From the NCBI GenBank assembly GCA_910589415.1, contig OU342637.1:39958162-40022161 (forward strand): 64,000 bases of DNA, given 5' to 3'. Made by a program: the position numbers and the translations under genes. Positions 1-64,000 of this stretch are shown here, in pieces. The notes under the pieces are model-generated. The model searched no databases and was not told the origin of the DNA. It saw only the letters and a program-made list of their open reading frames with translations. The DNA is from Malachius bipustulatus. Taxonomy: Eukaryota > Arthropoda > Insecta > Coleoptera > Melyridae. How positions within the stretch are numbered: position 1 is the first letter of the stretch; each line of letters starts with the position of its first letter.

Positions 1-1
1 A

Positions 2-195
2 ATTTCAAAAATATATATCCTGAAACGAGATCCGGATTCTTGGGCCATAGACTCGTTCACTGTGGACTGGGGCAACGTAGATTTTTATGCCTTCCCTCCT
101 TTCTCATTACTGACAAAAGTAATTAATAAAATAATTAATGACAAAGCCCAGGGGATTGTGGTGGTACCAGAATGGAAATCACAGTGTTGGTATCT
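2..195 (+). pseudogene. DIRS-like retroelement: RT/RNase H C-terminal fragment
   Basis: One open frame runs from the window edge to a transposon insertion. The translation contains the run AIDSFTVDW and then FPPFSLL and a GIVVVPEW-like segment. That order is typical of the region joining RNase H to the recombinase in DIRS/YR retroelement polyproteins (family knowledge). In such elements this part belongs to the cDNA-synthesis polyprotein. The frame stops abruptly at CWYL where the 196-3594 element starts, and resumes in phase at 3597 beyond it with LFKKCLVSKP. Both pieces therefore belong to one element. It is 5' incomplete because it runs off the window. Confidence 0.7.
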
Positions 196-329
196 CCCTA
201 GTAGCATAGAATATTAAAGTAATGTGACTAAAATATTAATAAAACATTACAATATTTCTAAATGTTTTTAATATTTGACTTACATTATATAAATATTTTG
301 TTATATATATATATTTTTTTTCATATTTA

Positions 330-1020
330 AAAAATATTTTGCTAATATGAGATAAAAAATATTATTCTTCCAATATTTCTAAAATATTTTACTAACATGA
401 GATAAAAAATATTAATCTTTCAATATATAATAATATTATATATAACAATATAATAAATATAATATATAACAATATATAATAATATATCAAAAAATACTCA
501 CTGTGTAACTAACTGTTTTTAATTCTGCACTACTGTATTTTTATTATCTAGTGTTCTGTAATTGGACTTTTGTCTGTGTGAACATATTCGTAATAAATAA
601 ATAAATAAATAAATAAAAAATATTATTCTTCCAAACTTTCTAAAATATTTTACTAACATGAGATAAAAAATATTAATCTTTCAATATTTCTAAAATGTTT
701 TACCAATATGAAATAAAAAATATTTTTCTTCCAATATTTCTAAAATGTTTTACCAATATGAAATAAAAAATATTTTTCTTCCAATATTTCTAAAATGTTT
801 TACCAATGTGAAATAAAAAATATTATTCTTCCAAAATTTCTAAAATATTTTAATAACATGAGATAAAAAATATTAATCTTTCAATATTTCTAAAATGTTT
901 TACCAATATGAAATAAAAAATATTTTTCTTCCAATATTTCTAAAAATGTTTTACTAATAATGAAATAAAAAATATTAAACTTTAAATATTTCTGAATAGG
1001 TAGGTATGCAATAAAAAATA
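330..1020. repeat. AT-rich subterminal tandem repeats, left side
   Basis: Roughly 55-60-bp units of the type ccaatatttctaaaatgttt followed by taccaatatgaaataaaaaa recur about ten times with small changes. A short (AAAT)n run lies at about 592-615. Similar words occur near the right terminus (3220-3590), so this looks like the subterminal binding-repeat region of the host transposon rather than a genomic satellite. Confidence 0.7.
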
Positions 1021-1213
1021 TTATTTCCAAAATGGTACCTATAAAAGGCCCATTAAACTAACGGGCGGATTTCTGATCCCTACCATTTTTAAAGCTATAA
1101 TACCTACCTTAGGTAGGTATCGACTTCAAATAATTTTTATAAACATTTTTGTAATTCCTTTCAAGCCAAGAAGCATTACTTAAATTGATAATTTTCTACG
1201 TACGGTGGATATA

Positions 1214-1910
1214 CACCGTGTCTCTTGAATTTCTGGACATAGGGAATTCCCATGTTAAAATAAACTATTGTAAATATTGGCTCCCCTAATTATTTTACGG
1301 TAAAATGTCAAATGTAAAACTTCTTAAGGAAAAAAAGCTGCTTCTTATGCTATAATTGGATTTACATTTGGTTCATCCGTTTTCGAGAAAATCAGGAAAA
1401 ACTGAATGGTTTTTCGTAGATTTTCAAGGTTGCTTTGCTTTTGACAGATAATGCTAATAAGATAATTATGTAATAACAAATCTCTAATATTTCTAAGTGA
1501 ATTTCGAGAGTAATGTCATTCAATAAATTTTACTTTTTCTTCAATGGTGTAATAATTCATTTTTATAAGCAAGTTTTTCTCTAAAAAGTAATACTTTGCC
1601 ACTTAAAGTTTTAATGATGAATGAATTACTTTTGAACAATCAGTTATGTATTGACAATTAATATTTTTTGTAATATCTGTCAAAAGCAAAGCAGCCTTGA
1701 AAAACTACGAAAAACCATTAAGTTTTTCCTGATTTTCTCGAAAATGGATGAACCAATTGAAAGTTCAATTGTAGCATAAGAAGCAGCTTTTTTTCCTTAA
1801 GAAGTTTTACATTTGACATTTTACTGTAAAATAATTAGGGGAGCCAATATTTACAATAGTTTATTTTAACATGGGAATTCGCTATGTCCAGAAATTCAAG
1901 AGACACAGTG
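1214..1910. mobile_element. Fold-back MITE with TA target duplication
   Basis: Long inverted arms of about 235 bp start CACCGTGTCTCTTGAATTTC at 1214 and end in the complementary sequence at 1910, with TA on both sides (1212-1213, 1911-1912). The arms differ by scattered substitutions. The central loop (about 1450-1675) is AT-rich and noncoding. TA duplication and hairpin structure fit a Tc1/mariner-type MITE. It is nested inside the 196-3594 element. Confidence 0.75.
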
Positions 1911-2498
1911 TAGGTACAGGTACCTTTTCTAGAAACGCCCCTAAATGAGCCCTAATTATTATTATTATACCGGCTGTTAATCTTGTTTCTATAGGTAGGT
2001 AGGTAATATTTGACCAATATGAAATAAGAAAACGTATTATCTTTCAATATTTTTAAAATATAAAAGTAATATGAGATAAAAAATATTATTCTGTGAATAA
2101 TATTTCGTGGCCTACCCCCATTCCATATCATCAGCACACCAGCGCCAACGCAAGCGCACAGCTGCGCAGCTACAGCAGCCGTCGTTGCCGCTGGCCGTTG
2201 GGTCGTCGCCATTTTAATTTTGCATTTGCAGCATGCACCTGTTGTAGCGTAGCTTGTGGCTGGTGGCTTTATTTTACCTATTATTACCTAGCACCACAGT
2301 GTACTTGATCGTTATCGTTGCAATTTCGGTAAGTACCTACCTAAAGTAATACAATTTATGAACTTTTAAATTGGCATGGATTCTAATTTATAATGTATTT
2401 AATGCTATTTTATAAATACCTATATTGAATCGGTCAATAATAATCATAGGAACAGGAACAGGGCAGTTCGAGAGTCGTAAAACGGGTATAATACCTAG

Positions 2499-2621
2499 GT
2501 AGTTTAGTTTTACGAAATCATGACAGATCTATTATCTCTGTCTACTTTCTGTCTATCTAATTGGTTATCAATAATTATTATCATCGGATGTACGAAGTTA
2601 TGATTTCGTAAACTAAACAAA
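2499..2621. repeat. Short imperfect inverted repeat
   Basis: The segment gtttagttttacgaaatcat near 2500 is mirrored by atgatttcgtaaactaaac ending near 2620, separated by about 80 bp. It would form a hairpin. No coding potential or known family recognised. Confidence 0.45.
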
Positions 2622-2742
2622 TTTTACGATGAACCTCGTGAATAATTATTATTCCCCTAATGTTATTGAAGGCCGGTTTGTGTGATTATGATTTATTTGT
2701 ATTGTAGGTTAATTCACGGATAAGGTACCTATATTAGGTATA

Positions 2743-2877
2743 ATGGAAAATAATAGTAGACGATGTGCTAAATATAGATTTATAAAAAATTCTATGAGAC
2801 AATTTGCTTCTGTTGGTGATAATCTTAACCTCACTACACAGATGTCGATAATATTCAGCAGACACCCGCCACAATAA
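2743..2877 (+). CDS. Short ORF in transposon interior, possible captured exon
   Basis: A 44-codon ATG-initiated frame begins MENNSRRCAKYRF. It is followed, in another frame, by further open sequence and a candidate poly(A) signal (aataaaat near 3150). The local composition is less AT-rich than the surrounding element. It could be a leader exon of the missing transposase or a captured host exon. I do not recognise the peptide, and it may simply be chance open sequence. Confidence 0.2.
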   Translation: MENNSRRCAKYRFIKNSMRQFASVGDNLNLTTQMSIIFSRHPPQ

Positions 2878-3050
2878 ATTCGTCAAGATCGAGAAAACCA
2901 TTTATATATTGTCGAAGAGTAAAACTCCCAACAGGAAGGGGGAAGGAAGGAGGCTCGCTCGACTCAACAAAAAGCTACCACAGCCTGAGGCAGCAGTATA
3001 TAAGAATTTTTTAAGTAAATTTTCCACATTTAATTGTTTTGTTTTAGAGT

Positions 3051-3138
3051 TTTTTTAGAATTTTATTGTTTATTTTTTATGTTGTGTGTCATAGTTTTTT
3101 TAGAATTTTATTGTTTATTTTTTATATTGTATGTCATA
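3051..3138. repeat. Two-copy 44-bp direct repeat
   Basis: The sequence ttttttagaattttattgtt and the following 24 bases are present twice head-to-tail (3051-3094, 3095-3138), differing by two transitions. They precede a possible AATAAA signal. Local tandem duplication with no assigned function. Confidence 0.7.
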
Positions 3139-3219
3139 TTCGCGAATGCAATAAAATAATTTATTTCAAGAACTGTTTTATTTATAAAATATGAAGAACT
3201 TCAAATATCTGCAATAGAA

Positions 3220-3583
3220 CATTTTTAAAAGATTTTTCACAGACATTAATGCAATATATGCTACAAATGTTTTCCCAATATTAGTTGGAAATATTTTACT
3301 AATATGAGTTCGAATTGTTTTTCCAATATGAGTTCGAAATGTTTTTCCAATATTTGCTACAAATATTTTTCCAATATTTGTTAGAAATATTTTTCCAATT
3401 TTAGTTGAAAATGTTTTACCAATATGAGTTCGAAATGTTTTTCCAATATTTGCTAGAAATATTTTTCCAATATACAAGATAAATATTTTAAGAAATGTTT
3501 ACTATAAATATTTATTTTTTATTAAAAAAAGTGTCAATAATATTTTTTAAATATTAAATAAAAATATCTAGAAAATATTTTCT
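3220..3583. repeat. AT-rich subterminal repeats, right side
   Basis: Units such as ttttccaatatgagttcgaa and ttttccaatatttgctacaa are repeated about eight times up to the right terminus. They mirror the left-end repeats in word content (ccaatat, aaatattttt), supporting a single element with structured ends. A long minus-strand open frame across them is a by-product of the periodicity. Confidence 0.65.
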
Positions 3584-3596
3584 TGCTACTAGGGCT

Positions 3597-4672
3597 TTTA
3601 TTCAAAAAATGTTTGGTAAGTAAACCTTTGTCCTTCAAACCAGATAAGAAATTAATGTTATCCCCCTTCTTTTCTAGCCACTCCTTGTGGCGCAAGATTA
3701 CCCTGGTGGCAGGAGTCTTATCAGGCAATCATATTTACACCAGGGCCTCACTTCCGGAGTCGCCGAGGTCACGACCTCCTCCCTAGCTGACTCATAAATC
3801 AAACAATACAATGTTGCATTTAAAAAATGGTGGTCCTTTCAAGGAAATAATTTATCTAAATGCCTGGAGGCATCAGAAAATATCATTTTGAATTTTTAAA
3901 TATGTAATTCGAAAAAGATAGTAGCTATTCTACGTTAAATACATTTAGATCGGCCATTTCCTTGTTGATACCAATACTCAAAAACTCTGACTCCTTGAAT
4001 AGATACCTACTAAAGGGAGTTTTTAAGCTGAAACCATCCTTTCCAAGATATTCCAGAACTTGGAACACAGACAAGACTTTAGGATACCTATCAAAATTGT
4101 TTCCTTTGGAATCATTATCGATGGAATGTCTGTTCTTAAAATTAGTCACCCTAATAATTGCCCTCGCTACAGCACATAGATTACAGACAATTCAGAGCAT
4201 CAATATCAAAAATGTATCTAATCTAAGCGACAGAATCGAAATTATAATTACGGACATCCTGAAGACTTCAGCGCCTAATAAACAACAGCCTAAATATGCC
4301 TCCCCTTCTTCAAGGATAGGCCGGAACTGTGTGTAGCATCTACGCTACTGCATTATATTGACAGAACTAATTCTATTAGGGGAAATACCAATTCCTTATT
4401 TTTAACCTAGAAAACACCTATCCGTTCAGCTACCACACAAACCTTGTCGAGATGGATAAAGAGCATTTTAACTAAGAGCGGAATTGATACAAAAACCTTT
4501 ACCGCATATAGCATCAGGCATGCGTCGTGTTCGGCTGCATATCATCTGGAGTATCAATTGATACTAATAGGAAGACTGCAGGTTGGTCGAAGGATTCCAT
4601 GACCTTCCTTAATTATTATATTAGACCATTAGAAGACCCAAATGTTTCCGCTAAAAACATTATGTTGCCATG
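3597..4672 (+). pseudogene. DIRS-like tyrosine recombinase (decayed)
   Basis: Continuation of the frame broken at 195. It encodes the linker (SLWRKITLVAGVLSG) and a tyrosine recombinase domain. Visible signatures are a segment containing ATAHRLQT (region of the first catalytic Arg), then after a frameshift near 4327 a SIRHASCSAA box (the H/R pair), then TAGWS and an NYYIRP box with the candidate nucleophilic tyrosine. The product should splice circular cDNA into the genome by site-specific recombination. A frameshift near 4327 and a TAG near 4405 make it inactive. Family assignment rests on motif order; DIRS versus PAT/Ngaro-type is not resolved. Confidence 0.75.
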
Positions 4673-4870
4673 AAACATCATAGGTACCTAGTAATATTAG
4701 ATAATGCTAATGTAATTTTTGACCTATCCTTTCTTTTGGTCATCAATAAAAAAAAGTGACAAATATACTTATACTATATTATTCGTAAGTCCCTTTGCCT
4801 TTCATAGGTATATAATGGTAGCTAGTCAATCGATTATCATCTCTGAACATCTGCCAATGTGTCCAACTAG

Positions 4871-4961
4871 ACTGACGTAATAAAACGAAGTATAATTTAT
4901 GATTAAACGACTTACCTTTAAGGAAGTTCAATCGTAATTATACGAATTTCATTACGTCAGT
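4871..4961. repeat. Imperfect stem-loop downstream of recombinase
   Basis: ACTGACGTAAT at 4871 is matched by ATTACGTCAGT ending at 4961, and pairing continues imperfectly inward for about 35 bp per arm around a loop near 4910-4926. It lies just 3' of the tyrosine recombinase remnant. It could be part of the terminal or circular-junction repeat of that retroelement, or a small independent fold-back sequence. Confidence 0.5.
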
Positions 4962-5130
4962 ATGCCATCCCTCCCACCTGGACGGCTATTTTCGAGTTCG
5001 TAGGATTGGAGCGATTACCGGAGATCGTCCCCCGACAAACCCAAGTAGCATGGTATATTCGTAGAATATGCAAATCAAGTACATAATGTGAAAATAATAT
5101 CCCTCATGTGTGATGTATATTCTTGGTATA

Positions 5131-5995
5131 CCGGGTGTCCCAGACTTAATTGACCAGGCCATATCTCATATATAGGTTGAGATAATCGAGCCGAATAAAA
5201 GGCATATTATTATAATTTTTCAAGATGTATAACATGACAGCATGAAAACAATCCCCACTTGAACATCCCCTAAGTTACAGCCCCCACCCTTAAAAAAATG
5301 AATAGCACCCTGTATATATTTTTGTATATTCAAAACTAGTATTCGATTGTCTATTCAGATGATTTTTCAGATTCAAAATTGATTGAGAAATAACCAAGAA
5401 AAAGTTCATCAAGGTGGTCATGACTTTTTATCTTAACTTTCTCTGGATGACTTTTGCTGTCAAAATTTATCAATATTTAGTCATAGTTTTTAACAGGCAG
5501 GTGATAGTTATTATTATAATTAAAGTCCAAACAATTTATTTAACAATTCTGATTTATTGGGAAATTTCAAAAAATAAAACAAGAGACAAAGCACTTTATC
5601 ATGAACCTTAATGATGACTGTGACCTGCTAATTAAAAACTATGACCAAAATATTGATAAATTTTGACAGCTAAAGTCATCCAGAGAAAGTTCAGGTAAAA
5701 AGTCATGACCACCTTGATGAACCTTTTCTTGGTTATTTCCCAACCAATTTTGAATCTGAAAAATCATCTTAATAGAGAATCGAATACTGGTTTTGAATAT
5801 ACAAAAATTTATACAGGGTGCTATTCATGTTTTTAAGGGTGGGGGCTGTAACTTAGGGGATGTTCAAGTGGGGGTTGTTTTCATGCTGTCATGTTATACA
5901 GCTTGAAAAATTATAATAATATGCCTTTTATTCGGCTCGATTATCTCAACCTGTATATGAGATATGGCCTGGTCAATTAAGTCTGGGACACCCGG
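5131..5995. mobile_element. MITE with ~385-bp inverted arms (CCGGGTGTCCC ends)
   Basis: Starts TA|CCGGGTGTCCCAGACTTAA and ends in the inverted copy before TA at 5996. The arms are near-identical for about 385 bp and include phrases such as catgacagcatgaaaacaa and its complement. The center is a short AT-rich loop. GGGTGTCCC termini plus TA duplication are characteristic of insect mariner-derived non-autonomous elements. No intact ORF. Confidence 0.85.
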
Positions 5996-6160
5996 TATTC
6001 GTTAAAATATATTGCCTAACAAGTTTTTGTTACACATGCTTAAAATGTTGTAAGTATATCCCTCGTTTGGACATACACTATATTATATACCATGCATATA
6101 CATAAAGTACGTAAAAACTATATCCTCTTAGGAATGTACTGTGTATCTACATATAATGTA

Positions 6161-8940
6161 CAGGGTGGGCCAATAAGCGAGGTAAGCGGCTGTATCTCAG
6201 AAACTAATGATCGTAGAGAGTTACGGTAAAAAATTTTATAGGTTAAGTGGGCAAGGGAAAATGCTGGAAATTATTTTCAAGTTTCCAAAATGGCTGCCAG
6301 AGGGCGTTTGCACCATCTTGAATTACATAAAGTTACGTTTCTTGTGATTTTCCCCAATGAATGTAACAAAAAAGTATTTGCGTTTTAATGTTATCTTAAA
6401 GTCTAACATTTTTTATAGAAACAATTTTTCTCCACCTTTCGAAATAAAGTGGTGGGGGGTATTTGAATGTTGTTTTAAACAAATGCCTGTAACTTCGAAA
6501 CGGCTTCACTGATTTGGATAAATTTGGTATAGTTGGAAAGAGCATTTCTTGGGCTTTTAGGCTTCTTGTGACAATGACAGTTGTGACCTACACGGCCGCC
6601 GATAGAGGGCGTTATTCGACATTATAACCAAAATATTGGATTTTCTCAAAAAATTTAAATGCAATGTAATGACTTTTTTTAGACTAGAAAATAGACAAAT
6701 GATTACCCAATAAGCTTGCTCAAACCGCATCTTAATATCTTTTTCCTAACTCAAATTATTTAAAAAATACCAAACCAACAAAATTCATTTATCCCCATTT
6801 AAAAATGCATCGGTCGCTTTCGATAAGAAGGCAATTAGTAGGCCATGGAAACAAAAGCCAAACTCCTCACGCGTTTTCGTAACGATTTTCCTTTTAAATA
6901 AAGTTGTGGTCCTCAAAAGAACCCATTTTGAAAAAAGATTAATGCCTTCTGTGTTCAAATTGCCTTCCGTCATATTCCACACATTGTTCCCGTCTTTCTC
7001 GAGTCAGCAGAACCGCAGCCTCGATTTCTGCCGCTGATAGTTGACGAATTGAGTTTCGAATTCTGTTTTCCATATCCGTTCGTGTTGTTGGTGGAGTTTG
7101 AAAAACAATGTCTTTTAAGCGTCCCCAGAAGTAAAAATCAAGACATGTCAAGTCGGGAGATTTTGCCGGACAAGGAAATCGGCCTCCCCTTCCTATCCAG
7201 CGTTCTCGAAAGATCCAGTAAATATGGTTTCGGAGATTAATTGAATAATATGCCGGATAACCATCTAATTGCAAAAGCATAGTTCTCCTAGTTTCGAGTG
7301 GCACATCTTCCAACAAAATTGGCAAGTCGTTGATCAAAAACTCTAAGAAGCGGTTACCAGTTAAAGCTTGATCAAAAAAGTAAGGTTCAATAATTCTGTC
7401 CCCAATGATACCGCACCACACATTTAGGCTCTAGCGTCCCTGCTGCTGCACTTCTCTCTCTTAACCAACGTTGATTTTCAGCGGACCAATAATGCATATT
7501 ATGAAGGTTTACTCTACCATCACTATTAAAGGTAGCCTCGTCGGTCCAGAGAATTTCCTTTAAGAAATTTCCGTTTTCCTCAAGTATGCCTAGCATCCAT
7601 TATGGCAATAATTTAATCTATTATCGAAATCTTGTTTATTTAGCGCCTGGTGCAAGACTATGTGGTAAGGATGTAATATAAAAGTAGAAAACAACATAAT
7701 CAATAGTAAAAAATAATAAAACCAGAATAGCACTGAATTTGTATTTGAGAGTATGTGCTAAGATACTTGGAATAAGATAAAATTATTCACCTATAATCTT
7801 TCAAAATATTTCTAACAGTTGTCCGTGCAACAAATTCCCAAGTCTAGAGACAATGTTCTAGTTTCTAGTTTCTACATGTCTATAAAATTCTGTGTAAGCC
7901 AAGACATTGATAATATTTTCTTCGGTCCTTCCATTGCGACGCCTGCGACGTTTAGCACAACGAAAACTTCCAGTATCGCGTAATCGCTTTACCAAGCGCG
8001 GAAACATTCTTCTCCTGTAATGAAGGCGATCTGGATACCGTGCCGCGTACTGTCTTGCAGCTATAGCTACATTTTGAAAACACTCGAAATAAATCGCAAT
8101 CATGTCAACGGCTTCATTATTTAATTTTGTGAGAAGCATTTTGATTAAAAAGTACTCAAATTATATGCAATCAACAATAATAGTGGGCTGCGTGTGTGAC
8201 AGAAGTTTGACGTTACTTGCCAATATTCAAGTTAGGAGTTTGTCTTTTATTTCCATGGCCTACTACTTGCCTTCTTATCGAAAGCGACCGATGCATTTTT
8301 AAATGGGGATATATGAATTTTCTTGGTTTGGTATTTTTTAAATAATTTGAGTTAGAAAAAAGATATTAAGATGCGGTTTGCGCAAGCTTATTGGTTGATC
8401 ATTTGTCTATTTTCTAGTCTAAAAAAAGTCATATCATCGTATTTAAATTTTTTGAGAAAATCCAATATTTTGGTTATAATGTCGGATAACGCCCTCTATC
8501 GGCGGCCGTGCTGGTTACAACTGTCATTGTCACAAAAAACCTAAAAGCCCAAGAAATGCTCTTTCCAATGATACCAAATTTATCCAAATCATTGAAGCCG
8601 TTTCGAAGTTACAGGCATTTGTTTAAAACAACATTCAAATACCCCCCACCACTTTATTTCGAAAGATAGAGAAAAATTGTTTCTATAAAAAATGTTAGAC
8701 TTTAAGATAACATTAAAACGCAAATACTTTTTTGTTACATTCATTGAGGAAAATCACAAGAAACGTAACCTAATGTAATTCAAGATGGTGCAAACGCCCT
8801 CTGGCAGCCATCTTGGAAACTTGAAAATAATTTCCAGCATTTTCCCTTGCCCACTTAACCTATAAAAATTTTTACCGTAACTCTCTACGATCATTAGTTT
8901 CTGAGATACAGCCGCTTACCTCGCTTATTGGCCCACCCTG
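6161..8940 (-). mobile_element. Mariner-type element with ~620-bp terminal inverted repeats
   Basis: TA|CAGGGTGGGCCAATAAGCGA at the left is mirrored by the inverted sequence ending CCCACCCTG|TA at 8940. The inverted repeats run about 620 bp (6161-6785 against about 8315-8940) and are well conserved, far longer than classical mariner ends of about 30 bp. The 1.5-kb core carries a broken transposase on the minus strand. TA target duplication and transposase type place it in the IS630-Tc1-mariner superfamily. Confidence 0.9.
6939..8139 (-). pseudogene. Mariner-type DDE transposase, disrupted
   Basis: Transposase catalysing cut-and-paste at TA sites. The N-terminal part (8139-7858) holds a helix-turn-helix segment of the DUF4817 kind (AIAARQYAARYPDR, then TGSF). 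The middle part includes WTDEATFN, where the first catalytic Asp sits (7596-7387). The C-terminal part (7421-6939) has LDGYPAYYS with the second Asp and AKSPDLTCLDFYFWG with the third acidic residue about 36 residues on. The segment 7680-7605 translates to HPYHIVLHQALN, bridging N-terminal and catalytic parts. Frames change near 7858 and 7400, and about 80 bp near 7760-7690 has no clear coding match. The product is not functional as it stands. Confidence 0.85.
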
Positions 8941-8942
8941 TA

Positions 8943-9177
8943 CATAAATGTATCAGCTGTCACCCCAGATTTTATGTACAAAAAATTATATACCGCGCAT
9001 ATACCTAAATGTATATAACAGTTCACTCAAAATATGAATATACATTGTATCTACATAGAATGTACATAAACGTATCCGCTATAACCTAACATTTAATGTA
9101 CAAAAAAATATATACCATGCATATACGTTAACGTATATTATAAGCTCGCAAAATATGCATATGCAAAGTACACGTTG
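8943..9177. repeat. Left subterminal repeats of the 17.9-kb element (continued)
   Basis: Near-tandem words ataccatgcatatac, ctacatagaatgtacataaa and ccgctataacctaacattta alternate here and in the pieces at 5051-5128 and 6000-6158 that lie between insertions. Related words recur inverted at 22630-22961. Read together they look like one left subterminal region split by the MITE and mariner insertions. Confidence 0.5.
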
Positions 9178-10767
9178 ATTAATTTCTAGATAGTCTACCA
9201 AGGTCACATGAAATTTCAGCATCGATGTCAGATCTCGAATTTTGTAGGTGCAATGAGGATGAGGAATCACAGAATATTAGACAAAATTTATTACATTAAC
9301 AATTTTCGTTTATTTGAAAATAAGAAGTAAGTTTTCTTTTGATTATAGCATTTGTAGCTGGTGTTAATTCATAATAGGCTAGAAAATAATAAGTATATCT
9401 ATTTGTGAAGAAGGAACGCATTTTATTGGATAGTACTCAAAATACAAATTAAATTAATGCAAAACTTGACAGTTGATAATTTAAAAATTATTCATAATCA
9501 TAACAAATCAATTCCATAAATTATTTCTTATTTCTTTACTTTAATATTCCTACGCAGTTTGTACCTAAACCCTTTTTTTAGTAGCTTTAGGTATTTAGGT
9601 AATAGGTACAATATATGTAATGAAATGCTTATAATAATAATAAGTATTACCGCACTTTTACCTTATAATATTTCGAGTAATATTTGATTTTGAAAATTAG
9701 AATAGGTTTGCATACAACAGCATCATTGTTAGATAAAAGGATTAAATTCAGACTGCAGACATAAGGTAAAACTTCAGAATGTTGAGGTATATATTTCGTT
9801 CTTTCACTTCTCATTCTTCTTCTCCTAAAGAGTAGATATGCAAAGGAAGTTAATCATTTCCATATTCTTCAATTAACGATTGCCGGTAAGTCAACATGTC
9901 GCGTATCTGAGTAGGTAAAATCTTATAATAATGTAGAACTTACAACTGCAGAAGGACTAATAAGACGATCCGGATGTTGAATCAAATATTTGCCATCATC
10001 TTTTTGGCTTCTTTACTTAGATAGGTACCTACTTTGGCATTTTGCTTGATCTAATAAGATAATCTCTAAAGTCCGATAAAGTTTAAAAAGTCATACGTAT
10101 CGATTAAGAATACACTTCCTTTTGATTGTTAGATTTATTTTGTTTCCTATTCGTGATTTTAATAGTAACCGTCCAGTTTGTCTAAACACTCCATTCCGCA
10201 TAAATAAGTATACGTCAACATTGGTTTTGAATGAGAATTAAATTAACAACACAAAGGATAGAGTGTTATTACGTGAATAAATTTTCTGTAGTTGTCAGTG
10301 ACTCTCAAACTGACGTGAGCGTTCAATTCATTGTCTGAATGATTCCTTCAATAATTTACGCTCATTCACAACTTGACATTTAACTTTTTGACATTTTCTA
10401 GTGAAATTAAAAATATTAATTCGGACGGTTACTGTGACGTCACATCTGACTTTTTAAGCTTAATCCTTCTATATTACTTTCGTTAATTTTTATTTTATTT
10501 TATAAAATTAGAAATTACGTATCAAAACTGACAGATGTAAACAGAAAAATATCTGTTACTTTTAATAAAGAACTTGACAACAAAGCCAGGGCAATGTTGT
10601 GATCGATTATTAAATTTATTGTTTTTGCGTCTTCCTAATGTCAAACATTTTCATTTGATCCCTTTAATAACCTTCAAATTCTAACTGTCATTTTTAGTGT
10701 CATAATGTTTGATGTTACAACGTAGCATAAACAAATATGACCTTGGCAGACTATCTAGTAATAAATC
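9178..10767. mobile_element. 1.6-kb element with ~29-bp terminal inverted repeats
   Basis: The end containing ctagatagtctaccaaggtc at 9178-9206 matches the complement of 10739-10767 with about three mismatches. The interior is AT-rich without convincing coding sequence and contains the MITE at 10067-10473. Superfamily not identified; no clear target duplication was found. Confidence 0.5.
10067..10473 (+). mobile_element. 400-bp MITE family, copy 1
   Basis: First of three dispersed copies (others at 35944-36351, and inverted at 51474-51876). Shared blocks include aagtcatacgtatcgattaa and gtgacgtcacatctgacttt. The ends are imperfect inverted repeats of the form TATAGTCCAATAAAGT / TAAAAAGTCA. 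This copy is the most diverged (about 10 percent by eye). Confidence 0.85.
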
Positions 10768-10773
10768 GAGGTG

Positions 10774-11219
10774 TATATACTTAGATGTACATAATTTCTA
10801 TTTCATAAATATTATTTTTATTACTAGCATAAAAGCGCAAGAGCAGCACGATTAGTTCCTTGTACTATTTTGGTCATTTATTGCACTTTATTTAATTTTG
10901 TTTAATATAATAAATTTTTGACTTCCATTATTTATTTAATACCGAATGACATGAAAAACAATATGGTGGTCATAAGGAAAACAAAAGTTGACTTTAAAAA
11001 CTCTGAATTTAATTGATCGTAAAAATGTTTGAAACGTCTGATGAGTAGCTGCTGAAGACTTATGTGAGCCTACAAAAATGATCTATTTATTTCTGATAAT
11101 AAAAAAGATATGAGTAAAATAAGCAATCGCATTTGTTGTAATGAAACCGCGTGACGTCAGAACAGCCTCCGGCGCCTGCGCGCCCACAGGCTATTGGCAT
11201 ACCGTGACCGTGTATTACT
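10774..11219. other. AT-rich interval, no feature recognised
   Basis: Contains only short open frames. The stretch at 11145-11210 is GC-rich (cgcctgcgcgcccac) with a CRE-like TGACGTCA, but no promoter or gene start can be supported. Confidence 0.3.
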
Positions 11220-11589
11220 CAGAGATATTTATATTATGACTAGATGACTAACTTCCTATTCTGTACTCATACCAAAAGTGAGGCCGGAAGCGGCCATTTT
11301 CTATTGGGGAAAAAATGTAGAGTCCCCTCGATTGTCGAGTGACGGTTCTCCACTTTTAGCTCTATGCGTGGAACCGCTGCTAGCCGCACATGAATTTTGC
11401 CCTTTTAAATGATAAATCCTTAAATTTACATTAAAAGAATTAACTATCATACAAAAAATGCATTTAAAATCACTCGACAATCGACGGGACTCTACATTTA
11501 TTCCCCAATAGAAAATGGCGCCAGCCCGACCTTGAGGCCTCAGTTATCAGCGATCAGTTAGTCATCTAGTCATAGAATAAACATCTCTG
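11220..11589. mobile_element. Hairpin MITE (CAGAGAT ends)
   Basis: cagagatatttatattatga at the left pairs with the complement of the right end (...cataaacatctctg-like, ending 11589). Pairing extends over about 140 bp per arm, including a shared ctattggggaa / ttccccaatag block. It abuts the 11593-12350 inverted-repeat element. A hAT-like origin is possible from the CAGAG terminus, but no clean 8-bp duplication is visible. Confidence 0.65.
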
Positions 11590-11592
11590 GTA

Positions 11593-12350
11593 TAGACGCC
11601 GACAGTGATGACGTCAGTGGGCGGGGCGAACGGCCAGGGTTCCATACAAACAAACGTTGTTTACAGGTTTGCCAGTTCTGATGGAAGTTGTCTCGTCAAA
11701 CATCAAAGCTCTAATGAGGTCTCTCATTAGTAGAACTTCAAAAGTGCTATTAAATGTGCTATCAAAAATGTAATGGCATTTTATACCCTTAGGACAACAA
11801 CTATACTTTTCCCAATGAGATAATCATCCTTCAATTCAATCTGTAAATTAAAAAAACAATTAACCCATTGCCACTACCTGTTGAATTTGCTAGCAGGATA
11901 TTCTTACCTCAACGCTAGGTGGGTATTAGGTTTTGTTTTTCATGCTGGCGGGTACTGTTCCACGAATTATTTTAAGTTCCGCCTCGAACTCCATTCTCTC
12001 ATAAAACTGAGGATAAACTTGGAATTTTACGGGAACACCCAAATCAAACCACTCAATCAATAAATAAATACCGACAGACGTACTATAAACTATAACTAAA
12101 GTACCTAACTGAACTGCCTAATTTTAGTGAAACTAAAATATTCAGTATTCATTCACTAATAGCATCATTGGCATCACTAATGGCTTCACTAATCACTTCG
12201 ATGTCAATGGCAATTGGCGGTGGCCGGGGGTGTCACGTCAAACTTCAGGAAAAAACACGACAACTGACAACAATGACCACGTGAAGGGTTTGTTTGTATG
12301 GAACCAGAACCGCTTAGCCCCGCCCTGTGACGTCACACTGTCGGCGTCTA
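11593..12350. mobile_element. 758-bp inverted-repeat element (TAGACGCCGACAGTG ends)
   Basis: TAGACGCCGACAGTG at 11593 is matched by CACTGTCGGCGTCTA ending at 12350. The arms continue imperfectly through a GC-rich gacgtcagtgggcggggc motif and ggttccatacaaacaaac, about 65 bp in all. The interior has no convincing ORF. Confidence 0.7.
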
Positions 12351-13040
12351 TTACTTTACTACTACTACTATGTCTCGCGTTCATGTCATCATGTCATGTC
12401 ACTCACTATTCAGTATCAGTTTCGTTGTTTCGTTCGTTTCCGTTCCGTTCCGTTTCAGCTTCAATTATTCGTCTTCGTCATGTTCACGGCAGGGTGCGGG
12501 GTGCATATAATATAAAACATAAAACAAATGGCTAATTGGATACCGACTAACAACTGATTGATTAGTGACTATCACTATTTACTCTATTACTAGGTAATTA
12601 CTAATTATACATAGTACATGCAGTACCTACAGTATTATATCTATAATCATACATGTCGCTTTTTAAATAAATACACGTGGCTTTGTTACTCGTTGGTGCG
12701 GTTACGTCAACGTCTGGTGTCTAGTGTACTATTAACGTAAGATACATGACCTGGAACACATGTAGAGGTGAACGTGAGTCCTGAACAACTCATTTATCAG
12801 AAGTGAGGTTTGTTAATTTTAATTACACATTTATTTATTGTTCTTAAAAATGTGATATTTTACAGGTTTGCAACAACAATAATTATTCTTATTATTATCG
12901 TCTGCCTGGTGTTCAAGTTCAAACAGCGCCATCTTGAAGCAATCAAGCATTTTCATCAGTGTTTGTGTAAGTGTGATTTCTAAGATATTGGTCAAAAAAT
13001 TAATATCCATAGATAGTCCTCAATTTAAACGGCTTACAAT
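12351..13040 (+). other. Upstream region of the transposase gene
   Basis: No ORF is recognised. The pyrimidine-rich cgtttcgttccg-type repeats at 12420-12480 and a possible GT...AG untranslated intron between about 12800 and 12960 would fit a 5' leader of the gene starting at 13041. Promoter position cannot be assigned. Confidence 0.25.
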
Positions 13041-15155
13041 ATGTCGCAAAATTTACAAACAATGAACGTTAAAAATCGTTTATCACGAAAGCATTACAGA
13101 GTTGTTGCTAAAAATGTCCAACGAAAGTTATCATTGCTAGGAAGATCCTCTCTTATGCATAGAAAAAGGGAAGCTGTACATTCTTTTAGTGCTGATGCCA
13201 AAGGAGAAACATCACAATCTTCTGCTCTTTGTAATTCTGTCATACCTCTATGTCCTGCACCTCTAAATTATGTTTCAAATGTTAATTCTAGTTTATCAGC
13301 AACTGATGAGGATCAAAACACTTATAACCATTCAAATATTCAATGTATAAATAGTACAACTTTTCTTAAAAATGGAAACATGCTTTCCTTTAATGAAAAG
13401 CTCTCCAGATGGGCAATAGAAAATGACATTCCTCTGTCATCATTAGGTAAATTGCTACTAATTCTGTGTGAAAAACTACCTAATTTACCAAAAGATCCTA
13501 GAACGTTGTTGAAGACTCCAACACGTAATGTATTTAAAGGAATGGGCACTGGCTCTTACTACTATTTTGGTATATCTACTACTTTAGCACGTTTATGTTC
13601 AAAATATAATGTCAAATTATCTAGAAATGATGTTATTGAATTATCAGTTAATATAGATGGTCTCCCTCTGAGTAAGAGTACAGGTAGTTCTTTTTGGCCA
13701 ATACTTGGCATGGTAAAATCATCAGTAACTCAGTTAGATAATAAAGTTTTTCTCATTAGTCTCTATCATGGGTCATCAAAGCCTTCACCAAATTCATTTC
13801 TTGAAGATTTTGTTAATGAAAGTATTGAACTTATAAATAATGGACTTACAGCAGTAAATGATATAACATGCGGTTTTAGGGTTAGGATGTTAATATGTGA
13901 TGCTCCAGCAAAATCTTACATTTTGTCTGTTAAAGGGCATTCAGGTTATTTTTCCTGTACTAAATGCACCCAAGAAGGAGACTTATTTGATAATTTCGTT
14001 TGCTTCACCGAAGCAAATTATATAAACAGAACAGATTTGAAATTTCGTAATAAAACGCAACCAGAACACCACACTGGCACAACTCTGCTTGAGAACATTC
14101 CAAACTTTAATTTAATAGACAACATACCTTTAGATTACATGCACTTATCATGCTTAGGCGTTATGAAACGATTGTTGTGTCACAAACGTTATGGGTGGAT
14201 TTTTGGAAAGCCTCCTTTCAAAGTTAGAGCTCGTACTGTTCAGAATCTGAACGATCTTTTAATAAAATATAACAAGTATATACCAACAGAGTTTTCCAGG
14301 AAAACCAGAACCTTGAATGAAGCTAAGCGTTATAAGGCTACAGAATTTAGACTTTTTTTACTTTATGTTGGGCCAGTAGTTCTCAAGAAAGCCATGCCAA
14401 CAAAGTATTACCGAAATTTCGTGTGTTTGTCAGTAGCTACTTCAATATTAATAAGTAAAGAATATTCCGTGCAACCAAATTTCATTGATTATGCAGAAAA
14501 ACTCTTAAAAATATTTGTTACCAATTGTAAAGACTTGTATGGCCCGAGATTTCTGTCTCATAATGTTCATAATTTATTGCACTTGGTGGACTGTGTTAGA
14601 ATGTTTGGCCCTCTCGATAATTTCAGTGCATTTCCATTTGAGAATTTTATGCAAACATTGAAAAGAAAAGTTCATACACATTCAAAACCTCTTGAGCAAG
14701 TTATACGCAGAGTAATCGAAGATCAGAATACAAGAACTAATATCATCAGAGATAATTCTGAACACCAAAATTTAATTTTGAACATTAGTCACAGTGGAGG
14801 CACATTATTACCTGAGTGTACTTTTCCTCAGTTCAAGATATTGAAAACTTGTACTTTCCTTATCAATGTAAGCAGGCTTTGTGATCGATTTGTAGAATTA
14901 TACGATGAAACAGTATTAGAAGTAAGAAATTTTGCCACTTCATATTCTGGTCAGACTGTATTAATAGGAATCCAATAGGAACGGGTCGATGACTTGTTTT
15001 CGAAACCATGTGCTTCAAGATTAATAAATATATCCTGTATTGAAAGCATTAATGAAACATTAGTTGTCTTTGATATCAAATTAATAAAAAAGAAGCTGCT
15101 AATCTTACCTTTTGAAAATAAATTGGTTTCTTTACCATTACTACATAATATTTAA
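13041..15155 (+). CDS. Large DDE transposase-like protein with one in-frame TAG (KDZ/CACTA-related)
   Basis: The frame opens at ATG 13041 and is clear for 645 codons, then has TAG at 14976-14978. It stays open in the same frame for 58 more codons to TAA at 15153-15155. Motifs match an insect family of transposase-like proteins: NIDGLPLSKSTGSSFWP (candidate first Asp), MLICDAPAKSY (second Asp), a KGHSGYFSCTKC zinc-binding patch, IPLDYMHLSCLGVMKRLL, and FSAFPFENFMQTLK (candidate catalytic Glu). Such proteins cut and rejoin transposon ends; assignment to CACTA/EnSpm or KDZ groups is tentative. Position inside the CCCAAGTAGCA-ended element suggests it is that element's transposase. The TAG separates a short C-terminal tail ending in LPLLHNI. 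Confidence 0.75.
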
Positions 15156-15165
15156 TGTGCCTGTA

Positions 15166-15703
15166 CCGGGTGTCCCAACACTAGTGTCCACCCCTAAATC
15201 GAGCTTAATATTAAAGATAAAAAATTGAAACTTTGAGGATTTGTGTACTTGATATAGGACCACGGAATGGCATAATCAGTTTCATTAAAAAAAAAATTAG
15301 TTCGGGCGCCAGCGATAAAAAACTGTAAGCTGGTGGTAAATTGTCGAAAAAAAAGTTGATTTTTTTTTCAATACATACGTAGAAATCGATTAATAAAATC
15401 AATATCGCTTGAAAGAAATGTGAAAAAACTAATTATAAGGCTTTAATTAAATAAAATATAATTATATAGCAATGACAGGTAGACAATATAATCAATATTA
15501 TCTGAAAACGGTAGGTGCATAAAGTTTTATGACAAAGTAAATAAGGCCCAAATAAATAGAAGGACGGCTCTTGCTGGGCTAGCCGGCAGACTGAACCTGC
15601 ACTGGACAGTGTCGTAGTATGGACTCATGAAAAAGGTGATTATTAAAAAGATATTAAAAATGTTTTTTAATGAAACTAATTATGCCATTCCGTGGTCCTA
15701 TAT
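15166..15703. mobile_element. Inverted-repeat MITE (CCGGGTGTCCCAACAC end), right part lost
   Basis: Begins TA|CCGGGTGTCCCAACACTAGT. The outward-facing phrase tataggaccacggaatggca at about 15253-15272 is repeated inverted at about 15680-15702, so this is the start of the second arm. That arm is cut by the LTR element beginning at 15704, and its expected terminal part is not found beyond 22187, implying a deletion. The loop region 15480-15640 is noncoding. Confidence 0.65.
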
Positions 15704-16310
15704 TGTTACCACTCGGAAAACGCTGAGAGGTAGCGGTTTCCTCCTTAACCCTTTCGATTGCCGTTTCATCGTCAGTTCAGCACGAGCTGGGGACCCAAAA
15801 TAATTCTTGCTACGATTTTCAGCACCCGCGCTCTCTGATTGGCCGACTGCGTTCGACCAATGAGAGAGCGTGGGCAATTACCACCGACGTCACCTCATTA
15901 TCCCGGTAATTATCGCCGGCCGGATGACATAAAACCGGCCGGCCAAGTGCCGTTCACTCACTTACAGTCTAGTCTCTTCGTCCAGCGGTGGCTTAAGCCG
16001 TTCGGACTCGACTTTCACTTCGCCTAGTCTCTTCGTCCAGCGGTGGCTTAAGCCGTTCGGACTCGACAAAACGCACTCTTCGTCCAGCGGTGGCTTAAGC
16101 CGTTCGGACTCTCCATCGCACCACTCGCTCCGACTCGCCCGCCATCCAGCATCATCACCAGCCTGGCTATTTAAATTATTTCGTATTTTATTCACTTCAA
16201 CCGACTCACCATCTCCATCTTAAAAATTAGGACAATTGAGTTCTACTCGCATAGGTAACTCTCCGATACACCTGGCTCCTCCCCTGGACTGCGAGGGCCC
16301 TCTTGTATCA
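15704..16310 (+). repeat. Gypsy-like LTR, copy 1 (607 bp)
   Basis: Begins TGTTACCACTCGG and ends ...CTTGTATCA just before a primer binding site. It repeats at 19418-20024 with no difference seen. Inside are three imperfect copies of a ~50-bp unit containing cttcgtccagcggtggctta (about 15977, 16030, 16078). A TATA-like gacataaaacc lies at 15926-15936, suitable for a U3 promoter. Confidence 0.85.
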
Positions 16311-16312
16311 GT

Positions 16313-16330
16313 TGGCGCCCAACGTGGGGC
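16313..16330 (+). other. Primer binding site of LTR retrotransposon
   Basis: TGGCGCCCAACGTGGGGC lies two bases after the LTR end, the expected place for the tRNA primer binding site, and starts with the invariant TGG. The identical site is at 20027-20044. The same core (TGGCGCCCAACGTGG) occurs at 35413. The tRNA species was not determined. Confidence 0.8.
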
Positions 16331-16438
16331 TCAACTTCGTGGACGCGAAGGATTCGCGACCCTGACCTACCGGACCACCATCATAGTTCTTGGACTTAAA
16401 CCAAGTGGCGCCCATCACGATCACCGGCATCTAGCAAG

Positions 16439-17323
16439 ATGCCCCCGACGACAAGAAATCAAGCAGCAGCGACAACCACCACGACGACGTCGACGACAAC
16501 GAGAACAACCAGCGGGACTTCGAACGCCGAGAACCCGCCGTCCACAGCCACGATGCATCCGGCTATAACAGTTGAGGCGCTGGCAGCCACGATGAACCAG
16601 GCCTTCGCAGCGATGATCCCGGTGCCGGCTCCGAGAAGACCTAGACGACCTGAATTCGCCGGATTGGACCACCAATGCCCCAAGAGGTTCCTAGAGGAGT
16701 TCTCGAAGTTTGCAACCTCATTGGGCATCACCGAGGACGCGGACTGGGTGGCAGAGATCCGGGAGTGCCTGACGGGATCAGCAGCCAGTCAAATCGACCG
16801 CTGCCTCAGCTTTGCAGACCCGCGGCCTGCCGAGGTGGAGCAGCTATTATTGGACCACTTCGCCAGCCCAGATGTACTCCGCAGATTGAGATTCCACCTG
16901 GAGATGGAGCTGCAGCAGCCGTCGGAAGCCGTCGCCGATTTCGTCATGGCGAAGCGGCATCTATGCATGCGGTTACACCCGGAGGAAGACGACGCCGGCC
17001 ACTTGAAGCGGATCATTCCGCTCATGCGGCCGGAGCTGCGAACTTTTATTATGTTTCAGGACCCGCAGACGTTCGCAGACCTCTACACTGTCGCTAAGAA
17101 CCTGGAGGCGGCCTTCCCACCGACCAGCCGCAAGCCAGCGGCCCCGACTCCCGCACCCCGGGCACCCGCAGCCTCGACACCGCCGCCCTGCTGGCACTGT
17201 CGCGGGCCACATTGGAACAAGGACTGCCCCCGCCGCCCAGAGCAACGTCCGGGAAACGGGAGAAGCGCCGGCCCCACATACCACCAGGCGGCCGGCGCGA
17301 CATCGCAGCCCCAGCAGCATTGA
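16439..17323 (+). CDS. Gypsy-like gag protein, copy 1
   Basis: A 294-codon ORF starting at ATG 16439, about 110 bp after the primer site, so the start is well placed. The N-terminus is Thr/Ala-rich and low in complexity. The middle, with LTGSAASQIDRCL and HFASPDVLRRLRF, resembles a retrotransposon gag capsid region. The C-terminus has a CCHC-type zinc knuckle (CWHCRGPHWNKDC, CX2CX3HX4C) that would bind RNA. It forms the structural particle protein. The coding region is GC-rich, unlike its surroundings. It is identical to the copy at 20153-21037. Confidence 0.8.
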   Translation: MPPTTRNQAAATTTTTTSTTTRTTSGTSNAENPPSTATMHPAITVEALAATMNQAFAAMIPVPAPRRPRRPEFAGLDHQCPKRFLEEFSKFATSLGITEDADWVAEIRECLTGSAASQIDRCLSFADPRPAEVEQLLLDHFASPDVLRRLRFHLEMELQQPSEAVADFVMAKRHLCMRLHPEEDDAGHLKRIIPLMRPELRTFIMFQDPQTFADLYTVAKNLEAAFPPTSRKPAAPTPAPRAPAASTPPPCWHCRGPHWNKDCPRRPEQRPGNGRSAGPTYHQAAGATSQPQQH

Positions 17324-17456
17324 GAGCAGACACATCCAGCCCCCTGGAGGAGCACACCTCCGGACGACTCCCCGAACTGCCGGATCTGCTGTCCAGGGAC
17401 CCCGAGGAGGACTCAGCCCGCAGCCATGGGGAAGACATCGGTCGCCTCTGCCTCGC

Positions 17457-18550
17457 TGCCTTGGACGGGGGCCATCCAGGTGCCCAGCCAGTGCTAACTC
17501 CAGGTGCCCAGCCGGTGCCACCTCCAGGTGCCATACCGGCGCTGCCTCCAGGCGCCCTCCTAGCACCACCTCCAGGTGCCGGACCAGCACCACCTCCAGG
17601 TGTCCAGCCGGTGCCGCATCCAGATGACAGAAGACCACCACCACCTCCAGGTGCCCAGCCGGTGCCGTATCCAGGTGCCAGGACAGCGTCACCTTCAAGG
17701 GCGAGACCGGCGCCACCTTCGAGGGCCAGACCCGCACCGCCTCCAGGTGCCCAGCCAGCGCCCCTTCCAAGGGCCAGACCAGCGTCACCTCCAGGTGCCC
17801 AGCCGGTGCCGCCTGCAGGTGCCAGACCAGCGTCACCTCCAGGTGACAGACTAGCACCACCACCAGGTGCCCAGCCAGCGCCCCTTCCAAGGGCCAGACC
17901 CGCGCATCCTCCAGGTACCAGACCGTCGACACCTCCAGGTGCTAGCACAGCGTCACACCCAGGTGCCAGACCCGCGCCACCTCCAGGTGCCCAGCCGGTG
18001 CCTCCTCCAGGTGCCACGCCAGCACCACGTCCAGGTGCTAGACCAGAATCTCCTCCAGGTGCCGGACCAGAGCAACTTCCGAGGGCGAGACCAGCGTCAC
18101 CTCCAGGTGCCAGACCCGCGCCACCTCCAGGTGTCACACCAGCACCACCTCCAGGTGCCACACCAGCACCACCTCCAGGTGCCACACCAGCACCGCCTCC
18201 AGGTGCCACGCCAGCACCACCTCCAGGTGCTAGACCAGAATCTCCTCCAGGTGCCGGACCAGAGCAACTTCCGAGGGCGAGATCAGCGTCACCTCCAGGT
18301 GCCAGACCCGCGCCACCTCCAGGTGTCATACCAGCACCACCTCCAGGTGCCACACCAGCACCACCTCCAGGTGCCACACCAGCACCGCCTCCGGGTGCTA
18401 GACCAGAATCTTCTCCAGGTGCCAGACCAGAGCAGTTTCCGAGGGCGAGACCAGCGTCACCTCCAGTTACCAGAACCGCGCCGCCTCCAGATGCCGTATC
18501 GGCGCTGCCTCCAGATGCTGTACCGGCGCTGCCTCCAGGCGCCCTCCTTG
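17457..18550 (+). repeat. 24-bp minisatellite replacing the pol region, copy 1
   Basis: About 45 tandem variants of a 24-bp unit of the form CCTCCAGGTGCCACACCAGC plus 4 bases. In the plus frame it reads as repeats of PPGATPAP. It sits where protease, RT and RNase H should lie, between gag and an integrase C-terminal remnant. Some higher-order repeats (about 190 bp) are visible, for example around 18040 and 18230. The long open frames on both strands here result from the 24-bp periodicity. Confidence 0.85.
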
Positions 18551-18695
18551 CACCACCGGCAGCCGTGCAGTCACTGGAGACACTGGCCAGTGAAGCAGAG
18601 CGGGCGCAGCGACGAAGCTCGGATACCCGCGACCTGATCTCGCGGGTGGAAACCCCCTGCAGGTCCCCACGCCCACGAACCCATGGGACGACGCT

Positions 18696-19145
18696 GTGGA
18701 GGAGACCCTTTTCACCCTCAGACGCCGCCACAACGCCGCCACCCGCATGTCACCGGCCGAGGTCGTCCTGGGACGCAGCCTGGCCCTCCCTGGTAGCTGG
18801 CAGCTCCCGGATCAACAGCCGAGGTACCCGCAGCAGCGCCGTCGCCTCCAGGTCGCCAGGGACAACCAGCGGGCCTACCAGCAGAGACAATACCCCGCCG
18901 GAGACAGATTCCCGGATATCCAACCAGGGCAGGAAGTCCTCATCCGGCAACGGGCGCCTGGCCAGTCTTTTGGGCCAAAGTGGTTGGGTCCCTGCCGAAT
19001 CAGCAGGCCAGCCGGCCCCACATCCTACTATATCGGCGAAGGGCGGCGGACTACGAAACGACACGTCGGTGACATCCGGCCGATGCCGCCTCGGCGCCGG
19101 GCCCCCTTGGAAGGGAACATGTATAAGTGCAGTGATAAATCGTAA
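18696..19145 (+). pseudogene. Integrase C-terminal remnant of the Gypsy-like element
   Basis: A 149-codon frame includes RHNAATRMSPAEVVLGR, typical of the end of the integrase catalytic region, then a basic linker and a chromo/GPY-like part (GPCRISRPAGPTSYYI). Integrase would insert the cDNA. Everything upstream in pol is missing, so the element is defective. It is followed by a T-rich 3' region and the polypurine tract at 19404-19417. Confidence 0.75.
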
Positions 19146-19403
19146 CTGTAATCTGTATTGTGAAAGAAATGGAACATTATAGTTTAGGGCGATTTGTAAT
19201 TTTTTTTTTTGCTGTATCTTGTACATTTTTAGGTTAAGGTTTATTTGATTTTCATTTCCTCGCTTTTCTTTTGTAATTTGTTTTTCTTTTATTTTAATTT
19301 TTTTTTTTGTTTTATTAATAAACAGGGTCAGATCTGGTGCATTATAGCTGGATGGATGGCGAGCTTCCGCGGGACTACGAAAATCGTCGCAAGAATTATC
19401 TCC

Positions 19404-19417
19404 GAGACGGGGGAGAC
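19404..19417 (+). other. Polypurine tract before 3' LTR
   Basis: gagacgggggagac lies directly upstream of the TGTTACC start of the second LTR at 19418, the standard location and composition for the plus-strand primer. Confidence 0.75.
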
Positions 19418-20024
19418 TGTTACCACTCGGAAAACGCTGAGAGGTAGCGGTTTCCTCCTTAACCCTTTCGATTGCCGTTTCATCGTCAGTTCAGCACGAG
19501 CTGGGGACCCAAAATAATTCTTGCTACGATTTTCAGCACCCGCGCTCTCTGATTGGCCGACTGCGTTCGACCAATGAGAGAGCGTGGGCAATTACCACCG
19601 ACGTCACCTCATTATCCCGGTAATTATCGCCGGCCGGATGACATAAAACCGGCCGGCCAAGTGCCGTTCACTCACTTACAGTCTAGTCTCTTCGTCCAGC
19701 GGTGGCTTAAGCCGTTCGGACTCGACTTTCACTTCGCCTAGTCTCTTCGTCCAGCGGTGGCTTAAGCCGTTCGGACTCGACAAAACGCACTCTTCGTCCA
19801 GCGGTGGCTTAAGCCGTTCGGACTCTCCATCGCACCACTCGCTCCGACTCGCCCGCCATCCAGCATCATCACCAGCCTGGCTATTTAAATTATTTCGTAT
19901 TTTATTCACTTCAACCGACTCACCATCTCCATCTTAAAAATTAGGACAATTGAGTTCTACTCGCATAGGTAACTCTCCGATACACCTGGCTCCTCCCCTG
20001 GACTGCGAGGGCCCTCTTGTATCA
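19418..20024 (+). repeat. Gypsy-like LTR, copy 2 shared between two tandem internal regions
   Basis: Same length (607 bp) and sequence as 15704-16310 at a constant offset of 3714 bp. It acts as the 3' LTR of the first unit and the 5' LTR of the second. The second unit's primer binding site follows at 20027-20044. Confidence 0.85.
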
Positions 20025-20152
20025 GTTGGCGCCCAACGTGGGGCTCAACTTCGTGGACGCGAAGGATTCGCGACCCTGACCTACCGGACCACCATCATAG
20101 TTCTTGGACTTAAACCAAGTGGCGCCCATCACGATCACCGGCATCTAGCAAG

Positions 20153-21037
20153 ATGCCCCCGACGACAAGAAATCAAGCAGCAGCGACAACCACCACGACG
20201 ACGTCGACGACAACGAGAACAACCAGCGGGACTTCGAACGCCGAGAACCCGCCGTCCACAGCCACGATGCATCCGGCTATAACAGTTGAGGCGCTGGCAG
20301 CCACGATGAACCAGGCCTTCGCAGCGATGATCCCGGTGCCGGCTCCGAGAAGACCTAGACGACCTGAATTCGCCGGATTGGACCACCAATGCCCCAAGAG
20401 GTTCCTAGAGGAGTTCTCGAAGTTTGCAACCTCATTGGGCATCACCGAGGACGCGGACTGGGTGGCAGAGATCCGGGAGTGCCTGACGGGATCAGCAGCC
20501 AGTCAAATCGACCGCTGCCTCAGCTTTGCAGACCCGCGGCCTGCCGAGGTGGAGCAGCTATTATTGGACCACTTCGCCAGCCCAGATGTACTCCGCAGAT
20601 TGAGATTCCACCTGGAGATGGAGCTGCAGCAGCCGTCGGAAGCCGTCGCCGATTTCGTCATGGCGAAGCGGCATCTATGCATGCGGTTACACCCGGAGGA
20701 AGACGACGCCGGCCACTTGAAGCGGATCATTCCGCTCATGCGGCCGGAGCTGCGAACTTTTATTATGTTTCAGGACCCGCAGACGTTCGCAGACCTCTAC
20801 ACTGTCGCTAAGAACCTGGAGGCGGCCTTCCCACCGACCAGCCGCAAGCCAGCGGCCCCGACTCCCGCACCCCGGGCACCCGCAGCCTCGACACCGCCGC
20901 CCTGCTGGCACTGTCGCGGGCCACATTGGAACAAGGACTGCCCCCGCCGCCCAGAGCAACGTCCGGGAAACGGGAGAAGCGCCGGCCCCACATACCACCA
21001 GGCGGCCGGCGCGACATCGCAGCCCCAGCAGCATTGA
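20153..21037 (+). CDS. Gypsy-like gag protein, copy 2
   Basis: 294 codons, translation identical to the copy at 16439-17323, with the same zinc knuckle and start context. It lies downstream of the shared LTR. No substitution is visible against copy 1, so the duplication is either very recent, gene-converted or an assembly duplication. Confidence 0.8.
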   Translation: MPPTTRNQAAATTTTTTSTTTRTTSGTSNAENPPSTATMHPAITVEALAATMNQAFAAMIPVPAPRRPRRPEFAGLDHQCPKRFLEEFSKFATSLGITEDADWVAEIRECLTGSAASQIDRCLSFADPRPAEVEQLLLDHFASPDVLRRLRFHLEMELQQPSEAVADFVMAKRHLCMRLHPEEDDAGHLKRIIPLMRPELRTFIMFQDPQTFADLYTVAKNLEAAFPPTSRKPAAPTPAPRAPAASTPPPCWHCRGPHWNKDCPRRPEQRPGNGRSAGPTYHQAAGATSQPQQH

Positions 21038-21170
21038 GAGCAGACACATCCAGCCCCCTGGAGGAGCACACCTCCGGACGACTCCCCGAACTGCCGGATC
21101 TGCTGTCCAGGGACCCCGAGGAGGACTCAGCCCGCAGCCATGGGGAAGACATCGGTCGCCTCTGCCTCGC

Positions 21171-22187
21171 TGCCTTGGACGGGGGCCATCCAGGTGCCCA
21201 GCCAGTGCTAACTCCAGGTGCCCAGCCGGTGCCACCTCCAGGTGCCATACCGGCGCTGCCTCCAGGCGCCCTCCTAGCACCACCTCCAGGTGCCGGACCA
21301 GCACCACCTCCAGGTGTCCAGCCGGTGCCGCATCCAGATGACAGAAGACCACCACCACCTCCAGGTGCCCAGCCGGTGCCGTATCCAGGTGCCAGGACAG
21401 CGTCACCTTCAAGGGCGAGACCGGCGCCACCTTCGAGGGCCAGACCCGCACCGCCTCCAGGTGCCCAGCCAGCGCCCCTTCCAAGGGCCAGACCAGCGTC
21501 ACCTCCAGGTGCCCAGCCGGTGCCGCCTGCAGGTGCCAGACCAGCGTCACCTCCAGGTGACAGACTAGCACCACCACCAGGTGCCCAGCCAGCGCCCCTT
21601 CCAAGGGCCAGACCCGCGCATCCTCCAGGTACCAGACCGTCGACACCTCCAGGTGCTAGCACAGCGTCACACCCAGGTGCCAGACCCGCGCCACCTCCAG
21701 GTGCCCAGCCGGTGCCTCCTCCAGGTGCCACGCCAGCACCACGTCCAGGTGCTAGACCAGAATCTCCTCCAGGTGCCGGACCAGAGCAACTTCCGAGGGC
21801 GAGACCAGCGTCACCTCCAGGTGCCAGACCCGCGCCACCTCCAGGTGTCACACCAGCACCACCTCCAGGTGCCACACCAGCACCACCTCCAGGTGCCACA
21901 CCAGCACCGCCTCCAGGTGCCACGCCAGCACCACCTCCAGGTGCTAGACCAGAATCTCCTCCAGGTGCCGGACCAGAGCAACTTCCGAGGGCGAGATCAG
22001 CGTCACCTCCAGGTGCCAGACCCGCGCCACCTCCAGGTGTCATACCAGCACCACCTCCAGGTGCCACACCAGCACCACCTCCAGGTGCCACACCAGCACC
22101 GCCTCCGGGTGCTAGACCAGAATCTTCTCCAGGTGCCAGACCAGAGCAGTTTCCGAGGGCGAGACCAGCGTCACCTCCAGTTACCAG
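21171..22187 (+). repeat. 24-bp minisatellite, copy 2, truncated
   Basis: Identical to 17457-18473 at offset 3714. It stops within a unit after cctccagttaccag at about 22187, where unrelated sequence begins. The integrase remnant and 3' LTR expected downstream are absent. Confidence 0.85.
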
Positions 22188-22435
22188 AAAAATCGGATAA
22201 TTTTCATCACCCTGTATTAAAATTTACTCCACATAGTAGGATACAATGTGAAAAGTTAGGATAGGGACATGTAAACCGTTTTTAGATATCTTGAGCCGTT
22301 CTAGTTCTAGACTGCTTTGAAGTTGAAAATTTTCGATTTTCACTTGTTTATAACTCATAAACCGCTCAATCTAAATTCCAGTGGTGAAAACCACCTGTAT
22401 TCGATTTCTTCAGACATTTAAAAAATATAATATTT
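22188..22435. other. Junction region with a mariner-type end
   Basis: Starts with aaaaatcggataattttcat and then CACCCTGTA, the outward end of a mariner-type terminal repeat whose other end is not seen. The remainder is AT-rich noncoding DNA. It marks a deletion or insertion that truncated the second Gypsy copy. Confidence 0.45.
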
Positions 22436-22437
22436 TA

Positions 22438-22623
22438 CAGGGTGTTCCCGTTAAAATAACGAACTAGGTGTCTACTTCCGGTATTTCCGAAAGTGCGGCC
22501 ATCTTGAAAATATCTTCTATGAATTTCTCATGGTCACTTATGTCTGGAAAATTTTTAATTTGAGGCTCTAGGACCAATAGTTACCGAGATATGGCCGCTC
22601 CGTACCCTTAACTGAACACGCTG
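22438..22623. mobile_element. Short MITE (TA|CAGGGTGTTCCCGTTAA ends)
   Basis: 186 bp bounded by TA at 22436 and 22624. The left end CAGGGTGTTCCCGTTAA pairs imperfectly with the right end (TTAACTGAACACGCTG). The interior includes the phrases gcggccatcttgaaaat and agttaccgagatatggcc that are common in insect mariner MITEs. Confidence 0.6.
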
Positions 22624-22629
22624 TATATA

Positions 22630-22961
22630 CAATATATTGCGTATATAGCATACCTTACATAGGAATATACCTTTGTAGGTACCCTGGAGATGCAGTGTAG
22701 GTCTGAATACATTTATACATAAATGTTCAGTGGATATCATATGAATATTAATCTGCATGTTGTATGGATATGCATTGTATCACATAATGACATTCTATAT
22801 TCACTAATGAATATTATATGCATGTTCTATGCATGATACGTACTATGACAAATCAATGTTCTGGGAATATACATTTCATGTGAGAGACTTGACATTGTAT
22901 ATACGCAGCATATACGATGTGCAAAAATGAATGTTCATCTTACATTATGGGAATATGATTT
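22630..22961. repeat. Right subterminal repeats of the 17.9-kb element
   Basis: Repeated words such as gaatatacatt, atgcatgttctatgca and cattgtatatac accumulate up to the TGCTACTTGGG end. They resemble, in inverted sense, the words at 5051-5128, 6000-6158 and 8943-9177. Confidence 0.5.
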
Positions 22962-22974
22962 TGCTACTTGGGAA

Positions 22975-23666
22975 GTTCCCATTGGAGCTGATCGTATTTC
23001 TGAACGCGAGGGATCCCGAGCTCTCGTGGGAACGCCGACTGCACGGTTGACGGGTTGCTCCGCAGATTTCGGCCAATGGTAGAGCCGCGTTTTCAACGAG
23101 ACGGCGGGTGATATTTGAAATAAATTCAAATATCGTCTATTGCCGGAATCGTCGCGTTTTTATTGCTCTTTATTCAATATAGCCATATGGCAACTTGTAC
23201 GAAGGTTTTTTTTGAACAAAGGCATTACTTAATTCTTATTTCTATTCGCAACGTCTCGTGTTTCAAATAATCTTGTATAATTTAATTTTTAATAATAATT
23301 TAATATAATATAATTCTCTTAGTACTTTTTTAGTGTATGTGTTTGAGTAGTCGTTATAGTTCATTTATAGTTATAGTTAAATATAGGTTAATTATAGTTC
23401 ATTTAATTTTTAGCGGTAAGTATACTTTATTGAATTTTTATTAAATGTCGGATATGATTTTACATTCCAAATCTGGAAAATTTTATTTTTCATTTATTTA
23501 AAAATGAAAGAAAAATTACATCACTGCGTATAATTATTACAAAATTATTATATAATTATACTGTGATGCTACAAAAACCACACTTTAATCACAAGTTGGA
23601 AATAATTTGTTTCATTCCTTAAAGCAATAATGGGAGACGAGCAGCAGCAGCTAAGATGTGCCTCTA
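22975..23666. other. Flank between the large element and the Myb/SANT gene
   Basis: A GC-rich stretch (22980-23110) without a supported ORF is followed by AT-rich DNA. No promoter can be assigned for the gene at 23667, although transcription must start in or before this interval if the gene is expressed. Confidence 0.3.
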
Positions 23667-25641
23667 ATGGAAAGTCAGAAAAAAATATTGGTGGAGTTTT
23701 TGGCTGAACATCCGGAGTTACAATCCGGAAATTTCAGCCAGAGCTTCACCAAAAAAAAAGAGGAAGGGAGCTGTGGGAGCAAGTGGCAGGAATTCTCAAT
23801 AGCATCCCAAACGGGGCCAGAAAATCGTGGCTGCAGTGGCGAAGGGTAAGATGCTTATAGATTAATATAGTATATATTAATATTAATATAATAATTAATA
23901 TAATATTGTTACGGGTCTCACAATAAATAAATCACCACCAAAGTCTGTAAATTCCTTTATTGTTTAACACCACTAGTACTTATAACCTCTAATAATTATT
24001 CTAAATAATCAAAACACAAACAGCTGACTACACTACTACCCTACTTGCACTCGTCTATTCTTTATATCCGCTATCTGTCACTACTGGCTCCCTTACTTCA
24101 CACTTCACTTCTGCTCTGTCTATACTTCAGTCTTCACTGTTTCACGTTCAGGATACTACTACTTTCCACGCAACCGCAGGCTGTCCTTATATAGTCCCCC
24201 GACGCATTAGTAGTCACGTTCTACTCCGTTCTAGCAGGTACATTCTCGAACGTCGCACCGGCGCACCAGCCGTCGATTCATGGATTCTGGAAATGTCAGA
24301 TTGTTCGGCGAGCCCGCTCCAGAAATCCATAGAACTAACGTCTGTCTGTCGATGTGTCACATGACATGTGACTGGAACTGTCGCGAACATGTCATTGACT
24401 AACTCAGTATAAAAAAAGAATGTAAACAAACAAGCAAATTCTAGAATGTTAAAGGTTAAAGAAGCAATTACTAGAATTTTTCCAGAGCGGTGTTCGTTAT
24501 AATATATATTAAGTTATAGTGTGACAATTATTATTTAAAAAAAGGTCAGGTTACAACCACTGCCGAGATAAATTAATGTACATCGTACTAATCACATCAT
24601 CTTCCAGACTTGGCAAGATCAAAAAAAGCTGACGAAGGCCAAAATCACCCGTATGAGACAACATTCTCGGATTACGGCTGGTAGAGGTCCCAGCGAAGAA
24701 GGCCTCAATGAATACGAGGAGGAGGTGGCCTCTCTAATTAATCCGTTCACGATTGCAGGTGACCAATCAATTAGGGAATCAACTCCACAGGTATTCTTCG
24801 GCGAGCCTCAGCGAGCCATGGAGCAGCAGTTCGTAGCCACAGTAAGTGAACAATGAATGACAATAAAATAGCAGATTAGGGGCTCAAAATACTTACCTGA
24901 ATTTAACATACACTAATGGACTAATTACAAAAATTTTCAAAATATTTACAAGTTATAATCGTAATTATTTCTCATAAATATAGGCAACAAACACAGCAGA
25001 GGTCTCCGTCATTATCGAGGAATGCACAGTAGAAGTGCCGTGGACAATGCAGCCCATGGAATCTGTAAGTTGGATACAATTTTGTTGTTTAAAAAAATTG
25101 TAATATTGTGAATTCAAGGTCAAAGAAAATGTGCCTGCCTCCCTCCCCGTTCCAGCCAAGGTTGGTAAATTGGTTGCTGGGCCAAGCACAGTGAGTTGTC
25201 TACTAATCAGTATCTATTCAAAACTTTAAAGAACTATTTTTATTTTAATAGGAAAGGACAACTCCGTCCCATGTTCGTCGGGCAACTAAATTTAAAAGAA
25301 AGTCATTGTCTGACGAGCTGGTCCAAAGTTGCAAACAGCGCACCCAAACCCTGTCAGAATTCCAAAAGGTCAAGCTGGCAAATTTAAAGCGGGAGAGACT
25401 GCGGCGACAGCACCATGAAAATCAGAATCTGGAATTGTTGAGGGAAACGAAAGAGATAAAATTGCAGAAACTCGCATTGTTGAGGGAAAGTAATGAAATA
25501 AGATCCAGTCAATTGCGAGAGCTGCAGGAAATTAATCAAAACCTGCAAAATTTTCTGCAGGTCTCTAATATTGGAGATTTTTTTTTAATTTCATTTAATG
25601 TGTTTCTGTTTTTTTTTAATTTTCATTGTACATTAATATAA
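23667..25641 (+). CDS. Myb/SANT-like (zeste-like) DNA-binding protein, five exons, exon 1 frameshifted
   Basis: Exons by frame and GT-AG sites: 23667-23845, 24608-24841, 24984-25064, 25119-25190 and 25252 to about 25641. Exons 2-4 are each a multiple of three with phase-0 junctions. Exons 1-2 code for a Myb/SANT-like trihelix domain: MESQKKILVEFLAEHPEL, then ELWEQVAGILN and W-x2-WRR, continued in exon 2 by TWQDQKK. The last exon is a charged coiled coil rich in LRE repeats. Zeste-like regulators bind DNA and self-associate, and similar genes accompany insect transposons. An indel by the A9 run near 23752 shifts the frame inside exon 1. The exact C-terminus is uncertain; a donor (ctgcag|gtctc) at 25561 is possible. 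Confidence 0.65.
23907..24526 (-). repeat. Probable solo LTR in intron 1, minus orientation
   Basis: Plus-strand ends are TGTTACGGGTC at 23907 and ...GTGTGACA at 24526, the TG...CA termini of an LTR. Read on the minus strand it has a TATA box (GACTATATAAGGAC at about 24184-24197) followed by a likely transcription start and, near its end, an AATAAA-type signal before GAGACCCGTAACA. Flanks aatat and attat are not a perfect duplication. No internal retrotransposon sequence accompanies it. Confidence 0.6.
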
Positions 25642-25832
25642 ACATAAATATAGGTAACAAACACAGGTTGTATTTTAATCAGTTTTATTTAATATTTTAT
25701 TATTTTTACACATTTTGATAATTGAATAAAAACTAGAAAGAGCTACTTATGTAACTCGCGAATGTAAAATATAACTTTTCACACTCTCATTAGAGTATGA
25801 AGAGTGTTAATTTGACGTCACAAAGGCGTATA

Positions 25833-26190
25833 CAGGGTGATTCACAGTCGATGGTACCTTGGACGTTTGCGGGAAACGAGTCATTGGATTTTTCTGAAAA
25901 TTTAGTCTCTTGAATAATAATTGACTCTGCTTAATCGATCTAAAATATTTTCGGCATTGCGACGTTGCCGCCTGTTTCGAAAAATTGCAACAACGTTGAT
26001 ATTTTAAATGAGACACCCTGTATATTACTGCATTTTTGGGTTCGCTATTGTTTTCCGGTTATTTTTGGATAAGGAACGTGTTACAGATCGATAGAGCCGA
26101 GCCAATTATTCAAGTGACTAAATTTCCAGAAAAATCCAACGACTCGTTTCCCGTAAACGTCCAAGGTACCATTGACTGTGAATCGCTCTG
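25833..26190. mobile_element. MITE (TA|CAGGGTGATTCACAGTCGA ends)
   Basis: 358 bp with inverted arms of about 150 bp: CAGGGTGATTCACAGTCGAT at the left pairs with the end ...TTGACTGTGAATCGCTCTG|TA. Arms share the phrase aaatccaacgactcgtttcc. Mariner-type MITE by ends and TA duplication, with no ORF of its own. Confidence 0.85.
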
Positions 26191-26515
26191 TATAATGTGT
26201 TTTAGACAATGCGCTTAAAATGTATAGCTACCAAATAAAAATGACGATCGACATATCAACTCAATCGAATGGTTTAACAAAAACAAACTTCCCTAGCTAA
26301 TGTTTTAGTAAAATCCTGCAAAATAAATAAATAAATAAATGAATTTATTTATGATGTGAACATTAGGTATATTTTTTATCGTTGCTGTTAACATCGCCTG
26401 ATTTATCTTTTGTCGGTATAAGTACATGCTCTATTTTCAATCTATTTTTTTGACAAGATGGAGACTATGTTTTATGTTAGATAAATCAATTAAATATTTA
26501 ATTTATTTCCACTAG

Positions 26516-27755
26516 TCAAGGAATCAACAACGGTATGCAAGAAGACAATCTTTCAAAAAGAGATCCACCATTTGCCCTTTATGCTTCGAAGACATCATCA
26601 CACATTTCCCAAGACATCTCGCTAGGAAGCATCCTGACGACCAGGATGTTAAAAGAATGTTGAGTATGAAACCCAACAGTCAAGAACGTCTACAGGTGGT
26701 TTCTGCGTCAAGAAAACGAAGCTATTTCGTACTTGTAACGGAAAAAAATATCTTACGTCCTGTGAGAAATTCAAAAGATTCCAATGCCGAACTAATAATT
26801 GTTTGTATGTACATATTGTCTAGTATATTATAAGAAAAATAATCTATACAGTCACGTGAAAATCTGCAAAAGTAAGCCTTGTAATATTACGCTAGCCGGG
26901 AAACATTGTCAAAGCAAATCCCAAACATACATGACGTCTAGAAATCACGAATTTTAAAAAACGTCCCGGTTAAAAACAGAGGTGTTTGAAACAATGCGAG
27001 CCGAGTCTGTTAGCATGACTGCCAAAAGTGACACTTTGATATGTTTGTATGGAGAAACTCTTCTTGCAAAACACAAAAGACAACAAATTGCAACTCTTGT
27101 TTCAAATAAATGAGGGAAATGGCAAAAATGCTTACAGCAGTTAAATCTTTGCATGACAACATAACAGGATTTTTTGATATTCTCAAACCAGAAATGTTTG
27201 CAACGCTTGTAGCAGCAGCAAAAATAGTAAGTGGGTACGACGAGGGAGAGAAAAATTTTAGAGCGTCTTTCCAAACATAAGCTAGCTAAATGAAGATGAG
27301 ACACAACGTGACATTAAAGACTTGAAAAAACTCTTAGAAGCACACTGGTGTAAGGAAATTTCGAGCTTGGCGCTAAAAGATCCGAAAGAGCGACAGTGGC
27401 AGAAACCAAACTAATTGCTATTAACAGAAGACATATTTTTAATGACAAAATATCTCGATCAAATATCGGAGAATGCTTATGAAATTTTAGAAAACAATAT
27501 AAATGTCAAAGATAATAACAAACAATTGACTGCGTGTGTACTGGCTCAAACCATAATATTTAATCGAAAACGGGTAGGAGACGTGCACTATTTAAAGACT
27601 TAAACTTATGAGAGAGAAAACCAATCAACTAGTCAGAAAGCATTTTCTGAATCGTTAACAGATTTGGAAAGACTACTATGTGGCCAATTTAAGAGAGTTG
27701 TGACTGACGGAAAGGGTTCAAAAAGCTCTAATAGTTGGAATATTATTCAATAAGA
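26516..27755 (+). pseudogene. Decayed zinc-finger / Crypton-like protein gene
   Basis: An acceptor-like tag at 26513-26515 opens a frame with a C2H2-type motif (CPLC...HLARKH). After further Cys/His pairs (CTYC...HVKIC) it continues through segments such as FFDILKPEMFATLV and, at 27415-27603, a block with LTACVLAQTIIFNRKRVGD, then GQFKRVVTDGKGSK. This order occurs in a family of insect zinc-finger proteins related to Crypton-type tyrosine recombinases (recalled, moderate certainty). Several frameshifts and stops (about 26820, 26957, 27110, 27283) break it, and the distal recombinase domain is absent. It is probably a relic. Confidence 0.5.
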
Positions 27756-28419
27756 GTAGAAAAGGGTTTTTTTCTTCGATTCCCCAGAAACTAATTATTA
27801 TTATGAATTACATTACTGTAGCTACTAGTCGTGTAAAGTCAGTTATTACGCAACTTTATTATTATTATTGACAGCCTTTACTGCAATAATGCTTGAAAAG
27901 ATTGATTTTTGTTGACTTAATTTACTGTTCTGGAACACTCTTGATATATCTTTATTTTTCAGACTGCCACAAGACATTTATCAGACTTCAAAAGTGGCCA
28001 AGATTTTACTTCTACTAGAAAAGGGGAAGGGTAAAGAGTTGAACCCTTTGGGAGACACCTGTTTTGCCAAGCTAAGTAGTTCAACCTTTCACTGATAAGT
28101 ATACCGAGCCTTGTTTACCTCCATAGCTCTGGTGCCTCACTATATTAATAATTTTCAAATTCTGTATTTTTCCCTTATTAAATAAAGCAACATTTTAATA
28201 ATTAGTATCGCCCTCACACGTCATCGTGAGTTTCAATGTCATTTTTCAATGTATAATTGTTTTATCTTTCTTGTCTGATTATTTCATAATTTCTATAAGT
28301 TAACTATTTCATTATTATACCTGTTTCATAATTTCTATGAATTTAATATTTCATTTTTTGTGACATTTAAATTTGTTTCATTCACTTACTATATTTTGTG
28401 ATATTTGAATATTTTTATT
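27756..28419. other. Intergenic / old LTR-element sequence
   Basis: AT-rich. A purine-rich gaaaaggggaagggtaaagag at about 28018-28038 could be the polypurine tract of an older LTR element whose LTR then hosts the BEL insertion at 28425. The primer-site-like TGGCGCCC at 35413 would be its other landmark. This reading is tentative. Confidence 0.3.
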
Positions 28420-28424
28420 GTCTG

Positions 28425-28598
28425 TGTTATCGTGTGACTTCTGGGTATTATTTTCAGAAGTAAAACACTCAAACTTTCGATGAATAGTAATGCTTTTAAT
28501 TAGGACGAAATTACAACTTGACTTCGGTCAGACATTTTTTCTGACACTGTCATAATAACAGTACATAATAATTATCATTGTTAACAAAAACAGTAACA
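28425..28598 (-). repeat. BEL/Pao 3' LTR (left in window)
   Basis: 174 bp, plus strand TGTTATCGTGTGACTTCTGG ... AACAGTAACA. The internal side (28599-28612, cgccccccttg) is the complement of a polypurine tract, confirming minus orientation. Confidence 0.85.
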
Positions 28599-28738
28599 TA
28601 TCGCCCCCCTTGAAAGGCCAGGCTTTCAAAATGAATACAACAATAATATAACAGTTCTTGCTTAATGCACTACCTAGGTAGGTATAATAACAAAAATCAA
28701 TGTTTGTAACAAATGTAAATTGTAAATCATCACGGTTG

Positions 28739-31700
28739 CTACTCGATGGGTAGCAACGCTAATTTGTTTATTCCACGTTTCACTGCACTATTTTTTGTCT
28801 TGATGGTGACGACTCTCGTAACATTGTCCTTGCCGGGGTGAATCTCTAGAATCTTGCCTTACGGCCATAGCAATGGTGCAGTGCTTTCATCCTTTAGGAG
28901 GACGATGGAACCGACGTGGAAAGAGGCCGGCTTGTCGAATGCCACTTATTTCTTGTTTGTAGCTGGTTTAAATATTCATTTTTCCATCTGAACCAGAAGT
29001 GTTGTCCGATTTGCTGGAGGTGTCTGTACCTCTTCGTGTAGTTCGTTTGTGCATCCATCAGGTCTCTTTCGGGAATTGATGTCAATTGCTCGCCAATTAG
29101 GAAATGAGCTGGTGTTATAACCTCAAGGTCATTGGGATCGGGAGACATAGGAACTAATGGCCTTGAATTTAAAATTGCCTCGATTTGTGTAGCCAAAGTA
29201 TAAAACTCTTCGTAAGTTAAATGAGTAGCATTCATAACACGCTTTAAGCAGTGCTTAAAAGACTTTACGGCTGCTTCGTGTAAGCCGCCAAAGTGAGGCG
29301 ATCTTGCTGGCAAAAAATGCCATTTGATTTTTGAATGTGTCAAATAATTTTGCATGTTATTATCATTTTTGATTAAACCTTGAACCTTAATTAACTCGTT
29401 GTTGCAACCTACAAAATTTGTTGCATTATCAGTGTAGATATTAGAGCAAAGACCTCGTCTCGAGACAAATCGCTTTAGTAGGCTTAAAAAACCTTCGCTT
29501 GTTAAATCCGAAATTACCTCAATGTGTACCGCCTTGGTTACAAGACACACGAAAATGCATACGTAACCCTTTACTAATTTATTGGATCGCAATTTACTTG
29601 CCTTAAGGTCAAAAGGACCTGCGTAATCGATTCCAACGGAAAGAAACGGACGTGATGGTGTGAGACGAACGCTTGGTAACTCACCCATCTTTGGAATGAC
29701 ATTTGCATGAGGTTTACACCTGAAACAGGTTACACACTTCCTCAATAGCGATTTAACTACTTGTTTGCCATTAATTGGCCAATATTTTTGCCTAATATGA
29801 GATAAGGTACACTGAGCGCCAGAATGAAAGGTACGCTTATGCTCATGATCTACAACTAGATTCGTAAAAATATGTTTTGCTGGTAACACTATCGGATGTT
29901 TAACATCATACTGGTAGTTGGAATATTTTAACCTGCCGCCAAGTCTTATTACTCCTTGTTCATCGAGAAATGGAGATAATGACTTTAATTTACTTTTAGG
30001 TGACACACAATTGCTTGTTTTTAATGTCTTTAATTCACTAGCGAAATGTTCTGATTGTACTAACTTCACGAGAGCTGTCGTACTCCGTTCGATTTCATTT
30101 GTCGTCAAATGATTTTTAAGTCTCTCATCGACCGGTAATTTCAAATTATGAAAGAATCGCAGGCAATAACCAGCAACACGAATTAACTTATTCAAGTCGG
30201 AAAATTTCTCGAAAATACTTAAATCGTTGAATTCTTGCTCTTGAACCACGTGAGTCATTCGAATTCCCGGTATGTCGATTTTTTGGCTAGCGAAATGTGC
30301 TATGTTTGAATTTTCAGGCCACTTGTCGGTTTCAAAGAAAAATCTAGGACCATGCAACCATAGTTCGGAATGAACTAAATTTTTTAAGCTTGATCCGCGT
30401 GAAATTATATCGGCGGGGTTTTCCTGAGAAGGAACATGGTGCCAATCACGTATCTTAGTGAGTTGCTGAATTTCGGTCACTCTATTGGCTTCGAAAGTTT
30501 TCCAAGTTTTGGGTTCATTAGCGATCCAACACAATACAATTGTTGAATCTGTCCACAAAAAAGTACGGGTTATATCGAGTCGCAAAGCTTTTACACACTT
30601 TACATACAATCTCGCAAGCAAAAGAGCACCCATGAGTTCGAGTCGCGGCAACGATAACGACTTTAATGGACTAACTCTGGATTTCGCACAAAGTAAGTGA
30701 CTTTCAATTTTTGAATTGATATCTATTGAGCGAACGAAGATACAACAAGCATATGCTTGTTCACTTGCATCTGCAAAACCATGTATTTCGATTTCTTGTG
30801 GTTGCTTTACCAACACATGACGAGGAACTTGCATAATTCCGACTCGAGATATTTCATCTTTTAACTCTAACCATTTTGAAATTAAATTATCTGGAACTTC
30901 ATCGTCCCAATCAATATTTAATTGCCACAGTTTTTGAATAATCAATTTTGCCCTAACTGATAAAGGACCAAGGATTCCCAAGGGATCAAATATTTTAGCA
31001 ACGAATGAAAGTATCGTTCTTTTTGTAATCTTTCTTATATCGGAGGGAATATCTTGGGCGTTATATTCGAACTTATCGACCTTTGGCAACCATGAAATGC
31101 CGAGAGTTTTTACACTTGTATTGTCTGAGATAGAATATTTCGCACTGTCGCTATTATCATCTTCAATATTGTTTAGAACTCTTGGTTCATTAGATTGAAG
31201 CTTCCTCAACTTAAATCCGTACTCAGACAAAATTTGACAAATATTAGTTTTTAGCTTAACAAGAGAGTCGAGATCACTCGCTCCCGTGAGAAGATCGTCT
31301 ACGTAAAAATCCGAACGAATGGTACTCGTATCACTTTCAAATGGCGAATTTTCTTCGTTATCAATCGCTATTTGAACTAACGAGCGCGTTGACAAAAAAG
31401 ACGCTGAGGCCGTTCCGTAGGTAACCGTGTTTAATTGAAAATGTTTAACTTCTTCGTTAAGATTATTTCTCCAAAGAATTCTTTACAAACTTCGATGATC
31501 TGGATGTATCAAAATCTGACGATACATTTTTTCCAAATCTCCGATTAGCACTAAATTGTGCTTTCTAAAACGGATTATGATAGATAACAAATCTTCTTGA
31601 ACTGTAGCACCAACCTTCAAAATATTGTTTAATGATAAATTACTGGAGCTTTTGCATGCTGCATCAAAAACGACCCTAAGCTTCCTTGTCGTGCTTTCAG

Positions 31701-34104
31701 GTTTTTCGACACAATGGTGCGGTATATAATACTTTGGTAATTCTGACGGAATATCACGTGATACCTCGGACATGTGTCCGAGATCTTGATATTCTTGCAT
31801 AAAAGCTCTGTACGATTTTTAAAGATTGGGATTTTTGCATAGGCGTCGTTCGATTGAATACAACCTGTGAAGAGCGGTTTGTTCGGACTCGCCAAGGTAT
31901 TGACAATTATCCTTCAACGGGAGCTTCACTACAAACCGACCAGATTGATCCCTAGTAGTATTTTCTGCGAAATGATTTTCGCACTCGATCTCCTCTTTAC
32001 TCATTAAAGCCTGCTGCTTAGGATCTACTTCCTCGATGCTCTAAAATTTTTCGATATTTTTATTTAATGAGTCCAGTGAGACAAAACAGCTTGAAAGCAT
32101 AACATTTAACTTTCCCAGCCTATTCCTACTGAACGGTATTTGACCTGCTACCACCCATCCCAGTAATGATTTCTGAAGTATGGGTAAATTCGGTCCAAGC
32201 CTTATTTGACCTGCGCACAATAAATTAAAAAACACCTCACATCCCAAAAGCATGTCCACTTCAGATGGATAATTAAAACAAGAATCTGCCAAAGGCAGCT
32301 CCGAGGGGATGTTTAACTTAGATGCATCAAAATAATTTTGAGGAGTCGATCCACAAATTTTGGGTAAAATTAAAAAGGATAATTTTGTTTTGTAGCTTGT
32401 GTGCATCGAGGAGATATTTACTTCTACCCGTTCGGAAATATTCATTTTCACCTGATTTATTCCAATTACGGGAATATCGATTTTTGAGGTATTTAATCGT
32501 AATTTTTTTACCATATTTTCAGTAATAAAATTTGACTGCGAGGCACTGTCTAAAAGTACTCTGCATGTCACAATATTTTTGTCTCTATCAAAAGCGTTTA
32601 TCACGGCTGTGCATAATAGTGCAAAATGACCTTTAGTATCTTGACACGAGTTTGACAACACGTGAGAGACGCTGGCATGGTATTTATTTTCTAAATGTTC
32701 GCCTTCTGACGAGGAGTTTTGATTTTGCGATTGATTTTGACTCATATTTTGATCATGCGCAATTGAAGGACTCAATTGACTCGCATTGTTTTGATTATTT
32801 TTATTTCGATGCAATAAAGTTGCGTGTCGTTCTTTACAGATTTTACAACCTGACGACTGACAGCTTGAGGTTTTGTGCCCATAACGTAAGCAATTAGTAC
32901 ACAAATTCAAGCTTTTTGCCCTATTGGTGCGTTCCGTTAGAGACAGCTGCTTAAATTTGCCACAAAAATAAATAAAATGTTGCTCTTTACAGTGCGGGCA
33001 TTTTGGACGATATGAAGTATTGTTCATAGCAGTGAAAGATTTCGATTCGAAAGCTTTCTTACTTACCATACTTGGCAATGTTTTCGTATCTAAAGTTTCC
33101 AAAATTTGACAACGTTGTATTAGAAAGGTATTGACGTCATCTATATTTGGAGATTCGATGTCTTTGCAATAGACCTCCCATTCGCGCCTCGTATTAGAGT
33201 CAAATTTTGATGCTAAGATATAAATTAAAATTGTATCCCAATTTTTTACGCTTTCACCTAAAGCGTCCAATGATCGAAAATTTTTGAAAAATGTATTCGA
33301 GAGACTACGTAACGATGTATGAGATTCCTTTGTCAAGGTTGGGATTTCCATAATTTCTCTAATATGTGAGTTTATGATTATTTTTTTATTTTTGTATCTT
33401 CGTTCCAGCAAGTCCCAGGCGATTTTATAATTTTCGTCCGTGGGTGCTAATGATGCCAACATATTTTTTGGTTCGCCCTTAACAGAGCTTTCCAAATAGT
33501 AGAATTTTGTAACATCGGGTATCGTGTGATTATTATGAATGATTGCCTTAAACATGTCACTAAACCTTTGCCAGTCACTGTAATTTCCGGTAAATTCCGG
33601 TACCTTTAAGACAGGTAACTTTACTGACACGTTTGGTAACATCGCATGTCCCGGCACCACTACATCGTTTCTGCCGCTTCTGGACAACCCGGTACTTTCC
33701 CCGTTCTCGGCAGGCATTGCGTTGCGTAATTGCGCCTGCTGATTTACGCGGAGATAATAATCGTCTAATACCTTTTGGGCTCTAGATAATATATCATAAT
33801 AACGATTTTCAAATGATTCGCGTTCATCATCGCATTGCCTTTCATCATAATAATCAGGGTAATCACATAAAAGTAATTCTTCAAACTGAGTTTGAACATC
33901 TTGAAATTTTGCTAATATCGGTTTTATGCTCTGAAAGCGTAGTTGAAGACTCTCAATGGGTTGTTTTGAGATATCAAACTTGGTGGTTAAAAAGGTATGA
34001 AATCTAGTTAACTCGGATTTTAATTGCTTTCTATTGTTTTTTATTCGGTTTAAATCAATTTGACATTGAGGCTCTGTTTCGGTTTCTCCCTCTTCATCAG
34101 ACAT
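28739..34104 (-). pseudogene. BEL/Pao gag-pol polyprotein with three in-frame stops and a distal frameshift
   Basis: A single frame runs from ATG 34104 to 28894 with nonsense codons at 32041-32043 (TAG), 31819-31821 (TAA) and 31483-31485 (TAA). Domain order: coiled N-terminus, DUF1759 capsid (VPEFTGNYSDWQRF), CCHC knuckles (CPHC, CTNCLRYGH), aspartic protease (LLDSASQSNF), RT with YVDD, RNase H (HGFADASEQAY), integrase zinc-binding and core (GIDYAGPF). Near 28940 the frame shifts; the last 60 or so codons to 28739 resemble the integrase tail but contain one more stop. It is replication-defective. The element would normally encode its own capsid, reverse transcription and integration. Confidence 0.9.
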
Positions 34105-34287
34105 TTTGATTTCTCCGCTTTTTGACGATTCTTTTTTTTTTATTTTTGCTTTTTAACCCTATAAAAACGAGCGATTAACTAATCGTGATATATTTAGTCA
34201 CTAGTCAGCTACTTAATGCAACAATCTTGTAGATATTTGCGATATGAAATCGAGAAATTGGGTTTGAAAACGAGTAGGTTATTAGTA

Positions 34288-34640
34288 TTATGATTATTGA
34301 ATAATTGTAAATTACTTAAACATTCAAAAATCAGATACTACGAGAATGAGTGAAACTTTGTGTCAACAAATCTTGTAAACACTAGCGAAAAACGTGTTAT
34401 TTATTACGATTTTGAAATCGAGAACGAGATTTTTTTTATTTTTTATTCTTATTATTATTTTATTCTTAGTATTATGATTATTGAATAATTGTAAATTACT
34501 TAAACATTCAAAAATCAGATACTACGAGAATGAGTGAAACTTTGTGTCAACAAATCTTGTAAACACTAGCGAAAAACGTGTTATTTATTACGATTTTGAA
34601 ATCGAGAACGAGATTTTTTTTATTTTTTATTCTTTATTTA
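34288..34640. repeat. Two-copy ~180-bp direct repeat in BEL leader
   Basis: The block starting ttagtattatgattattgaa and running through tattacgattttgaaatcga occurs twice head to tail (about 34280-34462 and 34463-34640) with almost no change. It lies in the untranslated leader between the 5' LTR and gag. Confidence 0.8.
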
Positions 34641-34852
34641 ACGAGAACTTGCTTGGTTCATACGCCCAGTACTTACTTTTATTAGTAAACGAGACTCTTT
34701 TTTTTTATTTAACGAGAAATTGCTTGGTTCATATGCCCAGATACTTACTTTTATTAGTAAGCGAGAAACTAAGTTTTTTTTTTTTATTTAACGAGATATT
34801 GCTTGGTTCATACGCCCAGTATTTACTTTTATTAGTAAACGAGACTATTTTT
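34636..34852. repeat. Three-copy ~75-bp minisatellite in BEL leader
   Basis: Units contain acgagaacttgcttggttca and cagtacttacttttattagt, present at about 34638, 34710 and 34789. It adds to the repeat-rich leader of the element. Confidence 0.8.
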
Positions 34853-35003
34853 TACGATATGAGAATAACCTTTAATTTAAGCATCTTGGCAATCATAAAT
34901 CAAGACACAAATAGGTAACTAGGTAATGTTTAGGTTGAGGTTTGGAAAATGGAAAGGACTGACCTTTTTTACTGTTGTTTTCTTCGCCTAATTTGCAGCG
35001 CTG

Positions 35004-35022
35004 GATTCGTGCCGAAGGACCA
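35004..35022 (-). other. Putative primer binding site of BEL element
   Basis: On the minus strand TGGTCCTTCGGCACGAATC starts five bases after the 5' LTR. It begins with TGG as expected for a tRNA primer site, and GGTCCTTCG-type sites are common in BEL/Pao elements (recalled). The tRNA was not identified. Confidence 0.5.
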
Positions 35023-35027
35023 TATTA

Positions 35028-35192
35028 TGCTATCGTGTGACTTCTGGGTATTATTTTCAGAAGTAAAACACTCAAACTTTCGATGAATAGTAATTAGGAC
35101 GAAATTACAACTTGACTTCGGTCAGACATTTTTTCTGACACTGTCATAATAACAATACATAATAATTATCATTGTTAACAAAAACAGTAACA
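35028..35192 (-). repeat. BEL/Pao 5' LTR (right in window)
   Basis: 165 bp, plus strand TGCTATCGTGTGACTTCTGG ... AACAGTAACA, followed by GTCTG. It lacks the tgcttttaa segment present in the other LTR. Confidence 0.85.
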
Positions 35193-35412
35193 GTCTGTTA
35201 CATGTGAGTTCAATTATTTCTACATTTAATATCACTTTAATTGTTAATAAAAACTGTCAAAATTTCCTTGTGAATTTTCTTCGACCTGTGACGTTGTTCA
35301 TTTGTATGCATTGCCAAAACAATAAGAAAATTTCTTTTTTGAGCTAGTTGGCTGCTAAATAGCGTTCTTTGCCTCCCCGAAAATTGTTTGGGTGGAACGG
35401 AAGGTTATAAAT

Positions 35413-35429
35413 TGGCGCCCAACGTGGCC
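35413..35429 (+). other. Primer binding site of an older LTR element
   Basis: TGGCGCCCAACGTGGCC matches the core of the primer sites at 16313 and 20027. It lies upstream of an integrase fragment, so the DNA around it is the start of the internal region of a deleted Gypsy-like element in plus orientation. Confidence 0.55.
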
Positions 35430-35760
35430 AATTTAAAGTCGAAAATGACATTTTGTATAAAAATGTCCTTGGTCGGAGTCCACTTTCAGATTCAAGCTCG
35501 TAGAGGATCATCGTTCCCACAAAGAACAGGCTAGAGATTCTGAAAATGTATCATGACGACTTTACAGCTGGTCGTCTGGGTGTCGTTTAAACAGTGTCCA
35601 GGATATCCGCACTATATTACTGACCGCGCATGAACCAGTCAGTTCAACTTTATGTGGGTGCTTTCAAAGTGTGTTCGCAATGCAAGCCCAGTAATCTTCC
35701 GCAGGCAGGACTTATGAGAAAATATAGGGATATTAAATACCCCTTTCAGATGGTTTCAGC

Positions 35761-35907
35761 TAGTGCTTCGGTCTCGGCGAGACGAGACCGAGATCAAGTT
35801 GGTCTCGTATCGGTCTCGGACCTGCGCCACCGGCTCTCGTCTCGGTCTCGGTCTCGGATCCGAGACTACTGCGAGAGTCTCGGTCAGTCTCGGTCTCGGT
35901 GGCAGTA
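35761..35907. repeat. GGTCTC-rich terminal minisatellite, left
   Basis: Degenerate ggtctcg / cgagacc repeats on both strands, mirrored at 37255-37400. The repeats may be transposase-binding subterminal motifs. Arg/Asp-rich frames across it are by-products. Confidence 0.7.
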
Positions 35908-35943
35908 ACCTTGAATAATGCAAAATGAAATGAAGAATCCATA

Positions 35944-36351
35944 TATAGTCCAATAAAGTCTAAAAAGTCATACGTATCGATTAAGAATACACATCCTTTT
36001 GATGGTTCGATTTATTTTGTTTCATATACATGGTTTTTATAGTAACCGTCCAGTTCGTCTAAACACTCCATCCCGCATAAATAAGTATACGTCAACATTG
36101 GTTTTGAATGAGAATTAAATGCACAACACAAAGGATAGAGTGTCATTACGTGAATAAATTTTCTGTAGTTGTCAGTGGCTCTCAAACTGACGTAAGCGGT
36201 TCAATTCATTGTTTGAATGATTCCTTCAATAATTTACGCTCCTTTACAACTTGACAATTAACTGTCTGACATTTTCTGGTGAAATTAAAAATATTAATTC
36301 GGACGGTTAGTGTGACGTCACATCTGACTTTTTAAAGTTAATCCTACTATA
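35944..36351 (+). mobile_element. 400-bp MITE family, copy 2 (nested in hAT)
   Basis: Ends TATAGTCCAATAAAGTC and ...AATCCTACTATA form an imperfect inverted repeat. Very similar to copy 3 (51474-51876, inverted) and more diverged from copy 1 (10067). Contains gtgacgtcacatctgac. Noncoding. Confidence 0.85.
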
Positions 36352-36578
36352 CTAACATCATCTGCTGTGCGTGTGCGTCTCATACATTTACCGGTTAATA
36401 TAACCAGCTTCGCAGCCCCTCAAGTGGTCCGTTCAGCACTGTTGAAACGTAGTGAAAACAAACAAACACTTTTATTGCAGTTGTAGATTTTATGCGGTTG
36501 TACCTACCTAGTAATATTTCAGCAGCACGTGAAAATTGGGTTTAATTTTTCGCTGTTTGTTTAGTCGGTGGAATCAAG

Positions 36579-36695
36579 ATGCCAAAACGCAAACATAAAC
36601 AATCTGTATCTGAAAACTCACAAGAGAGTGATATGGAAAGTAGTCTAGGGCAGCCAGCTGAAATCGAACCGGAAACTGAAAGTGTTAATAAATAA
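36579..36695 (+). CDS. Short ORF in hAT interior, possible transposase N-terminus remnant
   Basis: A 38-residue peptide beginning MPKRKHKQSVSENS, basic then acidic, ending at TAA with an AATAAA overlapping the stop. Position after a leader inside the hAT-like element suggests the first codons of a lost transposase or accessory protein. The peptide was not recognised. Confidence 0.3.
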   Translation: MPKRKHKQSVSENSQESDMESSLGQPAEIEPETESVNK

Positions 36696-37254
36696 TAAAT
36701 TTTTCTTTCTTTAATCTTTAGATTAGTTTTTTCGATCGGGGACTTCTTATTTAATAAAAATAGGTAGGTATACCTACGTAGGTACCTAAAAGATATATAC
36801 AAATAGTTAGTGAAAACACAGTAACAGCAGTATGTTAAGAGTTAATTGGGAATTTTGTCTTAATTGAGGCTAAACGGAACTCTGTTTGCCAGCCAAGCTT
36901 TCGGAAAAATTAATTTTCCTCGACAGGGCTAAAATAATCGAAAATTCAATACATTAATAAAATTATATAATTAAATTCATACTTACTTACTGTGCAAGTG
37001 AGCTTCAATTAAAGCATTTCTTTTATAAAATTGCACTACCCTGACGACGGAAATAAATTTTTACGAAAGCCTGCGGCTGGCAAAGAGTTACATTTAATCG
37101 CTCTTAGTTAAGACAGAATTCACATTTAATAACCGTTAACATACTTTAGTTCAAACAAGTCTTTAAATAAATTCTGTCATGCTTCAATTTCAATTCTAAT
37201 TTAGTACAAACACTGTAAGTTACAAGAATTCTATTATATTTAATTGACAAATAT

Positions 37255-37400
37255 GTACCGAGAGCGAGACTGAGCGAGACTCTCGGAGTTTTAGTCTCGG
37301 TCTCGCTCCCGGTCTCGGTCATGGAGTATCGGTCTCGGTGTCGGTCTCGGTCTCGTTACGATACCGAGAGCGAGACCGAAAAAGTCTCGGTATCGCCAGA
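37255..37400. repeat. GGTCTC-rich terminal minisatellite, right
   Basis: Counterpart of 35761-35907, with runs such as ggtctcggtgtcggtctcgg, reaching the right terminus of the hAT-like element. Confidence 0.7.
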
Positions 37401-38930
37401 AGCACTAGTTTCATTCAGCCGATTTGTTAGGTCCTTACCCTAGATCTAAAAAGGGGAATCGATTTTTGCTTGTGGTGTGTGACTGGTTCACAAAGTTCGT
37501 GTTGGTTCAACTCTTAGCTAAAGCTACTTCTGCAGCCATAGTGAAGTTTAAGTGATGACCAGGCACTAACAAGACTCTTATCATGTCTTTGGTCATTGTT
37601 AGGTTATCTTCTCTCCTTTAAAATTTTAAGAAAAAATTGTCGTGGATGCAGTGGGCGAGTAGTCTCTACGACAATCGTGGACATAGCGACATTCGTTTTT
37701 ATTACCGATGGATTTTACTGCTAAAACGGTTAATAATCGGTTAGCCGGTTAGAAAAGTTTCCAAGTTGTTTCATAAAAAGCACAGTCCTATAATGTTGTT
37801 ATTCAACTTGGTAGATAATATTGTCCTTGTATAAGTGTACTATGCCTTAGTTATTATTAGGCATATTTGTTATCATTACCGTAGTGTAATATTGTATGTA
37901 CTTATTATGTTGAGAGAAGCACCCTTGTGAGAGATGTATGCAATTTTGGAGTTCATGGCTGCAGACGGCGGATCATCTTCGTACGAGTTTCCATTGTGCC
38001 TCTACTATGGCTACAAAACAATAACACGAAGTGTTACTGGCCAGTCTCAACGAAGAATGTCCCTTTAAGCAAGTTAGTTGAAAGTCAGACTCCATTTAAA
38101 AGTTTCTGGCCGAGATATAAAATTTACAAAGTTCATTATAAGACAGGTATTTTTCTTTCTAGTTTCATAATATGTATGTATCATATACCTACACTAAATA
38201 ACTGACTGTTTTAGAGGCATACAAGTTAGCAGAAAAGAAATTGTCACAGGTAACAGATTCAACAGAATCTATGGATACTAATAGCAGTACAAGAAGTGTT
38301 TGTCAAAAAATGATAATGACATCCAATGGCAGCTCTTCATCCATTGATGACATTAACGACTTACCACCCCAGGATGACCATGATGTTGCACCATCCACGA
38401 AGAGGTTCATCAGAGAAAATAATTATTTATACCCTGACGATGCACCGCCCATTAAGAGTTTAAGAACAGATTATGTACAGGGTGAGTACTTTGATTAAAC
38501 GACAAACTTTCAGCTAAAGTAGACTTTCATCATCTAAATATGTGAATATTTTAGATATCGAGCTAGAAAGAATTGATGATGGAAAGTCCATTAGTAGCAG
38601 TGATGTTATTTCGCATGCATCTACGTCAACAGCTTCAACAAAGACCGTTACTTCATCAACAGCTTCAACAAAGACCGTTACTTCATCAGGTATGTTTTAT
38701 AAATACTAGTCGCCTATAAAGAATATAATACGAATCTCAGCAGAATTTTTAATTATTATGTATAAAGAGTGAGCAACAAAAAATATAGACTCATGGTAGT
38801 TCATAGAAAGAGTGAGATATGAAATAAGGTATATCTTCTGAAAATCAATTACAATTTATTTACAGATTATTTCGACAGATTAGCTCGGAATAACGTCTTG
38901 ACATATACGTGACGAAATTCATGACTTTTC

Positions 38931-39930
38931 TCAATGACGTCTAAATAAAATAGACCCCCTTGTTTACATTTTTACAGAATCATTCATTGCTCCTCCGCAA
39001 TTGCATGTTTGCCAAACCGTTACTGTGACAAGATTTTTGAATACTATCGTTCTTGAAACCATGGCGTAAATATGTAAACAAGACATTATCAATACAAACC
39101 GCGCGAAGTACTTTTTACTAATAATTAAATAGCATAATATTTCTAATAAACTCGAATAACAATAATATGGGATAGACGTGATTAAATCATATTTGAATAT
39201 AATTTTCAATGTTAAGAAATGAAACACAAAATGCGCGGCAAGGACGTATGTTTACGCGACTACGATATTTTTACAAATTTTACAAATTCATTCATCATTT
39301 CGAGTGCGGTGTTGTCCCTATTTTGATTTCATTAGACGAGTGTTTTACAAATTGGATGACTTTACAACTTCAACTGTTACACCAGTTCCTTCCTAAGATT
39401 TGCGTTCTGGTTTAATTTAGAAATATCTATACATTTGTCTCAAAAATTTCACAAATCACCTTTATTGAGGGTCTAATAAATAACAAAAAATATTATGAAT
39501 GTCTTTTGTAATCTACTAGTTAAATATGCTAAAGCACCTATGTATTGTCTTAGCTTTCCTGTGAACCAGGAGAAGAGGTTGCTTTGGCTTTCTGTACATC
39601 TAAGAAAAGTATTTTATAGGATTAATCTTCATACAGACAGATAAGTACGGTATTCCATTAATCATACAAAGTAATCCAAACTCGCTATTTTTCGTCCCAA
39701 ATACACAGGAAATAATAATTATCTTGAAAAACCCTACGCTACTGGCTCTCATCGCGAAGGTCTCTGACGGCATTGCCATTTTCACCACAAACCTCTGTTT
39801 ATGCGATCGGTCACTCATTTTCCCACTAACATGAAGATACAAGTTAGATGATGGATTTCGATTATTTCATATTTATGAATGGAATGTTGGGTCTACGAGT
39901 ATTTTTTTAGACGTCATTGACTTTTCTACA
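38931..39930. repeat. Possible 1-kb element with short inverted ends
   Basis: caatgacgtctaaataaa near 38931 is mirrored by tttttttagacgtcattg near 39921. No coding sequence is recognised between them and no target duplication is visible. It falls in the long gap between DUF4806 exons. Confidence 0.35.
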
Positions 39931-40246
39931 CTTTTCTCATTACTTTTGAACGATTTACTCGATCTAGGCCAAATAAATAAAACTTACATTCATTTTGAAC
40001 CTATTGTAACCTTTCAAAGTGTGAACCTTCCAGCGCTCTTCGAAATTATTTTTTTATGTTCCCTTTTCTTATTTTTTTATACAATTACCGCAAAAAGATA
40101 CTCATGCAACGGCTATACTGGAGAATTATCCAGGCAATAATTATAATATTGTTCTGTCTCCTATGTTAATTCAAGTTTTTGCTGCGTTCTTGAGATATTT
40201 TTAAAAATTCAGGGCAATGTATAATTAACCATTGTTTCATCAATAT

Positions 40247-40968
40247 ACAGGTGATTCATGTGTGACCTTACATAGACCAATGGTGATAAGCGGATTTCAA
40301 GGCGGGTCGAAAACCACAAAAGCAATTTTTTTTGTGATTAATTACGAAGTTACAGGGTCTTTTATGTCTCAAGTACAAAACTTTGATGGGCGATATTTAT
40401 GAAACGGTTGAAGATATTTTATCGAAATTTACTAAAGATTGTGTGCATTCCGGAAACTTATCAAAACTGCCTTCTGAGTTAATTAAATATCTAGGACCGG
40501 ACTTGAAAATTTTTGCCCCCATGGTCTTTATTGAAAAAGTTAATTTTCTTATGACGCTTCTAAAAAACTGTCATCGAATTTGAAAAGTTAAGAAAAAACT
40601 CAAAAACTCTATGGAAATCATTCCTCAATTTGAATGGCACACCCAAACCGTCTCGAAAAAAAAAAGTCAAAGTAAAACTTCTCAGTAGATTATCGTTTTC
40701 GAGCAGACATATTTTACTTAATGTTCGTCTGAATTCCTTCAAATTAATTTTTTGACTTGTTTCTATGGGAAAAATGTTTGACAGAAGCCCAAGCTTTATT
40801 ACTGGGAAATCGGGTGTCAACTACAAAATTTTCGGATTTCACTAATAATCACAAATAATTTCACTAATAACGAATACGCAGACATTATGTTTGTGTATGG
40901 TTTCTGCAATGGAAATTCAAGAGCAGCTGCGAGAGAATACCATACAAGATTCCCCAATCCCGACCCCG
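40247..40968 (+). pseudogene. Mariner-type remnant with DUF4817 helix-turn-helix fragment
   Basis: tacaggtgattcatgtgtga at about 40246 resembles the left end of a mariner-type element. At 40869-40966 an open segment codes for [17 protein letters not shown] and then RFPNPDP, the N-terminal DNA-binding fold seen in these transposases. It then joins directly to Gypsy gag sequence, so the rest of the transposase is gone. Confidence 0.6.
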
Positions 40969-40981
40969 TCACGAGTCAGGT

Positions 40982-41240
40982 AACCAAGAGCACTGCTTCT
41001 ACCACCGAACATTTGGTGCTAAAGCCAGACAGTGTCAACAACCATGCACATTTGTATCGGGAAACGAAGAGCGCCATCGCGAATAGAGGCAATTCACGAC
41101 GGCATAGAGAGTTCCAAACGACTTTTTATGACGGACAACGACACTAAAAGACAGTTTTTAATAGACACAGGTGCCGACGTGAGTGTGTTTTCGCGAAGGT
41201 TCGTCCCCACATCTCCGGATACCCACCCAGTTCGTCCTAT
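40982..41240 (+). pseudogene. Gypsy gag-knuckle and protease fragment
   Basis: 40982-41083 codes for [16 protein letters not shown], a variant Cys/His segment common just upstream of the protease in insect Gypsy elements. After a stop and frame change, 41128-41240 codes for FLIDTGADVSV, the protease active-site box with the catalytic Asp. It ends abruptly at 41241 in the exon-array unit. It may belong with the integrase at 44739-45975, the RT part having been lost. Confidence 0.7.
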
Positions 41241-41915
41241 ACCGGTGCCGGTGAGTCAGACAGCGTAGAGCTGGGGGAGATCGGCCGGGGTGGCGCCGGA
41301 AGGGTAAGCACTTTTCATTACGTGAACAACAACGTAACAATTTACATTAGGCCCACAGGGTGCCAGCTTATTGCTAGATTGAAATTGGCACTCTCTACTC
41401 TATTGATAATCTCGTTACCTCTAATAAAGATACTCGGCGGAGTTTTATTTTATTTTATTTTTTTCAGCTGTAGTGGGTGTAAAACCTTCTTCATCAAAAA
41501 CAGCAAAGACCCCACTTTCACCTGCGTAGGGACCGGGAACTGCGAAATCACGGTCGCCACGCGGAACGAGTGAGTATACTCTTATAGGTCTCTCTCCAGT
41601 TTATTATGTACAGGCTGGAACCGACGCGACGTAGGCGAACTCTGGCACAAATTTGTTTTTTCCTATTTTTACAAGTAAATTTTCCACATTAACACGGTTT
41701 GTACCAAATTTTTCAGAACACCGGTGCCGGTGAGTCAGACAGCGGAGAGCTGGGGGAGATCAGCCGGGGTGGCGCCGGAAGGGTAAGCATTTTTCATTAC
41801 GTGAACAACAACGTAACAAGTTACATTAGGCCCACAGGGTGCCAGCTTATTGCTAGATTGAAATTGGCCTCTCTACTCTATTGATAATCTCGTTACCTCT
41901 AATAAAGATACTCGG
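41241..41915 (+). repeat. Exon-array block 1: units with nuclear-receptor zinc-finger exon
   Basis: Contains exon B fragment 41241-41303, exon A 41468-41569 and exon B 41717-41782, each with acceptor cag before and donor gtgagt or gtaagc after. Exon A (102 nt) codes for CSGCKTFFIKNSK, then C-x5-C and TRNE. That is the second half of nuclear-receptor zinc finger 1 and the first two Cys of finger 2. Nuclear receptors use this C4 domain to bind DNA. Exon B (66 nt) codes for a Gly/Glu-rich linker. The block ends in the segmental duplication at 41916. Confidence 0.65.
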
Positions 41916-42422
41916 CAACTAATTACAAGGAACTCTCAGATGAAAACCGGTTTTTTATGATGAAACCCGAAAGTTTAAATAAATAACTCCCTCACTAATT
42001 TACTAAAGTCTAATAGGTAATTCGATTTCTTTCATTGTGGATTTATTTTAGCCGTTTCAGGCAAACGAAATTGATTTTTTCCTATTAATAGATACACGGG
42101 CGTGTAATTTTTTTAAACGTTTAGTATGGTCATTACGTGTACACGTTTACACATGTACACGTTTCATCGCTAGAAGAAACTAATGAAGGTATCGTTCCAG
42201 CTTCCCTCATCTTGGTAAACAAACAAACATCAGCTGACTGAAGCTGAAACTGGAAAGAAGGTGATGTGGCGGACTGTCAGCCGTCTACTAAGTCGACATC
42301 GAGTCATCGTGTCGAGGGACAAGAGGTCGAGAGGAGAGTGACAGAATGAGCATAAAGGGAAGATCGCCAACGACTCGGGTGCATTCACGACCAGTACCAA
42401 GTTCCAATCCAAGTTATAAGTT
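41916..42422. repeat. 507-bp segmental duplication, copy 1
   Basis: Matches 53629-54135 from caactaattacaaggaactc to ccaagttataagtt with only a few changes. It includes the inverted motif cgtgtacacgtttacacatg. In both copies it directly follows an exon-array unit; downstream the two sites diverge, here into noncoding sequence and in copy 2 into a gag-like frame. Confidence 0.85.
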
Positions 42423-43227
42423 ATTTGTTAATTACCGTCTAAAGGCGGCATTCGTGACTACTGTTACATTTCATAATTCATTCTTTGTTCTTTGATGTAA
42501 ATTGTCGAAACGATCCTTGTGTTAAAAGTAATTTTCCAATTTCAATCGTTGTCAATAAAAAGGTGCTCAATTTCAATCCCAGAGTATTTATCATAAACTC
42601 CCAAAAGATCAGTGGTTGAATTCGGTTGCTTTTTGTTTTGTTGTTGTTGGTTGGTTTTTTGGTTGTGTGTGTGTGTGTGTGTCTATCTGTGTAGTGTATA
42701 GTTTTAGTTCGCGGTTGCGGCGATAATAGGACAAAGGGGAATCAAATTACAAAAAATTACATTACGAGACCATACTGAAGACTACTGTAATTATTGTACG
42801 GTAATTAATTGATAGTTTCCGCACCGGGATTAGGCAAGGTGAAAATGGGGACAGTTGTTGACAGCTTTAAAATAGTATGCACAAAAGAAAAAATGGGATA
42901 TATTTTAGTGTATCCCCCATCAATGGGAATTTGATGGAAAACTATACAGGCTAGATCATTTAACCCAATCACGAAGGGGAACCTGAAGAAGTAACCCAGC
43001 CACTGCTCGTGAAGCCCATTGAGTTGAATATCCCTGCATTTTAAAGTGTGCTGGTATTAAATGTTTCAAGGAAGCTATTGAATTGGAAAAAAAAACTAAC
43101 TGATTGCACTGATACTGATTCCGAGGAAGCGCAGGTTCTAAGTTCCATGAAAATAACACAGAAATCACAGGTATGACTAAGAAGCTTCGTATTTCAGGCT
43201 GTTTCATAATATTACCTCTTCTTTGAA
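42423..43227. other. Noncoding interval with (GT)n microsatellite
   Basis: A GT run lies at 42665-42683. A purine-rich aggacaaaggggaatc at 42729 could be a polypurine tract, but no LTR follows. The remainder has no clear feature apart from a possible DUF4806 exon at about 43100-43175. Confidence 0.35.
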
Positions 43228-43908
43228 GAAACGTTCAATTGCTATGAAAAAAATATGGCAGAAAGTCACTTGACGGATAGAAATTACTTATTACGTTCTA
43301 TGAACAAGCTGGAAAGTAGGACTCTAGCTGCACAAGAAAACCAGAATAAACTTCTTTTTCAAGAACATGTCAAACCAATCTCCCATTTAGAAAATCCGCC
43401 TTCTAGTTCTGGGTGTCTGTCTCCCTCTGTGGTATATAGTGCAGTCCCTCAATATGAAGAACTCGTGATGCACAATGATGGTATACATATGAATTATTCC
43501 ATTAGTAAATGTAAGTATCCATATTTTTTGAATATGTATTTTTTGAATAATAAAGCCTTGCTGTTTTGTTCGTTCAGCGTCGCCGCAAGTGAAGTTTGAT
43601 GCTACGAGTGAATTCAACGAATTGAAACAAGATATAGCGAATATTCATAACGAACTATCAGATCTGAAACGAGAAATCAAAAGTGGTTATTGTAAGATTA
43701 ACACAAACTTGGACGAAATCTATAAAACGTTTACAGAAATCAATGTGTCACTTTGTCGAACAAAAGACACTCAACAAACGAAGAAAGACTTTCTCCACAC
43801 TTTCAATTTTCCAATGAAAACATGTGAAGAAATTGTGAGATTGGAAAATGAAAGTCGCACTAACCATGAACTTGAATCGCAGTTGGTAAATACTCTTTCT
43901 TTTATATA

Positions 43909-44661
43909 CCGTGTGTCCCCGGATAGGTGAAACGACTCTTATAAAAGACAAAATTTTTTTGATTTTAATTATAATTTTTTGGGGTTCAGCCCTGCTTGGC
44001 TAAAGAGTAATTTCTAACAAAATATTAGTTTTGAAAAATCAAGTATGCCTTGGAAATTTCCAAGAAACCGGTTTTTCTGGTGAGTAAAGTGCCTTTTATG
44101 GGGCAAATACGACAAAATGTTATTTGAAAAAGTTGTTCAGAATCAACATTGAGGTCTCTATACCATCTATACCAAATTTCAAAATCATAGGTCAACTTTT
44201 ATTTTTTCATTTATTTTTATGTTTTATTTCACAAATCAAAGAATTTCATTTTGTAACAAAGACTGCCATGGAAAAACCAAATTGTACCCATAGCAATAGC
44301 AATTTATCAATATCAGTCTTTGTTACAAATGAAATTCTTTGATTTGTGAAATAAACATAAAAGTAAATGTAAAAGATCAAAGTTGGCCTATGATTTTGAA
44401 ATTTGGTATACGGACCTAAATGTTGATTCTTAACAACTTTTTCAAATAACATTTTTTCGTATTTGCCACATAAAAGGCACTTTACTCCACAGAAAAAATG
44501 TTGTTTTTTTTAATTTCCAAGACATGCTTGATTTTTCAAAACTAAAATTTTGTTATAAGTTACTCTTTAACCAAGCAGAGCTGAACCCCAAAAAATGAAA
44601 ATTAAAATAAAAAATTTTTTGTCTTTTATAAGAGTCGTTTCACCTATCCGGGGACACACGG
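43909..44661. mobile_element. Inverted-repeat MITE (TA|CCGTGTGTCCCCGGATAGG ends)
   Basis: 753 bp with arms of about 360 bp and TA at 43907 and 44662. The two arms share phrases such as gtgaaacgactcttataaaa and ttatttcacaaatcaaagaa. It interrupts the DUF4806 gene just after the exon ending at 43885. Non-coding, mariner-type by ends. Confidence 0.85.
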
Positions 44662-44738
44662 TATGTCGCAGCCTTCTGGTGAAATTGGCCATTTCATGAA
44701 ATGCTGCCAGATAGTGAAATGATTGCGTATTTCACTAA

Positions 44739-45975
44739 ATGGCTAACATTTTTAGACATTTCATGAAACGCAAACACATTTCTGCCATAGAATGTATTAA
44801 CGACTCAGAAACAATAGATTTTCATGAATTTGCCACCGCCCAGAAAACCGACATCGAGTTGGAGAAACTCATGCATGAGCAGCGACACTGGACTCACGAT
44901 GAAGCGAATCAGTTTTTCACATCTAGACTGTGACCTTTTTTGCGACACATCATCAGACTCAGTCAGACCTTTTGTTCCAGTAAAATTACGAAAGAAAATT
45001 TTCAGAAAATTCCATAGTCTGTCTCATCCAAGCGCTCGTGCTACAACCCGGCTGATTACAGGAAGGTACGTTTGGCCATCAATTAATAAGGACATTAATA
45101 CCTGGTGTCGAGAATGTATTGACTGCCAGAGATGCAAGATTTCTCGACACACTTTCAGTCCTATCGCAAGCTTTACACCACCAAGCGAAAGGTTCGAACA
45201 TGTGCATCTCGACATTGTCGGACCACTTCCGCGATCAAAGGGATACTCCTACCTGTTGACGTGCGTTGATCGTTTCACCCGCTGGCCAGAAGCTTTTTCG
45301 ATTGGGGACATCTCAGCTGAGACCGTCGCTCATGCTTTCCTTTACAACTGGATCTCTCGCTTCGGCGTCCCACTGAGGGTGACAACAGACCGAGGATGCC
45401 AGTTCGATCCGCACCTGTTCAGAGCTTTGACTCAGTTGTCCGGTATTTCTCACATCCGCACAACCTCGTACCACCCGCAAGGAAACGGCATGGTTGAACG
45501 TGTGCACAGGCAACTCAAGGCTGCAATTTCTTGCCACAACTGTTCCAGCTGGACGGAAATTCTCCCGCTAGTGCTCCTTGGAATTCGCAGTGCACTCAAA
45601 GAAGACCTGAAAACCACTTCTGCAGAACTCGTCTATGGAAAAAGCTTACGCCTACCTGGTGAACTCTTTGTCCCTGGCCCGGAACAGCAAGCATCTGAAT
45701 TCGGCAAGCGCCTGCAAGAACATTTTAAAACTATTCGCCCTCAGCAACCAGTTTATCATAACAAGACTCCGACTTTCATTCACCGAAGCCTGTCTTCTAG
45801 CACTCACGTGTTCGTTAGACATGATGCCGTCCGCAGACCCTCACAACCTTCCTACGACGGACCCTATCCTGTAATCAATCGTCATGAGAAATATTTTACA
45901 CTCTGGATTAAAGAAAAGGAACAAACAGTGTCTGTTGATCGATTGAAACCGGCCTTTACATCAAGCAACGACTAG
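44739..45975 (+). pseudogene. Gypsy integrase region, 5' truncated and frameshifted
   Basis: 44739-44932 codes for the linker before integrase ([18 protein letters not shown], then [11 protein letters not shown]). A frame change near 44920 leads into 44930-45975. That frame has the HHCC zinc finger (HSLSHPS...[11 protein letters not shown]), the catalytic core ([18 protein letters not shown] with first Asp, TTDRGCQFD with second, and [12 protein letters not shown] with Glu) and a C-terminal region ending DRLKPAF. The domain is otherwise complete with all three acidic residues. RT and RNase H are missing, so it is a fragment. Confidence 0.85.
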
Positions 45976-46032
45976 CCGGACCCCCATCATGATCATTCGT
46001 ATTCCCAACCTGTTCCAGCCTCGCAACATCAG

Positions 46033-46365
46033 GAGCACCTTTACGCGAAGAAATCTAGATGTCATAGGGGTTGCAGATATTTTCACAGTAGTAAAAAATG
46101 TAATCATGATATCAAGTGTTCCAAGTGTGGAGGGAACCATGACCTTGAAAGGAGTAGAAGTAATGAGGCGAAATCTGTTTTATCTGAGGAAGCTAATGCC
46201 AAATTTGGACTATCATTGGACACGAAACATAGACCGAATGAGATAAAAGCGTGCGGCACGTATAAGTGGTTACTAAAGCGTAATATAAATGAGACTGATT
46301 ATCCATTTAAGCCAAATATGGAATGGATAAATAGTGTAAAAGGTGTAAATGCAAATACAATTTGA
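46033..46365 (+). pseudogene. Zinc-knuckle gag-like fragment
   Basis: 110 open codons with CHRGCRYFHSSKKCNHD followed by KCSKCGGNHD, the knuckle pattern of insect retroelement ORF1/gag proteins. It then continues through a segment including PNMEWINSV to a stop. The source element was not identified. It lies between the Gypsy integrase and exon-array block 2. Confidence 0.5.
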
Positions 46366-46387
46366 CACAAGTGATTTTGTTGCACAA

Positions 46388-48253
46388 TCTTTATTTTATT
46401 TTTTTCAGCTGTAGTGGGTGTAAAACCTTCTTCATCAAAAACAGCAAAGACCCCACTTTCACCTGCGTAGGGACCGGGAACTGCGAAATCACGGTCGCCA
46501 CACGGAACGAGTGAGTATACTCTTATAGGTCTCTCTCCAGTTTATTATGTACAGGCCGGAACCGACGCGACGTAGGCGAACTCAGGCACAAATTTGTTTT
46601 TTTCCTATTTTTACAAGTAAATTTTCCACATTAAACCGTGTTAATGTGGACTACCACATTTTTCAGAACACCGGTGCCGGTGAGTCAGACAGCGGAGAGC
46701 TGGGGGAGATCAGCCGGGGTGGCGCCGGAAGGGTAAGCATTTTTCATTACGTGAACAACAACGTAACAAGTTACATTAGGCCCACAGGGTGCCAGCTTAT
46801 TGCTAGATTGAGATTGGCACTATCTACTCTATTGATAATCTCGTTACCTCTAATAAAGATACTCGGCGGAGTTTTATTTTATTTTATTTTTTTCAGCTGT
46901 AGTGGGTGTAAAACCTTTTTCATCAAAAACAGCAAAGACCCCACTTTCACCTGCGTAGGGACCGGGAACTGCGAAATCACGGTCGCCACACGGAACGAGT
47001 GAGTATACACTTATAGGTCTCTCTCCAGTTTATTATGTACAGGCCGGAACCGACGCGACGTAGGCGAACTCTGGCACAAATTTGTTTTTTCCTATTTTTA
47101 CAAGTCAATTTTCTACATTAACACGGTTTGTACTACATGTTTCAGAACAGCGGTGTTGGTGAGTCAGACAGCGGAGAGCTGGGGGAGATCGGCCGGGGTG
47201 GCGCCGGAAGGGTAAGCACTTTTCATTACGTGAACAACAACGTAACAAGTTACATTAGGCCCACAGGGTGCCAGCTTATTGCTAGATTGAGATTGGCACT
47301 ATCTACTCTATTGATAATCTCGTTACCTCTAATAAAGATACTCGGCGGAGTTTTATTTTATTTTATTTTTTTCAGCTGTAGTGGGTGTAAAACCTTTTTC
47401 ATCAAAAACAGCAAAGACCCCACTTTCACCTGCGTAGGGACCGGGAACTGCGAAATCACGGTCGCCACACGGAACGAGTGAGTATACACTTATAGGTCTC
47501 TCTCCAGTTTATTATGTACAGGCCGGAACCGACGCGACGTAGGCGAACTCTGGCACAAATTTGTTTTTTCCTATTTTTACAAGTCAATTTTCTACATTAA
47601 CACGGTTTGTACTACATGTTTCAGAACAGCGGTGTTGGTGAGTCAGACAGCGGAGAGCTGGGGGAGATCGGTCGGGGTGGCGTCGGAAGGGTAAGCACTT
47701 TTCATTACGTGAACAACAACGTAACAAGTTACATTAGGCCCACAGGGTGCCAGCTTATTGCTAGATTGAGATTGGCACTATCTACTCTATTGATAATCTC
47801 GTTACCTCTAATAAAGATACTCGGCGGAGTTTTATTTTATTTTATTTTTTTCAGCTGTAGTGGGTGTAAAACCTTTTTCATCAAAAACAGCAAAGACCCC
47901 ACTTTCACCTGCGTAGGGACCGGGAACTGCGAAATCACGGTCGCCACACGGAACGAGTGAGTATACACTTATAGGTCTCTCTCCAGTTTATTATGTACAG
48001 GCCGGAACCGACGCGACGTAGGCGAACTCTGGCACAAATTTGTTTTTTCCTATTTTTACAAGTCAATTTTCTACATTAACACGGTTTGTACTACATGTTT
48101 CAGAACAGCGGTGTTGGTGAGTCAGACAGCGGAGAGCTGGGGGAGATCGGCCGGGGTGGCGCCGGAAGGGTAAGCACTTTTCATTACGTGAACAACAACG
48201 TAACAAGTTACATTAGGCCCACAGGGTGCCAGCTTATTGCTAGATTGAGATTG
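46388..48253 (+). repeat. Exon-array block 2: four 479-bp tandem units
   Basis: Exon A copies 46409-46510, 46897-46998, 47376-47477 and 47855-47956; exon B copies 46667-46732, 47146-47211, 47625-47690 and 48104-48169. The units from 46897 on repeat at exactly 479 bp with very few differences. All exon copies keep open reading and consensus splice sites (tttttttcag| ... |gtgagt; tttcag| ... |gtaagc), and both exon types are multiples of three, so any number could be spliced in series without a frameshift. The last unit is interrupted at 48254 by a LINE. Confidence 0.75.
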
Positions 48254-50548
48254 ACTAGGATTACGAAAACTTCCAGTACCTTGATCGATCCCATTTTTGT
48301 TACAGATAAAGAGGTTGTAATTGATAGTGGAACGATTGCTGCTGATTATATTTCAGATCACAGGTTGGTTTTTTGTACACTGAATATACTTAAAAATATA
48401 GTGACTCCACGTGAAATTACTTACCGTTCTTTCAATAATTTTAATTATAATCTTTTCCTTGAGGATCTTGAGTCGCTTCCTTGGCATCTGATGTTATATG
48501 AAGGAAATATCGATACTAAGATTTCCATGTTTAATAGTTTTATACTGTCAGTGATTGATGCTCATGCACCGGTTAGAAAGGTTTGCATTACAAAAAGGAG
48601 GGCTCCGTGGTTAACCTCGAATATAAGAGTTTATATAAATTTGCGAAATAGAGCTTTGCAAAGGTTTAAGCAATCTAAAAATGGTGAAGACTGGCTGCGG
48701 TACAAACAGTTGAGAAATTTTACTTTGTCTTGTATTAGAAGGGAGAAAAAAAAATATATTGATGGTGTCTGCTCGGAAAAAAGTGAAAAGAAAGTCTGGA
48801 ATGCCCTCAGGATGTTCAAACTAAGTTCTAAAAATGATACTGCCATCCCTGAAAATCTTTCTGATCCTGAGGGTATTTCTAACCATTTTAAACCTTTCAT
48901 ACAAGTGTCCTCTGATTGCGGTTCACAAATTGATTTCTATAATAATAATCGATATAATGATAATAACATATTCTCTTTTGAATTCGCAACAATTGAGACA
49001 GTTAATAGAGTGTTGAGCAGCATTGACACTAATGCTCGAGGAATTGACGACTTATCAGCCGGATATCTTAAGTATTGTAGCCCTTTTATTGATAAGTATA
49101 TTACACATTTAGTTAACTCCTGCATTGAACGTGGTTATTTCCCGGATCAATGGAAAATTGCAATTGGCAAACCTATTCCTAAGAAACCGACTCCGGCTCA
49201 TTATGATGACCTGCGTGTTATCAGTATTTTGCCGGTTGTCTCAAAGATATTTGAGAAAATTTTGAGTGACCAAATTTTCAGTTTTATGACAAGAAGTAAT
49301 ATAATTCCTGCTTCGCAGTGTGGTTTCAGGAGGGGCTTCAGTACGGCAGTCGCCTTGACAAATGTTGTGGACAGCATCATTAGGGCTAGAGATGCTGGTA
49401 GAGCGGCTGTGTTGGTCCTGCTTGATTTTTCTAAGGCGTTTGATACCGTCAATCATGAACTAATGTGTGCCAAACTATGTTACTACGGTTTTGACGCTAA
49501 TGCGCTTTGCCTTATGAGGTCGTACTTTAGGTGCAGATGGCAAAATATTCTCAGCGATGGTCGGATTTCGGGTGGAGTTGAGGTCTTATCGGGAGTGTCT
49601 CAGGGATCCATATTGGGACCACTGTTGTTTATAATATATACTGCAGATATTATAAATTCTGTAAAAAACTGTCAAGTGCAAGCGTATGCTGATGACACGC
49701 AGCTCTATTTTGAGTTCGACCATGGAAAATATTTGGAAGCTAATGAACTGGTAAACAGAGATTTGGAAATAATCAGGCAAACGTGTCATGATCATAATTT
49801 GATAATTAATCCTACGAAGTCCCGGGTAATAATCTTTTCGGACCAACAACGTAGAAAATTTCTTAGACAAAATTTTAAAATTGTTTTAGATGATGCGGTT
49901 CTTCCTGACGTGGACAATTGTAAAAATCTTGGCCTTATAATTGATTATGAACTTAGATTCAGAGAGCACATTAGTCAGCTTCATAGAAGATCCTTCATTG
50001 CTGTTAAGTTACTTTATTCAAACCGACATATTCTCAATACGAGTTTACGTAAGCGATTGTGTGAATTGTTTGTTTTGTCGAAGTATAATTACTGTGACAC
50101 CATTTATGGACCTGCTTTGGATTCGCGTACTAGATGTAAAATCCAAAAGGTTCAGAATTGTTGCTCGAGACTCATTTTTGGATTGAGAAAGTATGACCAC
50201 ATCTCGCATACATTTGTAAAGTTGAACTGGCTACTAATGGAAAATCGCAGATTGCTGCATTTTGCAGGCTTTATGCATCATTTGATTAATGGTAAGGATC
50301 CTCCTGTGTCCCTTAGTGAGAGACTTACGTCTAGATTGGATATACACCAGCGGGTCATCAGAAATAGGGCTAGACTCACAATGCCTCAGCATCGGACAGC
50401 ATTGTTCCAGCGAAGTTTTTCCTATAATGCTGTCATGGTGGTTAATGCTATACCGGATAATATTTTCATGTTATCTTTCCCCCAGTTTAAAGCGTTATAC
50501 AGAAAGCGTATTTTTGAAAGTCAGTACACAGTTTGTTTTGATGCGTGA
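48254..50548 (+). CDS. LINE ORF2: endonuclease C-terminus and reverse transcriptase
   Basis: About 764 codons open to TGA at 50546-50548. The N-terminal part is the end of the AP-endonuclease domain (TSSTLIDPIFV, ISDHRLVFC). The reverse transcriptase follows with VLLDFSKAFDTVNH, GVSQGSILGPLLF and the YADDTQLYF catalytic box, then a C-terminal region typical of Jockey/CR1-type elements. It would nick target DNA and reverse-transcribe its own RNA. The RT reads without interruption, suggesting recent arrival, but truncation has removed ORF1, the 5' UTR and most of the endonuclease. The upstream open frame is array sequence, not LINE. Confidence 0.85.
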   Translation, partial: TRITKTSSTLIDPIFVTDKEVVIDSGTIAADYISDHRLVFCTLNILKNIVTPREITYRSFNNFNYNLFLEDLESLPWHLMLYEGNIDTKISMFNSFILSVIDAHAPVRKVCITKRRAPWLTSNIRVYINLRNRALQRFKQSKNGEDWLRYKQLRNFTLSCIRREKKKYIDGVCSEKSEKKVWNALRMFKLSSKNDTAIPENLSDPEGISNHFKPFIQVSSDCGSQIDFYNNNRYNDNNIFSFEFATIETVNRVLSSIDTNARGIDDLSAGYLKYCSPFIDKYITHLVNSCIERGYFPDQWKIAIGKPIPKKPTPAHYDDLRVISILPVVSKIFEKILSDQIFSFMTRSNIIPASQCGFRRGFSTAVALTNVVDSIIRARDAGRAAVLVLLDFSKAFDTVNHELMCAKLCYYGFDANALCLMRSYFRCRWQNILSDGRISGGVEVLSGVSQGSILGPLLFIIYTADIINSVKNCQVQAYADDTQLYFEFDHGKYLEANELVNRDLEIIRQTCHDHNLIINPTKSRVIIFSDQQRRKFLRQNFKIVLDDAVLPDVDNCKNLGLIIDYELRFREHISQLHRRSFIAVKLLYSNRHILNTSLRKRLCELFVLSKYNYCDTIYGPALDSRTRCKIQKVQNCCSRLIFGLRKYDHISHTFVKLNWLLMENRRLLHFAGFMHHLINGKDPPVSLSERLTSRLDIHQRVIRNRARLTMPQHRTALFQRSFSYNAVMVVNAIPDNIFMLSFPQFKALYRKRIFESQYTVCFDA

Positions 50549-50706
50549 TGGTTTATGAGTATCGTATATGGATTCTGGTATTTTTGTTTTTCCTCTTTTT
50601 TCATCTTCTTTTCATAATTTCTTTTCTAATCTCTTTATTGTATCTTCCTCTCGTTCCTGAAATTTCGTATTATTTCTTGTCTTCTTTTTATTTGATATGA
50701 GGTTTA

Positions 50707-50730
50707 TTATTATTATTATTATTATTACTT
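50707..50730. repeat. Internal (ATT)n microsatellite
   Basis: tttattattattattattat just after ORF2. It resembles the LINE's own 3' tail, so the following ~2.3 kb may have been added by a second LINE-derived segment. Confidence 0.7.
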
Positions 50731-50879
50731 CTAGGGTAGGTTCAAAGCCCTTGTACTGAAGCTTGCGCTTATTGTACCCCTTTGGATAATTATCTCATCG
50801 GTCCCATCTCCCGAAAGTATTTCAGTATGAGTCCAATGGGTGCTTGTTAGGTGGTATGGGGTTTCCTCCCCCTCCCCGC

Positions 50880-52590
50880 ATCTCCTGTAATCCGGGATAT
50901 TTTTCACTCCTATTATTGAGAGGTGTAATTAGTGGGCATTGTCCTGTTAGAAGTCCAATTGCCCATCTCAGCTGGTGCTTACTCAGCTTTTTCAGTTACA
51001 TCTTCTCTGCTCCCTCTTCCCTTTCCCCACCTAGTCGCTTGAACAGCTCCCCAGTTAGGCCTAGGCAAGGTCTGCATTGAAGTTGCTCATTTAACTCTTC
51101 TCTGCTCCCTCTGCCCTTTACCCACCTAGTCGCTTGAACAGCAACCCAGTTAGGCCTTGGTAAGGTCTGCATTGAAGTTGCACTATTTTCTCCCTTAGGT
51201 TTTTTTTCCATGAGGAAAATTGGTTATTGGCCTTTTGTGTCAGGTTTTCTGTCCAAAAGGATCCACGTTTTATTAGTGGGCAGTGTCCTCTTAGAAGTCC
51301 AACTGCCCATCTCAGCCGGTGTTTACTCAGCTTTTTCAGTTACATCTTCTCTGCTCCCTCTGCCCTTTACCCACCTAGTCGCTTAACAGCGCCCCAGTTA
51401 GGCCTAGGTAAGGTCTGCATTGAAGTTGCTCTATTTTCTCCCTTAGTTTTTCTCCCATGAGGAAAATTAGTTATAGTAGGATTAACTTTAAAAAGTCAGA
51501 TGTGACGTCACACTAACCGTCCGAATTAATATTTTTAATTTCACCAGAAAATGTCAAACAGTTAATTGTCAAGTTGTAAAGGAGCGTAAATTATTGAAAA
51601 AATCATTCAAACAATGAATTGAATCGCTTACGTCAGTTTGAGAGCCACTGACAACTGCATAAAATTTATTCACGTAATGACATTCTATCCTCTGTGTTGT
51701 GCATTTAATTCTCATTCAAAACCAATGTTGACGTATGCTTACTTATGCGGGATGGAATGTTTAGACAAACTGGACGGTTTCTACGAGAACCAGTATATGA
51801 AACAAAATAAATCGAACTATCAAAAGGATGTGTATTCTTAATCGATACGTATGACTTTTTAGACTTTATTGGACTATATTGGCCTTTTGTGTCAGGTTTT
51901 CTGTCCAAAAGAATCCACGTTTTATTAGTGGGCAGTGTCCTCTTAGAAGTCCAACTGCCCATCTCAGCCGGTGTTTACTCAGCTTTTTCAGTTACATCTT
52001 CTCTGCTCCCTCTGCCCTTTACACACTTAGTCGCTTAACAGCGCCCCAGTTAGGCCTAGCCTATAGGTAAGGTCTGCATTGAAGTTGCTCTATTTTCTCC
52101 CTTAGGTTTTCTCCCATGAGGAAAATTGGTTATTGGCCTTTTGTGTCAGGTTTTCTGTCCAAAAGGATCCACGTTTTATTAGTGGGCAGTGTCCTCTTAG
52201 AAGTCCAACTGCCCATCTCAGCCGGTGTTTACTCAGCTTTTTCAGTTACATCTTCTCTGCTCCCTCTGCCCTTTACCCACCTAGTCGCTTAACAGCGCCC
52301 CAGTTAGGCCTAGGTAAGGTCTACATTGAAGTTGCTCTATTTTCTCCCTTAGGTTTTCTCCCATGAGGAAAATTAGTTATTGGTCTTTTGTGTCAGGTTT
52401 TCTGTCCAAAAGGATCCACGTTTTATTAGTGGGCAGTGTTCTGTTAGAGAAGTCCAACTGCCCATCTCATCAGCCGGTGTTTACTCAGCTTTTTCAGTTA
52501 CATCTTCTCTGCTCCCTCTGCCCTTTACCCACCTAGTCGCTTGAACAGCACCCCAGTTAGGTTTAGGTAAGGTCTGCATTGAATTAGGTG
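50880..52590 (+). repeat. Tandem ~250-bp repeats in LINE 3' UTR
   Basis: Five to six units with the phrases ccaaaaggatccacgtttta, gtgggcagtgtcctcttaga and ctctgccctttacccaccta, at about 50880, 51080 (partial), 51230, 51880, 52133 and 52385. Units share the open frame beginning MAFCVRFSVQKDPRF, but it is not conserved as a protein. One unit is interrupted by a MITE at 51474. Confidence 0.85.
51474..51876 (-). mobile_element. 400-bp MITE family, copy 3, inside a tandem unit
   Basis: Reverse-oriented copy starting TAGTAGGATTAACTTTAAAA and ending ...TTATTGGACTA with TA on both sides (51472-51473, 51877-51878). Neighbouring units show the empty site (aaattggttattggcc), confirming termini and TA duplication. 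Confidence 0.9.
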
Positions 52591-53067
52591 TGTCTTGGTC
52601 CATATGGCCCACGAGTAATGGAGCTATTAAAGAAATACCATATGCAGAGCTCCATACGTATGGTAGGCATTTATTTTCGAAGGTGCGCCACTTCTTCGAG
52701 GTTGAATCCAGAAGGGACTGATCTACTATTCAGCCACGCATCTTTTTAGCCTGGGTTCCCGCCGTAGGATTTAGGTTTTTAAAGGTTGTCTCCTTTTGGT
52801 CCAGGCGGTAAAGCCTAGACCCCCGTATTCCTCTGTTCGCGAGATATGAGGTTTATGTTAGGTATTTATTTGAATTGTTTGAATTATTTGTCAAGTTAGC
52901 TTTATGTTTAGTAGGCATATGGGTATACAAGATACTTTGAGTTTTCTTTCTTTTTTGTTCTTCATACTACATGGTTGAATAGAATAGCTATTTTTGCTAG
53001 ATTCCGCCGTGTGGTGTGAAAAATTTATTTTTTGTAAATCGTGTTCTAAATGAAAAAATAAAGTCGA
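52591..53067 (+). other. LINE distal 3' UTR
   Basis: No ORF. Contains a near-palindromic ccatatgcagagctccatacgtatgg and ends in aaaaataaagtcgat followed by the (ATT)n tail, as expected for a LINE 3' end. Confidence 0.6.
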
Positions 53068-53090
53068 TATTATTATTATTATTATTATTG

Positions 53091-53628
53091 GCACTCTCTA
53101 CTCTATTGATAATCTCGTTACCTCTAATAAAGATACTCGGCGGAGTTTTATTTTATTTTATTTTTTTCAGCTGTAGTGGGTGTAAAACCTTCTTCATCAA
53201 AAACAGCAAAGACCCCACTTTCACCTGCGTAGGGACCGGGAACTGCGAAATCACGGTCGCCACACGGAACGAGTGAGTATACTCTTATAGGTCTCTCTCC
53301 AGTTTATTATGTACAGGCCGGAACCGACGCGACGTAGGCGAACTCAGGCACAAATTTGTTTTTTTCCTATTTTTACAAGTAAATTTTCCACATTAAACCG
53401 TGTTAATGTGGACTACCACATTTTTCAGAACACCGGTGCCGGTGAGTCAGACAGCGGAGAGCTGGGGGAGATCAGCCGGGGTGGCGCCGGAAGGGTAAGC
53501 ATTTTTCATTACGTGAACAACAACGTAACAAGTTACATTAGGCCCACAGGGTGCCAGCTTATTGCTAGATTGAAATTGGCACTCTCTACTCTATTGATAA
53601 TCTCGTTACCTCTAATAAAGATACTCGG
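53091..53628 (+). repeat. Exon-array block 3, after the LINE
   Basis: Continuation of the unit split by the LINE. Exon A 53171-53272 and exon B 53429-53494, both open with intact splice sites. It is most like the unit at 46409-46732 (shares the cgtgttaatgtggactacca variant). It ends at 53628 exactly where block 1 ended, followed by copy 2 of the 507-bp duplication. Confidence 0.75.
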
Positions 53629-54135
53629 CAACTAATTACAAGGAACTCTGAGATGAAAACCGGTTTTTTATGATGAAACCCGAAAGTTTAAATAAATACC
53701 TCCCTCACTAATTTACTAAAGTCTTATAGGTAATTCGATTTCTTTCATTTTGGATTTATTTTAGCCGTTTCAGGCAAACGAAATTGATTTTTTCCTATTA
53801 ATAGATACACGGGCGTGTAATTTTTTTAAACGTTTAGTATGGTCATTACGTGTACACGTTTACACATGTACACGTTTCATCACTAGAAGAAACTAATGAA
53901 GGTATCGTTCCAGCTTCCCTCATCTTGGTAAACAAACAAACATCAGCTGACTGAAGCTGAAACTGGAAAGAAGGTGATGTGGCGGACTGTCAGCCGTCTA
54001 CTAAGTCGACATCGAGTCATCGTGTCGAGGGACAAGAGGTCGAGAGGAGAGCGACAGAATGAGCATAAAGGGAAGATCGCCAACGACTCGGGTGCATTCA
54101 CGACCAGTACCAAGTTCCAATCCAAGTTATAAGTT
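53629..54135. repeat. 507-bp segmental duplication, copy 2
   Basis: Near-identical to 41916-42422. Here the sequence continues beyond aagttataagtt into an open gag-like frame, so this is more likely the original arrangement. Confidence 0.85.
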
Positions 54136-54421
54136 GGGGCATTGTTTGAGGAATATTTTTTGTCGTTGCTATGAAATAAAAAACCCAACGAAAGTAGATC
54201 CACGAAATTTGACACACATCAAGGCGCAGAGTCGATTTACGTCAATATTTGAGGTCAAACGTCATGCACCATATTCCAGGTCTAATATGCAAATTGTGAC
54301 ATGTTTTAATTGCAAGATAAATGGGCACTATCAATCAAAATGCTTGAAACCGCGCAGAGAGTGCAGTAAATGGGTTACGAAGCCAAATATTGTGTTGCCA
54401 TTTCTGGAAGACCTGACCTGA
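54059..54421 (+). pseudogene. gag-like fragment with zinc knuckle
   Basis: 120 codons from an ATG within the duplicated block; the second half codes for NPTKVDPRNLTHIKAQSRF and a knuckle CFNCKINGHYQSKC, then ECSKW. These are features of retrotransposon gag nucleocapsid. It ends at a TGA and no pol follows in frame. Confidence 0.5.
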
Positions 54422-54689
54422 CGGGAGCAACAAGGGTAAGATCGGAAACATATTAAGCTTGTCAAGCGCTAACGCGATAACGCTAAATGTGTCCGACGAC
54501 AATTAGTCGACCTACGCAGTAAAGTTTAGTCCAGTCCGCCGAAATTTTAATTTAGGTAGTTCAACCTGTACCGGCCGCTCTTCGTTCTCAAACGACTACT
54601 CATTTTTCGATTTGTTTCATTTATTTTTTTTATTTAGTTAGCCTTTACAGAACATAACGCCGCCCCCGATAATCATCGACGGAGTAGAT

Positions 54690-54868
54690 ATTTTTGCAAA
54701 TTTTGTTTGAATTGATAAATTGTTTTCATTTGTTGCAGACAGCACGTAGGTACGTCAATATCTTTACGATTTCAGACTCTGAAATATTTTTCTAAATCTT
54801 GTTTGAATTAACAAATTGTTTTCGTATATTGTAAACGTCACGTAAGTCAATATTTTTCTGATTTCTTC
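54690..54868. repeat. Two-copy ~85-bp direct repeat
   Basis: ttttgtttgaattgataaat near 54697 recurs as tcttgtttgaattaacaaat near 54797, each followed by a cacgta(g/a)gt and gtcaatat(c/t)ttt phrase. Diverged tandem duplication; no function assigned. Confidence 0.6.
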
Positions 54869-54963
54869 CCAAGCTGTTTAAAGGAGACGCCTCATTGTGG
54901 CTCCGAAATAACAGAAACGATTGGGAAAGCTGGCACGAATTCGAAGCAGACTTCAAGGCCACA
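54868..54963 (+). pseudogene. Gypsy gag capsid fragment
   Basis: Codes for LFKGDASLWLRNNRNDW and WHEFEADFKA, a capsid segment common in insect Gypsy gag proteins (Trp-rich LxGxAxxW...W..F). Open for about 30 codons either side of these motifs only. Confidence 0.6.
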
Positions 54964-55018
54964 CGAGTACAGTCCCGGCCAGCCCCTAATCAGCAAAGGA
55001 TACAGGGAAGAACAAAAG

Positions 55019-55279
55019 ATGTTTTGCTTCAAAAATGTCTATTTCGATAACATTCTCGTGGAAATTAAATTCGACGGAGATTTCAAGATCCAAAATAGAT
55101 CGGAACATTTTCTGCTTTTGCTAGGCCGTGGAAACATAATTGGTTTTCACGAAGTGGAAAATGATAAACTAAGAGTTAATTTTCGCAACTTCTCGGAAGA
55201 CAGATCAGCAGTCCTGACCTGCCCCAGCCAGGATGTCCAAAGTCAAATAATTAACCTCATGAGGCATCTCACTGAGTAA
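55019..55279 (+). CDS. Hypothetical 86-residue ORF
   Basis: ATG at 55019, TAA at 55277. Not recognised. The peptide contains DNILVEIKFDGDFKIQNRSE and RNIIGFHEVENDKLRVNF-like beta-rich segments and ends QIINLMRHLTE. It is longer than expected by chance in this AT-rich stretch and may be an exon or retroelement gene end. It follows a gag capsid fragment and precedes a LINE tail. Confidence 0.3.
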   Translation: MFCFKNVYFDNILVEIKFDGDFKIQNRSEHFLLLLGRGNIIGFHEVENDKLRVNFRNFSEDRSAVLTCPSQDVQSQIINLMRHLTE

Positions 55280-55321
55280 GGACATTATAGACCTATTATT
55301 ATTAACTTTTTTATATAATGT

Positions 55322-55338
55322 AATTTTATTTATTTATT

Positions 55339-55385
<47 letters not shown>

Positions 55386-55386
55386 G
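55322..55386. repeat. (TTTA)n microsatellite, LINE tail
   Basis: About 16 tetranucleotide units. On the minus strand this is (TAAA)n directly after the 3' end of the LINE at 55387-57637, so it is that element's tail. Confidence 0.85.
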
Positions 55387-55551
55387 AGATCAACTGCCTA
55401 ACAGGACAAAACCCTTAAATGACAGGAAATAAAATACAATAGTGAGCTCTATCTATATAGAGAAACAACGATACATTTTCAAAATCACTACACCTAACCA
55501 TAATAAAAAATCACTTACATAAAAAATATACCAGTAATTAATTTTACAAAT

Positions 55552-57637
55552 TTAGGAAAACATTACATCCCTCAGGCTCCCCAATGAAATCGTCAGAAGA
55601 TCGCACACCGAAGTGAGTCCATTACAATGACTACACATAACATATAGAGGCGAAAATTTCAATAAGTTGGTTCTGGGAGCATCAGGATAAAACAATATTT
55701 CTGATCTTGTCTTTCGTGCTGGATCATGCAGACATCTGTTCACAGTCTCGAGGAGATCACGTGAGTCAAACTGTCCTCTCAAAAGCTTGATCATAAAAAC
55801 AACAGATATATACATCCTCCGCTTTGAGAGTTCCATGACATCAAAACGGCAGAGCAGTCTGTCGTGCGGGAAGCCAACCACAGGATAAGATCCCTCTAAT
55901 TTGAGCCATAAATATTTTAAAAACCTTCTCTGAATTTTTTCGATTAAATCGATATAACCAATGCTGCTTGGGCCCCACGCAACAGACGCATACTCCAGCT
56001 TAGAACGCACAAGTGAAATAAATAGTGACTTTAATACATTCTCGTTTGTAAACTCTCGAGAATTGCGTATAATGAAACCGAATGTACTGTAGCACTGTTT
56101 TGTTATCTTCAGTATATGACTCCTAAAGTTCACTTTGCTGTCAAATGTTACGCCAAGGTCCAGTATCTCATCAACTCTTGGCAACGCGATCTCATTCATT
56201 TTATAGTCGTAAATTATAAGTTTTAGTTTTCTAGTGAAATAAACTGCACTACATTTGGCCGCGTTGAGAGGTAATTTATTCTCCTCACACCTGAGAACGA
56301 CATTCTGCAGCATTTTCTGCAGATGCAAGCAGTCACTCAGAGTTGACACGTCATAGAACAGCTTCAAGTTATCTGCATACATAAGATTACCACAGTGCAA
56401 ACCGCTCGGCAAGTCTGCAACGTAGAGAATGAACAACAAGGAACCCAAAACAGAACCCTGCGGAATTCCAGATGAAGGTGAAATGACACGTGATGTAAAA
56501 CCCCGATAGTAAACACATTGCCCCCTGTTCACCAAGTAATCACGAAAGAAACGCACTAGATCTGCCGAGAAGCCCAGAGAAAGCATTTTTTGCAAAAGAA
56601 TTCCGTGGTCTAACTTGTCAAAAGCTTTTGACATATCAGTATAGATAACGTTCTCTTGTCCACCAGAATACAGCACCTCACATAGACATTGAGTTATATT
56701 TAATAAATTTGTGACCGTAGATCGCCCCTTCATGAACCCGTGTTGGGTTACTGGAATAAATCCACTGACTTTTTGATAGAGTTTTTCATGCAGTGTATTC
56801 TCAAAGACCTTACTGAAATTTGATATAATAGAAATTGGACGATAGTTCTCAACTAGATTGCGCCCATCCTTCTTGTAAACTGGACAAATTTTAGACATCT
56901 TCCATCGCGTTGGATACGTGTGTGTTTTTAGAGAAAGAATAAATAAAATAGTTAAAGGACGAACAAAAGCGGAAGCGCAGTTCCTAACAATAAATGATGG
57001 AACACCATCCAACCCAGCGGTGAAAGTGGGCTTAAGTCTCTTCAAACCCTTCGAAACTTCTTCCTCAGTAAGAGTGATAATGTCAATCACGTCAACCGAC
57101 CCACCAGCAGCGTTACGGGCTCCCAATAGATTAGATGTCGATGAATCATTACGGGAACGCGAGTAAACAGAGGCAAAGTGATCAACAAAAGAGTCGACAA
57201 TATTTTTGGGACCATTCACTGTGGAGTCCTTATAAATTAACGTGTCCGGAAGGGAAGCGTATTTTCTTTTGTTGTCAATATAGGACCAAAAATATTTAGG
57301 GTTAGACCGAATCCTACACTCGATATTCCGTAAGTATCTCTTGTATAGCACGTCGACTTTATATTTGATTTTGCTCCTGAGCTGTCTAAACTCGTGAATA
57401 TAGTAGCTGTGACCATACTTCTTACACCTATCATAACAACGTTTTTTCTTTCTAATGTCACTTATCAAGTCTCTATTGAACCATGGTGGGTATCTACTAC
57501 ATTTCTTAGGCCTATGTTTTGGGATGCATTTCGAAAATATCAAGTCCAACCTACTGTAAAATTCCTCAACGGCTTTATCAACACTATTGGCTTGGCACTC
57601 ATCAGGAAGTCCCAATCAACCTCACCTAGACATCTAT
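55552..57637 (-). CDS. LINE reverse transcriptase ORF2 fragment
   Basis: At least 687 codons from 57615 to 55552, open upstream to the insertion at 57637. It starts after the endonuclease (LGEVDWDFL), then PPWFNRDLISDIRKKK, RT motifs PVYKKDGRNLVENYRPIS, YTDMSKAFDKLDH and GIPQGSVLGSLLF. The catalytic box reads MYADNLKLFYD, so the usual second Asp of YxDD is Asn here. If not a sequencing error, this would impair polymerisation. Jockey/CR1-type by order. No stop or frameshift otherwise. Confidence 0.85.
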
Positions 57638-58195
57638 TACAGGTGTCCCGTAAGTAATGGTCCGTGGTGAAATGGGAGATTCTTGGTTTAAAAATATTAC
57701 GATCTGACACTACTTGCTCTAACAAAATCTTGATAATAAAAAAAAAACAGGGTGGCAAAGTTGAGATTTAAAAATTTTCTTTTCAAAATATCTCGAAAAA
57801 TTGTACAGGTACGAACGTGAAAACTTGGGGATAGATGTTTTACGGTATGAGGAATCATAATTTGATATCCGTGTCGATGTATTTTATAGAGGGCGCCACT
57901 TAGGTCATGTTGACGACGTAAATGAACACATAACTTTTTTATCCTTCAGGCTATCGCGCATTTTGTGAAATATTTAAACTACATCATTCTTGAGAAAAAA
58001 AGATATACTGATTGTCAGTCTCAAAAGTTAGTAACAAACCGTAGGTAGGTAGGTCTTAATGAGTATAAAGACAAATCAATAGCCTGTCGTATTGGAGTCG
58101 GGTTTTAACCCATCGTCCTGACAGTTGTCAAGTCTGGAGTGCCCGAGAACCCAAATAAAGAGTTTTCGACTCAGGCAGCAACACACATCCAACCA

Positions 58196-58263
58196 GACTA
58201 CCAAAAGCACGGACGGCCGTTTCGGTCTCATTAGACCTCGTCAGCGTACTATATTGGAGAGTC
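58196..58263 (-). ncRNA. Type-I hammerhead ribozyme, copy 1
   Basis: Minus-strand core CTGACGA (58244-58238), helix II GGTCT-AATG-AGACC (58237-58224), GAAA (58223-58220), helix III C-G-G/C-C-G ending in the UC cleavage triplet GTC (58214-58212). Helix I pairs AGTACG (58250-58245) with CGTGCT (58211-58206), six pairs with one G-U, and extends through CCAA/TTGG and GACT/AGTC. The predicted cut is between 58212 and 58211. All invariant core bases are present. Helix III is a self-complementary ACGGCCGT with at most a 2-nt loop, so a dimer may be the active form. Confidence 0.85.
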
Positions 58264-58646
58264 CGGAAGGATATGAACCGCTGCATGAATCGAAAACCCT
58301 ATATGGAATCTCATTCAACCGGTTACCAGTGACCTCGAGACAGAGCGACATCTATCAAGAGAAACAACAGGCTCCCAGCCAAAACAAAACTCCAATGTGT
58401 ATTATGGGTTGCAGACACTCCAGGGGCTACGAGACTGACATCAAATATGCATATTAAAAAGCCGAAGTATACTCAAAAGTCACAACAAACCGTAGGTAGG
58501 TAGGTCTTAATGAGTATAAAGACAAATCAATAGCCTGTCGTATTGGAGTCGGGTTTTAACCCATCGTCCTGACAGTTGTCAAGTCTGGAGTGCCCGAGAA
58601 CCCAAATAAAGAGTTTTCGACTCAGGCAGCAACACACATCCAACCA

Positions 58647-58714
58647 GACTACCAAAAGCACGGACGGCCGTTTCGGTCTCATTAGACCTCGTCAGCGTAC
58701 TATATTGGAGAGTC
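58647..58714 (-). ncRNA. Type-I hammerhead ribozyme, copy 2
   Basis: Identical to copy 1 at offset 451. Predicted cut between 58663 and 58662 on the minus strand. Cleavage at both sites of a minus-strand transcript would release a 451-nt monomer. Confidence 0.85.
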
Positions 58715-58874
58715 CGGAAGGATATGAACCGCTGCATGAATCGAAAACCCTATATGGAATCTCATTCAACCGGTTACCAGTTAGTGGTTTTCGAGGTAAT
58801 TGACAGTTGATGATTTTCTCTACTGATACTGTTCAGAATATTTTGCTTACTGCTAGTAGTTGGAAAATTAAAAA

Positions 58875-59063
58875 ATGCCGAGACATAATAATTTTTCAAA
58901 TTCAGATAAGAGAGATATGATTTCTCTTTATTGCAGACAAAACTTCAATGGGCAAGCTGCGAAACGAGAATACCTGCCACGATATCCAAACAGACTGAAA
59001 CCTAATAATCGACTATTTCAGAATCTGTATAGGAATTTAGGAATCAGTGAAAAAAATTTTTAA
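58875..59063 (+). pseudogene. Mariner transposase N-terminal fragment
   Basis: 62 codons beginning MPRHNNFSNSDKRDMISLY, with AAKREYLPRYPNRLKP, the DUF4817-like helix-turn-helix pattern of mariner-type transposases. Terminates at TAA with no catalytic domain following, so the host element is an internal-deletion derivative. Confidence 0.65.
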
Positions 59064-59766
59064 TTGCCAAAATGCTGGTTATTATCTCAACCTACTGCAT
59101 TAAGATTTCTGATAATAAAAAAAATAGAAATAATGCAGGAGATTATTAAAACGTGATTATCTCGAAAACCACTAACTTTTGAGACTGACAACCGGTATAC
59201 CTTTTTTTCTTATCAATGATGTAGTTTTAATATTTCACAATAAAATGCGCGATATCCTGAAGGATAAAAAAGTCAACTTGTCGTCAACATGACCTAAGTG
59301 GCGCCCTCTATAAAATTCATCGACACGGATATCAAACTATGATTTCTCATACCGTAAAACATCTATCCCCAAGTTTTCACGTTCGTACCTGTACAATTTT
59401 TCGAGATATTTTGAAAAGAAAATTTTTTAATTTCAACTTTGCCACCCTGTATCTTTTTTATTATCAAGATTTTGTTAGAGCAAGTAGTGTCAGATCAAAA
59501 TATTTTTAAACCAAGAATCTCCCATTTCACCACGGACCATTACTTACGGGATATAATTGAGAAAAGTCAGGTTTTTTAAATTTATAGGAAGCGACATTAA
59601 TAATAATAATAAATCTCTTTATTGTACCATTAAATTCAACAATCATTGACTAGTAGAATAGCGTTGTAAGCGATGATAATAATACACAAAAAAAGAACAA
59701 ACCGCAGTAGTACACATAAATTCGTCTGCGTAATCAAAAGCTCATACGCAAGCGATTGACATTATA

Positions 59767-60972
59767 CAGGGTGTCCCATAATATGTGGGCAATCTCCCGG
59801 ATTTGGGTAAATTTCGTAAAAATAAATGAAAAAATAGCTATAAAATTAATTCCTCAGAGACACCCCTACAAAGATATTAGCTGTTGAAGTTGAGGGTTGA
59901 AAATCAATTTTTTGCAATAACTTTTTTATTTCTTGAACGATTTTGATAATTTTTGGCTTTATTCTGTATTATTTTGGACTGTTTAGAATAGTGTTTCATA
60001 ATCTTTGGTAGCACATACATAGACCTCGGGATGGCATAACCCCCTTATTCACTTGAAAGAAAACAATAAAAATAATAATTTTACAGTTTTTTAAGGTTAA
60101 TTTTCTTTTTATTTGACCTTTTTTACATAAAAAATGTATCATTATTTATTTCGATAGAGCGAACCGTTATCGAGATAAACGTCCTTCTAATAGGTGATGC
60201 GTCGCAGGAACTTTCTAAATGTCAAGTAAATTTTAACAAAATGGCTGACCTTTGACAGTAAATTGAGCAGGAAACAAAACAATAACTTAATTAAATACAC
60301 GTCAAATAGTGTCAAAGATTTCATTTCATGCAGGTTCAAATCTAACTGATTTTCTGCGTATTCAGCGTTTGTGTATAGCTCATTTTAAAATCAGTTAGAA
60401 TTGAATCTGCATGACATGAAATCTTTGACACTATTTGACGTCTATTTAATTAAGTTATTGTTTTGTTTCCTGCTCAATTTACTGTCATAGGTCAGCCATC
60501 TTGTTAAAATTTACTTGAAATTTAGAAAGTTCCTGCGACGCATCACCTATTAGAAGGACGTTTATCTCGATAACGGTTCGCTCTATCGAAATAAATAATG
60601 ATACATTTTTTATGTAAAAAATATCAAATAAAAAGAAAATTAACCTTAAAAAACTGTAAAATTATTATTTTTATTGTTTTCTTTCAAGTGAATGAAGGGG
60701 TTGTGCCATCCCGAGGTCTATGTATGTGCTACCAAAGATTATGAAACACTATTCTAAACAGTCCAAAATAATACAGAATAAAACCAAAAATTATCAAAAT
60801 CGTTCAAGAAATAAAAAAGTTATTGCAAAAAATTGATTTTCAACCCTCAACTTCAACAGCTAATATCTTTGTAGGGGTGTCTCTGAGGAATTAATTTTAT
60901 AGCTATTTTTTCATTTATTTTTACGAAATTTACCCAAATCCGGGAGATTGCCCACATATTATGGGACACCTG
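59767..60972. mobile_element. 1.2-kb near-perfect palindromic MITE (CAGGGTGTCCCATAATATG ends)
   Basis: TA at 59765 and 60973. The arms are about 590 bp each and almost identical; the centre is near 60370. The whole unit could form a single long hairpin, and read-through RNA would be a long double strand. No ORF. Mariner-type by ends and TA duplication. Confidence 0.85.
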
Positions 60973-61124
60973 TATAACACATTGATCACAATCACAAAAG
61001 CATCATAGAAAAACAAATAAAGGAAAATTTCTCTCATGCTAGTCATTGTATAAACTATACGTTGTCATTTACAATTATTATACATATCCTAGTGACAAGG
61101 TGCTAGGTTAATGAATCAATAAGG

Positions 61125-61143
61125 GTGTGGAGGGGGGGGGGGG
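61125..61143. repeat. Poly-G tract
   Basis: A run of about 13 consecutive G at 61130-61142, inside the minus-strand LINE C-terminal coding remnant (a proline run there). It is prone to sequencing error. Confidence 0.8.
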
Positions 61144-62110
61144 TAGGAAGACAGAATATCCATGGTAGAATAGGGTTCCAGGTCTGTGAGATCTTTTCGG
61201 AGATATGTCTTGAACTGAGAGAATCCAAAGGTTGCGGGGTCTATCCTGAAGTGATAAGAAATTTTATGGATGCGTACGTGAATGTCCTTTCGGTGGAAGT
61301 GAGATGGTAGTTTGAAAAGATTGAACCTGGTCTGATAATGGTGTGTGAATCGGAAACGATCACGTTTGGCTTAATTAATGTTTGTAGGAAATTTTTCATC
61401 GTCAGTCTTATATTTCGCAAACAGTTGTAAAGATAAGCACGGATGATACGCATCTTCTTTCACCAAACCTTCAGTCTTAGTAACAGAACATGAGTCGATG
61501 TTAGTAAAAATCAAATCTAGAATCCCGTTGTTGTCGTTAAGAACATCATTATGCTGGACAAGGCCATAAAAGCTAGATAGGTTATCAAGTGCCAATATTT
61601 TACTGCTAAAAGTACCACCGCTAGAGACGGCACGGAAATACTCTGGTAAGTTGAAGTCCCCACAAATATGAGGTCACAATAATTGTGAAGGTCCTCTATG
61701 GCTGTCAAACCGTCGCAAAAATCCTCATACATGTGAAACGGTAGCCCAGGCGGGACATATACAAGAACTATGCAAAAGTCGTAATCAGAAACGCAGACCC
61801 TCAGAGCAATTATATCGATTTGCGGGGTTCTAGAAGAAATCGAAGACGTATTCACAACCCTTGCACATAACTTTTTCCTTAGGGCGATCAGAACTCCTCC
61901 ACCTCTGGATACACCCAGTGCGGCGTAATCTCTGTCGGTCCTAAAGACATCAAAGTCGTCAGAAAACAGCTCTAGGTTACAAACAGAGCGGCCAATCCAA
62001 GTCTCTGAAAAGCAGATGATATCAAACTCTGTTATAAGCGACGACTTAAATAACTCGTGAGTTTTAGAATTAAGCCCCCTAACATTCTGATAGCATATGT
62101 TGATTGTAGT
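61126..62110 (-). pseudogene. LINE ORF2 remnant: endonuclease and C-terminal end
   Basis: Endonuclease segments in several frames: NVRGLNSKTHELF and ICFSETWIG (about 62110-61990), RGGGVLIALRKKL, then RVCVSDYDFCIVLVYVPP (61855-61517) and LDLIFTNIDS (61595-61371). These are AP-endonuclease motifs of Jockey/CR1-type LINEs. From about 61375 downstream the frame switches to the extreme C-terminus (FSQFKTYLRKDLTDLE), so the RT has been deleted. Frameshifts occur near 61610 and 61860. Confidence 0.7.
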
Positions 62111-62230
62111 CTCAAATGTTGAAACCCTGCTTCATGACTGAGCAAGCACATTATCACGGGATTCATTACAACCTGGTATTTCGTTATCAGACTGACCAAC
62201 ATAGCATGACTCGGGAGAAATGCATAGCTG

Positions 62231-63671
62231 CTATTGCGTTGACAACACGATAATACGCAATCTCTCTTTCTGTTCAACGAGTGCCACGCACTTGTGGTCC
62301 CAAGCAGCATGAGCACAATCAATATCGGTTCTCCCATCGTTCCTAAGTGCAACGCAGTTAACACATCTAAGAACAGTGGCCTTGCAATTTTTTACAACCT
62401 GATCCTCACCACATCTGGGACAACAAAGTGAACCGGAACATACCCTTGCAGAATGATTAAATTTTGAACATTTAAAGCACCTGAGCATCTCAATAGCATC
62501 GTAAACTATACAACTATTATATCCCACAAAAACACTTCCAGATTTCATAACATTATTATAAGATTCGGTGTCGATTTCTACGAGGGCCTGAAAGACGTCA
62601 TCATGTTTTTTTGTACGCCAAAACTTAAGAAGCCTACACTGAGATTGATCGACGATAAGGTGTTGATTCATGCCCACAAAATATCTCATAAAAGACGCTT
62701 CATCTAGTTCCCCCGTAATACCAACAACTCGTACTTTGGGATTTACACCTTTGATCTCCTTAATTTCATATTCTCCAGAAAGTTTCTGTTCAGCAGCCTT
62801 TTTAAAATTCTCACTATCATTTCTAGATCTGCATCCTACCAAAACACCACCATCCTTCACATTTCTAATCTTGGACAGCTGAAAACCAGACGTTGTAGGA
62901 TCTATATTACGTAAAATCACGGATTTCGTCTCCGTATTGCTCTGCACTTTCTTTGGTTTTATTAACAGGGCTGGTTTTGTTTTATTCTGTACTACGCTAG
63001 AATACGGGACTATTGCAGTAGCCTTCGTCGATGAACCGGTACCAGAAATTGCTCCCTGAACAGCAGTGTTCACCTTGGTCTCCAATGAAGATGAGAATTT
63101 GTCTGACAGCTCCGATATTTTCTTTTCTAGTTGAGACAACACACCAACCTTTATTTTCTCAATTGCTTCTATTTCTAAGACTGCTGACAGCAAAACTGTC
63201 GTCAGCGCGACGACCTCTGTTGGACTTGGTGCCCTGAAGGCAAACATCACAAAAGAACAGAATATTCTTCTTGGCGACCAAAACTCTATACTCCTCTTCG
63301 GACAAAGATGCGCACTTGTAGTGGAAAGATTGCTTGCAGTCTCCACCGCAAACAACTAAACTGTCCGGTCCAACCTTCTCAGTGCATCGGGCGCAACCCG
63401 CCAATGCAGCATCCCTAGGTCGCGCCCCAGAAGAAGCAGGCCCGGTCACGAGAGAAACATCCGAGGTCTCCGACAGACTACGTCCACGCTTCCTCTCCGA
63501 GATACAGGCTCCGCAGTAAAACTTCTCACCAACCTCATCCATGTATGATAGATCTCGTGTAGTCAAGTTCATACATGACGCATGGAAGGCTCCCTTGCAG
63601 TCCGCACAAGAAATAGAACCCTGTTGGGACCCAATGTTCAATGTGCATTTTTGGCATGTTTTTGTAGGCAT
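62231..63671 (-). pseudogene. LINE ORF1 with PHD-like and CCHC zinc motifs, frameshifted
   Basis: From ATG 63671: two PHD-like Cys/His clusters (CQKCTLNIGS... HASC ... YCGAC; then CARCTEKVG ... HYKC ... FCDVC) in the first 170 residues. A frame change between 63240 and 63160 leads into a coiled coil (LSQLEKKISELSDKF), a central domain and CCHC knuckles near the C-terminus (CFKCSKFNHSARVC, CCPRCGEDQ, CVNC). It is an RNA-binding ORF1 protein of CR1/Jockey-type elements, where PHD-like ORF1s are known. The frameshift makes this copy defective. Confidence 0.8.
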
Positions 63672-63683
63672 ACCCGCAGGCGG

Positions 63684-64000
63684 GTCAGTGCCGCCACTGA
63701 CTCAATCCTCCAAACCAACAGCGAGTACCAGAAATATTTTTTACTGCTAAGATATAGACACTATCTAAGGGCGAGATAATAATAATTGATGACCACTTAC
63801 TTTGATAATTCAGTATTCGATGTAAATAAACATGATTTCCGCTCTATTAGGAAAACTGCTTACTTACTCGTATTACTTTCGAAGATAACACAATCGTTCG
63901 TACAAACTCACATTTTACTATAGTTAAAAGTTCATACCAAACAAACTATAACTACCAGTGTAAATTCACAATTGAAACAGGAGGACTCGAAACCCGACGT
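63684..64000. other. LINE 5' flank, no feature recognised
   Basis: AT-rich, with only short frames. It may be the LINE 5' UTR or unrelated flank; the LINE start could not be placed. Confidence 0.3.

Follow-up and report, generated by a model that had tools for sequence, protein, structure and literature searches.

In one arm of an inverted-repeat DNA element, we found an insertion that is very probably (we would put it at roughly 0.87) a recently inserted non-LTR retrozyme of the metazoan type, built of a 451-nt unit with a type I hammerhead ribozyme and copied, as a circle, by a borrowed enzyme. A preliminary description of this DNA had called the element retrozyme-like, non-coding and non-autonomous, with type I hammerheads, and this characterization holds: the hammerheads are complete, and no notable open reading frame (ORF) is present. 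Elements of this kind are already known, also from insects. What is new here is the surviving empty site and a homology between target and unit at the point where copying started. The window, i.e., the whole stretch of DNA that was analysed, is 64 kb long, and the features on which our argument is built are the following.

57646..58032, resuming at 58786, plus strand: left arm of the inverted-repeat DNA element that hosts the insert (aligned to the inverted 59171-59551 over 390 columns, identity 92.05%)
58020..58028, plus strand: target copy of CTCAAAAGT, to the left of the insert, which may have served as primer region; common to 58472-58480 with a shift of one base
58026..58032, no strand: left copy of the target duplication, AGTTAGT (true duplication 4 to 7 bp)
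58033..58781, minus strand: retrozyme insert, recognized by the exact 298-bp repeat at offset 451 and by the sister-arm empty site
58778 (if the duplication is 7 bp) to 58781 (if it is 4 bp), minus strand: right end of the insert
58033..58330, minus strand: first copy of the 298-bp repeated part, identical to 58484-58781
58206..58250, minus strand: type I hammerhead, copy 1 (RF00163 at 25.9 bits, and descriptor), predicted cut between 58212 and 58211
58212..58662, minus strand: predicted 451-nt RNA, cut to cut, of putatively circular form (GC 0.45, minimum free energy -169.5)
58472..58480, plus strand: unit copy of CTCAAAAGT, immediately upstream of the copying start
58484..58781, minus strand: second copy of the 298-bp repeated part, identical to 58033-58330
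58657..58701, minus strand: type I hammerhead, copy 2 (RF00163 at 25.9 bits, and descriptor), predicted cut between 58663 and 58662
58779..58785, no strand: right copy of the target duplication, AGTTAGT, the first three bases of which also match the unit
59161..59551, minus strand: right arm of the host element, in which 59161-59183 is the unoccupied target, CTCAAAAGTTAGTGGTTTTCGAG on the minus strand

The insert (58033-58781) comprises 1.66 head-to-tail copies of the 451-nt unit. The 298 bp of 58033-58330 recur exactly at 58484-58781, 451 bp further on, and the element is therefore a partial tandem of a single unit, rather than two terminal repeats enclosing an unrelated centre. Two identical repeats of 296 bp, in a repeat-middle-repeat arrangement regarded as a distinctive compact form, had been described previously; the identity stands, but the length is 298 bp, and the arrangement dissolves into 1.66 tandem units of a 451-nt monomer. 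Not a single difference separates the two copies over these 298 bp, and the insertion looks young, as judged from its sequence. The GC content of the unit is 45.45% (0.4545), and the 64-kb window holds no further copy of the unit beyond the insert. As was likewise observed before, the repeats lack TG...CA, since they start with AACAAACC and finish with TTACCAGT, and no ORF of note exists in the element: four ATG-initiated ORFs reach at least 50 aa, the longest having 52 aa, and the longest run from stop to stop spans 111 codons on the plus strand. LTR ends, a primer site, a purine tract and coding sequence are all absent from the insert (primer site and purine tract as assessed by eye).

The retrozyme interrupts the left arm of its host element. 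The right arm is uninterrupted and reads, on the minus strand from 59183 to 59161, CTCAAAAGTTAGTGGTTTTCGAG; with the insert taken out, the left arm gives exactly the same sequence, which demonstrates a true insertion with a target duplication of at most AGTTAGT. This unoccupied sister site, with a single AGTTAGT, lies only about 0.4 kb past the right end of the insert. The 6-bp duplication GTTAGT reported earlier is indeed present, but the match extends over one more base (AGTTAGT). Since AGT also occurs in the unit at this point, the duplication proper measures between 4 and 7 bp. The host element, in turn, sits between what look like, by their sequence, separated parts of one minus-strand LINE. 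On one side, a minus-strand ORF at 55552-57615 matches RVT_1 (Pfam); the presumed upstream parts at 61517-63355 contain ORFs without a Pfam match, so that the LINE assignment there is our own reading. Beside the host element, a stretch of about 1.2 kb (59762-60977) is a near-perfect inverted repeat, which matches its own reverse complement at 96% over 1221 columns.

Both copies of the repeat carry a complete hammerhead on the minus strand, as the preliminary description had stated. The Rfam model Hammerhead_1 (RF00163) matches at 58250-58206 and at 58701-58657, in each case over the full model (1-45) and with 25.9 bits, which is below the curated gathering cut-off of 34 bits; when all 4227 Rfam families are searched over the entire 64 kb, the E-value is 0.053, and for the 801 bp of 58000-58800 alone it is 0.00066. 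At gathering score, none of the 4227 families matches anywhere in the 64 kb, and within 58000-58800 the two hammerheads are the only matches at E up to 10, and the opposite strand gives no ribozyme. A strict descriptor (core, helix I of at least 5 bp, helix II of at least 4 bp, helix III of at least 2 bp) detects exactly two sites on the two strands of the window, namely these hammerheads, and none in 200 dinucleotide shuffles. In relaxed form (helix I of at least 4 bp, helix II of at least 3 bp), it again detects two sites in the window, compared to one in 200 window shuffles taken together. It had been suggested that a covariance-model score below threshold would refute this reading of the element. 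Both sites were matched by the model and both score below its threshold, but we judge this rule too strict, because the core and helices I to III are complete in both copies and the sites are not chance matches.

Each hammerhead consists of helix I (AGUACG/CGUGCU), the core CUGACGA, helix II (GGUCU-AAUG-AGACC) followed by GAAA, and a helix III of two pairs, capped by the self-complementary tetraloop GGCC; cleavage is predicted after GUC. Such a two-pair helix III with tetraloop has been called similar to invertebrate hammerheads in the account of PMC7229834. Helix I can be extended past an internal loop by CCAA/UUGG and then by a further stretch of 7 pairs, and both this internal loop and a 4-nt loop II are present at the sequence level. 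Both the 45-nt motif and the circle mispair part of the core in their lowest-energy folds (GCUG with CGGC); for the motif, this fold reaches -13.8 kcal/mol compared to -8.4 kcal/mol for the active fold, in a calculation that omits core and tertiary contacts.

The predicted cut sites, 58663/58662 and 58212/58211, are spaced by 451 nt, in agreement with the distance given before. The circle would therefore run from 58662 down to 58212 and close by joining 58212 to 58662, while the junction originally proposed, 58211 to 58663, names the bases that lie just outside. Folded as a circle, the minus strand reaches a minimum free energy of -169.5, compared to a shuffle mean of -120.6 (SD 6.2, z -7.9, 100 shuffles), and the plus strand has a z of -3.6 (100 shuffles); a repeat run with 40 shuffles each gave -8.15 for the minus and -3.05 for the plus strand. 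The ribozyme-bearing strand is the better-folding strand. Among 40 control segments of the window, two had a lower z than the minus strand, those starting at 5365 (-27.4) and at 36718 (-11.1), and both have near-equal energies on their two strands (-205.4 and -210.1; -116.6 and -119.1) and fold as inverted repeats would. The strand energy gap of the retrozyme amounts to 51.1 kcal/mol, a value that one of 59 controls reached and that may be due in part to base composition; the hammerhead strand forms 26 G-U pairs, compared to 4 on the opposite strand. The segment at 5365-5815 stands out by its extreme fold: its z is about -27 (40 shuffles), and its two strands have similar energies, as expected from a long inverted repeat.

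We do not claim a Pol III promoter in the unit. Its best B-box-like site on the RNA strand, GGTTCATATCC at 58269-58279 (minus), has two mismatches to the Pol III consensus, and about 0.10 such sites per unit are expected at the window's own rate. Moreover, the RNA strand of the unit has runs of four or more T, which are expected to stop Pol III. ARAGORN detected no tRNA in the window.

The insert runs unbroken over the cut position twice. Its template was thus not a linear monomer released by cutting, but either circular or a multimer that had stayed uncut. If a tandem array was transcribed into a linear multimer that remained uncut and was copied without any RNA circle, this double crossing is explained as well as by a circle; the hammerhead core can, moreover, mispair. 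Complete ribozymes should cut multimers, however, and the RNAs of animal retrozymes, as they are presented in PMC7229834, are largely circular. Identical copies are moreover expected from one circle, though an even array would give them too. We consider the uncut multimer unlikely, and regard a circular RNA as the probable template.

The point on the unit at which copying started differs from the ribozyme cut, and the end was reached 1.66 laps later. The target to the left of the insertion and the unit before the start point have 9 nt in common (CTCAAAAGT), displaced by one base. In a comparison of target and circle that was chosen post hoc, after the match had been noticed, and that concerns one insertion, the true circle position shared at least 9 bases with 84 of 200,000 random targets from the window if shifts of up to 1 were allowed, and with 132 of 200,000 at shifts of up to 2; the true target reached 9 shared bases at 3 of all 451 circle positions (shift up to 1) or 5 of 451 (shift up to 2), the true one included; and with both chosen at random, at least 9 bases were shared in 28 and 50 of 200,000 cases, respectively. 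At the level of sequence, the 9-nt match fits target-primed copying of a circular RNA.

The retrozyme could have reached this site in the following way: Read-through transcripts of tandem copies would be cleaved by their own hammerheads, one cut at each, and a host ligase would close the resulting RNAs of 451 nt into circles. At a nicked chromosomal target, a borrowed reverse transcriptase would then copy such a circle over more than one lap. The plus-strand end of the target, ...CTCAAAAGTTAGT-3', would serve as primer, loosely annealed to the circle via CTCAAAAGT, and after 1.66 laps the far end would be joined with an overlap of up to 3 bp (AGT). Tentatively, we suggest that base-pairing might allow the circles to choose or stabilise the site at which they enter the chromosome: the nicked target may anneal imperfectly to the circle with its 3' end, through CTCAAAAGT and a short, poorly matched tail, and prime more than one lap, in which case the partial tandem with its arbitrary ends might directly record that, in an animal, an RNA circle was copied by target priming. 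This is a possibility, and we hold it with low confidence.

A primed and possibly target-primed circle that yields tandem cDNA has been proposed before, with a Penelope-like enzyme as the published candidate helper (both PMC7229834). According to what PMC7229834 and PMC7761336 (both 2020) set out, a model and candidate enzymes thus exist for the return of animal retrozymes to the genome, and a possible target duplication is mentioned in PMC8490949 for one Schistosoma repeat that bears a hammerhead or is related to such repeats. In the openly accessible literature on retrozymes and Penelope-like elements, to which most subscription papers and supplements do not belong, we found no comparable analysis of an empty site or a start point. 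The present locus hints at how copying was started: it shows exactly where on the unit copying began and stopped, sets limits to the length of the target duplication and provides a specific match between primer and template that can be tested.

A mobilising enzyme had been described as not evident in this window. The 671 window ORFs of at least 40 codons contain no GIY-YIG signature, as judged by a regular-expression scan, which is weak evidence; to this extent the statement holds, but other reverse transcriptases are present. Two of nine window ORFs that were compared with Pfam match RVT_1, and NCBIfam gave only weak reverse-transcriptase matches, below curated cut-offs, for three ORFs. A BEL/Pao ORF is located at 28897-31482, and a separate integrase ORF (Pfam) is found elsewhere in the window. 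In a protein search with the BEL/Pao ORF, 7980 candidates were scored, 1436 of them at E up to 1e-10; among the 120 matches listed, those with names come nearly all from insects (beetles, bees, ants and others, and one spider), and the best named one is from Anthonomus grandis (51% identity). By this measure, the genome is insect-like and perhaps that of a beetle. The window also contains a 649-aa ORF with a DUF4218 match (13029-14978; Pfam, E 3.1e-07), possibly from a DNA transposon, as well as the same tandem arrays together with a 307-aa ORF twice, at 15969-18495 and 19683-22188, 3714 bp apart, which may stem from a large-scale direct duplication or from the assembly. A 479-bp unit is repeated 3.9 times at 46390-48253 (98% match).

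Type I hammerheads and an occurrence in tandem are features of Penelope-like elements as well (PMC7229834, PMC7761336), and the insert could be imagined as the terminal-repeat remnant of such an autonomous element, the coding part of which was lost or absent. This we regard as quite improbable: the hammerheads described here have helices I and II of normal length and a two-pair helix III with tetraloop, in contrast to the minimal Penelope-like variants (PMC7761336), the insert is devoid of coding sequence, and no GIY-YIG motif appeared in the regular-expression scan of the 671 ORFs. Still less probable is a retrozyme of the plant LTR type, with two 298-bp LTRs around a 153-bp centre, that was moved by an LTR retrotransposon. 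LTR-type elements are represented in the window by the BEL/Pao and the integrase ORF. Identical repeats do flank a shorter middle, and the duplication could be 4 bp long, but the hammerheads are of type I, not III, the repeats with their ends AACAAACC and TTACCAGT are without TG...CA, the centre does not start with TGG (tRNA primer site) in either orientation, and no purine run precedes the second repeat (by eye). A satellite-like origin of the tandem on the spot, with unequal exchange or replication slippage as the mechanism, would resemble hammerhead satellites and has a parallel in the hammerhead-bearing tandem repeats of about 500 bp that PMC2837043 describes as satellite DNA of cave crickets, but can practically be dismissed, because the sister arm preserves the pre-insertion site with its single AGTTAGT and the whole 1.66-unit piece therefore arrived at once, unless the right arm lost an insert precisely.

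Sequence collections beyond the window were searched as well. Viral contigs yielded nothing with two element-specific patterns and two general patterns for type I hammerheads, prokaryote genome contigs gave no match to one pattern, and plasmid records gave none in a distant blastn search. These absences say little, because the collections are prokaryotic or viral.

We assign the element to the metazoan non-LTR retrozymes because its hammerhead class, its non-coding state, the lack of LTR features, its GC content and its tandem form all fit. With the LTR retrozymes of plants, as outlined in PMC7229834 and PMC7761336, it shares the non-autonomous state, a hammerhead in the repeated parts and a circle as the proposed intermediate, but the plant elements have type III hammerheads, real LTRs, a primer site, a purine tract and circles of 600-800 nt. 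Penelope-like elements, as portrayed in the same two articles, likewise combine type I hammerheads with a tandem arrangement, but are autonomous, encode a reverse transcriptase and carry minimal hammerheads, whereas the insert is non-coding. The pDo500 satellite of Dolichopoda cave crickets, likened here by its description in PMC2837043, likewise comes from an insect and has tandem repeats of about 500 bp that contain a hammerhead, possibly acting as a double hammerhead; pDo500 is satellite DNA, however, whereas the 1.66 units described here form one insertion that is flanked by a target duplication.

The non-LTR retrozymes of animals, with insects and crustaceans among the carriers, are described as tandem monomers of low GC content with type I hammerheads and circular RNAs (PMC7229834, Cervera and de la Pena 2020). 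Compared to what that article reports, the unit is slightly longer, with 451 nt, than the RNAs of 170-400 nt, and just above the repeat size of about 150-450 bp, and its 1.66 copies fall short of the two units of the dimers with which the published range of copies begins. Its GC content of 45.45% is below the 50% given in the text of PMC7229834 and marginally above the 45% of a figure legend there, and its target duplication of 4 to 7 bp, ambiguous because of AGT, compares with more than 4 bp, where such a duplication is present. The tandem form is close to the description in PMC7229834, and the insert shares with these elements a type I hammerhead in which a tetraloop caps the two-pair helix III, the non-coding tandem monomers, the GC content of 45%, a target duplication and a well-folded predicted circle.
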